Source: Tomocerus qinae (taxonomy: Eukaryota > Arthropoda > Collembola > Entomobryomorpha > Tomoceridae). Taken from it: a DNA stretch of 64,000 nt. The stretch is taken from contig CM034547.1 in the NCBI GenBank assembly GCA_020055645.1, positions 37,179,909 through 37,243,908 of the forward strand, written 5' to 3'. Below are positions 1 through 64,000 of the stretch, one piece after another. Every line of letters starts with the position of its first letter. The first letter of the stretch is position 1. The notes beneath the pieces were generated by a model. It had not been told where the DNA came from. It did not search any database and was given only the letters and a program-made list of their open reading frames with translations. Made by a program: the position numbers and the translations under genes.

Positions 1-3000
1 AAGCTAATTTCTCTTTCGTAATATTAAACTGCATCGTTAAGTAAGTCCTTCTGTCTACTCGAAACTAAAATTTACTGCACAGCAAAAAAAAGTATCTGTG
101 AATGCTTTAAATATAAGTACCTACATACATATTATGTGCAATTTATCCTCGTACATTGCACGTACCACAACGTTCACCATTCACATCAACAGATGACTGA
201 AAAAGAAAGAATGTAATATAGTGTACATATTTAATGTATGTTTATTGCATTGCATATTTTATTTAGTCAACTATTGTTACAACTCCTACTCTTGTTCAAC
301 TAAAAGCTAAATAAGATTTTTCCACCCACGCAAAATTCTGCTAAAATATTCCATTCTTTACTTCGCAACATTCGTGTCAACTTAAATTAAATAATAACGA
401 GCTAAATTTGGCGTTCACATACATAAATATAATGAAATACTCAATACATACACTACATTTCCTTACGATTTAGACCTGAATTCAAATCTTTATGTTTGCT
501 CTACGTCAAGGCATAGATAACTGCAATTATACAGCCTAATAATGGAGACAGAAAGCTAAGTAATGGGTACAATACAAAATGCAGACGAAAATAATGGCCT
601 TACATATAGGTTACTTTGCCACTGCACTAACGGGCAAGATTATGTAGAACAAAAAGTAACAAACATACAAGAGCGTTTTTATGTTAAACTATTCAGGGAC
701 CAGGTCCAGAATATTACTTTTAACAGGATTTAATTACCTGAACAAAAAATTTTCTAAACGATGCAACAAACACTTGGCTTGATTTGGATTGGATAATTAC
801 TATGCTTGACTGTCATAAGATGTCATCATAGATTTACCAATAGAAAGCCATAGACAAGGCGATGAAATCTCAACACACTTTTCATCCGCCCGAAAGGAAT
901 GATTTGAATATACAACATCTAGACTATCTACCTCAATGCTACTGCACTTGGATGAGAAATGAAGATTTCTAGCTGATAGCACTATTATTAATAAAAGCTA
1001 CATATTGTTGGCTGCAAGCTATAACATAAGTAGCTTGATGAACTTTAGTGAACTTTTTAAAGCTAACCTTTCTTCTATTAAAGTCTTTTTAAAGCAAGAA
1101 GAGTTCTAACTAGACATAAATGCTTGAGACAAATCAGCAACCAAAATCTGACTCTCACCCAGTTTGGAAGGAAATATTCCTGTTAACAGAATGAGGTAGA
1201 ATACTCGTGTATAATTGTATAGAAAATGAGTTATGCGGCTAATGACTATCTAATGATGATAGTCGTTGCATTGACCACCAAAATGAGTCACATACAAATA
1301 GTCCCATTTAAACATATACCTACCATTTATGCAGATAATGTCAATTGTGTTTAACCAGCCTGTAATTTAAATTACTTTTATAACATTACCATGCATAGCA
1401 CAGGATCACATGTCGCAAAGCCATAAACAATGTATTATTAGTGCTGCGAGCAGATAACACCTTAGATTGCACAATGCTATCCCATTTCTGTGATTCCATT
1501 AATAGCAAGTGAACAATAGAATTAAATTCACTAAAAGTTGCCTTTACGAAATTGAATCTGAAATCAATATTAGAGAATAATGTTTTGTAGGTAATATTAT
1601 TGTGTGTGCAATGTGTAATATGTAGTAGATTATGAAGTAGAGATTGATGAGTGAAAATAAAACGACAGAAAATATTTGATTGGTAAAGTACAGATAGCAT
1701 AAAAAGCCGAGTTTTTGCTTTATGATTGCTAAATGATCGTCATCTTCATATTTGGTCTTTAACTTTACTCTCGCAGTCGCATCACATTCTTATTGCTATG
1801 GTCAGCATATAACGTACTCAACCGGTCTGTCTACATTCTCTTTCAGGTCCAACCGAATCAAGGAGGTTTATTAAATATCTACAAAACTTATAAGTACGTG
1901 CGTGTAGTGACGTTTGATGGCATGTAGTGTGTACATAAGAGTATATACAAATACAGTACATACAAGTGTAAATCATTCATCTATCTATCCAGCAAGTCAA
2001 ATTAACGCAACTCGACTCCCTTACTTTCCTGTGTTAGCAATGTAAGAATTAATATTATATGTAATACAAATATTATACAGCTAAATTAGCATACTATCCA
2101 CTGCATTGTTTGTAGCTGTTGAAGCCAAGCCAGTTTACTATTTAGTAATAGTGAATAGGATAACAGACAAATTCATAATCATAACGCAGCCTCATATTAT
2201 TATCATCATCAGCATGTCAAACCAAACTGAGGGACATACAGCAAAGCTCTACACCACATCATATTGATCACAACAGCATAACTTGCTAAAGAACTGTGTA
2301 ACGAAACTAAACTACCTTCTCTATGTACATATCCATATAATACCTATACACTTTCTATTACTATTGCACTATGATAAAAATTACTTATTCATTCACATTT
2401 TGCACATCTCTATGTGGGTCAGGCCCCTTACACCTGGCAAGCATTCTCATTTACAACATAATGTATCCCTCTGTACACTATATTAATATTATACTTATAC
2501 ATATGGTATGTATGACATGCATATGTCTATGACTTTTAATAGACATTTATTAAACGATAAATGACGATTCAATCTCTAACAATATACAAGTAACTGTAGA
2601 AGTAACAAGAAACTGCATACACTGACACTAAGACAGTTAACGTAACACAATCCATCAAAGTCTGTCTACTGAACAAAATGAAAAATTAAAGGCTATTCAC
2701 TTTAGTAACTTTTACATAAGAATCAAAAGTAATTAATACTGAACCAATAACTTTATTGCTGCTAGAAAGAAAATAGTAAATAGATACAATGCTCATCATA
2801 ACATTAATAGGGACATCAAGTAAAGTAAGTAATAAAGTAAACGAAATGAGTAACTCTCTGTAACAGCCAGCGATTGAGATTGTACAGATATTAGTAATAT
2901 TATTAGCACAAAAGAGAACAGAAAGTTCATTTTCATATTTCAGACGCTTCTATCTAATGCTTGCCACAGTAAACATACTTATACTCTACAGTGCCTACAT

Positions 3001-6000
3001 GCATACACTATGCAATGACTATAAGTAATGCAGCTAAGTGGTTATGATCTTAAACTGTACCATGATATTGCTAAAGTAAAGGTATGCCATTCCACAGACT
3101 AGAACAATACAATACATAGACTACAATTTCAAAGAAGGTAGCCTTGCCAAGAGCATTTTCGAAATAGAGAAGAGAATATAGGTTACCAGTAACAAGTACA
3201 ACATTAAATACTCTACACTTACCTCATTGAATTGCAGTGTCTACTGACTACTGGATTAAAATTTTTACCACAAGACAACTGCTATACTGTTAATTATATG
3301 ACTAGGCTATACATATTGCAGAATTATAACGTAGGTATTGTTTATAGTAGCCTTATAGCCTTCAATTACGGCTGCCAAGCACAAATGTCCATTAATACAC
3401 CACTTGCAGTTGCAATCAATAACAATATGTTGTATATGCTGTTAGCAGTATAATAAATGACATATATATTTTTCTATTCTCTTAGTAAAAGATTACAATT
3501 TAGATATCAAATTAATACGTCGATACCTTGTGTTTACTCATAAAAATACAAATACATGACTGTGTTTACTGTTGAAGTACTTATAGGTACTCAAGACAGC
3601 TACATTTACTTAACTACATGTTATTATAGGTAATAGTTATATTATTACTACAGAAATACGCAGCGATAACGTAACATAGTACTGATAGAATAAGGCATTC
3701 AGAACAGCTAAGAAAAAGTTACGTTATTCTATGCAGCCAACTGAAGGCTATTGGTAAGCAGTTGATTTTATGTCTCAGCTAATACGTAGTCTGCCCAATC
3801 GAATTCCTTAGCAATTTGTACATAAGTTACACTGACAATGAGTCTAACTAAGTGTAGCGAAGCCAAGTCAACTTTTCATTTGAGGCTTTTCATTTACTTC
3901 CTTCTGATGCAATAGTATTCACTCTTGACTTCATTCTGGCTATCTTTTTAGTCCTAGACACCTCAACACAGTATGTAAGTCATTGCATACTATTGGTGCA
4001 CAGACTAAGCAATCTATGATTAACTTACTAGTTACTATGTATTACTTTATTTTACATATCTTTAGAAATGGATACATAAATATTTGAGACTTTCATCAGT
4101 CAACTTGCTCTGATCTGTAGTTTACTTATTATCACAATACAAGAAAGGAATGGCCGGTCAGATTTATTGTTTTTGTACTTTAGATCGATGCTGTTGATTG
4201 AATGCAAGATACTCATCCATTCATTACATTAACATAGCAGTTATACTGAAACTAAGAAAACGAATGTATACCTATACCTAATGCACATTATTAGTTGCAC
4301 AAACGCTGTAAATACTCGCTCATCCACTTACATTTTATTTGATAAAGATAACCTTAGGTAGGTACTGTAAATAAACTTAGGTACAGCAACTAGATTTATA
4401 GCTATAAATATTCACAGTGTTACTGCCGAAGCACAGAGCATGCTAAAGTTGATACTATTATAAGCAATCATATTTTATATCTATCATTATATTTACACAT
4501 AATTATAATGACCCACAACAGGTCCATAATGCAATTTGGCAAGCAGCAAGCAATTTTCTGGTTTGTTATAGCACAAAAGAAGAATACTTGCTAAAATGAA
4601 TAGTAATTTGTGGATGGGTTGCTTAGAATAGTAATCTCACAAAATGCAACCGAAATGGTGTCGCATGTCGTAGTGTTAGTTTAGATTGGTATAGATTAAA
4701 GTTGTGATATTATATTATTGATATAAAATTACATTTAATGGATAATTAGTCAACTAATGAACAATGCTGCCGCTTGGTCTGGTGCATAGGTACCAATCGA
4801 CAATAATATTTTATAAAACTATCAAACTTGAGTGCGTTTATAAGTTGTAAGCTTAAAACTTTGGAATTTACAGTATTAGTGATGTAGATGATGCAGTATG
4901 GATACGTATGTACTATAAGTTCATCATGTGTAGTTTAAGTTTTTAAATGATACTCTTAGCACTGCAACATATTTATTTCACTATTTCATTCTAGTACTAC
5001 TGCAGTGGCTATTCGCCTTGCCTACCTCACCTGGTTTGACTACATCACCTTCATTTTGTGTTACATAGCTTTAGCACTGTGCTCTACACTATCTTCACTA
5101 TATAGCTACTCTTCCATTGGTAATCACATTACCATTAACAATTTATTAAAAACAATTTACACCAAATATCCAGGTCGTGGTCATTATGTTAACTTGGCTT
5201 TACTTTAGCTTCAGCAGTTTATCCTTACCTTACCTTAACTATTTATTCTATCCTGTAGTCTAGTCTGTAGTGAGTCTGGTTATGATGTGTTACGTGCTTT
5301 CTCGCTGTGTTTTCAGAACATTCCCTTCGTTCTTCATTCACTCCACAATCATTGTTAAGGTACGGTACAGGTACATATTTGTGCAATACATAATACAAAA
5401 GGAATGCACTGCAGCATTTGCCAATTCACTGCAGTTATTCTATATCACTGTATATAGCCATAATATATCTTCAACGTTCACAACTTGGTGTTTGGGTATT
5501 CTTTCTGATACCAACCTGATTTTAAGTTCCACCATGTAGACTTACATTCAGACATAACTAACTACTACTTACTTTCTGTATATCTGTAAACATATATATA
5601 GGGCTGTATAAGAGAATAATTATAGTAGGTTCCCTTCAACTTAAATCTTATACCTACAATACAAACGATTGTCTGCAATGCAAAAGTTTATCTATCAGCA
5701 TGTAAAATAATTTCATACTATCTGAGCCATCATCATGATCGTAAAAAGAGGAAAGTAAAACTATCTAAACCAACAGAGAGCTTTGAATCGAGAATAATTC
5801 TGTTAGTACTTATGAACACGTTCGTTGTGTGTGTGTACTTAGGAATACTTAGAATCACTACAACACAATTACAATAATAACTATACAATACAATAGACTA
5901 CTAACTGAACTTGCTTTAGCGCAACCGACACATTTCATTTCTAATGAAGAGTAACTGGGCCATACTCATCCGTAGCTTATTGTTTAGCTACCTGATTTGG

Positions 6001-9000
6001 CTGATCTAATTTGAGTCGAGGTTGCTTGGCTACAGTTAGTTAAGTCAAGATAAGTAGCATAGAAGTGGCCGACACGACAACCAACGTAACTTTCGGTTAC
6101 CATTTACTGATTTGATTTCTATTCATCACATCATCCAAAGCTAGTACAGATAGACACCTAAAAATACATAATGCCTACTTACTATATACAAAAATGAATT
6201 CATTGGTTGTTTGTAACTGTCTGACGAGATGAACATACATGAATTCCATTAAACGCCAGCTAGAAGTGCCCAATACTATAAAAAGACGTTTCCCTTCTCT
6301 CTTTTTCAATTAACCATTTTATTTACCTTGTCTTGATTCAATTCGTTACTTCACTTAAAACGTCATACCAAGTCATTAACGCCTGTCGATGGTTATATAT
6401 AACAAATATATTTCACTGACCTAGTCATAAGAAAGAGATGAGAAAGAGTGCACATTTATGGTAGAAATTAAATCCCAAATTTGAAGAAATCGAAAATGTT
6501 AATTATAAAATTAAATAATTTAGTTTCTAATTTTACATCAAAATAGTAAACAAAATTAAAAGTAAATCAATTGCAAATTGCATCCTAATTATCAGACAAA
6601 TGTAGCAATAATATGAATATAGACATGTAGGTAACTTGATGGAAGTGGAAATATACAACAAAATGATGCCAAACTAACTATTAACATTAAATCACATAAA
6701 ATATGCCTTGACTTTATTTCTTTGGCATAGAATATTATATGGCACAGTTTGATGCAGCACATCACATAGTCATGTCGTATCATGGATTAAATTGAGAAGA
6801 CGTACCTTATTTGTACCTATAAGGTAGACCAATGAAATGTTATGATTAGATCGAATGAAAAGCGTTACTGTACTTTGCGTTACATGATACATATTCTATA
6901 CATACAATACGCACCCATTGCTCTACATTCTGTTCTACACTGCAAGTGAGTAAAGTATTGGAAAAGTTCAACAGACCTAGCCACTCCATCCTAATGTATG
7001 TTATGTATATACATAATAGTACATAGTTGTTGCGTATTCATTACCCACCTACAAACATCTGCTTGCATATAGAATAAAATAAAACAACTACCTGCGTCAA
7101 GCCAAACTTACAAACTGCAATACAAACCCAAGATAAGCTGCATTCAAATGGCAGATAAATACCAGATCCAAATTATTCAACACGCCAAAAGGCGAGGCAC
7201 AATCATCTAACCAGACCAGCACAACAGTATGAACATGAACTGACAGTCAAATAAACTGAGTTTGAAGAATGAAAATTATAATTCTTGCTTGCCTACATAT
7301 GTACACATATATGACACTACAGGATGTCAATACAATAGCGATACGAAAACTTCACATTCATAAATTCAAACGTATTGTGCTTTTCCCCGTCGGTAACGTA
7401 TTGCATCGTATAATGTGTAACATTTATCATCATCACTCACTCTCATCCATTTCATTCATTTCTCATTGCATTATATGCCGATTCACATCAGACAGGTTTT
7501 CTTCAGAATCTGGCTTAAGAACACCACATGGACTCCGGACGCTACTTTAACTGAATGAGTTGAACTAACAAATCAGTCATCTAAACTAGTAATACTAATA
7601 CGTCACAAATCCCTTTGTATCGGAAAGTGGAAACAGAAACTAAAAGAAGTATCAGTTTGTCTCTGTAATTAGAAATACCCGCATAATACTTCTTTCCCAT
7701 AATATTCCAATTATTTGGCAAATCAAAATAAAAATTCTATGAATATTGTTATGGCCAAGTTGTTTCAGGAAAATGCAGGAAAAGGAAAGCAATTGGATTT
7801 TCTAAAACAATTCTATATTGAACGCTTTTGACGACAAAAGATAGTTCAAAGGGAAAAGAATCAAAACAACCCATACTAAAGCAATGTCTCATCAATTGCC
7901 TCTGTCAGTGAATTCAGCCAAAGACAATTTCAATCCAAGTTGGTTCAATTCAATAACAATGACAAGACGAAAGGTAATGATAACATTAGTCAAATCTTTA
8001 AAATTGATAGTGACGACTCTCGTCTTACTTTGATCCTTTTCTCGGTCCTCGATTCTATCTATTCATTCCTCATTAAAATTACATTATGTTAGCTCGTGTA
8101 GTTGTGTTGACTTAACTTACATTTGTAGTAACAATGACTTGTCTGACAATAGTTACTTATATATGTAATTATATTGCGTATTATGAAACTCTTTAGTTTC
8201 AGCAATAGATATACTATTTTTGAATAATAGTCATATCTGTAGGCATAATATAAGTGTGTATTTGCCTATTTTATATTTAGTACGTGCTTACAATGCAATA
8301 TTCAGAGAACTAGACTTATCTTTACAGTACCGTTGTCTATGTCTATCTTCAATGCTCGAATGGATAATCGTTCACTATCGACCTACTAAAGTGACCGACC
8401 AGGAAGTCACATCACACTGTCTTGTTTAATGGGAATTCTTGTGGAGATAAATACGTTGGCTGTGGTTGCATTTAGTTAAACTTAGGCTGCTAACCTAGCT
8501 TACGTATGATTAGTAGCTTAGTTTATTGTTAGTAGGCTTTAGCATACAATTGTAGTATTGTAGTCTGACACGGCACATCTCTTCTGTCATTGCTTGTACA
8601 CACTTTAGATATGCTATCAGTGTGTTCAGTGTTCAGACACACACATTACCACCACTATGTCAGTATGATTTAACATCACAGTAACATACATCAATACCCT
8701 AGTATACAGTCAGTCAGACAATATTATGACAAACCCATGAGTAGGAATATGAGTTTTCTCCGATAGACACACTAAGTGAATGCTAATACTATACGACACG
8801 TACAAAATCAACAGACTGACTTTGTCGTTTTCTATAGACATAGAACTTAAACTGGGAACACTTGTTCGTGAGTTAAATAACTTAGCTAACTGCACTAACA
8901 AGCCTAGCAACTGCATACTGTATAATATACAGTATGTATACCAGTAACTCAGTAAATGCAAACAATACAACTACTAAATAGCTAATTTAACCTGATAGAA

Positions 9001-12000
9001 TAATAAAAATATACAGATTATAACAATTATTTTCCTTCATTGGTCTGTAATCAAATATATTGGTCTTGCCTTCAACGGCAAACTGATATGCCTCATGCAA
9101 ATCGAAACCTTGGAGAATTCGGCTTTTTTAAGTATATTTGAGAGCCATTTATATCTGCCAATATTGATAGCCTGAATTTAGTAATGATTTGTCTGAAGGA
9201 ACCTCCTCAAGCCCGAAATGAACCACGCTGCACTTTCCCTTCGTACTGACAATGTATATTATTTTTATAAAATATTCAATGTTTCTGAAAGCAAATTACT
9301 ACTTTGATACGGTGTACATGGCCAATGGACAGAATAATGTCTTTGCATTGGTAATGGATGATTTATTGATGTGAATAAATATTAAATAGATTGAGCAATG
9401 GCATAAGCGGAAAAGAAGAAGAGTTTCTACAGCAAATCAATAGTAATGTTGTGCTTACCCCTTCATTCCCTAGGAACTGTAACGTTGCATGCTGCCCAGT
9501 CTTATTCTGAAATAGAAAACGATTAAAATTTAGTACATCGAATTTACTATTACCTATGTCATGTCAATACATCAGAGAAATCTATTTAGCATTCAAGTGG
9601 ATTAAAATAAGTGGCAAAATTTAGTATACCATTAGCTTTTATTTATTCTACCATTTAAGCTACTAACTCCATTGAAATATTTTGCGGTCGCTGTTGTGCA
9701 ATGGTTATTAAGAAACATTCACTTTTGCATCGTAAATCAAAATGTTCACTGTACTCACTATGCGCCTCCCGTGCAAAGTTGTCGCATTTGTGGCTAAAGA
9801 TAATTTTACAGTCCTATTATTGAGTCGCTCGCATGTTGCATACACCGCTGGATAAACAGACCTATTAATTTATTACGATATTTGATAGCTTCGCTTGAAT
9901 TGCTATTTTATTTTGATTACCTATTCAGCTGTGTAACATGATTAGCAAGCCACCCTAAGCCACCTATGAAGATATCTATATCTACAGCGCGTCAGCACGT
10001 ACTTAGTACTCATATACATTTTTCCTTTATATTAGTAAGAAGTGTAAACAGTGGATTACCGAGAATGGTATCCACTTTTAAAAGATTGTACTTTTAAGTT
10101 CTTCATGTTATCTGGCTATTTGGTTTTGTATCTACCAATACAATTCAATAAACACATATCTGGACACAGATGTAAGTATTACAATATACGATTACCAAAC
10201 TTTATAATCGTAGTTTTGTCAATTGAAACCTGTATACATTTAACTGTCTAATAGTTGAAACTTCTTGATAATAAATTTTTTAAAAACTTATGTTAGCAAT
10301 AATGAATTGGCGATGATACAATTATAGTTATACGTTGTCGGTGCTATTTTAACTCTCAACAGCATTGATGTGTCATATATGTAGCAATTTTGAACTTAAT
10401 CTTTTCATCGTCAAGTGACACGTAAATCGAAAGTTCTTCTTTTACATTTCATCACCTTGTTTGGGCTATTTAATTATAAAAACTTCGCTTTTAATTTCGA
10501 AAGTTCGTTCACAGAGTTAGAGTCACAATTAATGACTCCGTATAGTACCAAAATATGCATTAACTTAATCAAATAGAGGCTATAAAAATGGGATATGGAA
10601 TGGCAATTATTTCGATAGTAATTCACGGTACAAATAAAAGTTTCCCTCCACGATCATTAATGATCATGTAAGTAAAAGGAAAATTCATTTTTATCAGAAC
10701 AGAGTAGATCTACATAAGATATCTCCATGTATAGTTGCTGGATAATTGCAAGAACCATACAAAGGCGAGTGTGGCGTGTATATGCACTTTCAGTCTAATA
10801 ACGTGAGATGTTCAGTAGTGGTAGATATTTGCAATTGTGTTGTCCGACTGCCGGTTCAGTTCCGGTCTTTCAGTCAGCAGCTGGTCTGACATTTTATGGC
10901 ATCAGATCAGAGTTCAGTGGAACTTTCCTCCATTCCTTTCAGCCTCCCTCTCATAAACTCACTTTTGTATTTTGTGAACTTTACTTCATTCGGATTATAG
11001 TTCAGTATCCTCAAAACAACATTTGCCACTTTTACTACAAGAACTGGAAACTCATTCTATCTTGAGGAATTCTCATTATCTTCTTTCTCTCATTAGCTCA
11101 GCAGTAAGCTCGGCAAGTAGCAGCAAGTATTACAGCAGCCAGTACTGTACTACAGTAGTCCGCATTCACCCAAGTTACAATATTTATTCTTATTATATTA
11201 CATTATGTATATCATGTACACTAGCACTAGAATGACGTAAAAGATAAAAGTACAAATACCCACACACGCCTATTGTGTGTGTTGTATATCACAACGGCCA
11301 ACAACCAGATAAGTTTTCCTCAACTCAATTGTAATTTGCAATGCTTTAAATATACACTCACTGAAGTGTATGTACTACAATGGTAAGAAAAGGGATTTAA
11401 TATATACAAATTGTATGCTGTGCTATATTCTAAAAGTACTGCAAAACTACTAAAACTACCTATGTATTTACAAAGCAAGCGCCAGGGAACGATTATATAA
11501 AAGACATTCTCAACTTTTATCTTAAATTACCCACTGTCTTGACTTTTTCATGTTCAATACTATTCTTTCTTCATTTGAATACCTATTTGTTTCCTCCTAT
11601 TATATGTATAGCTGTAAGTGCTAGGGCTAGGCTAGTGCGAATATGACAAACACATTACTGTTGATGTCAGCATAAAATGTTCTTAAAGCAACGTTATATA
11701 GTCTCACACATAGATAGCAAATAAATAGTTACCCAAACGATACTCACCATTAGGTGCAAGGTACATATATTTAGTTCACATGCAGTAGGTATCTAATATT
11801 ATGATATACATTACAATCACTTGTAAAAGGCGAGCAATAAATAATACATATCATTATTCCAACGCAATTCAAAATGCAGGACATAATATGCACGTGCCTT
11901 TTATTCTCTCAATTTCCTCTTATAATATTACAACATTTATAGCTGACTGATTATGAGTAGCTGCCTAATTGTATGTACGACGAACGAAATATACAGCATT

Positions 12001-15000
12001 GTAGTCCTTTCGAAAAGATTATTTGAGCTCATTTGTGTCTAATCTTTCCATCGACTTCTATATGCATTTAAAGAGTAATGTAGCATAACGAAATGCGATT
12101 GAGTGACGTCTGCTGCATACTTATTGTTATAGCTGTGCACACGCTTATATCTCTGTATTTCTAATTTACTCTATTTTGCTTCCGGTCATATAATGCATTT
12201 CTCTGCATGTCTGTCTCTAGACGTGTCCTTATAATAGTATAAATAAAAGGTAAAACATTTCTGCTTAGTGAACACAGTCACAGTGAATAGGTTGAATTTC
12301 AGATATACTTAGCGCTTTATATAAATATTTTCATACAATTTCCCATTTGCAATCCATTCCTGGCCTATGCCTATTCGTTAAGCAGAACAAATGATCATTA
12401 AGTAGGACTGAAATAGTATTAGTTAGTGCTTGCCATTACGTGACCACAAAATAGTGAGACCTCCGATTTCCGGTATTTTCCACAGAATAGCTCGTAAAGT
12501 TAATCAACCAAATTGCAACTACTAAATAGCGTGGGTTAACTCAAAATGAGTATTTGCTTATTGGCACACCATAATAATAACCAAACAAGCATCTGAATTC
12601 ACCATTCATCATATACCACGTATTTTATGACTTCCAACACACACATATACACGGATACAACAAATCTATTAGAAATCGCCAATACTGATCAGAGTACTGC
12701 ACAAAAATAACAGATACACAACTTGTGTAACACAAGTCATTATGTCAATGGAACATAATCCTCTCTCCGTTTTCTTCATCATTCTTTTCAGCACAAAAAA
12801 CGACGATGAGGAAGACTACAATTTTTAAACAACGGTTGTAGTTGAGAGAAATATTTCTTTTCAAATACCATATTTGTATTCAAAACTTATTTCAAATTCA
12901 ATTCTACGAAATAATTTTAACATAGTATGCAATTTAATTATTGTCAATAAAATGTTCGATTAGCCAACTAAAAAGATGTGTGGGAATCAAAACCACTCAC
13001 TCCTGTCATCTAATACTACAATCTCTACTCTATAGCATAGAACATAATAAGATTAACATATATTTTTACGAACCAATTTGGTATATTTCTTCATCTTGCA
13101 CATCAAATAATACGGTCGCAATTGTTCATGGGCAATGTTTTATTTTTTTCCATGTACTAGACTACCTAGGTATGTTGGTGGGAAGGTATCACCATATTTT
13201 ATTGACATTAAATGGATAGAATTATTTTCCTTATGATGTCCCTTGTCCTAATATCCGTATGTAAAAAGATATCAGTAAGGTATACGGATTGGAATTTGTG
13301 CACACGTAGATATCTGTATATGATCCCGTGGTTCAAAAGTCAATGTCATGGTCTGCGTGAGTTCTTCTGGGAACAATTGGCATGTTGCTTTTTAATGGCT
13401 TTAGCTTTTGTATTGCTGCATGCAAAAATCAGAATTGCCTCAATATATTTATTCCAGCTTAGCAAAACAATTGTACGTATCGTTACACATAGTGAACATA
13501 CAGGCAATTATGAGCGAACTTGGAAGTCAACATTAAACTGACAATGTAACAAAGATGACATTTTAAATGGGGGCATCCTATCTATTTGAATACATAATTA
13601 TAAAATGACTGTCATATATTGTGAATACTGCACATTACCACCATTCATGCCACTGAAATGTCGAATGTCCATTACAATAAACTGAAGGAACCAATTTGGC
13701 ATGGCCAATAATAGGTTCATCAAGCAAACCATGCAGCAGGTATTTATTACATCAAAATATCAATGCAATATTTAACATGGTCCTGTTTGTAACTTGTAGT
13801 CATTACTTAGCAAAAAGTCTGTATGATATTAAAATAATATTATTTGCTAATCGCACACCAATTTAACACTGTTTAACACTACTAAGTTTATATTATATCC
13901 CCGATTTCAGTTTAGGGTTCGGTTTACAATATTCAACACAAAAATTACCATTGCCATTCAGTCATTATTGTATTGTACTAAATGTGCACCTTGTAATTTA
14001 CATGTGGAAAATAAATTTTTATTGTTCTTCCATCCGTAAACAATATAATTATCAATTATTTAATTATTCCTACATATACGTAGCTCTCTTCCACTTTAAA
14101 GCTGACATTAATGATTATGTATAACGGTTTACCTTCCCCATGTATTAAAAATTTAATTTAATGTGCCTTTTTAATCAATGTATATGGCATTGGAATGGAC
14201 GATGACCTTGTTGTGCTGCAATTTTATGCATTATTTTAATATCACCGATGAGCAATCACAAGTAAAAATTATTGTATTACAGTACTACCTTGCATCCTTT
14301 ATTATCACAGTTATCAGTAAACCACAATGACCTGAAATCAGTGGTATTCTCTTCTTGGAGTAGACAGAGACAGGGAACGGAACACGATACTATATAGCAA
14401 TAACAATAACATAACTTTGTTATGGTGTTATATTATAGTATTGGTTTTTCTGTCTCACTTTTGAGTAATAAAAGAGCTACAAATGCTACAATATGTTGTA
14501 GTAGGCGCTGCGCAAGTTGGTATCTAGAAATATTAAATGCGATGATATATTATAATACGTAATAATACACACGTGTGTAAATTGACATACCAAGAAATGT
14601 ATTTTAAGCCTAGATGAAAATGGTAGAATTTCCAATAATTTGTGTTTAAGTCTTGAACTCTAATCGAGTCAGCCTTAGTCATATGAGTAACCTTTTAGCT
14701 ATAATTTGTCATTTCATTCTCTAAAGCACAATTTTGAATTGTAACATGGTATGTTTAGTGAGTGTTAATACATGCACACTAATCGAATAAGAACTGTTAT
14801 CTTTAAAATGGCTTAACATTTAATTGATAAAGATAACCTTCGCTTATTTCTAAATTTAGAAGAGGAATTGATTTCATATGAAGTAATCGACAAGTTTTGA
14901 AGCCATGATTAAATATTATAATATATGATAATAATATGAATGTATAGAAAGCGTTGCACTTTCATAAGGCAAAAAAGTAAACCATGTGAATTAGCAGCGT

Positions 15001-18000
15001 CAACAAAGATAAGTAATTAAAAGATTGGCTCGCTGGCTATTTCAGCAATTTTATGAGATTTTGATATCGGCCAATCGAAATTATGGAGAATACGTTTTCC
15101 AGGATGACAAGGTGCATGCTTCGTTTACAAGCTAAGAATTAAAGTACATGCACACAATAAACTTTAACGTATATGTATAATGTACAAATACATATTACAA
15201 CAATGAGAACTTAATACAAACAAATTATGCATTGTGGTATGTGCAAAATTTTTAAATTATTGAATTCGATTGCCATCGGTTTACATTGTATCTTTTATAT
15301 TATCACCCAAGTAGCTTTGTCATTTATAACAGATTGTGTTTGGATTGTGAAATGAGAAATATCAGCAAGTAGCGATAGACCCACCATGAACTGAGACAGA
15401 GTTTTCGACGTATCAAAAATTCAAAAACTGTAACTTTTACTTTGCTCAATTGTTTAAATTAAGAATAATAGTACTGTGATGCTATATACTACAACGACAA
15501 CTTGGTAACAAAGCTGAAGATAAAGGAGATTAACGTATTAACACACGAGTATACTTACACATAGTATTAACTAACGAACGATTGATTCTTTTTTTGATCA
15601 ATTGATTGTTTTGCTTTACTGCAAAATAGTACATTTTCGGCTGTGTCAACAGTATTTTTTATTCTATATACTTAACGAAACGAGTATGAACCAACATTTA
15701 CATGAACATATTTACCTCAATTAATATAGGGGCAATAAAGTGTGCTTGTAACAGTAACGTTCCTTTTTTGTTTACCTGAATACCTACTGTCTGTGTCCAA
15801 TTCACCTACATTAAAACTACCTACCTAGTGTATTTGTGTTTGTGTCTTTTGGTCATAGCCACAAGGCAAAGCAAGAACAAACGTGAAGCACATTTCTAAA
15901 AGATACAGTCACCAAAATGTATTCATGCTATTTAACAAATCTTTTTTGTACACAATTTTATTTTGTGTGAAACGCTAGGGTAAACATAACATACGCAGTA
16001 TCCTCATACTAGCAAATACAAGCATATAAGAAATAAACATAGATTCGACTTAAGTACCTTAATGTATGAAAGCATGGAATACCATACGAGTTACGGTAGT
16101 AGGAAGAATAGGAAAATCATTTAGAAGAAAGAACCATGTAAGCACATAACACAGTAAGCAGTTTATAGGTAGATAAATGCACAGCAGTGTATATGTTAAG
16201 TATGTGTTTTTAGCATGCATGCAGCTATGTGATAATATTAATATTGTGTGTTCTTGTATTATAATGTAATTTGTCCTTTAAAATACAGTTAGTGCTACAA
16301 GCAGAAAAAAATTCAAGGAGGAATATCAAAAAATAATCATTTTCAAAACATTTTGTCTTTTTGAACAAAAATTTTTTCTCTATAGTACGGGTAGGTTTGT
16401 AAGTGATCCTGTACACGATCTTGTTCACTAAAGTTTCTTAGATAAGAATGAGGGTATTATGTGAATGTGTTACTAAAAACAAAGTTAAGCTTTCTTTCTT
16501 CTTCTAGCTAACTTCTTCTAAGCGTTTCTTCTTTTACTTATGCCAAATTAAATTATGCCTTACATGGCCACATAAACTATTAATAATTACAACATCCGTT
16601 ACGACTAAGAAGAGGTTCTACAGGAACAGAAAAACCTATTTAGCCGAGAAACTCAAGGCAACAAAAAACTAAATGTCATTACTCAGGTGTTCATTGGATA
16701 GAAACGATGAAGATGAAACAACAGTTTGAAAGTTGGAGAGAAATGGCTTGCATATTTCTTGTACATATTATAACACAAAGGTATCTTGTAATGGAGAAAG
16801 CTTGGAAAAATGTTAATTTTGATACAAAGAAATAATAATGAAACTAAATGAATGTAATTACTTCGTTACGTTTACGTATACTAACTCCACAAATACAAAA
16901 AGGAAATTAAATTAAGTGTGTCTAGTGAGTAGTGAGTCTCTCATATTTTGGAGGCAATAGACTTGAAAGGAAATTACTTTGTCCTTATTTGATCAAGAGC
17001 AATGAATCAAAGTAAGAAAGAAATGAGTTGAATTGGAAATCATAGCTGGGTGACCTGACTATACCTAACCATTCACTAAAATATCGGGTTGTACCTAATA
17101 AATATGTGAGTAGCAGTATGTAGTAGTTAGTCAAGAAAACATTCTTTTAGAAACTGAGACGAGCGAGTGCCCTGCTTTCCTCGGAATCAGAATTGAACAT
17201 CTGGATGGATGGACATGTGCATGAGCATTAGCGTCTACGCTTTTGTTGTTACTTGTAAGACAGACATGTATGTATCTTCACTACTTATAAGGGACCTCTT
17301 AGGTCTTACCCTTACCTAATCTATTTTAGTGTGCCACAACCAGACAGCCTCTCTAACAATACATACAGCAGTTGTAGTTTCTATACCACCAAACTATAGG
17401 ATAAATGGTACACACTTTTGTCTGATTTAGGCGTAGAATTTCTAGGCAGGTGACTATGTAAAAAAACTGAATGATACAGAGAATACAAACTTAAACTTTA
17501 CAGATGGCAGGTTAGGTATAAATAAAACACAAAACACTATTATTTATATAGCAAATGCTAAATGTGGGCATGTTCACATCCGAATATCTTTTGTAGGTAC
17601 GATATACCAAAGTAAGGTGAAGGAATTTATAGAGACTATTGTACTTTACGGACTCGGAAGTTGTATTTAACCGACTAGTTAATAAGTGTACCTATAGAGA
17701 CTTGCGGACAAAAGGGAAGTATTAGGGTGCGTTAGTCGAGTTGTCCGGAGCACTAGCATTGAACACAGACTGTAAGTATCTGCAAGCCTGAAATATCGTT
17801 CAAAGATTTCACGGTCCATATATAAATCTTTGAAGCTACTAAAGTGAGCATATCTATACCATTATAAGTTGTATGGTATGAAAAATTAGGCTCAATGTGA
17901 GATAGGGTACTACAAGGTAAGTAGAGTAAAGGGCAGACTTGATTCAAAATCAGTTTGGGCACATTTAAAAATGTTCTTTCCCCCCACTGCCATTCAATAA

Positions 18001-21000
18001 ATAGTGTGAAAACGATATAGTCTTTGAAACATTCATTATAAGTAAAATATCCCTGGGTCCAGGTAATACCAAACTGGAACCCTGAGAACTGTCAAAAGAT
18101 GTCCAATACAGTGTTTTGGCTTAGGTACTTAGGATTCTATTGTACACAAATGCAGAGTAAGGGATGTTATATGTTATATGTATCAAATAAATACTACTAT
18201 TTAATTGTAAAAATACTTACTATGTATAAAATGATATCTAGACAGTTTTTGGTCTTTTTGTGTATGTATTTTTGGTAAAGATCAATAGAAGGTACCGAAC
18301 AGATACATATTGAGAGGTATAAAATCAAATAAAAATATAGCTGTCTGCAAGTGCACTTAAATGTGTGAACCCACATATAATGCATAACACAAAGTTCTAA
18401 TTTACATATTAGAAATAAGAAAGTATTTTGATATACACCTATATAGCGTTAAGGTGTATTTGGATGCTACTTTTATGTTGTCAGTTAGTTAAGTACTTTT
18501 ATTTGGATTCTTTGTGCCCCGCCTTTGCCTTTGTCTCGCTATTTCACTTCGATTTCAATAAAACCAAATCACAACTTTCAATTCTCTAGAAATCTTCACA
18601 ATTCTCTACAAATGTTTAGGCATTGGTCTATATAGCATATATCTGTTTTCTGATACTATAAAAATGGACCAACTTTGTAAGCGAAGCCGTGTCATGTCAA
18701 TAGATGTTCCTTAAAGTAAGTTAGAGTTTTGTATCTAGGTATATTGTTTTGATTGAATCACGTTACTCATTATTACACAAGATAATTCAACTTCATTCGT
18801 GCAAAATGAAAACAAACAAAATAAATGATTTATAGGAACTACTTCCTGTAACAGATATTGATCGACTAATCACCATGTGCAAGTGTTAATACATTACCTC
18901 TTGTAACTTGTTCTCGAACAGAAACAGAAAATATACCTACGTATTTGTTTTAGTGTTCACAGTCTAGTCAGTTTTATTATACGCGAGTTTCCCTATATTG
19001 TACTACTATCTCATACAGTAACGTTTCTCATCGAACTATATAGCAAACCTGGCTCAGTTAAGTAAACTGTAGCTGCGATTGCAAGCAATCTAACGAAAAT
19101 CTGTCATACATGTTAAATGTACATATTTATACCTACATTGCCAATGTGTCATGTAATTTGTACTGTACTGCTTCGTTAATTATTATCGGGGAGTTATATG
19201 GGACCGTGGGACTCTGTTAATATCTTCTCCTATAAAATGTGAATCAAATCCATCCAGGTAAACATTTTCACATGCATACATTATATTATTAAAAAATTGT
19301 CCTGATTCCTGGTTTGGGGAATTAAATGAAGTTTGTACGCATGTTAGAACTACTGAAAACGAGAAACTTTGGGTTAGGTAAGTTTGTTGTTTTGAAATGT
19401 GAGGTCGCCGTTAGTCTCTTAAACCGGTCAAACTAACCCATTACCCTTCCTCCAACACTGAGCAATGGCTGTTTTGAGTCGTTGCGTATAATACTAGTAG
19501 ACGAAAAGAGAACTGGCCAATAGTCATTCAAAACTCAAGAGACAAGTGCGTTACTCAACAATAAGCTTTGTCTTCGTTTCAAATTCACACAGAATACACA
19601 GTGGTCATTATAATTGGAAGTTGTGAATGCTATTAAACCTCCTTCAATCAAGCATTTTGATGGATCAGACCTCCTAATTTCTTTCCCTTTATCAGCATTT
19701 GGACCAAATTTGGATATCCCAAATATCAAGTAGTGGCTAGTAGCCAATGTTAAGTAGCCAACAGTAAAATATATTGGTTATTATTTTGCTAGTAGATTAT
19801 AAGAAGTTTCGTACTGGTACTACGTACACAAGTTTAACACAAATTTAAGTCAAGTGGTCATATTAGTAGTTAAGCCACATAAACGCGTATATGCAAAGCA
19901 AAGCAACACTCAAGTTTACAATTATTACCAACAATCAATCAACCCTTCCTCATTTTCTTTCTACTTTATACCTTAAATTCTCCAAATAATGACTACCCAA
20001 TTCCCAATGGTGGAGTTTTAAAGCTTCAAGAAAACCTTTACATCTTGACTCGCGCGCTGCCTTCAGCTTTATAATTACTTGTACTAAAGGATATGATTTT
20101 TTCATATTTCCACTATCAATACTACGATGAGAAAAGTTCTATCTACCTGGCACCTTGACTTTTGAGTCACTAGGTAGTCTCTGAAGTTACTTGCATGTAC
20201 TTACTAAGCATTAACTATTTTTCAACAAGTTTTACCTTATTCCCTACGTAAGATATATTTCTTATTATCTTCAGGAATGGAGCAGTTTATTAAGCATATC
20301 AAGTATACTGTAAATCGGAAGTAATAAATAGTGCATCAATTTTCTAAAAATTTTGCAACTAAGTCATTTTGTATATTGGGAAAAAGTGGATATAGCCAGT
20401 GTCTTTAAATGGACATCTTAAATCATTAGTTCTTTTAGTATGAACTAAGGCCACAATAATTAGTGTTATGCAATGTTATACTGGAATCTAAAAAATCTAA
20501 AGTGGTTTGCCTTGTCCAAAAACAATTAGATATAGTGCTCAGCAATACCTTTTCAATTTGGGTAAATAAGTGGACAAAAAGAAAAGTCACACAGCAAGTC
20601 TTATTATTATTCCTTCGTGACCCCTTGAAAGGGACAGAATAGAGACAATGAAAATATTGTAGGCATTTTCATTTATACGATATTAGAAAATGTAAATATA
20701 ATATTACTACTTGTTTAGTCCATTTATCTGTGTCGACCACGCTGAAGTCCTTGTTTTCTTCGGTCATGTTTTGTTCATGTTATGATAATGATTACATTGG
20801 ATTTGGAAGAAGCAAAACAGTGCACTAAGTTAAGTTCCTAGAGATAATAGGAAAGGGAAGTTCTTGGGCTTTCATTTTACAATGCAACCAAAGCAATTCT
20901 GTAAATAAATGTATAATAAGACTTTGTTGATATACTTATGCCTAACACATTTTAGATGCACAAGGTACCAACTCATGCTCATGTTGAAGCTTAACAATTA

Positions 21001-24000
21001 TCTATTGAACCAAATACAAACCAGTGCAATATACAACTTTGGTTACAATCTGAATGCAGTAGAAGCAGAACATGATCGACTGACTTATCGTACTCTTTTG
21101 ACTTGAAACTAAAATGAAAGGGTTGAGATTTCGTTAGGATAAAAGGGACTCAAGTTGCTAGCCTTTAAAGAAATATTAGTCTAGTGCACTGAAGTCTGAA
21201 GTTGTTGTGCTGTCTTGTGTACGTGTCCTTCGCTAACATTTTAAACTGTTTGATAAGGATTTCTATACTTCGACTATTTGTCCTATATTTGCCTTCTGAA
21301 TTCTTCTCTATATATATGTTCTGTATGCTCTAATGCTTGTTATAGAAAATAGATCATATAATATTATTATGTAGTGTTTAGTGCAGTGAGAGGAATTTTC
21401 AATACCGCCTTATTTACTTTCAACAATAGTAGCTTGAATCGAAATGAACGTACTACAGTGATAATATCTATATGTAAGAGTGAGAGACTAAATATCTATA
21501 GAAGTTTTTATGCTTTAAGACTACGAGAATAGATTGAAAAAGATTAATATTCTTTTCTTTGTAGGAAGGAAGGAACTACTCCATATGATTGACATGACAG
21601 GACAAGACCACACGATGCATATAAGTAATGTCAATAAAGGAAACAAAACGCATAACGCACTAGTTAGGCCGTGACAACACTTATCTTGTCAAATCAATGA
21701 AACATTGTAGACGTAACTAACTATTTCTATAAAGTAGTATTTATTGTAGTGATCATATTTTGTGTATGATACTGGAATATTGATGATAGTACTTGACTGA
21801 ATAACTTAAATGTCATACCAAAATCTTCTGCAGCTATTTATCACTAAGTTTTCTTTTTTCTGCATCTAATTTATTGCTACAATTTGCAATTCTGCAAAAT
21901 AATCTACTTTGTAATTGCAAATACAGCGTTTAATATTCATTAACACTATCGGTAGGCCTAGGCGCCTGTCGTTCTCACTACATCAATACTCATGTACAAA
22001 TACATGTCAGCCAGTAGCTGATGTCATGTAATGATATGAATTGTAAATGTCACATTTACATGTTTATAGATTGCTGCAAAACAGAGTCCTTAGAATAGGT
22101 ATTTATTATTCACCTTTTTATGTGCACATTCTGTCATAGTTTAACTCTAATTTTTGATAACATTAATGCACACTATGGTAGAGGAATAAAGGTATATAGC
22201 AACAAGATTATAAATATGATCTCATTTCTATGCTGCCGTCGAAAATTTGGTGACCTGCCATCAACTTCCTATCCTATCGGCAAAAAGTAAACTTATTATC
22301 TGTCTCTGCTCATCAACGCAGCGGCAGTACTATTGTCTCTCCGTCTACATAACGGTAAAATGTATATCTATGAACAAATATTTAGGCGATAAACAAATAG
22401 AGTTGTAAAATGCATAGAATGCAAATTAATAAACAATTGCTATTCGTTTAGTATTAACATAGATATTGCTGTGTTAGTATTCAGTTAGGTATTACATAAA
22501 CAAAAGGAAGACTTACTATCACTCACCGTGATAAAAGGAACAATTACTGGTTGCCCTCCAATATTTGTATATAGCCACCTACTATTCCATAATGTGCGTA
22601 TAGTAAGTATAGACACATTTAGTATAGACAGAAAAATGACAGGGTATAATGAAAATAGTTGGTCGCCTTCAATTTTACTAGGTACGACTAGTCTGATAAA
22701 CAACCAACAATGTCAGCCAGTTCAGGTCGAATCCAAATATAAAAGTAATTTCTTTAACAATAGTTTAGTTTACAATAGAGTCTAGTCCACCAACATGCAT
22801 AATGTTCTCATTAGCTAGTATACCTATCAATCACTATAATATGGAACTCTGTTGCTATAATGTCTTCTTGCTTCAGCCCTGCCTTGAATATTATAAATGC
22901 ATGCATAATTTCTACAGTACTAGTACACTTTTACAAATGAATTTTTAGAGGTTTGTTTTGTGCACTACTTCACTCCATTCCACTAGCTAAAGGAAAATTT
23001 TCTCGTAAAAATACATTAGTGGGAGAATAGTCATAAAAACTCACAATAGTAAACATATCGCACAATTTATACAATCACATTAGCTTTACTATTATTGCTC
23101 CATGTTTCACCTCTGCCTGTGCATGGAAAGGAGTAAGACATATAATGGGTGATGGATAGTAAATAGCACATTACAAACGTCATGGTGTTCATGGCATAGT
23201 ACATTGCCACTAAAATCTAGTCTTGGAACATAAATACAGCTTGGATGTGAACAAAATACGCATTAGAGCATAGGTGTACAGACAGAACGGTGTACATGAA
23301 CATCAAAAAGGTAGCTAGTTTTCTCTTTACTGTGTACTACAGGGCATCACACTAATCATCTTTTGTAGACTCTTCAGCATGCTGATTAATTGGCATTGTC
23401 ATTCTCATTCCTACAGACACATAAATACGAGTGAGTTTTTTGGTTTTGTTGACGAGTTTTGATCGCTCACTTGCATATACTTATTATATGTTAACTAATA
23501 TTTTACTGATTTATTAATCAATCCTTTTTAATAGAGGTATTGTAACTGGGTTCATTATAGTGTACATTAATTTAGCTCAGTTGCCCTTTCGTTTTTAAGT
23601 GTTTTTGGGAGAACAGTTAGTATTTACTGGTAAGATTGTTGCTACCCTTGTTTATAAATGAATTTTCTGAGTACTGAGACTGAGTAGTGAATACATTATG
23701 GCTTTACCGTGGTGCTTGGTGCATTTTCACAGTTGTTATTAGTATGTGTGTCAAAAATTATGTGAAAAAATTCATTAGAATTTTTATGTGAGCGCACCCA
23801 CATTTTATGAATACTTGTTTTGCTGGGAGTTTTATACTCATTTCAGCATTGATATTTCTGAAATAAAATATTTATACTAGTAAGTATGTTCTAGAAGAAT
23901 AAAATAAATAATTTTTTTGCTCCTAGTCTAAACTCTAAGTAGCTGTCGCCCCAACCCACTTTAATATCCATATTTTAGCAGTTGAGTTATAGGTAGTTAG

Positions 24001-27000
24001 TTATACTAGTACGTGAAAGTATTTGACTATTCGCTATTTTCTGAACTTTCGCAAAAGGAATTTGTACCTTTTCTGCCTTGTGATATGGTAGTTTTTATGT
24101 ATACCTAACTATGCAACAAATGACATTGACTTTTTGGATTCATTTATTATGAATGAGAATGAGGATTCAGGCGAAAAATGCCTTTATGGTAACATCAATT
24201 AATGATGGCCAGGAATTCAGAGAATTAAATATGAAACTGTCACGGCTTATGGGCGGATGAATGAGTAGGTTAGTTTTCTGATTTCCCTGAGTTGTTGTGA
24301 GAAATAAGTCATAAATTGGCAACATGTGAATTGTTTATTGCGAAATCAACAGAGTTAACGTTTCCTTAATACGTGAAGGGACTGAAATTCAAAGTAATAC
24401 TGTTGGCTTCAAAAGCTTTTTATGTCCTAGTCCTAATGTCACAAAGTCGGTGTTGACAAATGGTACAACTAAATACAACAGAAAAGAATGTCTAATACAG
24501 AGATGGAATATTTTAATACATTATTTATGCAGACACTATGAATTTTATCAATTGCAAAACTATCACACAAGGATCAAGAACAACACTGATATTGATATTA
24601 TGACGTGGGAATTTCAGTCTGTCTTGTCATGAACTTCAAATAAATATTATAAATTTCAACTTCTAGGTAGGAGATATTGTACTTCCATTCTAATCCCTAT
24701 CATTCTCTATGTATTAGAAAAAGATAAACCTACAATGCTGATATTCGGAAGAAAGTTCAGCTCCTTACCGAAAGATAAAATTATTGGTAATGATAAATGA
24801 TAACAATAAGAAAAGAACATTACGTGCTTACAGATGTTCACTATATAACGTTTCAAATTGTAGCTAATCACAAAACAAAAAATATTTAAAACCGTTAGTA
24901 AATAGTATAACACAAAGCAAAAGATAATTATTAATCGTTTGCATGAAATATCAAAACAGCATATCCACACAGGTCTACTGTTATTTACTAAGCAAATAAT
25001 AATGGAACTGTTCTGCTGTGTTCACATATTTGCAGCTCATGAAATTCGATTCGAGACTGTTTTATTGTACATTCTCAGTAAACGAATAAAATTGAACAAA
25101 TGAACTGCCTCTGAGTGAAGTCTCTGTTTTTATTTTATGAGGGCATAATTGTGATATAAACACTTCTGCTGCAACTAAAGTAAAAATAACCAATTCAGCT
25201 TATACTGTCACATCACACATATGACATAATGGTAATGATTCACATCCACAAGAAAACAATTTCCTCGTACAGAGAACATAAAATGGCAATAAAAAGTCTC
25301 GTCAGTATAAGGCAGGGGATGTATAACACATCAGCATTGAGTTTTTATACTAGTCTTCAATCTTTTATAAGTACATAATCGAATTCATTAGACTGCAGTG
25401 TGTTGTGTTTTATCATCACTATTTACTTCAACCACGCACGCACTCAACACAATCCTTATGTACATATTACAGATAGATATTACGATGTGCAACTGCAAGT
25501 ATGTATATAACACTAATATCCAATTAACATCTATGCCTTTTAAAGTTTAAGCATCACAAATCAATTTTCTTCTTCGGTTCGCTAAACCCCATAAAAAGTT
25601 TTTGATTTACTTTCCGACATAAGCAGCGACATGTCTTTGATGAATGACATGTACAGATAAGTGTGAGTACAATAATTGTTATTGTATTTCATTATTATTA
25701 TCATTACACAATAAAAATGAAATTAATGAGTTCTGGTCGTGATCCCTAGTTCCCTAGAGCTTCTATTATTATAAACACACAACTACAGGTCCCTAGTCGA
25801 TAGAAATCGATTACTTTGCATAAACTTCGGAATTAAATAATATGCACGTTCTATTAGAGAGATTCCGCTCTACTGTCAAACTGTTGAGTTGAGTAGGATA
25901 GAGTATTTAGACTCATTATTATATCAATGCATACTGCAACTGAACATTACATATAGTCTATAACAGAAATTTGATCTATAATCATGAACTAATCATAAAT
26001 TTTAGCTACCTAAATAATACGTGCCGCTGTATTTATTTATTCCACTTTATCTTCCGCCTACTATCACTGGAAGGAAGCTGTACTTCATTTACAAATTAAA
26101 TTGTTAAGACTTAAATTGATATTATACATAAATTATATCCATTACTACTAAGTGGTAAGTAGAAATGTATTGGTTTCACTTAACTTATCATGCATGGACA
26201 CACCGTAAATAATATCATACGTATCTTAAGCTAAGTGTATTATATCGATTCTATTTTTAAAGAATAATATCTCAGAAATTGAGAGTGTGTGAGAGCGGAT
26301 ATTATTACTTCAATACTTTGTAAATGTACAAACATGAGCAAAGCTAACATTTTCTATTATACGTTTTCCAAAAGGATATGGTACTGGGCAGTTTACCTTT
26401 TCAAGAAATCTGTATTAACACATTTCAAAAGCTACCAGGCAAAGACAAGAGGCAGTTTATATTTGTAGATTGGGATTTCATGGGTATGTACCCTCTAATT
26501 TATAGTTATAATATAAATGCATGGTAGACTGAATAACTAAGAAGGGACTTAAGAGTATCTAAGGTCATGGTATGGTGTACTATTATCTTATCCAGTTGCT
26601 AGCTTACATTCACGTCTGACGTTCACATGAAAACCATAAGGATCAGGAAAAGTGGGTAAGTAGTGATTGGTAAGTGCACTAAACTGAAGAGAAGCGATAG
26701 CAGAGTAGAATTGTCATGAGAATCAAGAAGAATCCACTAAAGAAGCTGACGGGTTCTGCTTCTAACTGGGATGGGGATCTAGAATATAGGCATAAATGTC
26801 GATAGTAACATAAACATAGTAATAATAGAGTGTAGCTGTATTGTAATTTTTCCAATCTGTCACAAAATATTACTATACAGTGTGTGATACTAACTGCTAG
26901 TGCTAACCTTACGACGATTTTAGGACCTCAATGCCTTTCTTTCAGTGCGTAGTTGCGCCCTATCTGTACCATACAGTTTCCACGTTCTACGACCCGTGGG

Positions 27001-30000
27001 ACCCTTTATCGCAATACATATGAGTTCACTGAAGTTGACTTATCTTTGTTCCTTAGAATTTTATTTATCTTTGACAACTACAACAGACCAAAAAGGGGAA
27101 GGCAGGAATATGTTTTAGGCATACAGGTATGTGATATGTGCCTAATATTACAATGATGCATAGTGTTATATAATAATCAAATCTAATCTTCTAATCTTAA
27201 TAAACTCTATGTGAACAAATATTTACTTTCTACTTTTACTTTACGAATTATTTCCACCATTCGAAATTTCGAAATGAATAGATTGGACACTAATTACAAG
27301 GACTGTTGGCTACTACTGTCCGTGTGTATTTATTTGGAAAAGACAATCGAGCTGGATAGAAAAGTGCTGGATAAAAACAATAAATTACATTTAGAAGTTA
27401 TTTTGTGTTAGCTACCGTGTATAGAGTAGGTAGTAAGTACCAATCTTACTTCCTTATTTATAAAAGTTATAACAATTAATATGGGATTGGGTACGAACTT
27501 TTTTAGTCTTAATGTACAGTGCATAGCATCCTTGTATCCTACCCTTATCATAATAACCATAACACACTCTATCTGTACTTCTCTTTCCTTTCCAATTTAA
27601 GTGCTCCAGACTTTTACCATAATATTATTTACTCCTTTTGCTTACTACTATATTTATATGTATTTATGTAGGAGTGAAGGTACTTAAAGTACTACTAGAA
27701 TATATGGAAAAGGTATGTCTGCATAGTTGCATAGAAAATGTGCTATTGACATGACATGGCATTTAAGTACAATTGATGTTAGATGGACGAATATAGTGTG
27801 GAAAATGGAAAAGTTAGTATTATGAGTCCTAGCTGGTAGGTAGGTAGAGGTACATCATAAATAATTATATGCAAAGCGAAATGACATAACGGTCTAAGTC
27901 TGAGGTCTGAGTTAGAGGCAGAGGGTTCTGAACTCAGCCCTAACTACAGTCAGAGTAAACCCGGACTTTCCTCAACCCGGAATAGGTACCTATTGTCCAA
28001 AATAGGTAATCACAATAGTAATCATATAATATAATCAAAAAGCTTCTAATTTTATGTTGAGTTTACACTGTTTACATCTTCTAAATATCAGCAGTACTTA
28101 ATATTCTGCATCTGAATCTAAAGATCTAATATGTTGCAGGTTATTAAATGCATTATTTCAATGAAGGATGTCTATTATTGCTGATGAACTAAACTCGGTA
28201 AGGTTCTGTAACGTTCTCAATGCTCGACATTATTAAAGTTCCCTTCCTTTCCTGGACTATTTGTATTGCAGTTGCCAGTTGCAGTCTTCAGTTCCAGCTT
28301 GGTGACAGCGTCGATAATATACACATACTCTTCATACTCTACATTTACGTTACTGTATTCAGTAACACAGTAACAATAAATACTTGTGTATACTATTAAA
28401 CATACTTCAATATTGCAGTATGCTGTATCTTATCTATGTAGGTATATACTATTAGGTACTGTACAGGGCTGTATGTTACTTAACTCTATCCTACTTCACT
28501 ATGAATTATTTTCTATTTATTGTCTAAGAAAGATTCATAGACAGAGATATTTATTTAAATGTACACATAAACTTCTTAGTCCTAATAATGTTCAGTGAAC
28601 ATGTTGCAATAAATTATAGTTCAATTTTACACTCATCCAAACTTCAATGGTGTTTGTTAGGATAGTCATTGGGTAGTTTCACTGACCAATCTTTCATACC
28701 TTAGCATTAGCTTGCCATGCACTGCAACGGACCACGTTTTACTTTTAAATACATGCGGTTCTATATTTTCTATATAGCACTACAAATAAAACTACTCCCT
28801 CACGTATGTAACAAAAGATAAGACTACTGACTACTGTGACTACTGTATACTACTACCTGCAAATGTAAAAGCATATATAGATGGCTGATATAGATAGATA
28901 TAGCTATGACTATATTATTATAGGAAAAAAGGCATTTACTAGATATTGCTACAAAATATTTGTACAAAATTAAATGATTCACTATTTTATACTTTGGATA
29001 TTATTTACACGAAAAAAAGTAATTGTAATATGTAAAGTAACTGTAAAGAAAAGAGTCAGTTTAAACACTTTAATTGGTAATACTGGAGGAACTGACTGCA
29101 ATTTTGCTTAAAATTATTACAGTATATCATACAATAATCCTCATTCCATGAAATCGTAGGATGTTATGTTGGTTTTCCCCGCATTGCTAAACTATATAAG
29201 CTATAGCAATTAATTTATCATCATCGTTTCTAAAAATTTCAAAAGTATTGTAAGTAAATAGTGGTAAAAGTGTATTGTACCTTGTATAGACCGTGATTCA
29301 AACAAGAGCATGTCTAGGTATCGAATACATAGTTAATAGGTGAAGAACTGAAGATAGGTAATAAGTTTTGTGTACCCCATTTCCGTATTTCCAATCTATA
29401 TACTTCACACCCAGTGTACCTAAAATACCACTTTTTGGACTTTTTTATCACAACCCTTATTAACCTTTTGCATAACGATTTGAGCCCATGGCCCATGGTT
29501 TAGCAGTTTTATCATTAAAAGGAAATTCCCAGTGGTATTTTTGTGCACTGTCCAGGTGATCACACAATTCGTACTCTATATTTCAACTTCACCCACCTCA
29601 CAAACTTAAAACTTAAACCCTCCCAGAACATGTACAAAACGAAACTTGTCGTAACCCCAAGCGCTAATTGTGTATTTTTAATAAAATAAATTGGTATGCT
29701 GCTTATGAATTATGTATTCCTTTCCAAGTTTGCACTGCTCAAAGCAACGATATCAGAATCAAAGCGATTTGTAGACAGTGTTTGTGTATTAGTGTAATTA
29801 TTATAAGTTGCATTACATTTTAACTATGTGTAGGTTACTTTAGAGGATTAAAACCATAAACAAATACTCAAGACGACATGGACAATATGCCATTGATCTG
29901 GTGTTTACGATGTAATGGCTTTATAAGCTATCACAACATTTTATATCAATATTTCTATTTTCCCTACCAAGATTTACAGCTGTCTGTGAAGTCTATTTCT

Positions 30001-31813
30001 TGGAAACATTCTAGTGGCAAGGGATTTTCTATTCCATAACTGCATTAGCCGAATAAACACAACCGTTTTTCTGTCGTTTTACAAATGCCTTGACAAATGC
30101 AACTTGTCAGTTTCTCGTCGGCCAACGAAGCCTTCTCAAGGTAGCTTACGTACTTGGCAGCAGCTGAACACTTTTAGCGTTATCATATCATGAATATATG
30201 AATATGTATTAAAGTTAAAACTCATAGATAAAGCTAATGTTTTAAAGTTTCGACTAAACTAAACTATTTTAGTGGTAGGTTGATATTGGTATTTTTGTGA
30301 ATGGAACAGGAAGCTATATGAACGAAAAGGAAACAGTCTAAAAACTTCTAATGTTCATAGTTCATACACGGTATGATGTCGGAGAAACATTTGGAAAAAC
30401 CGGGCTCCGGATCCAAATCTCGGATGCCGGGTTTCGATCTTCAAAAGTCGCAGACCACAAATACTTTGTGTATATTGTGCATAGTTATGTAACATATGTG
30501 TATAGTACCGGAATCAAACTAAAGTGTTTCAGTTTCAGTAGAGGAAGAGATGAGGTCATTTTATTTGTATTAACAAATGACTATTATAATATGAAAATAC
30601 GAACTCGGGTCACTATAATTTTAATGTTTTCTTCATTTTCCATTGCTTCTGTTTCGCAGAACTTGTAAAATTGCAAATGGCATATCATCACATTCAGCGA
30701 AAACTTTCGAAACTCGTGAAACTAAACTTCGCAGCTATAACATTTATATGTGACTATGCTGTCTTTGAACTTTGAGTTGTACACCACGGACGGACACGTA
30801 TATTGATTTAAAGAAATTGAATAATATTTTATTTTCAATCTTAGTACTCATACTTCGGTTAACATACAAAATCGCGATTTACACTTCAATGGCATATTAC
30901 TGCCTAAAACTCAGTGGGTTTAACTGAAGCACACAACACACGAGTTTCACGACACAATACAATCTTCAATTTCCAGGTCACTGTTCAAATTTTCCGTTTT
31001 CAATAGCTCATCCATGATTGTCGCTCATAAATTATATATTTTAAATATTGCACCATTGCACGTCCATTTTCAGTTCGATGATACACATATAGAACATATT
31101 ATACTCAATTTGAGGCTTTCAATTATGTGCATATCACATTACAATAATATAATAGTATGCACCATGCACTAGTTTTTCTAAACCATTTCTACTTATTTTT
31201 CCTGTTGCATGTTGAGATAAACAATTTCTACTGAACTTTTCGTAGGATGTAGGAAATGGTTGAACAGGAACTATGTATTTCATTTTTAAATAAATAAGCC
31301 ACTAAGTTTTAGATAACTTCACATTTAACATGTTGAATTGTTTACATTATGATGTTATAACCATACCATACCCACATTTAGTCGAAAATACTAAATACAT
31401 ATTCAATTTACTAAAAATTTACTTTCATTTCATATAATTTTATCGGACTTAGCAAGGCATACATTTTTATGTAGATACTTTTGTAATTTCTAGATTCATT
31501 TCATACAAACTTTTTACTATTATGATGTACAATTCATCTCGACGAATCATGAACCAGACCAGGAGATTTATCTTTGATCTTTGTTCGGAGACATAAAGAC
31601 AGATTCACAATACAGTTTGCTGCGAAGTTTGTTGGGAGATAAGAGTAAGTGAACAGATTGCAGATTTACCATTTCGTTATTGCAACGAAAACCAAAAATG
31701 AAAACGGTGCGGTATGATGGACAATGGAAAGAAAAACTATTTCGATTGGAACCTGACGATGACTACACTTAATGTAAAAGCGAAACATCATATATAAAAG
31801 AATGGAACTTTAC
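1..31813. other. Long AT-rich non-coding tract, probably ELL intron 1
   Basis: No reading frame here shows a recognisable domain, and the longest open frames (about 60-109 codons) are AT-rich with no family signature. The tract lies immediately 3' (minus strand) of an ELL first exon that ends in a clean donor, and I found no second ELL exon in it. The simplest reading is one very long first intron, or intron plus intergenic DNA. Small structures seen: an interrupted palindrome at about 8,914-8,934, a perfect 14-bp palindrome (GATCATTAATGATC) at 10,652-10,665, and a slightly GC-richer, self-complementary patch at about 27,890-28,000. Confidence 0.5.
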
Positions 31814-31942
31814 CTGTATCTTAATGTATTCTTCAATGGCCCTGAGAGCAGAATCCGTCAATTTCAGAAAAATCACTGATTTTTTTCCACTTAAATTTGT
31901 CTGTGATGACAAACCATACCGTGAACCTTCTACCAGCGCCAT
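31814..31942 (-). CDS. ELL: First coding exon of an ELL-type RNA polymerase II elongation factor (partial)
   Basis: ELL raises the RNA polymerase II elongation rate by suppressing pausing and is a subunit of super and little elongation complexes in the nucleus. The exon encodes 43 residues from an ATG at 31,942 and ends in phase 0 at a consensus donor (CAG|gtaaag). It begins MALVEGSRYGLSS and carries the family's N-terminal signature KLTDSALRAIEEY, matching the ELL start where a short beta-strand is followed by KLTDSALRA. The rest (wing region, occludin-like C-terminal domain) is not in the window, so intron 1 would be at least 31.8 kb. ELL, ELL2 and insect Su(Tpl) cannot be separated from one exon. 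The product call rests on this single conserved block. Confidence 0.8.
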
Positions 31943-32160
31943 TTCTAGCTAACAAGGCTAGAAATCTCCACGAATAACACTATTATATTTTTATTTTTGC
32001 ACCACTAAAAGTTACTGATTAAAATTTTCCGTTTGGCCGTATAACTGAAGTTTCAGTTCGTGTCGTTTTCAGTTCTCGGTGTTGTTTAAGTTTGTTTGTG
32101 CAGTTCCGTGATTCCGTCCGTTCGTTCCGAGCTGAAATTGACTTGACTGGATTTGAATTT
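31943..32160 (-). promoter_or_regulatory. Probable 5' UTR and promoter region of the ELL-type gene
   Basis: The bases upstream of the ELL ATG are less AT-rich than their surroundings and contain several TCAGT-type initiator-like words around 32,050-32,075. There is no splice acceptor directly before the ATG, so the 5' UTR may be continuous with this block. No TATA box stands out. The transcription start is not defined. Confidence 0.3.
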
Positions 32161-33548
32161 GACTACACACACCACACGTACTCTCTTCGTCTATCTCTAT
32201 CTACACTACATGCAATACAATAGAATATACACTCAAACTCACAGCACTCAGAAACTCAATTCAAATCAACTCACAGACAGTCTCACTCACAGTTCGAAAC
32301 TTCGAACAATTTACCATACGATACAGATACTACGAACATACGAACATACACACGATACGAGAGCCAACCAACAAAACAACCAAACTCTCGGCTCCTTCTG
32401 TTCTCTCTTCTATCTCTACACTTTATTTCGCCGTTCGCCTCACACCACCCAACCCACGAACCAACACAACATTTTGTGTACACATAGACACACAGTCACT
32501 TTTCAGTTACCTTACCTATCTAATACATTTTACACCAATATCCCTTGTTTATAAGCCGATTTTATACATCCTCCTACAGCATTACTACCTTCTTGGTTAG
32601 TTCAATTCACCTCAAAGTCAGCAAATTGGCACTAGGTTTACCATACCAATAATTTATGTAATCAGACTTTCCGTCGTACTTATGTAATTGGAAAAATTTT
32701 AATGCGTTTTTTAAATTAAAGTTCTCAAGCTCGCAGATTCTAGAAAAAGCTTGAAAATTCTCCAAGCTAAACAAATTGAATACTAAAAAATTAATTTCGA
32801 ATCTTTTTAGTTGTAATTTATCTATACCCAGTGGCCCAAAAATCATTTTGACATACGCCAACTTTTTCCTTTTTCTCGTAAAAATTGGTTTCTGTTTCAA
32901 ATGAAGTTAGCATAAAGAAAGGGAAAGCCTTACACTGATTTTTGGATCGTCGCAAGATAAAAGCATTGGAATAGTATAAGTTTCCCAGTTGTGAGAAAAT
33001 TCTGGTTAACTAAAAGCCTTAATAACCATTTCAAAATAGCCCTTCATGTTAGGAATAATATAGCCCATTATTAATGTTTCCCAATTTTTACTTGAAAATA
33101 TTATAGAGGCTTATGAAGCATTGACGTCTGTGCTACAGCTAAGCTACTAATTACTAAAAATATTATACTGATCTCAAAATTATTGGTCTGTGAAGTAAAA
33201 TAATTTCAGATTCTTCTATGCAATGCAGCATATTTGCAGATCGTTTTCTACTGATATATAATAGTTTGTAATTTTGTATTTTGTATAAATGTTTTGCAAC
33301 GAAAATCTAATGTTCTACCTCAGCGTCTACATTGGTGTATATTCTTTCTATAGAAGCGTGTTATAATCGCGATGTTAAAACTATGTTATCATCTTATAAC
33401 TAATGTACCTAAGGTATTTTCTATCATTATTATAATATCATTCTATGTCCGTCTGTGTATTATGTACTATGCACACCAATAACCATGCAACATAAACTAG
33501 CAAAAAATGTGCAAGGCTTTAATAGTTAGTGTAGTGAGTATGTATTTC
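32161..33548. other. Intergenic DNA, no gene supported
   Basis: AT-rich sequence with a low-complexity, C/A-rich stretch at about 32,160-32,560 that is open on both strands by composition. No domain, TIR pair or RNA gene was recognised. Confidence 0.5.
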
Positions 33549-33579
33549 CGAGGCTAGCGTAATAGGAAGGCTCACTCAT
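33549..33579 (+). repeat. Left 31-bp TIR of P-like element
   Basis: Perfect reverse complement of 36,033-36,063. The 7-bp direct repeat GTATTTC lies just outside. Confidence 0.9.
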
Positions 33580-34414
33580 TCTGTATCTTACACATGTAAA
33601 TTTTGACGGCAAAAGTTCCTTGCGAGTTACTGTTAGAGGGCGCACATAGACTCCCAAAAATTACTTACTTTTCATAACCCTTTACATAGCTTTATTACAG
33701 TTTTTTAACTTTTTTGGGCAAAGACTTGTTATGAAAATTCACTTTATCAATTTTATCCGTCATACTTGTTCTGTAGTTTACAAGATATATCTTAACTACA
33801 TATTTAAGAATAACATTTATTATTTGTAATAAATGAGAAGCATCAGAGCATCAACATCTAATTTGACTTACCAGTACATAATTTGCTAAAAAACGAATGA
33901 TTTTTTTATCCACATTATCTACGGTTAGTACTTGAAGTCCAAACGCTGAAAGCGTATCAACGATCATTTTATTATACCACTGAAACGAGGCGAGAGGTAG
34001 CACAAGCCACCTCTGTCTTGAAGAGCTATAAAATGATTGTATTCTAAAGATCTGTTTTCTACCAAAATGTTTTGCGCTGATATAGAGCAAGGGTTTTGAA
34101 TTTCGCTTTTCAAAACTCCGCCACAAAGCTATTTCATAGCATTTACGTTAGTAGTAGCATCATCCGAAACAATTCAAAGTATTTTATATTCGATGTCTTC
34201 CACTTAATAACCTAGTTTTCTTCCGTAGGAATTTATTTGCTCAGATAACATTTTTGATTGTGTACAATTCTCTTCTGCAGTCTTTTCTATCTCCCTAATC
34301 TTAAAATCTCGTCATTTCTTCATATGTTTTCTGAGTATTTCTAACTCCTTGTCTTTGGCCTCTAATTTTGCATTTAACTTCCTCAATCGATCACAGTACT
34401 CTTCTTACTAATTC

Positions 34415-34564
34415 TCCATTTATTTCTTCGCATGTCTTCTCTCTTCTTGGCCAATAAAAATAGCTTGACATTATCGGGAATATCAGCCTCGTTCTCACAT
34501 TTTTGTTGAGCTTCTGACTTTGATGATGTGGACTGTAAAAAAATCGTTTTCCTAATTGAGTGGT
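34415..34564. repeat. 150-bp internal direct duplication, copy A
   Basis: Nearly identical to 35,418-35,566 in the same orientation, from TCCATTTATTTCTTCG to GAGTGGT, with a few substitutions. Read on the minus strand it encodes a block beginning STSSKSEAQQ after a splice-acceptor-like tract. This copy is open. Confidence 0.8.
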
Positions 34565-34579
34565 TCTAGAGTTAAATAA

Positions 34580-35231
34580 GGCTGAATTTAGGCAGCGGTA
34601 CTTTGTTGCCGCTGTTGCCGCTAGGGGTGGCAACAGTGGCGACACAAAAAAATTACCAGCGGCGACACGCAAAATCCATTAGCGGCGACGCAGCTAAAAC
34701 CACTAAACCTAATACAGGCCGGTGCCTTGCTGCTCTGAGCTCAATGCTTAACAGCGGCAACAGAAGATATCAGAATCATGTGTCGGCTGAATTTAGGCAG
34801 CGTGATCTCGTTGCCTCAATTGCCCCGGTTGCCCCATGCTTAGTCACTTTACCTATAATATGTTGCCTCCCGTCACTATTTTTGCCTCTTTTTTGACCCA
34901 ACCTAATAAAAAATAAACTGTTTTATTGTTAATGCATAACAAAAATGTAGCATGTTAATTTTTAATTAGGTTAGGTCAAAAAAGATGCAAAAATAGTGAG
35001 GGGAGGCAAATGGAAATGACGTTAGGTTAACTGGCTTAACTCGGGGCAACCGGGGCAATTGAAGCCTAAATTCAGCCAATGTGTCTCTGTTGCCGCTGGT
35101 CAGTGTTGCCGCTAGTGGTTTTAGCTGTGTCGCCACTGTATCCGCTATTATGCTGTTGCCGCTAACCCCACATGCATCCCAGCGGCAACAGCGGGGACGT
35201 GGCAACAACGTACCGCTGCCTAAATTCAGCC
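34580..35231. mobile_element. Foldback (long-inverted-repeat) element nested in the P-like element
   Basis: The ends are inverted copies starting GGCTGAATTTAGGCAGCGG (34,580 onward; complement ending at 35,231). Further inside, 34,783-34,835 pairs with about 35,040-35,080, and about 34,855-34,910 pairs with about 34,965-35,015, leaving a short AT-rich centre near 34,920-34,960. The arms are rich in GCGGCAAC/GTTGCCGC words and are GC-rich compared with the host. The end motif CTGAATTTAGGC recurs internally. There is no coding capacity, and I see no convincing target duplication. Confidence 0.75.
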
Positions 35232-35417
35232 GTGAATAAAGTTGACTTGTCTCTACGATTTTTCTTTTCTTAGGGCTTGGTCTTTTTTAAAGCGGTCCTG
35301 GTCTTTTATATTGGGGGTACTGTGGAAATATTGTAGGAACAGCACCGGTTTTTAGCTTTCGTATTTTTAGACCTTCCTTATAATCCTGTTCTTTAAAATG
35401 CTTGCTACAAACACATG

Positions 35418-35566
35418 TCCATTTATTTCTTCGCATGTCTTCTCTCTTGTTGGCCAATAAAAATAGCTTGACATTATCGGGAATAGCAGCCTCGTTATCA
35501 CATTTTTGTTAAGCTTCTGACTTTGACGATGTGGACTGTAAAAAATCGTTTTCCTAATTGAGTGGT
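35418..35566. repeat. 150-bp internal direct duplication, copy B
   Basis: Partner of 34,415-34,564. In this copy the corresponding minus-strand frame has an in-frame TAA, and the block runs directly into the second half of the THAP finger. The two copies flank the foldback element. Confidence 0.8.
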
Positions 35567-36032
35567 GAATAATTATAAAAGATAAGTTAAATAATTAGGT
35601 AATATAAATCACTAATTCGGTGTTAATTTTTGTGATATTTTAAAAATGAAAAATAACCAATTAATTGTTTACCTATCCTCTGAAGGAGACCAAGTTTTGA
35701 TTTATTTCCTGTTTCTCCTCTAGAAATATTTTTTAACCACAGTCCTCGAATATTCGGATCTGACGGAAACCCGTGAAAACTGGTTTTGTCATTGGTATTT
35801 GATCTTATTCTTGATGTACAAAAAGGCACAGCACATTGTCTACCCATATTATTAGGTTTCCAACTTTATGTAATTGTATTTTTATAACAAAAAACTGAAA
35901 CAATCAGCAAAATCAACTTGTTTGTCTCTGAAAATCTAATAAAAGTAATACTATTTCACATTTGAAAGGGGAGTCTATGAGCGCTCACGGTAAAGGCGGT
36001 AACTATATTTTGTCCGCTTCTATTTGAGACAT

Positions 36033-36063
36033 ATGAGTGAGCCTTCCTATTACGCTAGCCTCG
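36033..36063 (-). repeat. Right 31-bp TIR of P-like element
   Basis: Perfect reverse complement of 33,549-33,579, followed directly by GTATTTC. Confidence 0.9.
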
Positions 36064-36070
36064 GTATTTC

Positions 36071-37821
36071 ATACATGCACTACCATACATTTTTGCAATG
36101 TACATTTTTGCACTCATGCGGGCAAAGGATACTTGTGGGACTACAGGACTACACAATGCAGTGTGCTAGTGTAGAATGCAGATTCTATGTACATGATATT
36201 ATTATAATATTTTAATAAGCCAATAGAGTTTGCAGCAGTCAGGTATATATATTAATATACTATCCAAGTTTGCATTGCACTTGATGTTTTATGAATTTGT
36301 TGGAATATGATCATTTTCGTCTATTCTAAAACTATATGGTTAGCACAGGTGTAAAATCTTTGTTTTATCTGAATCTGTTATAAACTAACACAATTGCGGT
36401 GTATGCCTTGGTGTTTGTATGAAAGTATGGTACAACTATATCAATGATAATGATAATAAAGTTAAATCCACAAGTCCAAACGTTGTAGATAAAGCCACTT
36501 AACTATATCAACTTCGCAAATGTATTTCTGCATTCATAATTTAAATGCTAATATACGTACCTTAACTAGCATTCCAAACTTTCATTACCACAAAGGCTCT
36601 TTAAAAGTAGATATATACTTGTTTCACCTATAGTTTAAAATCATAAATAGTAAGTCCGATTTTGAAAATTTCTTTTGAAAGATAAAATCAAACGTGAGTT
36701 AAAAATCTTCCAGTAATGATCTTCCTTGGTAATTAGGTGATATATGCCAACTAATATGCTATGCATTATGCATAATGCTTCAGAAATGAAACATCTTAAA
36801 AAATTTAAATGGATCCAAAACTTTTCTTTAAAATCTTCCGTTTGGTAGACTGGGGGGTTCTCAAATCTTCCTTTTTAAGATCACAATGGTTTTTTAAAAT
36901 TATTTGTTAGATCTGCATGCATTTTTTAAAAAGTACTTAAAAATGAATTACATGATGATTTTGGTAGTTTTAAGGCACATGATCATTAGAAACTGTTCAG
37001 CCAGTCTGGCCTAGAATTTTAGGCTGGAATGAGTTAAAAAATGAATGTCTGTGCATGTGAAAGCCTTTTTATAAATAAATACACTTTATATATATATATT
37101 TTATCCATTTATTTGCATAGATTAATTTTTTCACTACGTCATAGCTTTAGGCCTACTATATGTATAGGCCAGTAATGTTATAATGGTAAATGTGTCAATA
37201 GGAAAATTTTAAAGACTTGTAGCGCACTGTTGGTTATGCGTCCTGGTGTGGTACGGGTATTCATAATGTTTCATCAATTTGCAGCCTCTAATAAACAAAA
37301 ATCAAAATCAGATTCAATTGGTTTCTAAAGAGTAGTACTTAGGTATCCCAACTCGTAGCTTTAATTAATGCTTATATAATCATTAGTTCAAAATTTATTA
37401 TGTTATTTATATGTAGGATCATTATTTTCGTTGAATAATTGAATAAGACAAAATGAAGTTTATGATGCAGTTTATGAAGTTTATGATGCAGTTTATGAAG
37501 TTTATGATGCAGTTTATGAAGTTTATGATGCAGTCAGTGCAGGTGTGTGGGCACTGGGCACTAGCAATGAGTTTTGGAAACGAAGTCCGAAATCGAAATC
37601 CGAAATTAATTTTATATTTAAAACAATATTAATAAAGTATTATAGGTGTATATTAATGATTTGCATATAGGTAGATTCTTGCATACAAATACAATCCGAG
37701 AATATTGGATTCATTTTTTTGTACAAATATAATAGCTTTCATTTTCATTTTGAGATATTTTAATTTTCATATCAAAATATTAATATTCATAACTCAAAAT
37801 CCAGATGAAAATGAGGAATGC
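36071..37821. other. Intergenic DNA between two transposons
   Basis: AT-rich, with no gene recognised. It contains a short TA run near 37,090-37,100 and the 21-bp tandem repeat at 37,452-37,535. Confidence 0.5.
37452..37535 (+). repeat. Tandem repeat, 21-bp unit, about four copies
   Basis: The unit ATGAAGTTTATGATGCAGTTT is repeated about four times with almost no divergence. Because 21 is a multiple of three, the array reads as KFMMQFM in one frame and EVYDAVY in another. There is no other sign of coding. Confidence 0.85.
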
Positions 37822-37845
37822 TTAAGGAGGGGTGGGGACTTTCAG
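37822..37845 (+). repeat. Left 24-bp TIR of composite element
   Basis: Matches the reverse complement of 42,105-42,128 at 22 of 24 positions. Confidence 0.75.
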
Positions 37846-38479
37846 CGTATATTACTCAGAGCAATGGACTAAACGTACAGGCATGCGGTTTTCTATTTCA
37901 GAATTTACAAAGATTTTTAAGACGAGCATGAAAGCCCAATTTTCAAAAATCATTTTTTAAGTCATCGAAAATTCAATTTGAAAATTTTGATTTTGAGTGG
38001 GGAAATACATGTAAGAAATATATTTTGAATTTTTGTTCACATTTGCAGACACAAATTCAAAAAAAGGTGCCTCATGCTCTCCCTCATTTTTTCCCCTCTT
38101 TTTTATGGCATTTTTGTTATATTTTTACGTTTTTCCAAAATCTTGAAATCATTTTTTAAAGATTTTACATGCAAAATTTTGCTTAAGAACTGCGACAAAA
38201 ATTGCGGGAGGACAGCACGGAGTATTCATAAATAATGGTGGAAATACAACCAACAAACACAATTGTACAATTGTTGATTGTGCATTCCTTTAGAATTACG
38301 AAATGTTATTTCTGACAGTTTCCTATCAGTTTTAATTTTTTAATCATTTAACCCTAAAATTCTTGACCTCGCCCCTCATCAAACTCTACATCTGAAAAGG
38401 ATAAATTGAGGTGGTAAGTATAAGAGAACTAATTCGAGGTGACATATTAATTATATAAATTACTAGCAGCATCAAATTT

Positions 38480-39000
38480 TGCAATTATATTTTCATGTTT
38501 CAGCAGTAACTATCACCGTGGTCAACCAGATTTAGAAGCCAGACTCGACTAGAGTCCAAACCTTCGAAAATATCATTCTGTTTGATCTTGAAATCCTCGT
38601 CAGCTGATACGGGTAAAAAATTGCGAATTAAGATTAATTTCTTATTGCAAATTAGTAGTTTTGAAATCATCATTTTTATAAACTACATCTTGAGTATTAT
38701 AACTAGTTTTTTTGTATTTCAACAGTAATTGTCACCGACTGTGTTTAGTTGCATGAATTGACTGGGAATACAATAAGATCATTGTTTGCAATCCTCAAAA
38801 CGACGTAGAGCATACATAGCAATTCGGGTAAAACAGAATAGTTTATTATTGCATATTACTAGATACGATATTCCTATTTTTAAAACGTGAAGCATGAATA
38901 GTGTAACTCATTATTCATATTTCAGCAGTGTCACCGTGGTCAACTAGAGTAAGAAGTCAGACTCGACAAGACATCAACGTATAGATCAAAATATACAATC
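38480..39000 (+). repeat. Diverged tandem repeat, about 200-220-bp period, about three units
   Basis: Three units start with a pyrimidine tract and TTTCARCAG followed by a TATCACCG- or TGTCACCG-like word (about 38,498, 38,720, 38,924). The first and third share GTGGTCAAC..AGAAG..CAGACTCGAC. Between them, TCGGGTAAAA..TTGCA..TTA.TAG-like sequence also recurs. Each unit looks like an intron end plus a short exon. It lies just 5' of the transposase frame, inside the composite element. Confidence 0.55.
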
Positions 39001-39121
39001 CTCATTTAATTGGCAATATTATTGTATACAAGACAGTCAGACAAGAAGTATTGTGATACTCGTACAAACGTTTGAGTGGGATACCCAAACGGCTACACCC
39101 CGGTAGACGATTTTTTGCACG

Positions 39122-40032
39122 ATGGGTGAAAAATGCGGACATAGACCAATCAAGACTAGAATTAAAAACTTTAAGCCAAAAAAGCTTATTCCTGTTGTGC
39201 TAGAAAATCAAAGCAAAAAAGAGAACGAAATTTGGGACATTAATGGAAGAAGAATGGTTTCAGTCGAATCATTACAAATACTAATCCAAGAAACACAAAA
39301 GAATGTGAAATTTTGCCTCAAAAGTGATTAAAATTTTTTTAAAAGAGACATGGGATTGACTGCGTCGCAGATTTCACATTGCATGTGGCCACTGCGGTCG
39401 GCAGTTTACAGTCTTGATGGACTCTCAAAACAATTCCTTACCAATCAATACTGCCGCAGTTTGGGGAACAATGGAATCTGGTGGGGGCTATGATTCTCTT
39501 TTCGATTTACTAAAAATAATGGATATCCCTCCAATTAATTTTAAATTATACAAATCAAATGAATATAAAATACATGAATACCAAGAACTATCTTTGATTC
39601 AAAATTTAAAAGAAAATGGCAAGGAAGAACTACGATTAGCCCTAGAAGATGAAAAAAACTTTACTATGATGGTATTCCATGTATAGCAATAAGTTGTGAC
39701 GGTAGTTAGGAAAGCTATCGTACGGAGACTCATACAAATCTCTTTCTGGTTGTGCGGTTATCATCGGAGTACGAACTGGTAAACTGTTGCACATCGACAT
39801 TCGAAATAAATGCTGCTACACTTGTTTAGTTCATCCTGATTCTCCGCACAAATGTTTTAAAAACTATAACGGAACAAGCACTTCAATAGAAACAGATGTA
39901 ATTGTCGAAGGATTTCTCAAAAGTGAAGAAATGCATGGGATGTATTACTCACAAATGATAGCTGACCAAGATTCGAGTGTTTTTGTTAATGTACAAGAAT
40001 CCATGAAAACTAAATTTGGATTAAATGAATGA
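39122..40032 (+). pseudogene. Decayed Mutator-like (MULE) transposase
   Basis: Three reading blocks in order resemble the Mutator-like transposase domain widespread in arthropod genomes. The first (39,122-39,331) is the N-terminal basic part, with GRRMVSVESL. The second (39,414-39,686) has LPINTAAVWGTMESGGGYD and the following helix ending near GIPCIAISCDGS, which holds the first catalytic Asp. The third (about 39,740-40,032) reads SYGDSYKSLSG, then VIIGVRTGKLLHIDIRNKC, a Cys-rich CCYTC..H..CFKNY segment, and STSIETDVIVEGFLKSEEMHG followed by ADQDSS, the second acidic position. The expected DGSW is broken by a TAG stop and a frameshift at about 39,700. The frame ends at 40,032, before the catalytic Glu region. 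It therefore cannot make an active enzyme. Confidence 0.75.
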
Positions 40033-40662
40033 CTGAATGACAATTTAATTAATGGAAAAATTATATGGTAAATTGCACTAATGTGTAATGTTATTTGGAT
40101 GTAGAAATGAATGCAATTACTTTATAGACTATATAATTTTTTGATGTAGGATAGAAATTCAAAAATTTTACAGCTCACGAGTGGGATTTGTAATGGTAAT
40201 TACCCCGGAGTGACAATTTAATTGATTCAAAATTTATAATTACTACATTTTTACATTATTTCAAAGTGCATGATAATAATATGTAATGTTATTGGGTAGC
40301 AATCCTAATATGGTGTAAATAATCAATTCATTTTAATTATAATATAATGTTTTATTGTTTAATCATGTGTCATCCAATAGCCAATGTTATCATAAAAATA
40401 CTTACTCCCACTCGTCATCATTTACATTACTTTTGAGTCGCTGATCCCAAAGTCCCACTTATCATCATCAAAAAGTTTTGAATTTGCATTACCAAAAATA
40501 CCCTAATGCTCTAGCAGATGAGAACGATATTTTTTCGGCTTTGCATACCCACAGGTACATTTTTCCCATTTTAGATGTTCCTTTTTCTTTTTCATCGGCA
40601 GATCGCTCTTCGTCAAATTCAGGACAGCGAAAACTTTGTAGACTTGGGTGGATTTTCAAAAA

Positions 40663-41814
40663 TCATTTCATCCGGTGATAGCACAGCATAGTCAGTCGGG
40701 CATCAATAATTTCCGAATGATGACCATTTATGTTTTGCCGGTCGACCCCAAAAAATGCTTGCTTAAATACGACATTCCAACTTTCTGTTTTTTCATATCA
40801 ACGTAAAAATCTTGAATGTCGATTAGTTGACTAGCTTCAACGGTGTTAGCATTCAAATCCAATGACTCAAATATTTTTGTATTTCAGTTGCAACGACCAC
40901 TTTTCCTTTTAGACACGACTTTATATAAGGCAATGTCTGTTAAAATTAATTTGTATTTAATTTCGTGGAAATTTCATGAGTGAGTAGTAGCATAAAATAA
41001 GTAATTGTAATCCCAGTAGATCATTAAATAAAAAAAGATAATCACAAACCTCCTCTAATGTTTTTCCATTAGCTACCATTTCCTTGGTTATCCCTGTTAG
41101 GTTAGTAAAATATTTGCATATTTTCGGATAATTTATAATTGCCCACAGTAAAAGTTTGCCTTTTTCATTGACCACGGCAATTGATGACGCTGCTTGCTTA
41201 TGACTTCCTGGAGTTCTAATTTCTCTACGTCAAAAGAAACCTCCTTAGCTTCAGCGATCAAATTACCTTCGTAAATAAACGGCACCTATTTCCAATTATA
41301 ATAGTGTAATTAAAATCTTGCCAACTCATTAAATATTTTTAAACATCCTCAATTAAACTGACTTACGGTAGGGAAATGAGGTAAGCCACAATTTAAAATT
41401 TTGGGGCCAGGAACTGGTGCTGCACCGAGGTCAATCGGGTTGGAGGGCCTACTCACAGACGTCTCCTGACCCTCATTAGGAGGCATAGCAGCTTTTGGCT
41501 TCTTGTTAATCTCCACGATAAGATTTTTAGCAGAGTTCATTTGGATGCGGCTGCACGGACTACGCTTGACAATTTCAGAAGTCAGGCAGTGGTAAGCATC
41601 TGGTGTCAAATGTTTTGACATTTCCAAAATGTCTTCCTGTTAATTTAAAAAATAAGTATACTATTCTTACTGAATTAACTTTAAGTGATGATTGATGCCT
41701 AAAAGTAATAAATGACTCGGAGAGAAATGAAGTACTTACCACCTCTTTTGGAATATAATATATTGCCTTTTTTGTGGAGGCAAAGATGCACATGTTTTGT
41801 GACTCATTGTTGTA
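40663..41814 (-). pseudogene. Decayed DEDDh 3'-5' exonuclease gene inside the composite transposon
   Basis: Four exons can be joined on the minus strand: 41,814-41,740, 41,636-41,367, 41,285-41,050 and 40,936-40,663, with good donors and acceptors. Exons 1 and 2 are unrecognised (about 115 residues, Pro-rich at the end). Exon 3 begins VPFIYEGNLIAEAKEV and has ExoI SFDVEKLEL (the D-x-E motif), then SSIAVVNEKGKLLLWAI and TNLTGITKEMVANGKTLEEV, typical of DEDDh nucleases. Exon 4 has FESLDLN (ExoII region, with the key Asp lost beside a frameshift) and GHHSEIIDARLTML (ExoIII His..Asp). One-base frameshifts occur in exon 3 and twice in exon 4. Upstream exons and an acidic C-terminal tail to about 40,400 are possible. 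Confidence 0.65.
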
Positions 41815-42104
41815 CTGCAAATTAAATGGTATATTAGGTACAGTATCGCAATATTTTTAAGATATAAAAAACGTTATCTGATACAAGTCTTTAGTACGGT
41901 AGTAATGTACTTACCCAGATATTTATGATTCAGGTCAGATTATCACCAAACAAAATTGAAGTGAGGACAGTTTTTGGCTTGTTTGAAAAGTAAACTAATA
42001 ATAAGCAATACCCTCATTGCGTTTGTTTACGATATTGAGCTAATAATATTGTATCGCAATTTATGCACACCTCGCAAAGTGTCACAGTATTTATCCTTCT
42101 TGCT

Positions 42105-42128
42105 CTGAAAGTTACCACCCCTCCTTAA
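42105..42128 (-). repeat. Right 24-bp TIR of composite element
   Basis: Inverted partner of 37,822-37,845; it ends CCACCCCTCCTTAA on the plus strand. Confidence 0.75.
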
Positions 42129-42926
42129 CGATTCTAATAGAGGGATTTTTCATTGTCTGTGATTAAAGAGCTGATATTCTCGGAGGAGATGGAAATTGGG
42201 CAAAAAATTAAGAGTAAAGTTAGTGAGTTGATCAAGATATAGGTCACCTGTAATTGTCACTACCCAATTTTTTATGTCAATATTTTCATTCTAAAAAATT
42301 ACATGAAAAAAATCGAAATGAATTCTTTATGGTAGTCCGAAGTAGTAGTGGTAGTCGACATCTCCCATGAACGCAAAACCGATCATAAATTGTGGTGAAA
42401 GTACCAGTGAAATTTAAGTGAAATTTGTCTGTAGAGTTAGAATAAGAAAAGAGAAAGTGACAGGTTTCTATCTAGAAAATTGCTTATTGATACATGATTT
42501 TTAGCACCCTTTTGAGTTTATGCAACAAAAATAAAGGACATTACAAAACCGAAAATTATGGTAAGTATGCGAATAATTATTCAATAGTTTTGCTTAGTGA
42601 AAATTTTTATATTTATTTTTACGACTTAGTTATTTGACTAAACAATAATATTATTAGAATTACGTGCACATCCATTCAATACCCGTCAATGGCACTAAAT
42701 GGCTATCGGAGTTAACTAATGTGAACTTAAATAAATCGGTTACATTAAATATATTTTATTTTTGTAATAATTATGTGGTAATTCCTAATTACCAATAATT
42801 TTAATCTAATCATGATAAGTCATGACATTACAATACAACACCACAAGAACTATTATAACAACATTAATACACCAAATTAACAATTTTTTGTAAATCATTA
42901 TCATCACAACTTACAGTGTATTTATA
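42129..42926. other. 3' flank of the KIAA0825-like gene, no gene supported
   Basis: AT-rich. An AATAAA-type signal on the minus strand lies at about 42,754-42,760 and could end the transcript of the gene stopping at 42,927. On the plus strand an ATG|gtaagt occurs at about 42,557 but leads to no recognisable exon. Confidence 0.4.
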
Positions 42927-45900
42927 CTATGCCGTGATTAAAGCTTTAATTTCATTTACCATTTTGTTCAGATGGAATACCTTATCGAGAGATGGATCAC
43001 GACTACCAGAGCTACTAACATTATTGTCATCAGTTAAGGTTTGCTGAAACTCCCACCGACGTTCCAAAAGTCTCGAGATGATTGGCTTTTGTAATCCCAT
43101 TCGACACTGACGCACAGTTTGAACCCAATCCAAGTTTCGGCTATTCCATATAATCTGGTTACAATAACAAGAAAAATAATAATATTTTAAATTCATTTAA
43201 TTCAAATCAATTCCAAGAATTAAGCGAATCCACAATAAACGTAAGTGCCTCACACTCTTATCTTATCTAATATTCACAACTGCTGTCATTTGGCTCATTT
43301 ATATACATTTATGTAATATGAATGTCATACATATTGCATGATACCATACCTCGTCGAATGTTCTGTATTTATTGACAAAATGAAAGTCATGAATAACCAT
43401 CACAGTTTTTAAGCTAGTCCGAATTCTGGGAACGATTTTCAAAATGTTCATGCTTATTTTGGTGGCTTGGTACATTGACATTGCAGCTCCAGACGATGAT
43501 GTACAGGATTTTGATGTTTCGTTTGCGTTACCACGAGAAGTTTCAGAGTGTTTATTTTTGGTAGGAGGAGTGTCAGAATTTACCTCCCCAACTATCATTG
43601 TTTCCAACATGTCGCCGTGAGTCATTATAAACCAATAAACGATTCTAAGGGACAGTTGACCTTCAACTTCTTCAAGAAGAAAATCTGCTTTAATACTAGC
43701 TATATCCAGCTCAAGAGAAAAATCCGTTGGTATTTTATCGGACCGTTCTTTCATTGCTGTTTGAACTTGAGTTTGCTTCATCCTGTAAATTATTAGTAAA
43801 CCAAAGGACTCAAATGAGTGAATATTTTAGCCAGTGTAGCTTTAGTTATCAAGCAAAACTAGTCCAAATTACTACTAATATATTGGGAAAGCCAAAATAA
43901 ATGAAGTAATAATAAGAACCGAAAAATTAAAATCTCTTACATAGACTCAATTTGAGTAACCAAACGATGAATAGCTTGATCAAAAATAAAATCATCGAGA
44001 TGACAAAGCCGCTCGGCAGTAGCAAGAAGAAAAGGCTCCAGAACAGCTGCCGGGGAAAGCGATTTTTCAGTACCTTCTTCAGTTTTCCCAGAGAAGACTT
44101 CATTGCCAATTATTGAGGTGATCACTCCAGATCCAGAATTGAGTAGCATATACAAAGTTGTGACGAGAAAATGGACTGGTACATTATTCCGAACAGGAAT
44201 ATACTCAGGTGGTATTAAATCATCCATATCTTCACACACCATAAAAAATCCCCGAGGAATAATAGACAATATTTCGGTCAGCGTATTTAGCAGCTCGATA
44301 ACCCATTGTGTACTAGAGTCATCTTTTACTGTTTTAGTCTTTCCTTTCCCTTTAGTTTTGGTCACGGAAGTACTAGTTGACATTGATGGATCAGAAGTTT
44401 TTGCTGAGCTTGTTTCTGTCGCAAGATACGATTCTGCAAGACTCACACAAAGTGATTGCACACAAGTTTTCAATATCGGCATCAGAATATCTATTAAGCT
44501 TTGAAACCACACTGGGCGACTTTTGCTGTTCCAAATTTGAGTTTTATCCATAACAGTCCAATCTTTTATTGCTGGAAGGATGGGTCTGTACACTTTAACC
44601 ATGTAATCCCGTGGCATTGCATGAGCGACAATGTACAAGGTTGAAGCCGCTGCTAAGTGATTGGGCATCGACTTTGGGAGAGAATGACAACCAGAGTCCA
44701 TACATGAGGCATTTCCACAACGTTTGAATGCTTTACCTTCTAGGAGAAAATCAGTTGATGGTGCAACAACCGTTGGGAATAACGACAGAATGTATCCAGC
44801 AATTTTGCAATCATTCATCGTGAGAACCTTCAAAGACAAAAAACACAAACTATTCAATAATATTTTTATACATGTATTGAAAAGAAGGAAGTATAATTTC
44901 TTTGTTTTTGCAACAATACAACAATGATACAACGTCATTTTCATTAATTTTAAGATACACAACTTTCTCTTTCCATATGCCAACTCCATCTAAAACTTTC
45001 ACCAGTACAAAAAATGTGCATTTAAAATTTTCAGTTGAATTATTTTCATCATAGTTTTATTGAGCTCTCAATTTGCTTATTATTATAATGCGGTATGCAA
45101 GCAAAAAGGAATGGAAAATATTTTGAACTGTTGAAAATATATTTAGCATGGAGAAAGAGAAAGCACACTAGTATTTTCTTATTGTGTGATACATATACAT
45201 AGGAAATTCAAAGGATTCTTGATTTTTGTAAATGGCAAATTAACTCACTTTGTACACTAAAGACCAGTTTGGAGATGGCTGTGCAATCAACAGTTTCAAA
45301 TAGAATAACAGCTCCCAGTCGCAGTAAAATAATCCAATCGGATAAAATTTAGGACAAAGAAGAGATAACATGGACATCCAAGTGGGCTCAGTCAAACGAA
45401 CCTTGTCTTTTTTTCTCGATTCTAACAAGCAACATGATGAAATTCCCCGTCTAAATGTCTAGGACGAATCAAATAATTATATTTCAGTCTCACTCCGCGT
45501 CACGTATTATTACCTCTGTTATACTACGTTGAGTTTCGAGCTCGCATAATTGTAATTCTCTCCTACAGTTATCAGTCGCGACAGGGTATCGGTTTTATTC
45601 AATTATTCCTCATAAAATATTTTACATTCACCGTCTTTAAGTGCTATCAGTTTGGTAACTTGGCTGCATTACCTTGTAAATAATCTCCATTGGACAACCA
45701 ACAATTATCAAAGATGCAGCCAAACAGTGGCACTTCATATGTATGGAGAATATTGTTTTCGAAGAAGCGGGATCAGCCTGTCCGCAAACTGATATCAAAT
45801 CGCTGGAAAGGTAGAACAACAGCTCTTCAATCGTTGCCAGAATATTTATGATATCGCAAACAAATTGAGAATTCGTAGCATCAGTTGGTTGTATCTAATC

Positions 45901-47281
45901 GAATTGAAAAAGCACACAAATTAAAAAAATTTTGAACGTTTCGGGACATTTTGTGATCGAGGTATACCAAACTGTAGAAGGTACATAGTATAAAGTATGC
46001 ATGAGTTTACTTTGTGGTTATAGAACGGAAAAAATAATAAGAAATCATGAAAATTTAAAGTTTAAAACCATACTTTAGAGTATCTTGCTGTCAAGATTCC
46101 CAACGAATCATTTACGATGATAGACAATATTCTTTGTGATAATAACGGAGGCATTATCTTCCACATATCTCTTTGCATTGCTAAAAGTACAATACATTAA
46201 AAAGATGATAATATACAATAACATACCATAGGTTTATTAAATTGGACAATTTGGAATTCACAAAATTTCTACCACGTAAAAAGTAGGACCACATTTGAAC
46301 AGTAGGGGACCCACGTTCTCCTTCGTAATAGGGATGATATGATGACCAATTTTGAGAGCTTTCATCGTGTAGAATGTAGGTCAATAGTAAATTAGACTGA
46401 CACTGTAACATTTGCTCTGAAATGACTTCTACTAATTCACACAAAAGTTTGTATTCTCCTTTCAATTTTGATCTGATTGAAAGAGCACACAAGCCGAAAA
46501 ATTATATAGTACTATTAAGTTAAGCTTAACTTAAGCTTAACCTAGGTGTTAATACAGTAATTTTTTGTAGACGAGGTAAGGGATACTTTTATTTAAAATA
46601 GGTTCGCTTCCTAAGGCGATCTAATAAAAATTAAGTACCACAAATATTGAGCTAAAATGTTTAAGCTGACAAAATCTTACTTGGAATCGGAATCAAAAAT
46701 TTCTTGAAAAACCCAGATGTAATTTCGAATCACAACTACATTGCTTATAATCACGTAAAGGTTTTCGAGGCGACCAGATTGAACGCATTCTTCAGTACAA
46801 TCCACAATGTGTGTTCGTATTTTAGGACCACAACCAACAACGGCATTGACAAATTGTTTTATAGTTAGTTCATCTCCACGGAAAGGCATCTTAATCAAGC
46901 GCTCATTTTTTGTTGTTGGTTTTGAAAACACCCCAAAGCCAAATCTTTTTGGTATCTTGGAAGATGTCTCTTTAGTAAATACATCTATGTAAATGTCCCA
47001 AGCAGTGGTTATATCACAGAAATCGTGAGATATCATCATAGGATAGTCAAGAATTCCACCGCATAAGTGATTGCAGAACTGAATTGTAATAGTTAAACCA
47101 TTTAATTATACATACTTTTTACAAAACCAAACATAAAGTATTACAGTATCGTTCTTCATACCTCATCCATTTCCAGTTCATTTTGTTTCAAACGATCCCT
47201 TTCTTGGCCTAAATTCTTGTCTACAAAATCTATGACATTCTTTTCAGCTAACAAAAGATTACTAATCTTAGATCCTAACAT
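42927..47281 (-). CDS. Nine-exon gene for a large helical protein, KIAA0825-like
   Basis: Exons 47,281-47,162, 47,078-46,681, 46,472-46,273, 46,180-46,074, 45,894-45,673, 45,458-45,249, 44,827-43,941, 43,782-43,350 and 43,154-42,927 join with matching phases into one uninterrupted frame of 934 residues. All introns are GT-AG and 83 to about 420 bp. The protein is mostly alpha-helical with no signal peptide. The most diagnostic block is at residues 214-235: NW..(Y)HP(Y)YEGERGSPTVQMW, then AMQRDMWKIMPPLL and ILTARYSK. I associate this with the KIAA0825 family, whose cellular role is poorly known; human mutations are linked to polydactyly. A Ser/Thr/Lys-rich linker spans about 559-589. The vertebrate protein is longer, so N-terminal exons might be missing. 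However, an in-frame stop lies upstream of the first ATG and frataxin ends 108 bp away. The frame is certain, the name less so. Confidence 0.8.
46515..46534. repeat. Perfect 20-bp palindrome in intron 2
   Basis: TTAAGTTAAGCTTAACTTAA is its own reverse complement, centred on AAGCTT, and is followed by a further AAGCTTAACC. It lies in the 208-bp second intron of the KIAA0825-like gene. It could form a hairpin or bind a dimeric factor, or be chance in AT-rich DNA. Confidence 0.8.
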
Positions 47282-47389
47282 TATGTACACTAATTTTATG
47301 GCTACTAGCTAGTTAGTTAATTTACCTACAATGATCTGTCTTATTGCATGTAAGGCATAATAAATATATATCTATACAACCTATTTCTT
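47282..47389 (-). other. 108-bp spacer between frataxin stop and the next ATG
   Basis: No canonical AATAAA is present on the minus strand between the two coding regions, only weaker variants (CATAAA, AATAAG). Several AG dinucleotides after pyrimidines lie just before the downstream ATG, with an in-frame TAG upstream. The 3' UTR of frataxin and the 5' UTR of the next gene must either overlap or be joined. Confidence 0.6.
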
Positions 47390-48567
47390 TTAACTTTGTC
47401 TTCCAAAACAGCAATTTTCCGCAAAATCAACTCCAGGTACACCAACTAGTTTTGGAATTTCTGAATTTAGAAGGTCATACATGGACTGCCCATTGTGTTT
47501 ATAGATCCAAGTTTTGCTAATAAAGTCGTATCGTTTGGGACCACTTGTAGGAGAAGAAAGCCAGATTTGCTTGTTTGGTGTTTGCTTATTAATGACATAA
47601 GTTCCATATTTTCCCAGCTTGATTGATAAAACTCCACTCTATTGTCATTTTCAAAATTTCAGAAATACAATAAAGCATAGCATCAACTTTTCTTATTCAA
47701 TTCAATACACCATTCACAATATTAAACATTGTTTCACAAGCATTCATTAAACATTTACCGAATAAGTAACATCTGAGTCTTCTAAATCAGATTTTTCTAT
47801 AATCTCGTCAAAATAGGTAGTCAACGATTCCAAAGTTTCCTCTGCTACTACTTCATATTCATTAGTGCTGCAATAATAACCATTAAATATTCAATTACTA
47901 AAGAAAAAGTAACTCTTCATAAAGTGCATCTGTCATGATTTCAAAGAAGAGTACACATGAATTCCACCATGACCATCACTGATATAGAACTTTCACAAGG
48001 GAAAGTGACTTTCACCATGGGTTGCTTTCATGCGTGAAAGTTTTATACAGAGTTTAGGCTTCAAAATAGAAACATTTACTTATTACAATAATTATTAATT
48101 ATGTTTAGCATGGACAATAAAAATATAAACAAATAGTGTTCATTTTCAAAGTAAACTCTTGCTCTTTTAAATTAAAATGACAGTAAGTACCTACCTAATA
48201 AACAGCACAAATTATTTGCTTACCTTATTAGTTCGTTAATAGATATAGTTGGCCCAAAGTTTGTGCTGCTAGCCCAACCTGTTTGATCGATATGTATTGA
48301 TCGATTCCCAATACATAACCACTTATTCAATGTTAATATTGCCGGGTATCTTACACCGTTTCCACTTTGAAGAACCGAAGCTGCACTTCTTCGGTTTTTA
48401 CTATTGTTTAAATGTCTAATCGAGTAACACTTTAGAAAATTGGTATTTTTAACGTTACATAAAATCGCTGGCATCGGTTTGGGGTACCTCCACACTTTTA
48501 GAGCAATAATTTGCTGCAAGTTTTCAAGTGAACAACATTTTAGTATGCATTCAAAGTAAGATAGCAT
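47390..48567 (-). CDS. FXN: Frataxin, mitochondrial
   Basis: Frataxin is a mitochondrial matrix protein that stimulates sulfur transfer in the NFS1-ISD11-ACP-ISCU iron-sulfur assembly complex. Exons 48,567-48,224, 47,867-47,759 and 47,638-47,390 join in phase to 233 residues (human 210). An in-frame TGA two codons before the ATG fixes the start. Residues 1 to about 110 are Cys/Lys/Arg/Asn-rich, poor in acidic residues and divergent, fitting a mitochondrial presequence. The mature domain begins near [20 protein letters not shown] (acidic helix 1). [20 protein letters not shown] and [19 protein letters not shown] follow: the conserved beta-sheet with its IWLSSP core and SGPKRYD. The last helix is [10 protein letters not shown]. 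Phe replaces the Trp usual after KRYD. A KIAA0825-like gene follows on the same strand. Confidence 0.95.
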
Positions 48568-50996
48568 TTTTCAACTCTCTTATATTGATATTTTCTATTG
48601 CTGATTGTACAGTAAGAAAAAAGTAATCAAAAAAAGCACAGAAGATTAATTCTGGAACTAGAATCTGACGAAGAGTCGTATTAACTAATTATCGGGCAGA
48701 CTGTTTCTTTTAGTTGTTTTAAATGAATAAAAGAGAGTTAAGATAATAGATAAACACTGACTGAGACTGAATTAGTGCTAAGGCATTTGAAAATTAGCGG
48801 ATAGTCTCTCATTCTTGAATTGCATTTTCCAGTTTACTGGAATTCTCACTTAGTACTACTACTACTACTTCAGTTCGTATTTCTTACACCTACGACCTAC
48901 ACCAAGACCGAATTAAGGGGATTTCTATAATCGTTTTTGAAGTGTACAGTGCACAGCGATAGGTTCTCTATACTCGGAAACAGCACGAAAAGCGCAATCA
49001 CATTCATAACATAATATATACATATACATCAAGTAATATATTCCACAATGTTTTTTACACATGCCATTTTGAAAAAATAAAATTTTTATGAGGTATGCCT
49101 CACAGCTTAATCCAAAGGTATCCTACATTTTTATACAGATAATAATGCATACGTGATACATACTTTGAGTGGTACGATTTTGTGCTGTGATAACTGACTA
49201 CTGCCTCACTTCCAAGAAATACAAGTACACTTGCGTTTAATACACGTGGACACATGACACATTAGAAAGAAAGTAGATCAATTTATTGTGCTAATCCCAT
49301 TATACAAAAAATACAATTATAATAAAAACTAATGAAAACCATTAAATTGATGCTGTACTATATTATATTATAAATGCGTCGCTGCTCTCATACTCATAGC
49401 TTTATAACAGAATAAAAATACATTTTACATTAGAGGGTGTTCAATGGAGAATAGTGTTCAAACATAATAATTATTATCCAGCGCAAATACAGATAGTGTA
49501 TACATAATGGCTTTCATTTAGCAATTAAGTGATCAGCGTAATACGTTTTACATTACTGCGGTAATCATAATGATATTGTACTTAACCAAAAATCTGAATT
49601 ATGGTCTGTTTTTTACCAATACAATAAAGATTTACTTTTGTAGCGCTTTACATGAACTCTATTGGTTGGATTAGTTTTTCAATCCAGGTATGCTGGTGAA
49701 AAGATTCATTCATTTTTATAGTTTGCTAATTTTTGTTATATTTAAACTTGTGTGTGTAGTGTGTGTGCTTTTGTCTCAATCAAATTAATTTATACTACAC
49801 CATGCATCCATGGATTTGCTTAGTAAAGATAATGGCATAGCGTAGTATACCGGTATATTACTGCTACTATACTGCTACGCTAGTATTAATATTCTGGTGC
49901 AAAATTGCATCCTACTACTGTTAGTCGTTACATTCAGTGTATAGGTTTAAGTTGTGTGGTTATAATTTAAAGGAAAACAAGAAATATCGTACCAAACAGG
50001 AAAAATATAAAGTATCTTTAAGTAAAATTATGTGGTTTATAGGAAGTTCTTATTTATTTTCTATCGCAATTTGTAATATCATTTAAGGGCAGTAATCAAA
50101 TTACTACCGCACCGACACAGTTCTTATGTGACGGACGGCACACACACTTATGTGTACACTGAAGAAATGAACCGCTGAAGAGCAGGGCTTATAACATGGT
50201 GATACACAAACGAAACAAATAATTGTATACATTTATGTAGTTATTTACAATAAATTGCGAATTTATTTCAAATCTAATAGAATTTAGATTTAGAGTCTAA
50301 TACAAGGAAAACCAAAAGAATTTTAACTAAGTCGAGAAACGGTCGTAGTATTCGAATTCGTATGCATGGACTATGGACTCATCTCATATCGTATCAACCT
50401 GGATACAACAGCAAATCAACCACTCAACCACTGCAAAATATTCGATTTGTGTATCTATTTTCCGGCTATTGCAAATAGTTAACTTGAATTCTCAGAATTT
50501 TTCACAGAACTCGGTCCTTCCGAGAAATGACTAAATCTCATTGACAAGCTGTAGTGCCAACTTGCCAAGGCATGGTCAATAGAGGCGAACTGAGGATATT
50601 GATACGAAATCAACGGTTCTTGGTGATTACGATGTGCTCGTGGATGCCCATAACTTTATGCTGTCCATATAGCTCGATAATGGATTGACCTGGTAACCAC
50701 AGAGTGTAACCGGCGGATGTGGGAGTTGTTTGGTTACATGGAATGGTCGGTTTCTTTAGGACGCTGGACAAACTCATAATGACAAGAGATCGCTTTCATA
50801 CTAATATTATTTATTATTTTGACTGTGAAAACATTTTCCGGTGCACTATCATTCATTCTAGAGTAGACGGACTAGACTCGGCATTAGGCACAAGACCTCA
50901 CTCCACAACACAAGCGATCCGCATCTAGCTACTCTTAATAAATTCCATTTCTTTTAACTAAAAAGCTAACCATTCGGTCTAACTAAATCTTCCCTA
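48568..50996. other. Intergenic region between frataxin and the crystallin gene
   Basis: This tract separates two divergently transcribed genes and should hold both promoters. A short (ACT)n run lies near 48,855-48,870. The stretch 50,500-50,760 is less AT-rich but frame-broken. No TATA box or RNA gene could be called with confidence. Confidence 0.45.
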
Positions 50997-51491
50997 ATGA
51001 GCATTATGTACCTTCATTTAGTCATCATTGCTACGATCTTTGTAAATTGTGGAGTACAAGTAGTACTAACATTCCCAGTCCCAGTGACAGATAACACCAC
51101 AACGACAGCCACTATTGTACTTTTTGAAGATATCAACTTTCGCGGTAAGAATGTTGTCAACCAGGCAACTTCGTTAGTTCGATAGTGATGACATTCATGA
51201 TCATGATACTACTAATTGAAATGGTCATATACATGAATTTTGATTTGCATAGGGATACAAGTGAGTTACGAACTGGGCCAATCTTGTGTAAATATTCAGG
51301 GCAGAGTCAATGATCGAACTTCATCTGTGGACACAAAGGGAGATTGTTTCTTGTTGTACGAGCATACGAATTGTCGAGGTCGTTTTCACAGAGCTAATCA
51401 AACGATAGAGGATCTCTCAGTTGTAGATTTCAACGATTCTGTATCTTCCCTAAGGCGCTGTAGTGAAAACGGTTCCAAAAACAGAATTTGA
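50997..51491 (+). CDS. Secreted single-domain beta/gamma-crystallin protein, Ca2+-binding type
   Basis: Exon 1 (50,997-51,144) and exon 2 (51,253-51,491) join across a 108-bp GT-AG intron (CGCG|gtaaga..tag|GG) to 128 residues; phase 1 joins to make the Gly of FRG. Residues 1 to about 22 are a hydrophobic signal peptide. Two Greek-key motifs follow: residues 39-74 (TIVLFEDINFRG, ending in NDRTSS at 69-74) and 81-118 (CFLLYEHTNCRG, ending in FNDSVSS, NDSVSS at 110-115). NDRTSS and NDSVSS both fit the (N/D)(N/D)xx(S/T)S calcium-site consensus of microbial and invertebrate beta/gamma-crystallins. Cys61, 81, 90 and 119 could form two disulfides. Possible N-glycosylation sites are at Asn33, 98 and 122. 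The role is unknown; a structural or defensive extracellular protein is a guess. If the intron is retained, the frame stops at 51,183-51,185. Confidence 0.85.
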
Positions 51492-51516
51492 GCTGATTGA
51501 GACCAATAGTTTCGGT

Positions 51517-51522
51517 AATAAA
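51517..51522 (+). terminator. Polyadenylation signal of the crystallin gene
   Basis: AATAAA lies 25 bp after the stop codon, and another AATAAA-type word follows at about 51,566. The nearest one would give a very short 3' UTR. Confidence 0.6.
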
Positions 51523-53395
51523 CTATAAATTGACTTCATATAGCTCTTTTACAAAACCTCAATATAATAAAACTGTGCAATTATAAATATAACTTCGTAA
51601 AACGAAAAACATTGTAGTTTTACTTGTGCCGTAGCTTAATAATTATTCGTATCATATGTCCTACCTCAGTCATTTTGTCCTTTTGATAAGTAAGCACCGT
51701 GATGTACAATCGAAATTTATTTTTGTAAATTTGTTGTAAAAACTTACTATTCATTTTCCTATACGCTGGACGTAAATAAAATGAGAATGTCTAACTTATA
51801 ATATTTACACGAACATGATGCAATGTCCTGGTGAAATCGTGTCTACTAATAAATATTTGATGCGCAAATATCAGATCATGTATCTTCTGATGTCTAGTAA
51901 AGTGATACCAAGTATTTTATCGTTTTATTATAAAATGACAGCTTGTTACTAATGCTAGTCTAATCCTTCTAATCCCACAAGTCTGTATTTCATTAAGTTG
52001 CTACATAAAGGATTGACGATGACTAGACTAGGATTCTGATAGTGTAAAAAAACATTACGCTATAGTATTTTCCATACAATTCGACGGAACTTATGTATTA
52101 AACGTGCATACTGCTAAATCTGAACTGAACACAATGTGCAGCTCTTTGCAGTGTACTAGTGGTATCATGCACATATTATAAATAAATAATCATAAGAAAG
52201 TCATACTATTACCTTTGCAATAGTCAACATGATATATTAACAAGCAATAGTTTTATAAAAATTCGTAGTATTAATTAAACTCGATTCGTTTTTTTGTTAA
52301 ACACTGCATCTTTGTACGTTATTAGTCGAAGCGTAGAAAGCTGCTTATTTTCTCATAGGGGGAAAAGTTGAAAATGCTTTCTAAAATCAGTTGTGGTTTT
52401 ATTCCATAATTTTTACATTAAATTGATTTTCTTAGGTGATTATTGTAAATGACCAAGTTCTTCTCATGTAGTTAGCTGACCGAATTATTTAGTACAATTC
52501 ACTTATTTTTCTCTTCAGCTTTCTGTAGACCCAGGCATAAATGCTTTTCTTTTTCTTTTCTTTTTTTTCGAAATTCCCTAAAGTTAAAAAGTTAAAGCTT
52601 CCTAAATTCCTTATCTATTGCAAATACAGACGTTTTTGAGTTCAAGTGTAAAATATATATTCTAAATATTTGAATATAATACATATTATGTAATTTTGTA
52701 TGATATCCCTTATATCTATACCTAACAATTTATACGTAATTCCGTGTGAACACTACCTGATACCCACCAACCCACCACACTTGCTCAAATATAGTATACT
52801 AAACAATAAGAATCCTATTTTACCTGCAGTAATAATGTTCTTTTCTTTACCTGCAAAATTTTTATTTTTGTTAATCTAATAGTGAAGGAGTACTAGTACT
52901 GGTTACTAGACATTATTCTTTATCAAGCAAGGCAAGTATAAGACCGCAGATGGAGAATTCGTTAGGGTCATGTGTACGCACGACGCACACCAAACCAAAG
53001 CTCGTCTTTAGGGAAGAAAAAATCTACATAATATTGATAATACTATTATTACCATACCTAGTTGTATTCTAACTGGTGTAAAAAAGTAACGGAGCAAGAA
53101 CAGAAATTATACTGATTATTACACAATAATTTCAGGATGATTCGAACGTTTGATTCACACTGATACTATTAATTTCCTGTCTGCTTATATCTTATGAATA
53201 TTCAAAAAAACTTAAGTACCGTACAAACATATGAGTTAATGTAATGTGGTAATGTGATGTTGGGCAACCCAATTCTAATGCAGTGTGGAATAAAGTGGTG
53301 TTCGCTAATACAAGTTTCAATTGGTGTGTGTCAAAAAGTTAAATAGTGCGACATTGTATTTCTCAATGCATTTATGCAAACAGCTCTTTGTACAA
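51523..53395. other. Intergenic DNA, nothing recognised
   Basis: AT-rich with a T-rich tract at about 52,545-52,570. No conserved reading frame, TIR pair or RNA gene was seen. Confidence 0.5.
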
Positions 53396-53399
53396 TTAA

Positions 53400-53550
53400 A
53401 TGCCACGTGGAAGTCAATGTCTTGGACAAAACTCCAATTCATTGACCATTATACAATTCCTTCAAAATTCATCCACTATATATGAACGTCGACAGAATCC
53501 TTTATCACTATTCTGTATACTGTTGTAGACTACGCGAAGTAATGCTTTTT
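53400..53550 (+). repeat. Interspersed repeat, copy 1
   Basis: About 150 bp beginning GCCACGTGGAAGTCAATGTC and ending ..AAGTAATGCTTTTTGAT. It recurs about 355 bp downstream with roughly 80-85% identity. The following bases (GATATTAGTAGACCAAACCG) also resemble 59,052 onward. Confidence 0.7.
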
Positions 53551-53754
53551 GATATTAGTAGACCAAACCGTAATACTTGGAAAGAAAGTATTTACAATAG
53601 TCGTCAAAATACCAATTATAGTAGTACATTCAGTATTTACTGTCCACATTTACTCTCCACGTGTATTCAAAAATTATGTACAATTCCTCCAAAATTCACT
53701 CACCGTATATGATCTTCGAATCAATCCATTGTCGGTTACCTGTGCACCATTAAA

Positions 53755-53911
53755 TGTCATGTGGAAGTCAATGTCTTGATCAATCCTCCAATTCGTTGAC
53801 CGCTATACAATTTCTTCAAAATTCGCCCACTGCAAATGAACTTCGACAGAATCCTTTATGGTTTATCTGTATACCGTTGTAGGCCACGCAGAAGTAATGC
53901 TTATTGATCGG
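53755..53911 (+). repeat. Interspersed repeat, copy 2
   Basis: Partner of 53,400-53,550, starting GTCATGTGGAAGTCAATGTC and ending AAGTAATGCTTATTGAT. The two copies and the DNA between them look like a diverged tandem duplication of a non-coding element. Confidence 0.7.
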
Positions 53912-54396
53912 AGTTGGTAGTATAACCTTTTACCTGAATGTGTGATCTGGTGGTTCTCTATTTCAATTACTAGATTTAATCCCAGGTTGTAAGGCTGAAA
54001 TTAAAGAGCTAGGAGTATGTTCTGAATGCGTGTATGTCTGTTGTCAATATGTATTCTAAATCTCAAAAAATGCACTTTTCTACTAATGCTTAATCTGTCC
54101 CAATCGCAATTAGGAATAAATAAATTGGACCAAAATGTCCATTCACACAATTAATTTATTCTTCTTCTTCTTGAAATCAATCACAATTCCAAAAATACTA
54201 TCAATTTCACACGCACACAAAATCTTTCGCACTAAAGTTAACAAAGTACTTCTCTCGCTCAACGATACTTCTAGTCTCTCGCACACACGCTTTTTTCATA
54301 CGTTCGTTACCACGATTCTCACATCATTCAAACGGTTTAGCAATATCATTTGCGCATGTGCTGCACTATATCTATTACATCCATATTATAACTAGG

Positions 54397-54580
54397 CGGT
54401 CACAGGACCCAGGTCCTGTCGTACATGGGGCTAGTACTTCTACAAACAATTTTGTAGGAACTGGTTTGCAGTAGGCCAATTACACCAGTATTCAGATGGG
54501 TTCAACACTAATATAATGTATAGCCAGTCTCAGGGCCCAGGCCCTGTTATAAATAAAGCTAGTGTTTATTCCGGGGCATA
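54397..54580 (+). repeat. Pair of short direct repeats (about 45 bp)
   Basis: CAGGACCCAGGTCCTGTCGTACATGG.GCTAGT-type sequence at about 54,403-54,440 recurs as CAGGGCCCAGGCCCTGTTATAAATAA.GCTAGT at about 54,531-54,570. Each contains a GGCCCAGGCCC-like imperfect palindrome. Confidence 0.6.
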
Positions 54581-54689
54581 AATTGTACGATTATTAGAAT
54601 GCGTCTAACAGATACACAGATTTTTTATATTAACATTGATCTTCCCACGGTTTCTCATTTGGTGGGACGGTAGGTAGAGATTTTACATT

Positions 54690-54835
54690 ATTAGAGTCAA
54701 AAAGTATTGCAAAACTTCGCCTTAGTACGACCTAGAGTCAACTTTTTGTTTTGAAATATAATTGCGAGTACTGGCAACTTACTCCGGTCACCTCTTATGA
54801 TCACATGTTTGATTCGAGGTTTACGGTACTCAAAA
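54690..54835 (+). repeat. Diverged relative of the 211-bp MITE
   Basis: It shares the order AAAACTT..CCT.AGTACGACCTAG.GTCAACTTTT, then TGGCAACTTAC..GGTC, with 56,040-56,250 and 58,360-58,523, but at much lower identity and without clear ends. Confidence 0.5.
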
Positions 54836-56039
54836 TAACCTTTGTTATATACTCCCACTAATTGATAATGGACCATTTTGAGGTCAAGTTAGCCTTAATT
54901 GGCAATGTAGTGTCAAGTAGTTAAATAGAAAACTGAATAATTTTCATTGTTACTTTTTGGTCCCATAAGAGAGTTTAAACTTTTATATTATAAGACTTTT
55001 CGAGCTGATCCCATTATTTTTGAGTTCCATTTCTGTCTCAGTGCTCACTTTTTTGGAAATCTGACTTTTTAAAGCATTTAAAGTAGAGATATCAAAAACC
55101 CAACCACTACATTTTGTTCGTGGATATTCCACGATTCCATAATTGCAAGACCTATAAAAATCAAATACCTATTTTAGAAACAATTAAACCGTATCGTATG
55201 CAAAGACAAATTTTAAATTCAATGTAGTTCAATGTAGGTTGACACTAAACGTTAATCATGGAATATTAGAGCGCATAAGTGAACACAACGTAAATTAGAA
55301 ATATATTTTATTCATTACGCTGCCAAATTTCTTCCCATGAGGTAGTGAAATAGCCGGGCAGGTTAACTTGGGGTTTGGGCTTGAACAACAATTAAGTCAT
55401 ATTTCGGCAATTTTAGGAAATTATGTTTATTTTGTTAGTAATTAACTGTGATGAGCGTCCTCAAGTGAAAAAATGAGACAAAAATGTTGCACATATTGTG
55501 GTGTAAAAGTGAAGTATTTTCAGACAATATTACACAGTTCTAATTTTGCAGTTTCCAACAAATATCTAGAACATGTTTTGTTTCTTTATTTTTCAATTAA
55601 TCTATTGGTTGTGAAATTGAGAAATATCATAATTCAATGTAAATGGATCAATTATAAATTTTCCCGCACATGAAATAATGAGATCCTTGAGAGCACTCAG
55701 CACTGAAAATTGTAAAAATTTGTATACAGAATGCATGCACTACTTCTGTTATGAAATATTAGAAATTTGAATATTAGAAATAATGTAATACGTCAACATC
55801 GTTACATTCAACGCGCATGAACCAGTCTACGTTTATCATATAGAGTGATGATAGTTGTGTAATGTGTCAGTCAATTCTGGTGGAAAAAAAATTTTCGCAA
55901 AATTTTGTATCTTTCGAAAACAAATCAAATTTTGATACCTAAACGTTTCGAAATTATAGTAATGCAGTGGCACGAAAATACAAACCTACTCGGGGACACA
56001 TACGGAATTATCTACGCGCATGTCCCACTTTACTCTTAT

Positions 56040-56250
56040 GGCAGTATGCATAATGGCGAGTCAGATGGTACTCCTAACCCGGAGTCACAAAATAGTCTAA
56101 AACTTGACCTCAGTACAATCTAGGGTCAACTTTTCTGTATTCAAATAGCACTGCAACTATTGGCAACTTACCATGGTCGTCCACTGGGGTCACATTTTGG
56201 ACTCGGGGTATAGGGTTACGTTACTCTAACCCGTCATTATGCATACTGCC
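56040..56250 (+). mobile_element. 211-bp MITE with TIRs and 5-bp target duplication
   Basis: The ends are inverted repeats GGCAGTATGCATAATGGCG and the complement of GGCAGTATGCATAATGACG. They are flanked by CTTAT on both sides (56,035-56,039 and 56,251-56,255). There is no coding capacity. Relatives are nearby at 58,360-58,523 and 54,690-54,835. A 5-bp duplication does not fit Tc1/mariner (TA), Harbinger (3 bp) or hAT (8 bp). Confidence 0.8.
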
Positions 56251-56255
56251 CTTAT

Positions 56256-57776
56256 AAGAAGAGATGAGCCAACAAATGGTCAAGTCTGCCTTATCGGGCA
56301 ATGGACCAACAAATGATCAAGTCTGCCTTATTTAGCAAAGAGCCGTTAAAACGGTCAAATAAATGTTTTATGATAGTAATAATGTGAAGAATTTTTAGTC
56401 AACTCTATCATATTATATACGAGCCCGTCAATAAACCCTGGCGGTAACAAAAATGTGAATAAATTCACACAAAGGAATCTAGCTTATTTCGAATGGTGGT
56501 TAGGTGATAATTAGATAATTGAAAAATATATTTTTTTTAATAATACCAGCCTCATTTCTATGTTGGCCATCAAGTTTTAGGTCTAGGTTTCAATAACTTC
56601 TGCACACCGTGCATTAGTCATTTTGCAATTTTTCTATACGTTTAATTATATACTTACTCCCGTCCTTGGGTAAAACATTTCGTTTTGACTTACAATGTGA
56701 AACATCCGAAAGCAAAGTAAAATGAATGGCCGGTTTAAAATTATGGGACACAGACTTTGTTTAAATATCCTTTTCTATAGTTGAACAACGCAAGATCGCA
56801 CACCTCATTCGTGTCTACAAATTGACAGGGCAATTTCACGTTCTCCAAATTCAATATTTGTACCTATTTTACTTCGAATATTTCGTTGAAAAAGCAACGA
56901 AAAGTGTACGTGTAAGGTAGCAGATTGAAGGAAGTCGAAAAGTGCTAATAAATTGAAAATAGATTAATATTGACTATCAATATGGATACAAAGTAAAAGT
57001 ACATCAATATTATTAAGAAAAAGTCGAATTTGCTAAGAAATTGTAAATAGACTGATTAAATATCAAAATGAATAGAAATTGAAAGTAAAAGTACATTAAT
57101 TAATTAAAATCAACAGAAATCAAAGTAAATTAAAATAGATTAATAATATTGACCATCCAATTCAAAATAAAGACAAAGTAGATTATTATTCACTATAAAA
57201 ATCTTAATGAAATCAAAGTAAGGTGTCTATCAAAATTAATAGGAATTCGATTAATAACTGTAAAATAGAATATAAATCCGAAATAGATAAATTTCGTTCC
57301 TATCCCACCACTTCCTAGTTTTATTTGCTTTATTCAAATTAGTATATATGCTTTGTATACTAATACTATTTTTGTCTGTCCGTCCGGAAATCGCTGTGTA
57401 TGATAAATTTCGAGAGTAAGTTATATTTCCGTTTTTCAATGCCTTATTATAAAATATTAAGTTTGTTAGAACCAATGTGACATATTTAATACTATCTGGC
57501 AACAATTCAAACTTTTTTTGCCTATTTTCTAATTGGACTATCAAAATCAAGTCAAAGTGAGGGGGCGGTATCTCAAAACCAATGAAATGAACCAATATTC
57601 CAGAATCAATAGAAATAATTTTCAAATAATACCCAGTAGAAATAATCATAAAGCATTGTTTTTGTCAAATTTGGTCATATCCGTCAATCCATTTGAAAAT
57701 TATTGTGGGTACGGACAGACTGAGTGGCTCTATAAGCTCGATAGGAAGACTAAAATAACACCGATATATATTTTAG
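56256..57776. other. AT-rich intergenic DNA with degenerate AAAGTAAAAGTACATTAAT repeats
   Basis: Between about 56,950 and 57,250 the words AAAGTAAAAGTACATYAAT and TAGATTAATATTGAC recur several times as degenerate short repeats. A 132-codon minus-strand frame at 57,251-57,649 has no recognisable domain. Confidence 0.45.
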
Positions 57777-58056
57777 AACTCAAATTCATTCAGAGGACTT
57801 CAAATTTATTCGGAGGAACTCGAATTTATTCAGAGGACTTTAAATTTATTCGGAGGAACTCGAATTTATTCAGAGGACTTCAAATTTATTCGGAGGAACT
57901 CGAATTTATTCAGAGGAACTCGAATTTATTTGAAGATGCTCGAATTTATTCGGAAGTACTCGAATTTTTTTGGAGGAACTCGAATTTATTCGGAAGAACT
58001 CGAATTTATTCGGAGGTACTCGAATTTATTCGGAGGAATTCGAATGGTGCTCCGAC
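57777..58056 (+). repeat. Minisatellite, 20-bp unit, 14 copies
   Basis: The consensus AACTCGAATTTATTCGGAGG is repeated 14 times without length change. In the first half, ACTTCAAATTTATTCGGAGG alternates with AACTCGAATTTATTCAGAGG, suggesting amplification of a 40-bp dimer. The last unit decays. The array stays open in more than one frame because the unit lacks in-phase stops, so apparent 20-residue periodic proteins here are not evidence of a gene. Confidence 0.95.
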
Positions 58057-58156
58057 AATGGTCAGGTGTTGGTTGTATTCATGTTCAACTAAATAAGATT
58101 GGGTACTCGGTAGTTGTACAATAGCACTACAGCATAGAAGTATCATAGCACTTTAG

Positions 58157-58228
58157 GCTCCGCCGAACCTTTGGCACCTACTAATTCTGTTCTATAGTTT
58201 CAGCGTAGGCTCCGCCGAACTTTTGGCT
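58157..58228 (+). repeat. Short direct repeat AGGCTCCGCCGAAC..TTTGGC
   Basis: Two near-identical 23-bp copies at about 58,157 and 58,206, GC-rich compared with the surroundings. No function was recognised. Confidence 0.7.
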
Positions 58229-58359
58229 TCGGCTGAGTGAGCGGAGTGAAAGGAAAGCAAAGCAAGCAATACGATGAGTCATCGGGCTACACATACGTGG
58301 ACATGCAACTTTCAAATAGTATAATAGATAGAATCCCAAAAGTCAATGAGTCCATTAAT

Positions 58360-58523
58360 GGCAGTATGCATAATGGCGAGTCCGAGGGTACTCCTAACCC
58401 GGAGTCACAAAATAGTCTAAAACTTGACCTTAGTACAACCTAGGGTCAACTTTTCTGTATTGAAATGGCACTGTAACTATTGGCAACTTACCATGGTCGT
58501 CCACCGGGGTCACATTTTGGACT
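58360..58523 (+). mobile_element. 3'-truncated copy of the 211-bp MITE
   Basis: About 95% identical to 56,040-56,203, starting GGCAGTATGCATAATGGCG and ending at CACATTTTGGACT. The right TIR and target duplication are missing. Confidence 0.8.
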
Positions 58524-58788
58524 TTCTTGTCACAATAGCACAACAAAACTTCAAGATGCGAGTGAAAATTAATAAGTACAACAAACGGTATACTTAATTG
58601 AAGGAAGAAGTTTCTACTACCACGTCACACAACGGTGTATTTAAATTTAATAATTTTATCATACTTTGCCTTTAAAACGCACAAGCGTGTATGCATAAAT
58701 TAAGCAAAAGGCCATTCTGTTTTGAAACGTTATGGCTTGCCCTATTCTCATAAATACATATACACATATACAAACATACGTACATACA

Positions 58789-58941
58789 AATGTTTTTAAT
58801 AATGTACCCCAAAGCAGTTGACCCGAAGTCCACTGTAATCAAAGTGCCTTTGTCAGGTAACTTCGGAAGGCATCAGACAAATGCACGTTGCGTGTGGTGG
58901 ACATCGGGTAAACTGCTTTGGGGTAGATTATTAAAAACATT
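58789..58941. mobile_element. 153-bp hairpin-forming MITE-like repeat
   Basis: The 45-bp arms (58,789-58,833 and 58,897-58,941) are reverse complements at 42 of 45 positions. They begin AATGTTTTTAATAAT and contain CCCCAAAGCAGTT. The 63-bp spacer is itself partly self-complementary (GTGCCTTTGTC and GACAAATGCAC). No coding capacity and no clear target duplication were seen. It could fold into a long hairpin RNA if transcribed. Confidence 0.8.
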
Positions 58942-59046
58942 AATTATTCAAGTGTGCGCCAGTTTATCTTTATACTTTAGTCATGATACACTTGGACCTA
59001 ACGCATTTTATAAATTCTACATTTTATAATTCTACAAAACCCAAAC

Positions 59047-59460
59047 ACTTATTGATATCAACAGACCAAACTGCAATATTCGGAAATATAGTAGGAGGAT
59101 ACCCGCTGCCTTCGTATATTTGCGTAGATTCGTATAAGAGTAAATGACCAGTGTGAATTTATAGAGAATTTTTTCAATTTTCTTCAGCGCGTTCTTCTGT
59201 ACCATGTTGCAGGCGACCTGAGGAAAACTTCCGCACTCCAATGCATTGTGCCTACTAGACTAGGCTGTGTAATAGCCCCTTTACAGAATAATGTAAAGGG
59301 GTAATAGTCAAAAAGAATAATGTTAACTGTTATAGAATTGACATCATTTTAAAATACTGAACAAGATTTTAGTTGTCTGTATGCTGTAACTCACCGAAAG
59401 TTAACGTTCGAAAGGTTGGAGGCCACGTAGATTTAATCCCTATTGATATCAGCAGATGAA
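59047..59460 (+). repeat. Fragments related to the 53.4-kb repeat, with a 9-bp-stem hairpin
   Basis: CTTATTGATATCAACAGACC at 59,047 and CCTATTGATATCAGCAGATG at about 59,438 both resemble the segment after copy 1 at 53,540. At 59,276-59,301, CCCCTTTAC and GTAAAGGGG form a perfect stem around an 8-base loop. Nothing coding is seen between 58,942 and 59,887. Confidence 0.45.
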
Positions 59461-59887
59461 AGCTGTCACACGATCAATTGTAAATGCAGCCAGTATTTAA
59501 TGTCCAGTATAGCGTCGTGAGTAGCACTCCAATTCTTTGTCCGTTAAGCTAGGTTTTGAGTCTCACTTTGCTGTTCACTTCCCCCATAATTTTCCTGTTT
59601 CACGCCAAAATGTCAATTTATAGTTCCACGGGATACTGACGTTATTCCTAAGTTATCACGAATAAAATTAACGACGCAATCTTGTCGCGCGGCAACATTT
59701 AGAGTTGTTTCACTCTTCATTTTTCGGAAAACTTTACTGTTTTTCCAAAGTTGAACAGATTCAACTTTATTACTGCGTGAAAACTGAAACTGTGTGCAAT
59801 ACAAATACAATTGTAATATTAAAATAGCAGTTTTTTCTTGAACTATCTTTTTGGCCAGAAAAATATTTCATTAAATTTTTTAACATT

Positions 59888-60950
59888 ATGAAAGACAACA
59901 ACAAATTGAAGATAGAAGAACTGCTCATCAATTTGGTTCAAGAGTACCCCTACTTGTACAATAAACAGCACCCGGACTTTAAAGATAAGGGTAAAAAGGA
60001 AAATGCCTTTATGGCAATTAACGAAGTCCTCAAATTAAAAACGCGTGAGTGTTTTAAACCTTCATTTAAACTTTAAATATTTTAAATCAATTTGTATTTA
60101 CTGTTCAAATATTTGATTTAATACTTTCTTTTAGCCATAAATTTAATAAATTATAAAAATGCGATAATGACATTCATCAATAATTTTTAGCTGAAGAATG
60201 CATGACTCTGTGGAAAACCCTAAAAGACCAATACCTAGCGTTTTTGCGGAAAAAAAACAACCAACGGGAAGTGGAAGAGGATCAAGAATATATTTTCGTC
60301 ACGAAATGTCAATGGGGTTTCTGAATGACACTTCGTCTGATAGTCAAAGTCAAACGTAATTTCTCTAAAACACGTCAAGTTTAAAATATATGATATGATC
60401 GCATTTATTGAATCATACACCATAACACGGTCTAATTCGATTTATGATTTAATACATTATTATAGAAACTATTCAAACATTGATGACTCAGTGGATCCAG
60501 GGAACCAAGCAGAAGGAACCACGGAGGCGATTACAAATGTTGACGGTCAAATAAATCATAATTTTACGTCGTCAGCTGCAGGCCCCAGTGTTGAAACTGA
60601 AAAAATGCAGTACCCTTCTCGGAGTCACACCAAAGTATTTTACTTTACTAAATTTCTAGCATATGGTGGCATATCTTTAGACATTAAATTAAAATGACCC
60701 TAATGTTTTTATCTAGAAAAGACCCATGGATCCTTTCGAACAATCTCTACTAAAAGCCATTGAAGATGACAAAACAATGACAGATGAACATTACAACTTT
60801 TGTCTTAGTATAGCTCCGAAGCTAAGAAGAATTTATGAAAAAAACCCAATCACTGCAGCTCAAGCCCAACTGAAAATTCAGCAAGTCATCGTTGACGCCG
60901 AAATTTTAATTTTAACTGGAGGATCAGAGGAATCATTGGGTACAAATTAA
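59888..60950 (+). pseudogene. MADF-type Harbinger accessory protein, one frameshift
   Basis: Four exons (59,888-60,044, 60,191-60,355, 60,466-60,634, 60,717-60,950) splice in phase to about 242 residues, apart from one missing base. Exons 1-2 encode a MADF domain: IEELLINLVQEYPYLYNKQH, then INEVLKLKT and, across the intron, CMTLWKTLKDQYLAFLRKK. An A run at about 60,250-60,257 has eight A where nine would keep frame into the typical linker GSGRGSRIYFRHEMSMGFL. Exon 3 is Ser/Gly/acidic and poorly conserved. Exon 4 (KRPMDPFEQSLLKAI, then NFCLSIAPKLRRI) resembles the BESS-like C-terminal helices of such proteins. A homopolymer sequencing error would restore the frame, so its broken state is uncertain. 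Confidence 0.75.
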
Positions 60951-61139
60951 AATAAAATGGTAGCCAATAATGTTGAAACAATCCAGAATTTTTACTCAGA
61001 AAGCATGTTGATAAAATAAAGGAATGTCTAGCGATGTTGTAGACTTTTGAATTCTAAACAGTCATTGTCATAATTTATTTTGTTCATATAATAACTGTAA
61101 TGCATACACAAAGTCGTTATTACGTAAGAATAAATACAA

Positions 61140-62541
61140 TTATATTCTAGATACATAATCATCCTGCCAAGGTACACTACCGACTGCACTATTGAAGTAA
61201 TTTTTGAACATATCTCGAATGTTAGATGCTTCTACAGTATAATTGTTACTACCTTGTCTCCGGAGGGGAATGCTTACGCTATTTTGTGCCACGTTTCGCC
61301 AACTACCAGGAATTAAACCCTCAGAATCTTCTTGATCAACTGTCAGACCGTTAAAGTCATTGTTAGCGATGAGAAAGTTATGTAAAATAACCGACGTTCG
61401 TACTATCAATTTGGCGAGTTGTAAATTAGCCTCGATTTTTGCATGCAAAATTCGCCATCTCGCTGCCAGTATTCCAAACCCGTTTTCTACAATCCTTCGT
61501 GCTCTACAAATTCTGTAGTTATAAACTTTTTCTTCTTTTCCAAGGAAATTTCCGGGATAAGGTTTTAGAAGATACTTCTTCAAAGGAAATGCATCGTCCC
61601 CAATAAAGATGTAAGGAGCTATAATTCCTGAGCTGATTTCACTGGGGACTGGAAGGCCAAGTGTGCCATTTTCAAGCTTCTTCCCGAATGAAGAATCTTG
61701 GAATATTCCACCGTCGGAAGCAGACCCCATGGCTCCTATATGGACTAACGTAAACTTATACTTGGCATCAACACAACCCAAAAGAACAAGAGAAAAATAT
61801 TCCTTGTAGTTGAAAAAATCGGAACCACTATTTGGGGGAGCTTTGATACGGACGTGCTTGCCATCAAGCGCACCACAACAGTGTGGAAAATTCCACGGTT
61901 CTTCAAATTCATCCGCTATACTTTTCCATTCGAAAGATGTTGGTTTAGGGAGATATTGATCCTGAAATTTTTCACAAATGGCCATCATTACTTTTCGAAC
62001 TGTTACTGACACTGTTGTTGGTGATAGTCGATAGTTTAGTGCGAGGGATATTTGGGAGTTTCCTGTGGCCAGATACCTATAAGTTTATAGGTAGTTATAG
62101 TAGGCTTTTATCGTAGCAATATGGTTATGGTAAGTAATACGGTTTTTTAATATCCAAAATCCTACCGTAGGGTGATTGCAAGTTTCTCCGTTGGTGAAAT
62201 AGGGCAGCGGTGATTCTGTGAATTGAGAAGGTTTGGCAGTATTCCTTCCAGTAACACATCAAAATTGAACTTTTCCATCCTAGAATAAAAGCATACTTTT
62301 ATTTTCCAATTAGCTGTATCAGAACCAACCTTTGAATAGTTTTAATATAACATTATTGTATTAAATACCTGAAATATCTAAAATGATAATGCGGGTCGTA
62401 TGCCAGGTCACTGATGAGAGTGTGTTCGCCAAGAGACAATCGCTTTTCAAATATAGGTCTTATATACATCGAACGTTTTCTTATTTTTTTACGCTTCCAA
62501 ATTAAGTATGCAATGATTTTTCTACGCAATGATGCCTTCAT
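61140..62541 (-). CDS. Harbinger (HARBI1-type) DDE transposase, intact
   Basis: Exons 62,541-62,369, 62,279-62,166 and 62,076-61,140 join in phase into 407 residues with no stop or frameshift. Exon 2 ends and exon 3 begins in the family hallmark LAITLRYLATG. The putative catalytic triad is Asp167 (GALDGKHVRI), Asp256 (FIGDDAFPL) and Glu293 (RRIVENGFGIL), in the usual spacing. The helix-turn-helix region precedes it (LALNYRLSPTTVSVTVRKV). The start ATG at 62,541 has A at -3. It would cut and paste the surrounding element at a 3-bp target together with the MADF protein encoded head-on. An intact frame in a window full of dead elements suggests recent arrival or domestication; the linked MADF gene favours an element. 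Confidence 0.9.
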
Positions 62542-63412
62542 TTTTAGGAAAAAGTAGAAAATGTGTACACAATCTCAAAAATATTATTTAAAAACAACGA
62601 AGAAGTATTGCTTTTTGTTTTCAAAATGCCGCCTAGAACTTAGAGACGTAATACTAAATAGTGTTCTCCAAAAAGGGAAACGGAAGTTAGGATGACGTTA
62701 TTTAGTTCAAAAACGGCAAACTATAAATGATAAGGATGAAATGATAATTAAATTAACTTGAAGTGAAAAAGTGAAGTGATAATGAAGTAAAACTCAAAAC
62801 CTAGCTTTAAGCGCTACGCTGTACGCTAAATGCAACTCCTCTTTCCCTTAGTACATCACACCGTGCGTGCTTGCATTACCCTCACTCCACAACGCTACGC
62901 TGTACGTTAAATGTGAACTCCTCTCTGCCTCACTTCATCGAACCGTACGTACGGTACGTACGTATCATGATACGCGTAACGCGTACTGTCGTACTGTGCA
63001 TGCATTATCCTCGCTCTCGCTTTCAGGCCACAGTGCTGTGCTTGTTTGTGTGTAGCTCATGACTCATGCGATTCGCACTAACAGGCAGACAGACAGACAG
63101 ATTTAACACGTCTATAAAGTAACTCCGTTACTTAACAAGCTTTTTAGCAGATTTTAGTAATACTCGCAGAATAATAATGATACCATATTAAGGGTAACTA
63201 TATACGAAGTTCCAATACACGTTTGTCGGCTAATAACTCCAAAACTAGAGCAGATAGAGAAATGGGAGTACTACCATTGGAAAGAGGCTGAACTAACTTA
63301 AAGATTGGTATATGACAAGTAATTATTTGAAAGTAATTAATAGTCAAAAAGTAATGATGAACTAAAATTAAATTTATACATGGGAAACCATAGGGAACAG
63401 ATACTCGACATT
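62542..63412. other. Non-coding DNA with short direct repeats and a CAGA microsatellite
   Basis: A 31-bp block (CGCTACGCTGTACGYTAAATG..CTCCTCT) occurs at 62,812 and again at 62,893. Palindromic CCGTACGTACGG lies near 62,943, and a (CAGA)n run at about 63,083-63,100. No gene was seen; the apparent 62-63-codon frames at 62,867-63,062 run through the repeats. Confidence 0.5.
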
Positions 63413-63931
63413 AATTAACTTTTGTAAGTTGTAAAGAATGTTTTGTGTGTAAAAACTACCCGGAAGTGATTCGTCGTGACAAGAGGCGATTTTCGACCAT
63501 ACTACCCCTACATCATGCTATTATTAAAAGTGTAGTTAAAAAGTTTGAAAATACTGGAAATGCAGTAGATGACCAACCGCGAGCTGGCCGCCCAACTATC
63601 GTTCTCACAGAAGAAAATGAGATAAGAATTGAAAAGTCGGTATTCTGTTAGCCATGACAGTCCATCGGAGACATTTCTAAAAATTCAGGAATAAGTTGGC
63701 TTAATGTCCAAAAAGTAAAAATTAAAATCTGTATCTTGTTACTGGCCTACCAACGTCCAGGAACTAATCCCAGACAAAGAAGACCTCATCAACCGAGTGA
63801 ATTCTGTGACGAATTCTTATCACGTCTTGCTGAAAATTCGAATTATTGGAAGTAATAGTGGGGAGTGATGAGAATCACTTCCGGGTAGTTTTTACACACG
63901 AAACATTCTTTACAACTTACAAAAGTTAATT
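63413..63931 (+). mobile_element. Tc1/mariner-like deletion derivative with 60-bp TIRs
   Basis: The first and last 60 bp (63,413-63,472 and 63,872-63,931) are reverse complements with one mismatch, starting AATTAACTTTTGTAAGTTG and reaching CCGGAAGTGATTC. The 519-bp interior keeps only fragments of a transposase. The terminal AATTAA makes the exact target site ambiguous, whether TA or TTAA. Confidence 0.85.
63445..63860 (+). pseudogene. Remnant of a mariner-like transposase
   Basis: One frame (63,445-63,651) gives a helix-turn-helix segment: HHAIIKSVVKKFENTGNAVD, then the GRP-type linker DQPRAGRPTIVLTEENEIRI, the spacing found before the DDE domain of mariner-like transposases. It stops at 63,649-63,651. 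Other frames continue with DISKNSGISWLNVQKVKI (second HTH) and PSEFCDEFLSRLAENSNYW, the stretch that normally precedes the first catalytic Asp. The DDE domain itself is absent. The 5' end of the frame lies inside the TIR and has no ATG. Confidence 0.65.
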
Positions 63932-64000
63932 GAGGGGCCGTATAAAAGAACCTGGTATATCTAAACTCAAATTTTGACATTAAAGTGCGTAGTATTGGTA

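What the first reader, a model, noticed from the sequence alone, without database searches (positions are those of the whole stretch)
37822..42128. A Mutator-like transposon that carries a DEDDh exonuclease gene
Seen: one 24-bp TIR pair (22/24) encloses a plus-strand Mutator-like transposase remnant and a convergent minus-strand, intron-containing gene with ExoI SFDVEKLEL and ExoIII HHSEIIDAR motifs. Known: DEDDh nucleases are host RNA/DNA trimming enzymes, and I know of no standard animal MULE that encodes one. Inference: this is either a new two-gene family in which the nuclease processes ends or RNA, or a captured host gene. Both genes are broken here, so intact copies elsewhere would be informative.
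Basis: partly seen in the sequence, partly recalled or inferred. Interest (0 to 1): 0.75.

Follow-up and report, generated by a model that had tools for sequence, protein, structure and literature searches.

The report
Young jumping gene carrying broken exonuclease
This stretch is a recently multiplied but crippled copy of a Kolobok-type jumping gene that carries a gene for a nucleic-acid-trimming enzyme; intact-looking versions of that gene sit in related elements of the same genome and beside unrelated P-type jumping genes, so it may be a helper gene traded between transposons.

Summary
Window 37822-42128 is one mobile element with TIRs, a transposase remnant and a convergent, intron-containing DEDDh exonuclease gene. 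It inserts at TTAA, with no 9-11-bp duplication: a Kolobok, not a Mutator-like element. Kolobok with DEDDh (KolobokD) was described in 2022. All 20 other copies fetched are full length, about 4.31 kb, 99.6-99.8% alike. All 21 share a transposase stop and lack its C-terminal part; 20 of 21 (one unreadable) have lost the exonuclease's ExoII aspartate. So this is a young non-autonomous family, presumably moved in trans. A 6.0-kb relative with the same ends shows what was lost: the transposase's end and a lambda-exonuclease-like (YqaJ) domain. In the genome, 40 of 109 detected transposase loci have transposase, YqaJ and convergent exonuclease in one order; two diverged families read in full have open frames. 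The exonuclease is under purifying selection (dN/dS about 0.1). New here, as far as searched: both nucleases in one element, closest match SDN1/ISG20 rather than TREX, and the same exonuclease gene convergent with P-element-type transposases at nine loci (two read).

The parts
37822..42128 (.). Whole element, TTAA to TTAA; internally deleted, non-autonomous Kolobok
37822..37845 (+). Left TIR; starts with target-site TTAA then GG
42105..42128 (-). Right TIR (22 of 24 to the left one), ends with TTAA
39107..39328 (+). Transposase N-terminal frame (MGEKCGHRPIKTRIKN...); no Pfam match of its own; continuous with the transposase frame in L043 and L047
39360..39683 (+). Transposase frame, PF20700 positions 45-142
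39680..39709 (+). First catalytic motif CDGS followed by TAG: present in 21 of 21 copies, absent in 4 of 4 sister copies
39706..40029 (+). Transposase frame, PF20700 positions 163-264, including the CCHC and DQDSS motifs; ends before the CxxH and E part
   Evidence: motifs named by comparison
40024..40145 (.). Deletion region: about 1.8 kb present in the 6-kb relative L047 (transposase C-terminus and YqaJ nuclease) is missing here
41740..41793 (-). Exonuclease exon 1 (predicted by eye)
41367..41636 (-). Exonuclease exon 2 (predicted by eye)
41050..41285 (-). Exonuclease exon 3, ExoI motif FDVE; one base fewer than in 19 of 21 copies (shared with L017)
40402..40936 (-). Exonuclease exon 4, ExoII (aspartate replaced by Tyr) and ExoIII HHSEIIDAR; frame broken

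Best explanation
The window holds a non-autonomous, internally deleted Kolobok transposon of the DEDDh-carrying (KolobokD) kind. Shown: TTAA-bounded ends, many near-identical copies, transposase cut short and stopped, exonuclease disabled, and a longer relative with the same ends. Inferred: the family spread recently because a transposase made by a complete relative recognises its TIRs and moves it in trans into TTAA sites. Complete relatives encode three enzymes: a DDE transposase, a YqaJ (lambda-exonuclease-like PD-(D/E)XK) nuclease downstream of it, and, from a convergent spliced gene on the other strand, a DEDDh 3'-5' exonuclease closest to SDN1/ISG20. The exonuclease is a standing part, not a passenger: in the two families read in full it keeps its catalytic residues, exon layout and position although the catalytic parts are only 38% identical, and in the pair tested it is as constrained as the transposase. 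What it acts on is inferred. Because the same gene lies beside P-type transposases, whose transposition chemistry differs, I think its job is not tied to Kolobok end chemistry. The two leading roles are trimming of DNA ends or gaps left by transposition, and destruction of host small RNAs or transcripts that silence the element; I hold these about equally likely.
For: TTAA ends in 21 of 21 copies with different flanks, and a single TTAA between head-to-tail copies at L022 and L025. Mean substitution identity of each copy to the others 0.996-0.998. Stop in the first catalytic motif 21 of 21, absent in 4 of 4 sister copies; ExoII Asp to Tyr in 24 of 25 copies of the two subfamilies, 1 unreadable. 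Six-kb relative L047: full PF20700 1-357 (E 5.3e-73), YqaJ (3.1e-16), convergent exonuclease. L048 and L049: PF20700 and PF09588 matches without stops and spliced open exonuclease of 358 and 344 aa between TTAA TIRs. Co-location: 40 of 109 transposase loci have both nucleases, order right in 40 of 40; 84 of 109 have a convergent exonuclease, chance about 0.002 per locus. dN/dS 0.097 over 248 exonuclease codons, bootstrap 0-0.17; pN 0.167 against 0.151 for the transposase. PDB profile search: SDN1 4.6e-10, ISG20L2 1.7e-8, ISG20 2.9e-7. P-type link.
Against: No transposition or enzyme assay. L047, the longer relative with these TIRs, has a frame change in its transposase and in its exonuclease, and no fully intact copy with exactly these TIRs was read. 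In L048 and L049 the joints between transposase and YqaJ frames (introns or frame changes) were not worked out, and the first exon with a start codon of the L048 exonuclease was not found. Synonymous sites are near saturation (pS 0.69), so dN/dS is a rough bound; exon 3 alone gave an unbounded dS. Full-length exonucleases gave no RNase_T hit in Pfam; the DEDDh assignment rests on motifs and the PDB searches. Twenty-two of 109 transposase loci have YqaJ but no detected exonuclease, 3 have neither, so the gene is not needed by every Kolobok here. The amplified window family has a dead exonuclease, so it is not needed in cis. Many of the 84 pairings are copies of one family, not independent events.
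Confidence: 0.92

Rival explanations
1. The exonuclease works on DNA made during transposition: it trims 3' ends or the donor gap, alone or with the YqaJ nuclease, to steer repair so that the element is copied back.
For: Paired with a lambda-exonuclease-like nuclease at 40 of 109 transposase loci. Kojima and Bao suggest degradation of DNA intermediates from the 3' end.
Against: Closest solved relatives are SDN1, ISG20L2 and ISG20, known mainly as RNA exonucleases (recalled). The P-type carriers use a different transposase; whether they have a YqaJ gene was not tested.
Confidence: 0.45
2. The exonuclease is a counter-defence: it degrades small RNAs or transcripts by which the host silences transposons, which would explain why unrelated transposons carry it.
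For: Best match is a small-RNA-degrading nuclease. Same gene beside transposases of two superfamilies. Amplification of a family whose own copy is dead is compatible with a product acting in trans, but equally with no role.
Against: Identity to SDN1 is only 20-28%, so its substrate cannot be carried over. No expression or small-RNA data.
Confidence: 0.4
3. A genuine Mutator-like element with a recently captured host gene.
For: Pfam names PF20700 'Mutator-like'. The gene has introns, as a captured host gene would.
Against: TTAA target sites, Kolobok signatures in relatives, and 84 of 109 loci in the same arrangement with exonuclease identities down to 37%: the association is old.
Confidence: 0.02
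4. In the amplified window family itself the exonuclease is only a remnant that survived the internal deletion and has no bearing on its success (compatible with the best explanation).
For: ExoII Asp replaced in 24 of 25 copies (1 unreadable) and the predicted spliced frame stopped in 25 of 25.
Against: Concerns this derivative only; the pair of longer families tested keeps it under selection.
Confidence: 0.85

Closest known systems
KolobokD (Kojima and Bao 2022, PMC9587614; abstract, passages and section 10 seen, section 11 as a passage)
   Same: Kolobok transposase plus a DEDDh exonuclease; TTAA target; CCHC zinc finger after the first D; reported from arthropods among others.
   Different: The main text assigns DEDDh and lambda-type nuclease to KolobokD and KolobokE 'respectively'; here both lie in one element. 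Their exonuclease resembled exuperantia, TREX and ERI1; this one matches SDN1/ISG20L2/ISG20 in PDB. Their alignments (supplement) were not available here, so direct kinship is untested and KolobokD may itself carry both.
KolobokE (same paper)
   Same: Lambda-exonuclease-like PD-(D/E)XK nuclease downstream of the transposase (L047, L048, L049 and families without detected exonuclease).
   Different: L047, L048 and L049 also carry a convergent DEDDh gene; the window copy has lost the YqaJ nuclease.
P-superfamily transposons (PF21788/PF21789 transposase)
   Same: Nine loci have a homologous exonuclease gene convergent with a P-type transposase (two read, seven from search tables).
   Different: Different transposase; no paper linking P elements with such a gene turned up.
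Mutator/MuDR elements
   Same: Pfam family name; distant relation of the transposases (shared C/DxxH motif, PMC9587614).
SDN1 / ISG20 / ISG20L2 exonucleases
   Same: DEDDh family by profile search; D, E, D, H, D positions kept in L048 and L049.
   Different: Transposon-borne, own N-terminal and Cys-rich C-terminal parts; 20-28% identity to SDN1.

Membership tests
Kolobok superfamily | TTAA 4-bp target site duplication | tested here: met
   21 of 21 copies TTAA-bounded with different flanks; one TTAA at head-to-tail junctions at L022 and L025. No true empty site was compared
Kolobok superfamily | 5'-RR ... YY-3' termini inside TTAA | tested here: met
   GG...CC in the window family, also L048 and L049
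Kolobok superfamily | DDE transposase with C/DxxH signature | tested here: met
   Met in L047, L048, L049: DGxW, DxDSS, CVNH, NxxE. In the window copy the CxxH and E part is deleted
KolobokP/E/D/5 group | CCHC zinc finger after the first D | tested here: met
   (L043, L047, L048, L049)
KolobokD | DEDDh exonuclease gene in the element | tested here: met
   dead in the window copy
KolobokD | Exonuclease resembling exuperantia/TREX/ERI1 | tested here: inconclusive
   PDB searches up to E 10 list SDN1, ISG20L2, ISG20, DnaQ, PAN2, PolC (and one eIF2 gamma chain), none of those three; method differs from theirs
KolobokD | Groups with published KolobokD transposases | not testable with these tools
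KolobokE | PD-(D/E)XK nuclease downstream of the transposase | tested here: met
   PF09588 in L047 and genome-wide; found in 9 of 10 frames given, one of them below the cut-off. Absent from the window copy
Mutator/MuDR | 9-11-bp target duplication | tested here: not met
P superfamily (second carriers L051, L052) | P-type transposase domains | tested here: met
   PF21788 3.2e-19 in L052; PF21789 2.3e-11 and 1.5e-11 in L052 and L051
P superfamily (second carriers L051, L052) | TIR pair and target duplication enclosing both genes | tested here: inconclusive
   One end found (CATAGACTAAG); the other end could not be read

The most novel reading that the evidence does not exclude
The DEDDh exonuclease is a mobile accessory gene traded between DNA-transposon superfamilies: it sits convergent to the transposase in Kolobok elements (with a second, lambda-type nuclease) and in P-type elements, and its superfamily-independent job is to disarm host small-RNA silencing.
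Probability: 0.3. Interest if true: 0.85.

Novelty: new variant of a known kind. Interest (0 to 1): 0.52.

Why it matters
Many eukaryotic DNA transposons are described as a transposase and its ends, with accessory genes in some lineages. Here an exonuclease gene is kept under selection in Kolobok families of one genome, combined with a second nuclease of another fold, and found beside an unrelated transposase family. That makes it a natural test of what accessory nucleases do for transposons: repair steering or counter-defence. Near-identical copies show that the elements were active recently, so the open L048- and L049-type copies could be tested directly.

Tried and rejected
Rejected: a 9-11-bp duplication and MULE membership; recent capture of a host gene; same-TIR copies without exonuclease (none among the 25 short copies and L047 that I read). 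A scan of viral contigs with the L048 transposase found no relative: 16 pattern matches, none confirmed. Pfam did not recognise the two full-length exonucleases; exon-3 pieces gave RNase_T at E 0.059 and 0.02, below the cut-off. Rooting the exonuclease tree with SDN1 put the P-type gene beside L047 and L048 (87/98), which hints at Kolobok-to-P transfer, but the outgroup branch is very long, so I make no claim of direction. Structure prediction of the L048 transposase was never accepted. Paper searches gave listings only; nothing in them was used.
Full report
Check of the observation. The ends at 37822 and 42128 match as inverted repeats over 22 of the first 24 bases. The plus strand has two frames that hit PF20700, named 'Mutator-like transposase' in Pfam, and the minus strand has the ExoI and ExoIII motifs with splice-like sites between them.

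It is one of many copies. A search of the window's own genome (334 Mb) with the left 279 bases returned 40 scored matches at 99-100% out of 313 candidates. I fetched 20 further copies; 20 of 20 are full length, 4303-4316 bp. Mean substitution identity of each of the 21 to the others is 0.996-0.998. The right end gave 40 scored matches of 66 candidates. Of the 40 left ends, 34 pair with a listed right end 4301-4320 bp away, one at 10,454 bp, and five have no listed partner. Four of those five are the sister-subfamily copies L041-L044; the fifth was not fetched. Such low divergence means a recent burst; I did not date it.

Target site and family. All 21 copies start TTAAGGAGGGGT and end ACCCCTCCTTAA, with different flanks and no longer duplication that I could see by eye. 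At L022 and L025 two elements stand head to tail with a single TTAA between them, as expected if a second copy entered the TTAA at the edge of the first. TTAA duplication with 5'-RR ends is the mark of Kolobok (PMC9587614: abstract, passages and section 10 seen, the KolobokD section as a passage). Relatives show the other Kolobok signatures: DGxW, CCHC finger, DxDSS, CVNH, NxxE. That paper reports KolobokD, Kolobok with a DEDDh exonuclease, in mollusks, arthropods and cnidarians. A search for 'KolobokD' in the held library finds only that paper.

What is broken. All 21 copies have a stop right after the first catalytic motif DGS, and all align end to end with the window copy, which lacks the C-terminal part of the transposase. 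In the exonuclease, the ExoII aspartate is tyrosine in 24 of 25 copies of two subfamilies (20 of 21 and 4 of 4; the other could not be read), and the predicted spliced frame meets a stop in 25 of 25. The sister subfamily of four fetched copies (L041-L044, 94.6-94.8% alike to the window element, about 4.26 kb) lacks the same part. Its transposase N-terminus is open over 308 residues in L041 and L043, 323 in L042, and split in L044.

What was lost. L047, with the same TIRs, is 6.0 kb. It matches the window element at 96% and 94% on either side of an extra 1.8 kb that encodes the rest of the transposase (PF20700 1-357, E 5.3e-73) and a YqaJ domain (E 3.1e-16), a lambda-exonuclease-like PD-(D/E)XK nuclease. 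Its exonuclease keeps the ExoII aspartate, but both its transposase and its exonuclease have a frame change.

Relatives with open frames. L048 (6.28 kb) and L049 (6.23 kb) have their own TTAA TIRs (14 and 15 of 16 bases matching). Their PF20700 and PF09588 stretches have no stops: in L048 a 567-aa transposase frame followed by a 354-aa YqaJ frame, in L049 a 373-aa frame followed by a 532-aa frame with the transposase end and YqaJ. How these frames are joined (intron or frame change) I did not work out. Each has a convergent exonuclease gene whose exons join at GT-AG sites to open frames of 358 residues (first exon with a start codon not found) and 344 residues (from ATG). The D, E, D, H and D of the DEDDh set are present in both. 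Their catalytic parts are 38% identical. L050 is another deletion derivative with a transposase N-terminus and the exonuclease, in which I found no TTAA TIR pair.

How general is the pairing. PF20700 gives 121 matches (114 of 245 candidates scored), 109 loci after merging. One 80-residue exonuclease exon gives 150 matches (150 of 178 candidates scored), 140 loci. Eighty-four of 109 transposase loci have an exonuclease downstream on the opposite strand within 9 kb; none has one in another arrangement; 25 have none. Many of the 84 are copies of one family, so this is not 84 independent events, but the exonuclease identities run from 100% down to 37%. Adding YqaJ (80 loci): 40 loci have all three in the order transposase, YqaJ, convergent exonuclease; 44 have exonuclease without YqaJ; 22 have YqaJ without exonuclease; 3 have neither. 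Counts are lower bounds, because only the best candidates are scored. Eighteen of 80 YqaJ loci had no transposase partner; 3 of those 18 have a convergent exonuclease. In a transposase tree of 17 rows, drawn with a midpoint root, the five exonuclease carriers fall in one group of six (99/97) whose sixth row, L035, has a shortened YqaJ match; the other eleven rows, without detected exonuclease, form the rest; L031 was dropped for want of a suitable frame.

Selection. Between L049 and L050, 248 exonuclease codons give pN 0.167, pS 0.694, dN/dS 0.097 (bootstrap 0-0.17). The transposase N-terminus of L046 (a copy with the same exonuclease type as L050) against L049, 261 codons, gives pN 0.151 and dN/dS 0.068. 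Synonymous sites are near saturation, so the ratios are rough, but the exonuclease is held about as tightly as the transposase. This is one pair of families.

Kind of exonuclease. A profile of three of these proteins against PDB sequences finds SDN1 (4.6e-10), ISG20L2 (1.7e-8), ISG20 (2.9e-7), then DnaQ, PAN2 and PolC; no TREX, ERI1 or exuperantia appears up to E 10. KolobokD exonucleases were described as similar to exuperantia, TREX and ERI1. Whether these are the same gene lineage could not be tested.

A second superfamily. Fifty-six of the 140 exonuclease loci had no PF20700 partner. Five of them are element copies I had fetched (L009, L014, L021, L023, L050). I read two of the rest, L051 and L052. 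In both the exonuclease is convergent with a long frame that is a P-element-type transposase (PF21788 3.2e-19 in L052; PF21789 2.3e-11 and 1.5e-11 in L052 and L051). The two loci, on different contigs, are 93-96% alike from an end CATAGACTAAG through the exonuclease into the transposase frame, apart from small gaps and one 62-base insertion in L051, with different flanks outside that end. The end lies 805-810 bp outside the exonuclease exon at four of four members of this spacing class, and it occurs 146 times in the genome (up to 2 mismatches) against 1 in the control. Of 140 exonuclease loci, 10 lie within 9 kb of one of 150 PF21788 matches (150 of 232 candidates scored). Nine are convergent, in three spacing classes (1870-1871 bp three times, 2127-2223 four times, 3892-3896 twice), and none of the nine has a detected Kolobok transposase within 9 kb; the tenth looks like a P-type insertion inside a Kolobok element. 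About 1.1 would be expected by chance in any orientation.

Literature. Searches for Kolobok with YqaJ and for P superfamily with Kolobok and exonuclease found no paper. P element with DEDDh and P-element with THAP and exonuclease domain each list one paper on the RNase H-like superfamily (PMC3985635), seen only as a listing. The supplement of PMC9587614 and Repbase were not available, so the combination may be known to specialists.

Verdict. The window copy is an ordinary dead derivative of a known kind. Its longer relatives look like a new variant, a Kolobok with two nucleases besides the transposase, and the same exonuclease gene beside P-type transposases is, as far as these searches go, unreported and the most interesting result.

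Noticed in passing
window 61140-62012 (-): 290-aa frame with a DDE_Tnp_4 domain (PF13359, E 7.3e-30), HARBI1-like by recall.
   Followed up: partly
window 57776-58045: 20-bp tandem array, 13.5 copies; its translation resembles by eye a longer array in L045 at about 4046-4972. Similarity not tested.
   Followed up: no
window 37453-37534: Perfect 21-bp tandem repeat, 3.9 copies, about 290 bp left of the element.
   Followed up: no
window 43937-44989 (-): 350-aa frame without Pfam match at E 0.001, perhaps part of a host gene.
   Followed up: partly
G000 C7:810943-818094: Six P-type GBD matches in a row at about 1.36-kb steps next to L051: a tandem array of a piece of the P-type element.
   Followed up: no
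G000, 146 places (first 100 listed): The P-type end CATAGACTAAGTATTCATAG occurs far more often than the carriers found: perhaps a non-autonomous family using this end.
   Followed up: no
G000 C5:12113113-12120524: P-type transposase match lying between transposase and exonuclease of a Kolobok copy.
   Followed up: partly
L050 and 16 further loci (41% exon matches with a 90-aa frame, no PF20700 partner): Probably a second deletion derivative that keeps the exonuclease and drops most of the transposase and YqaJ; only L050 was read, and its exonuclease has a frame break.
   Followed up: partly
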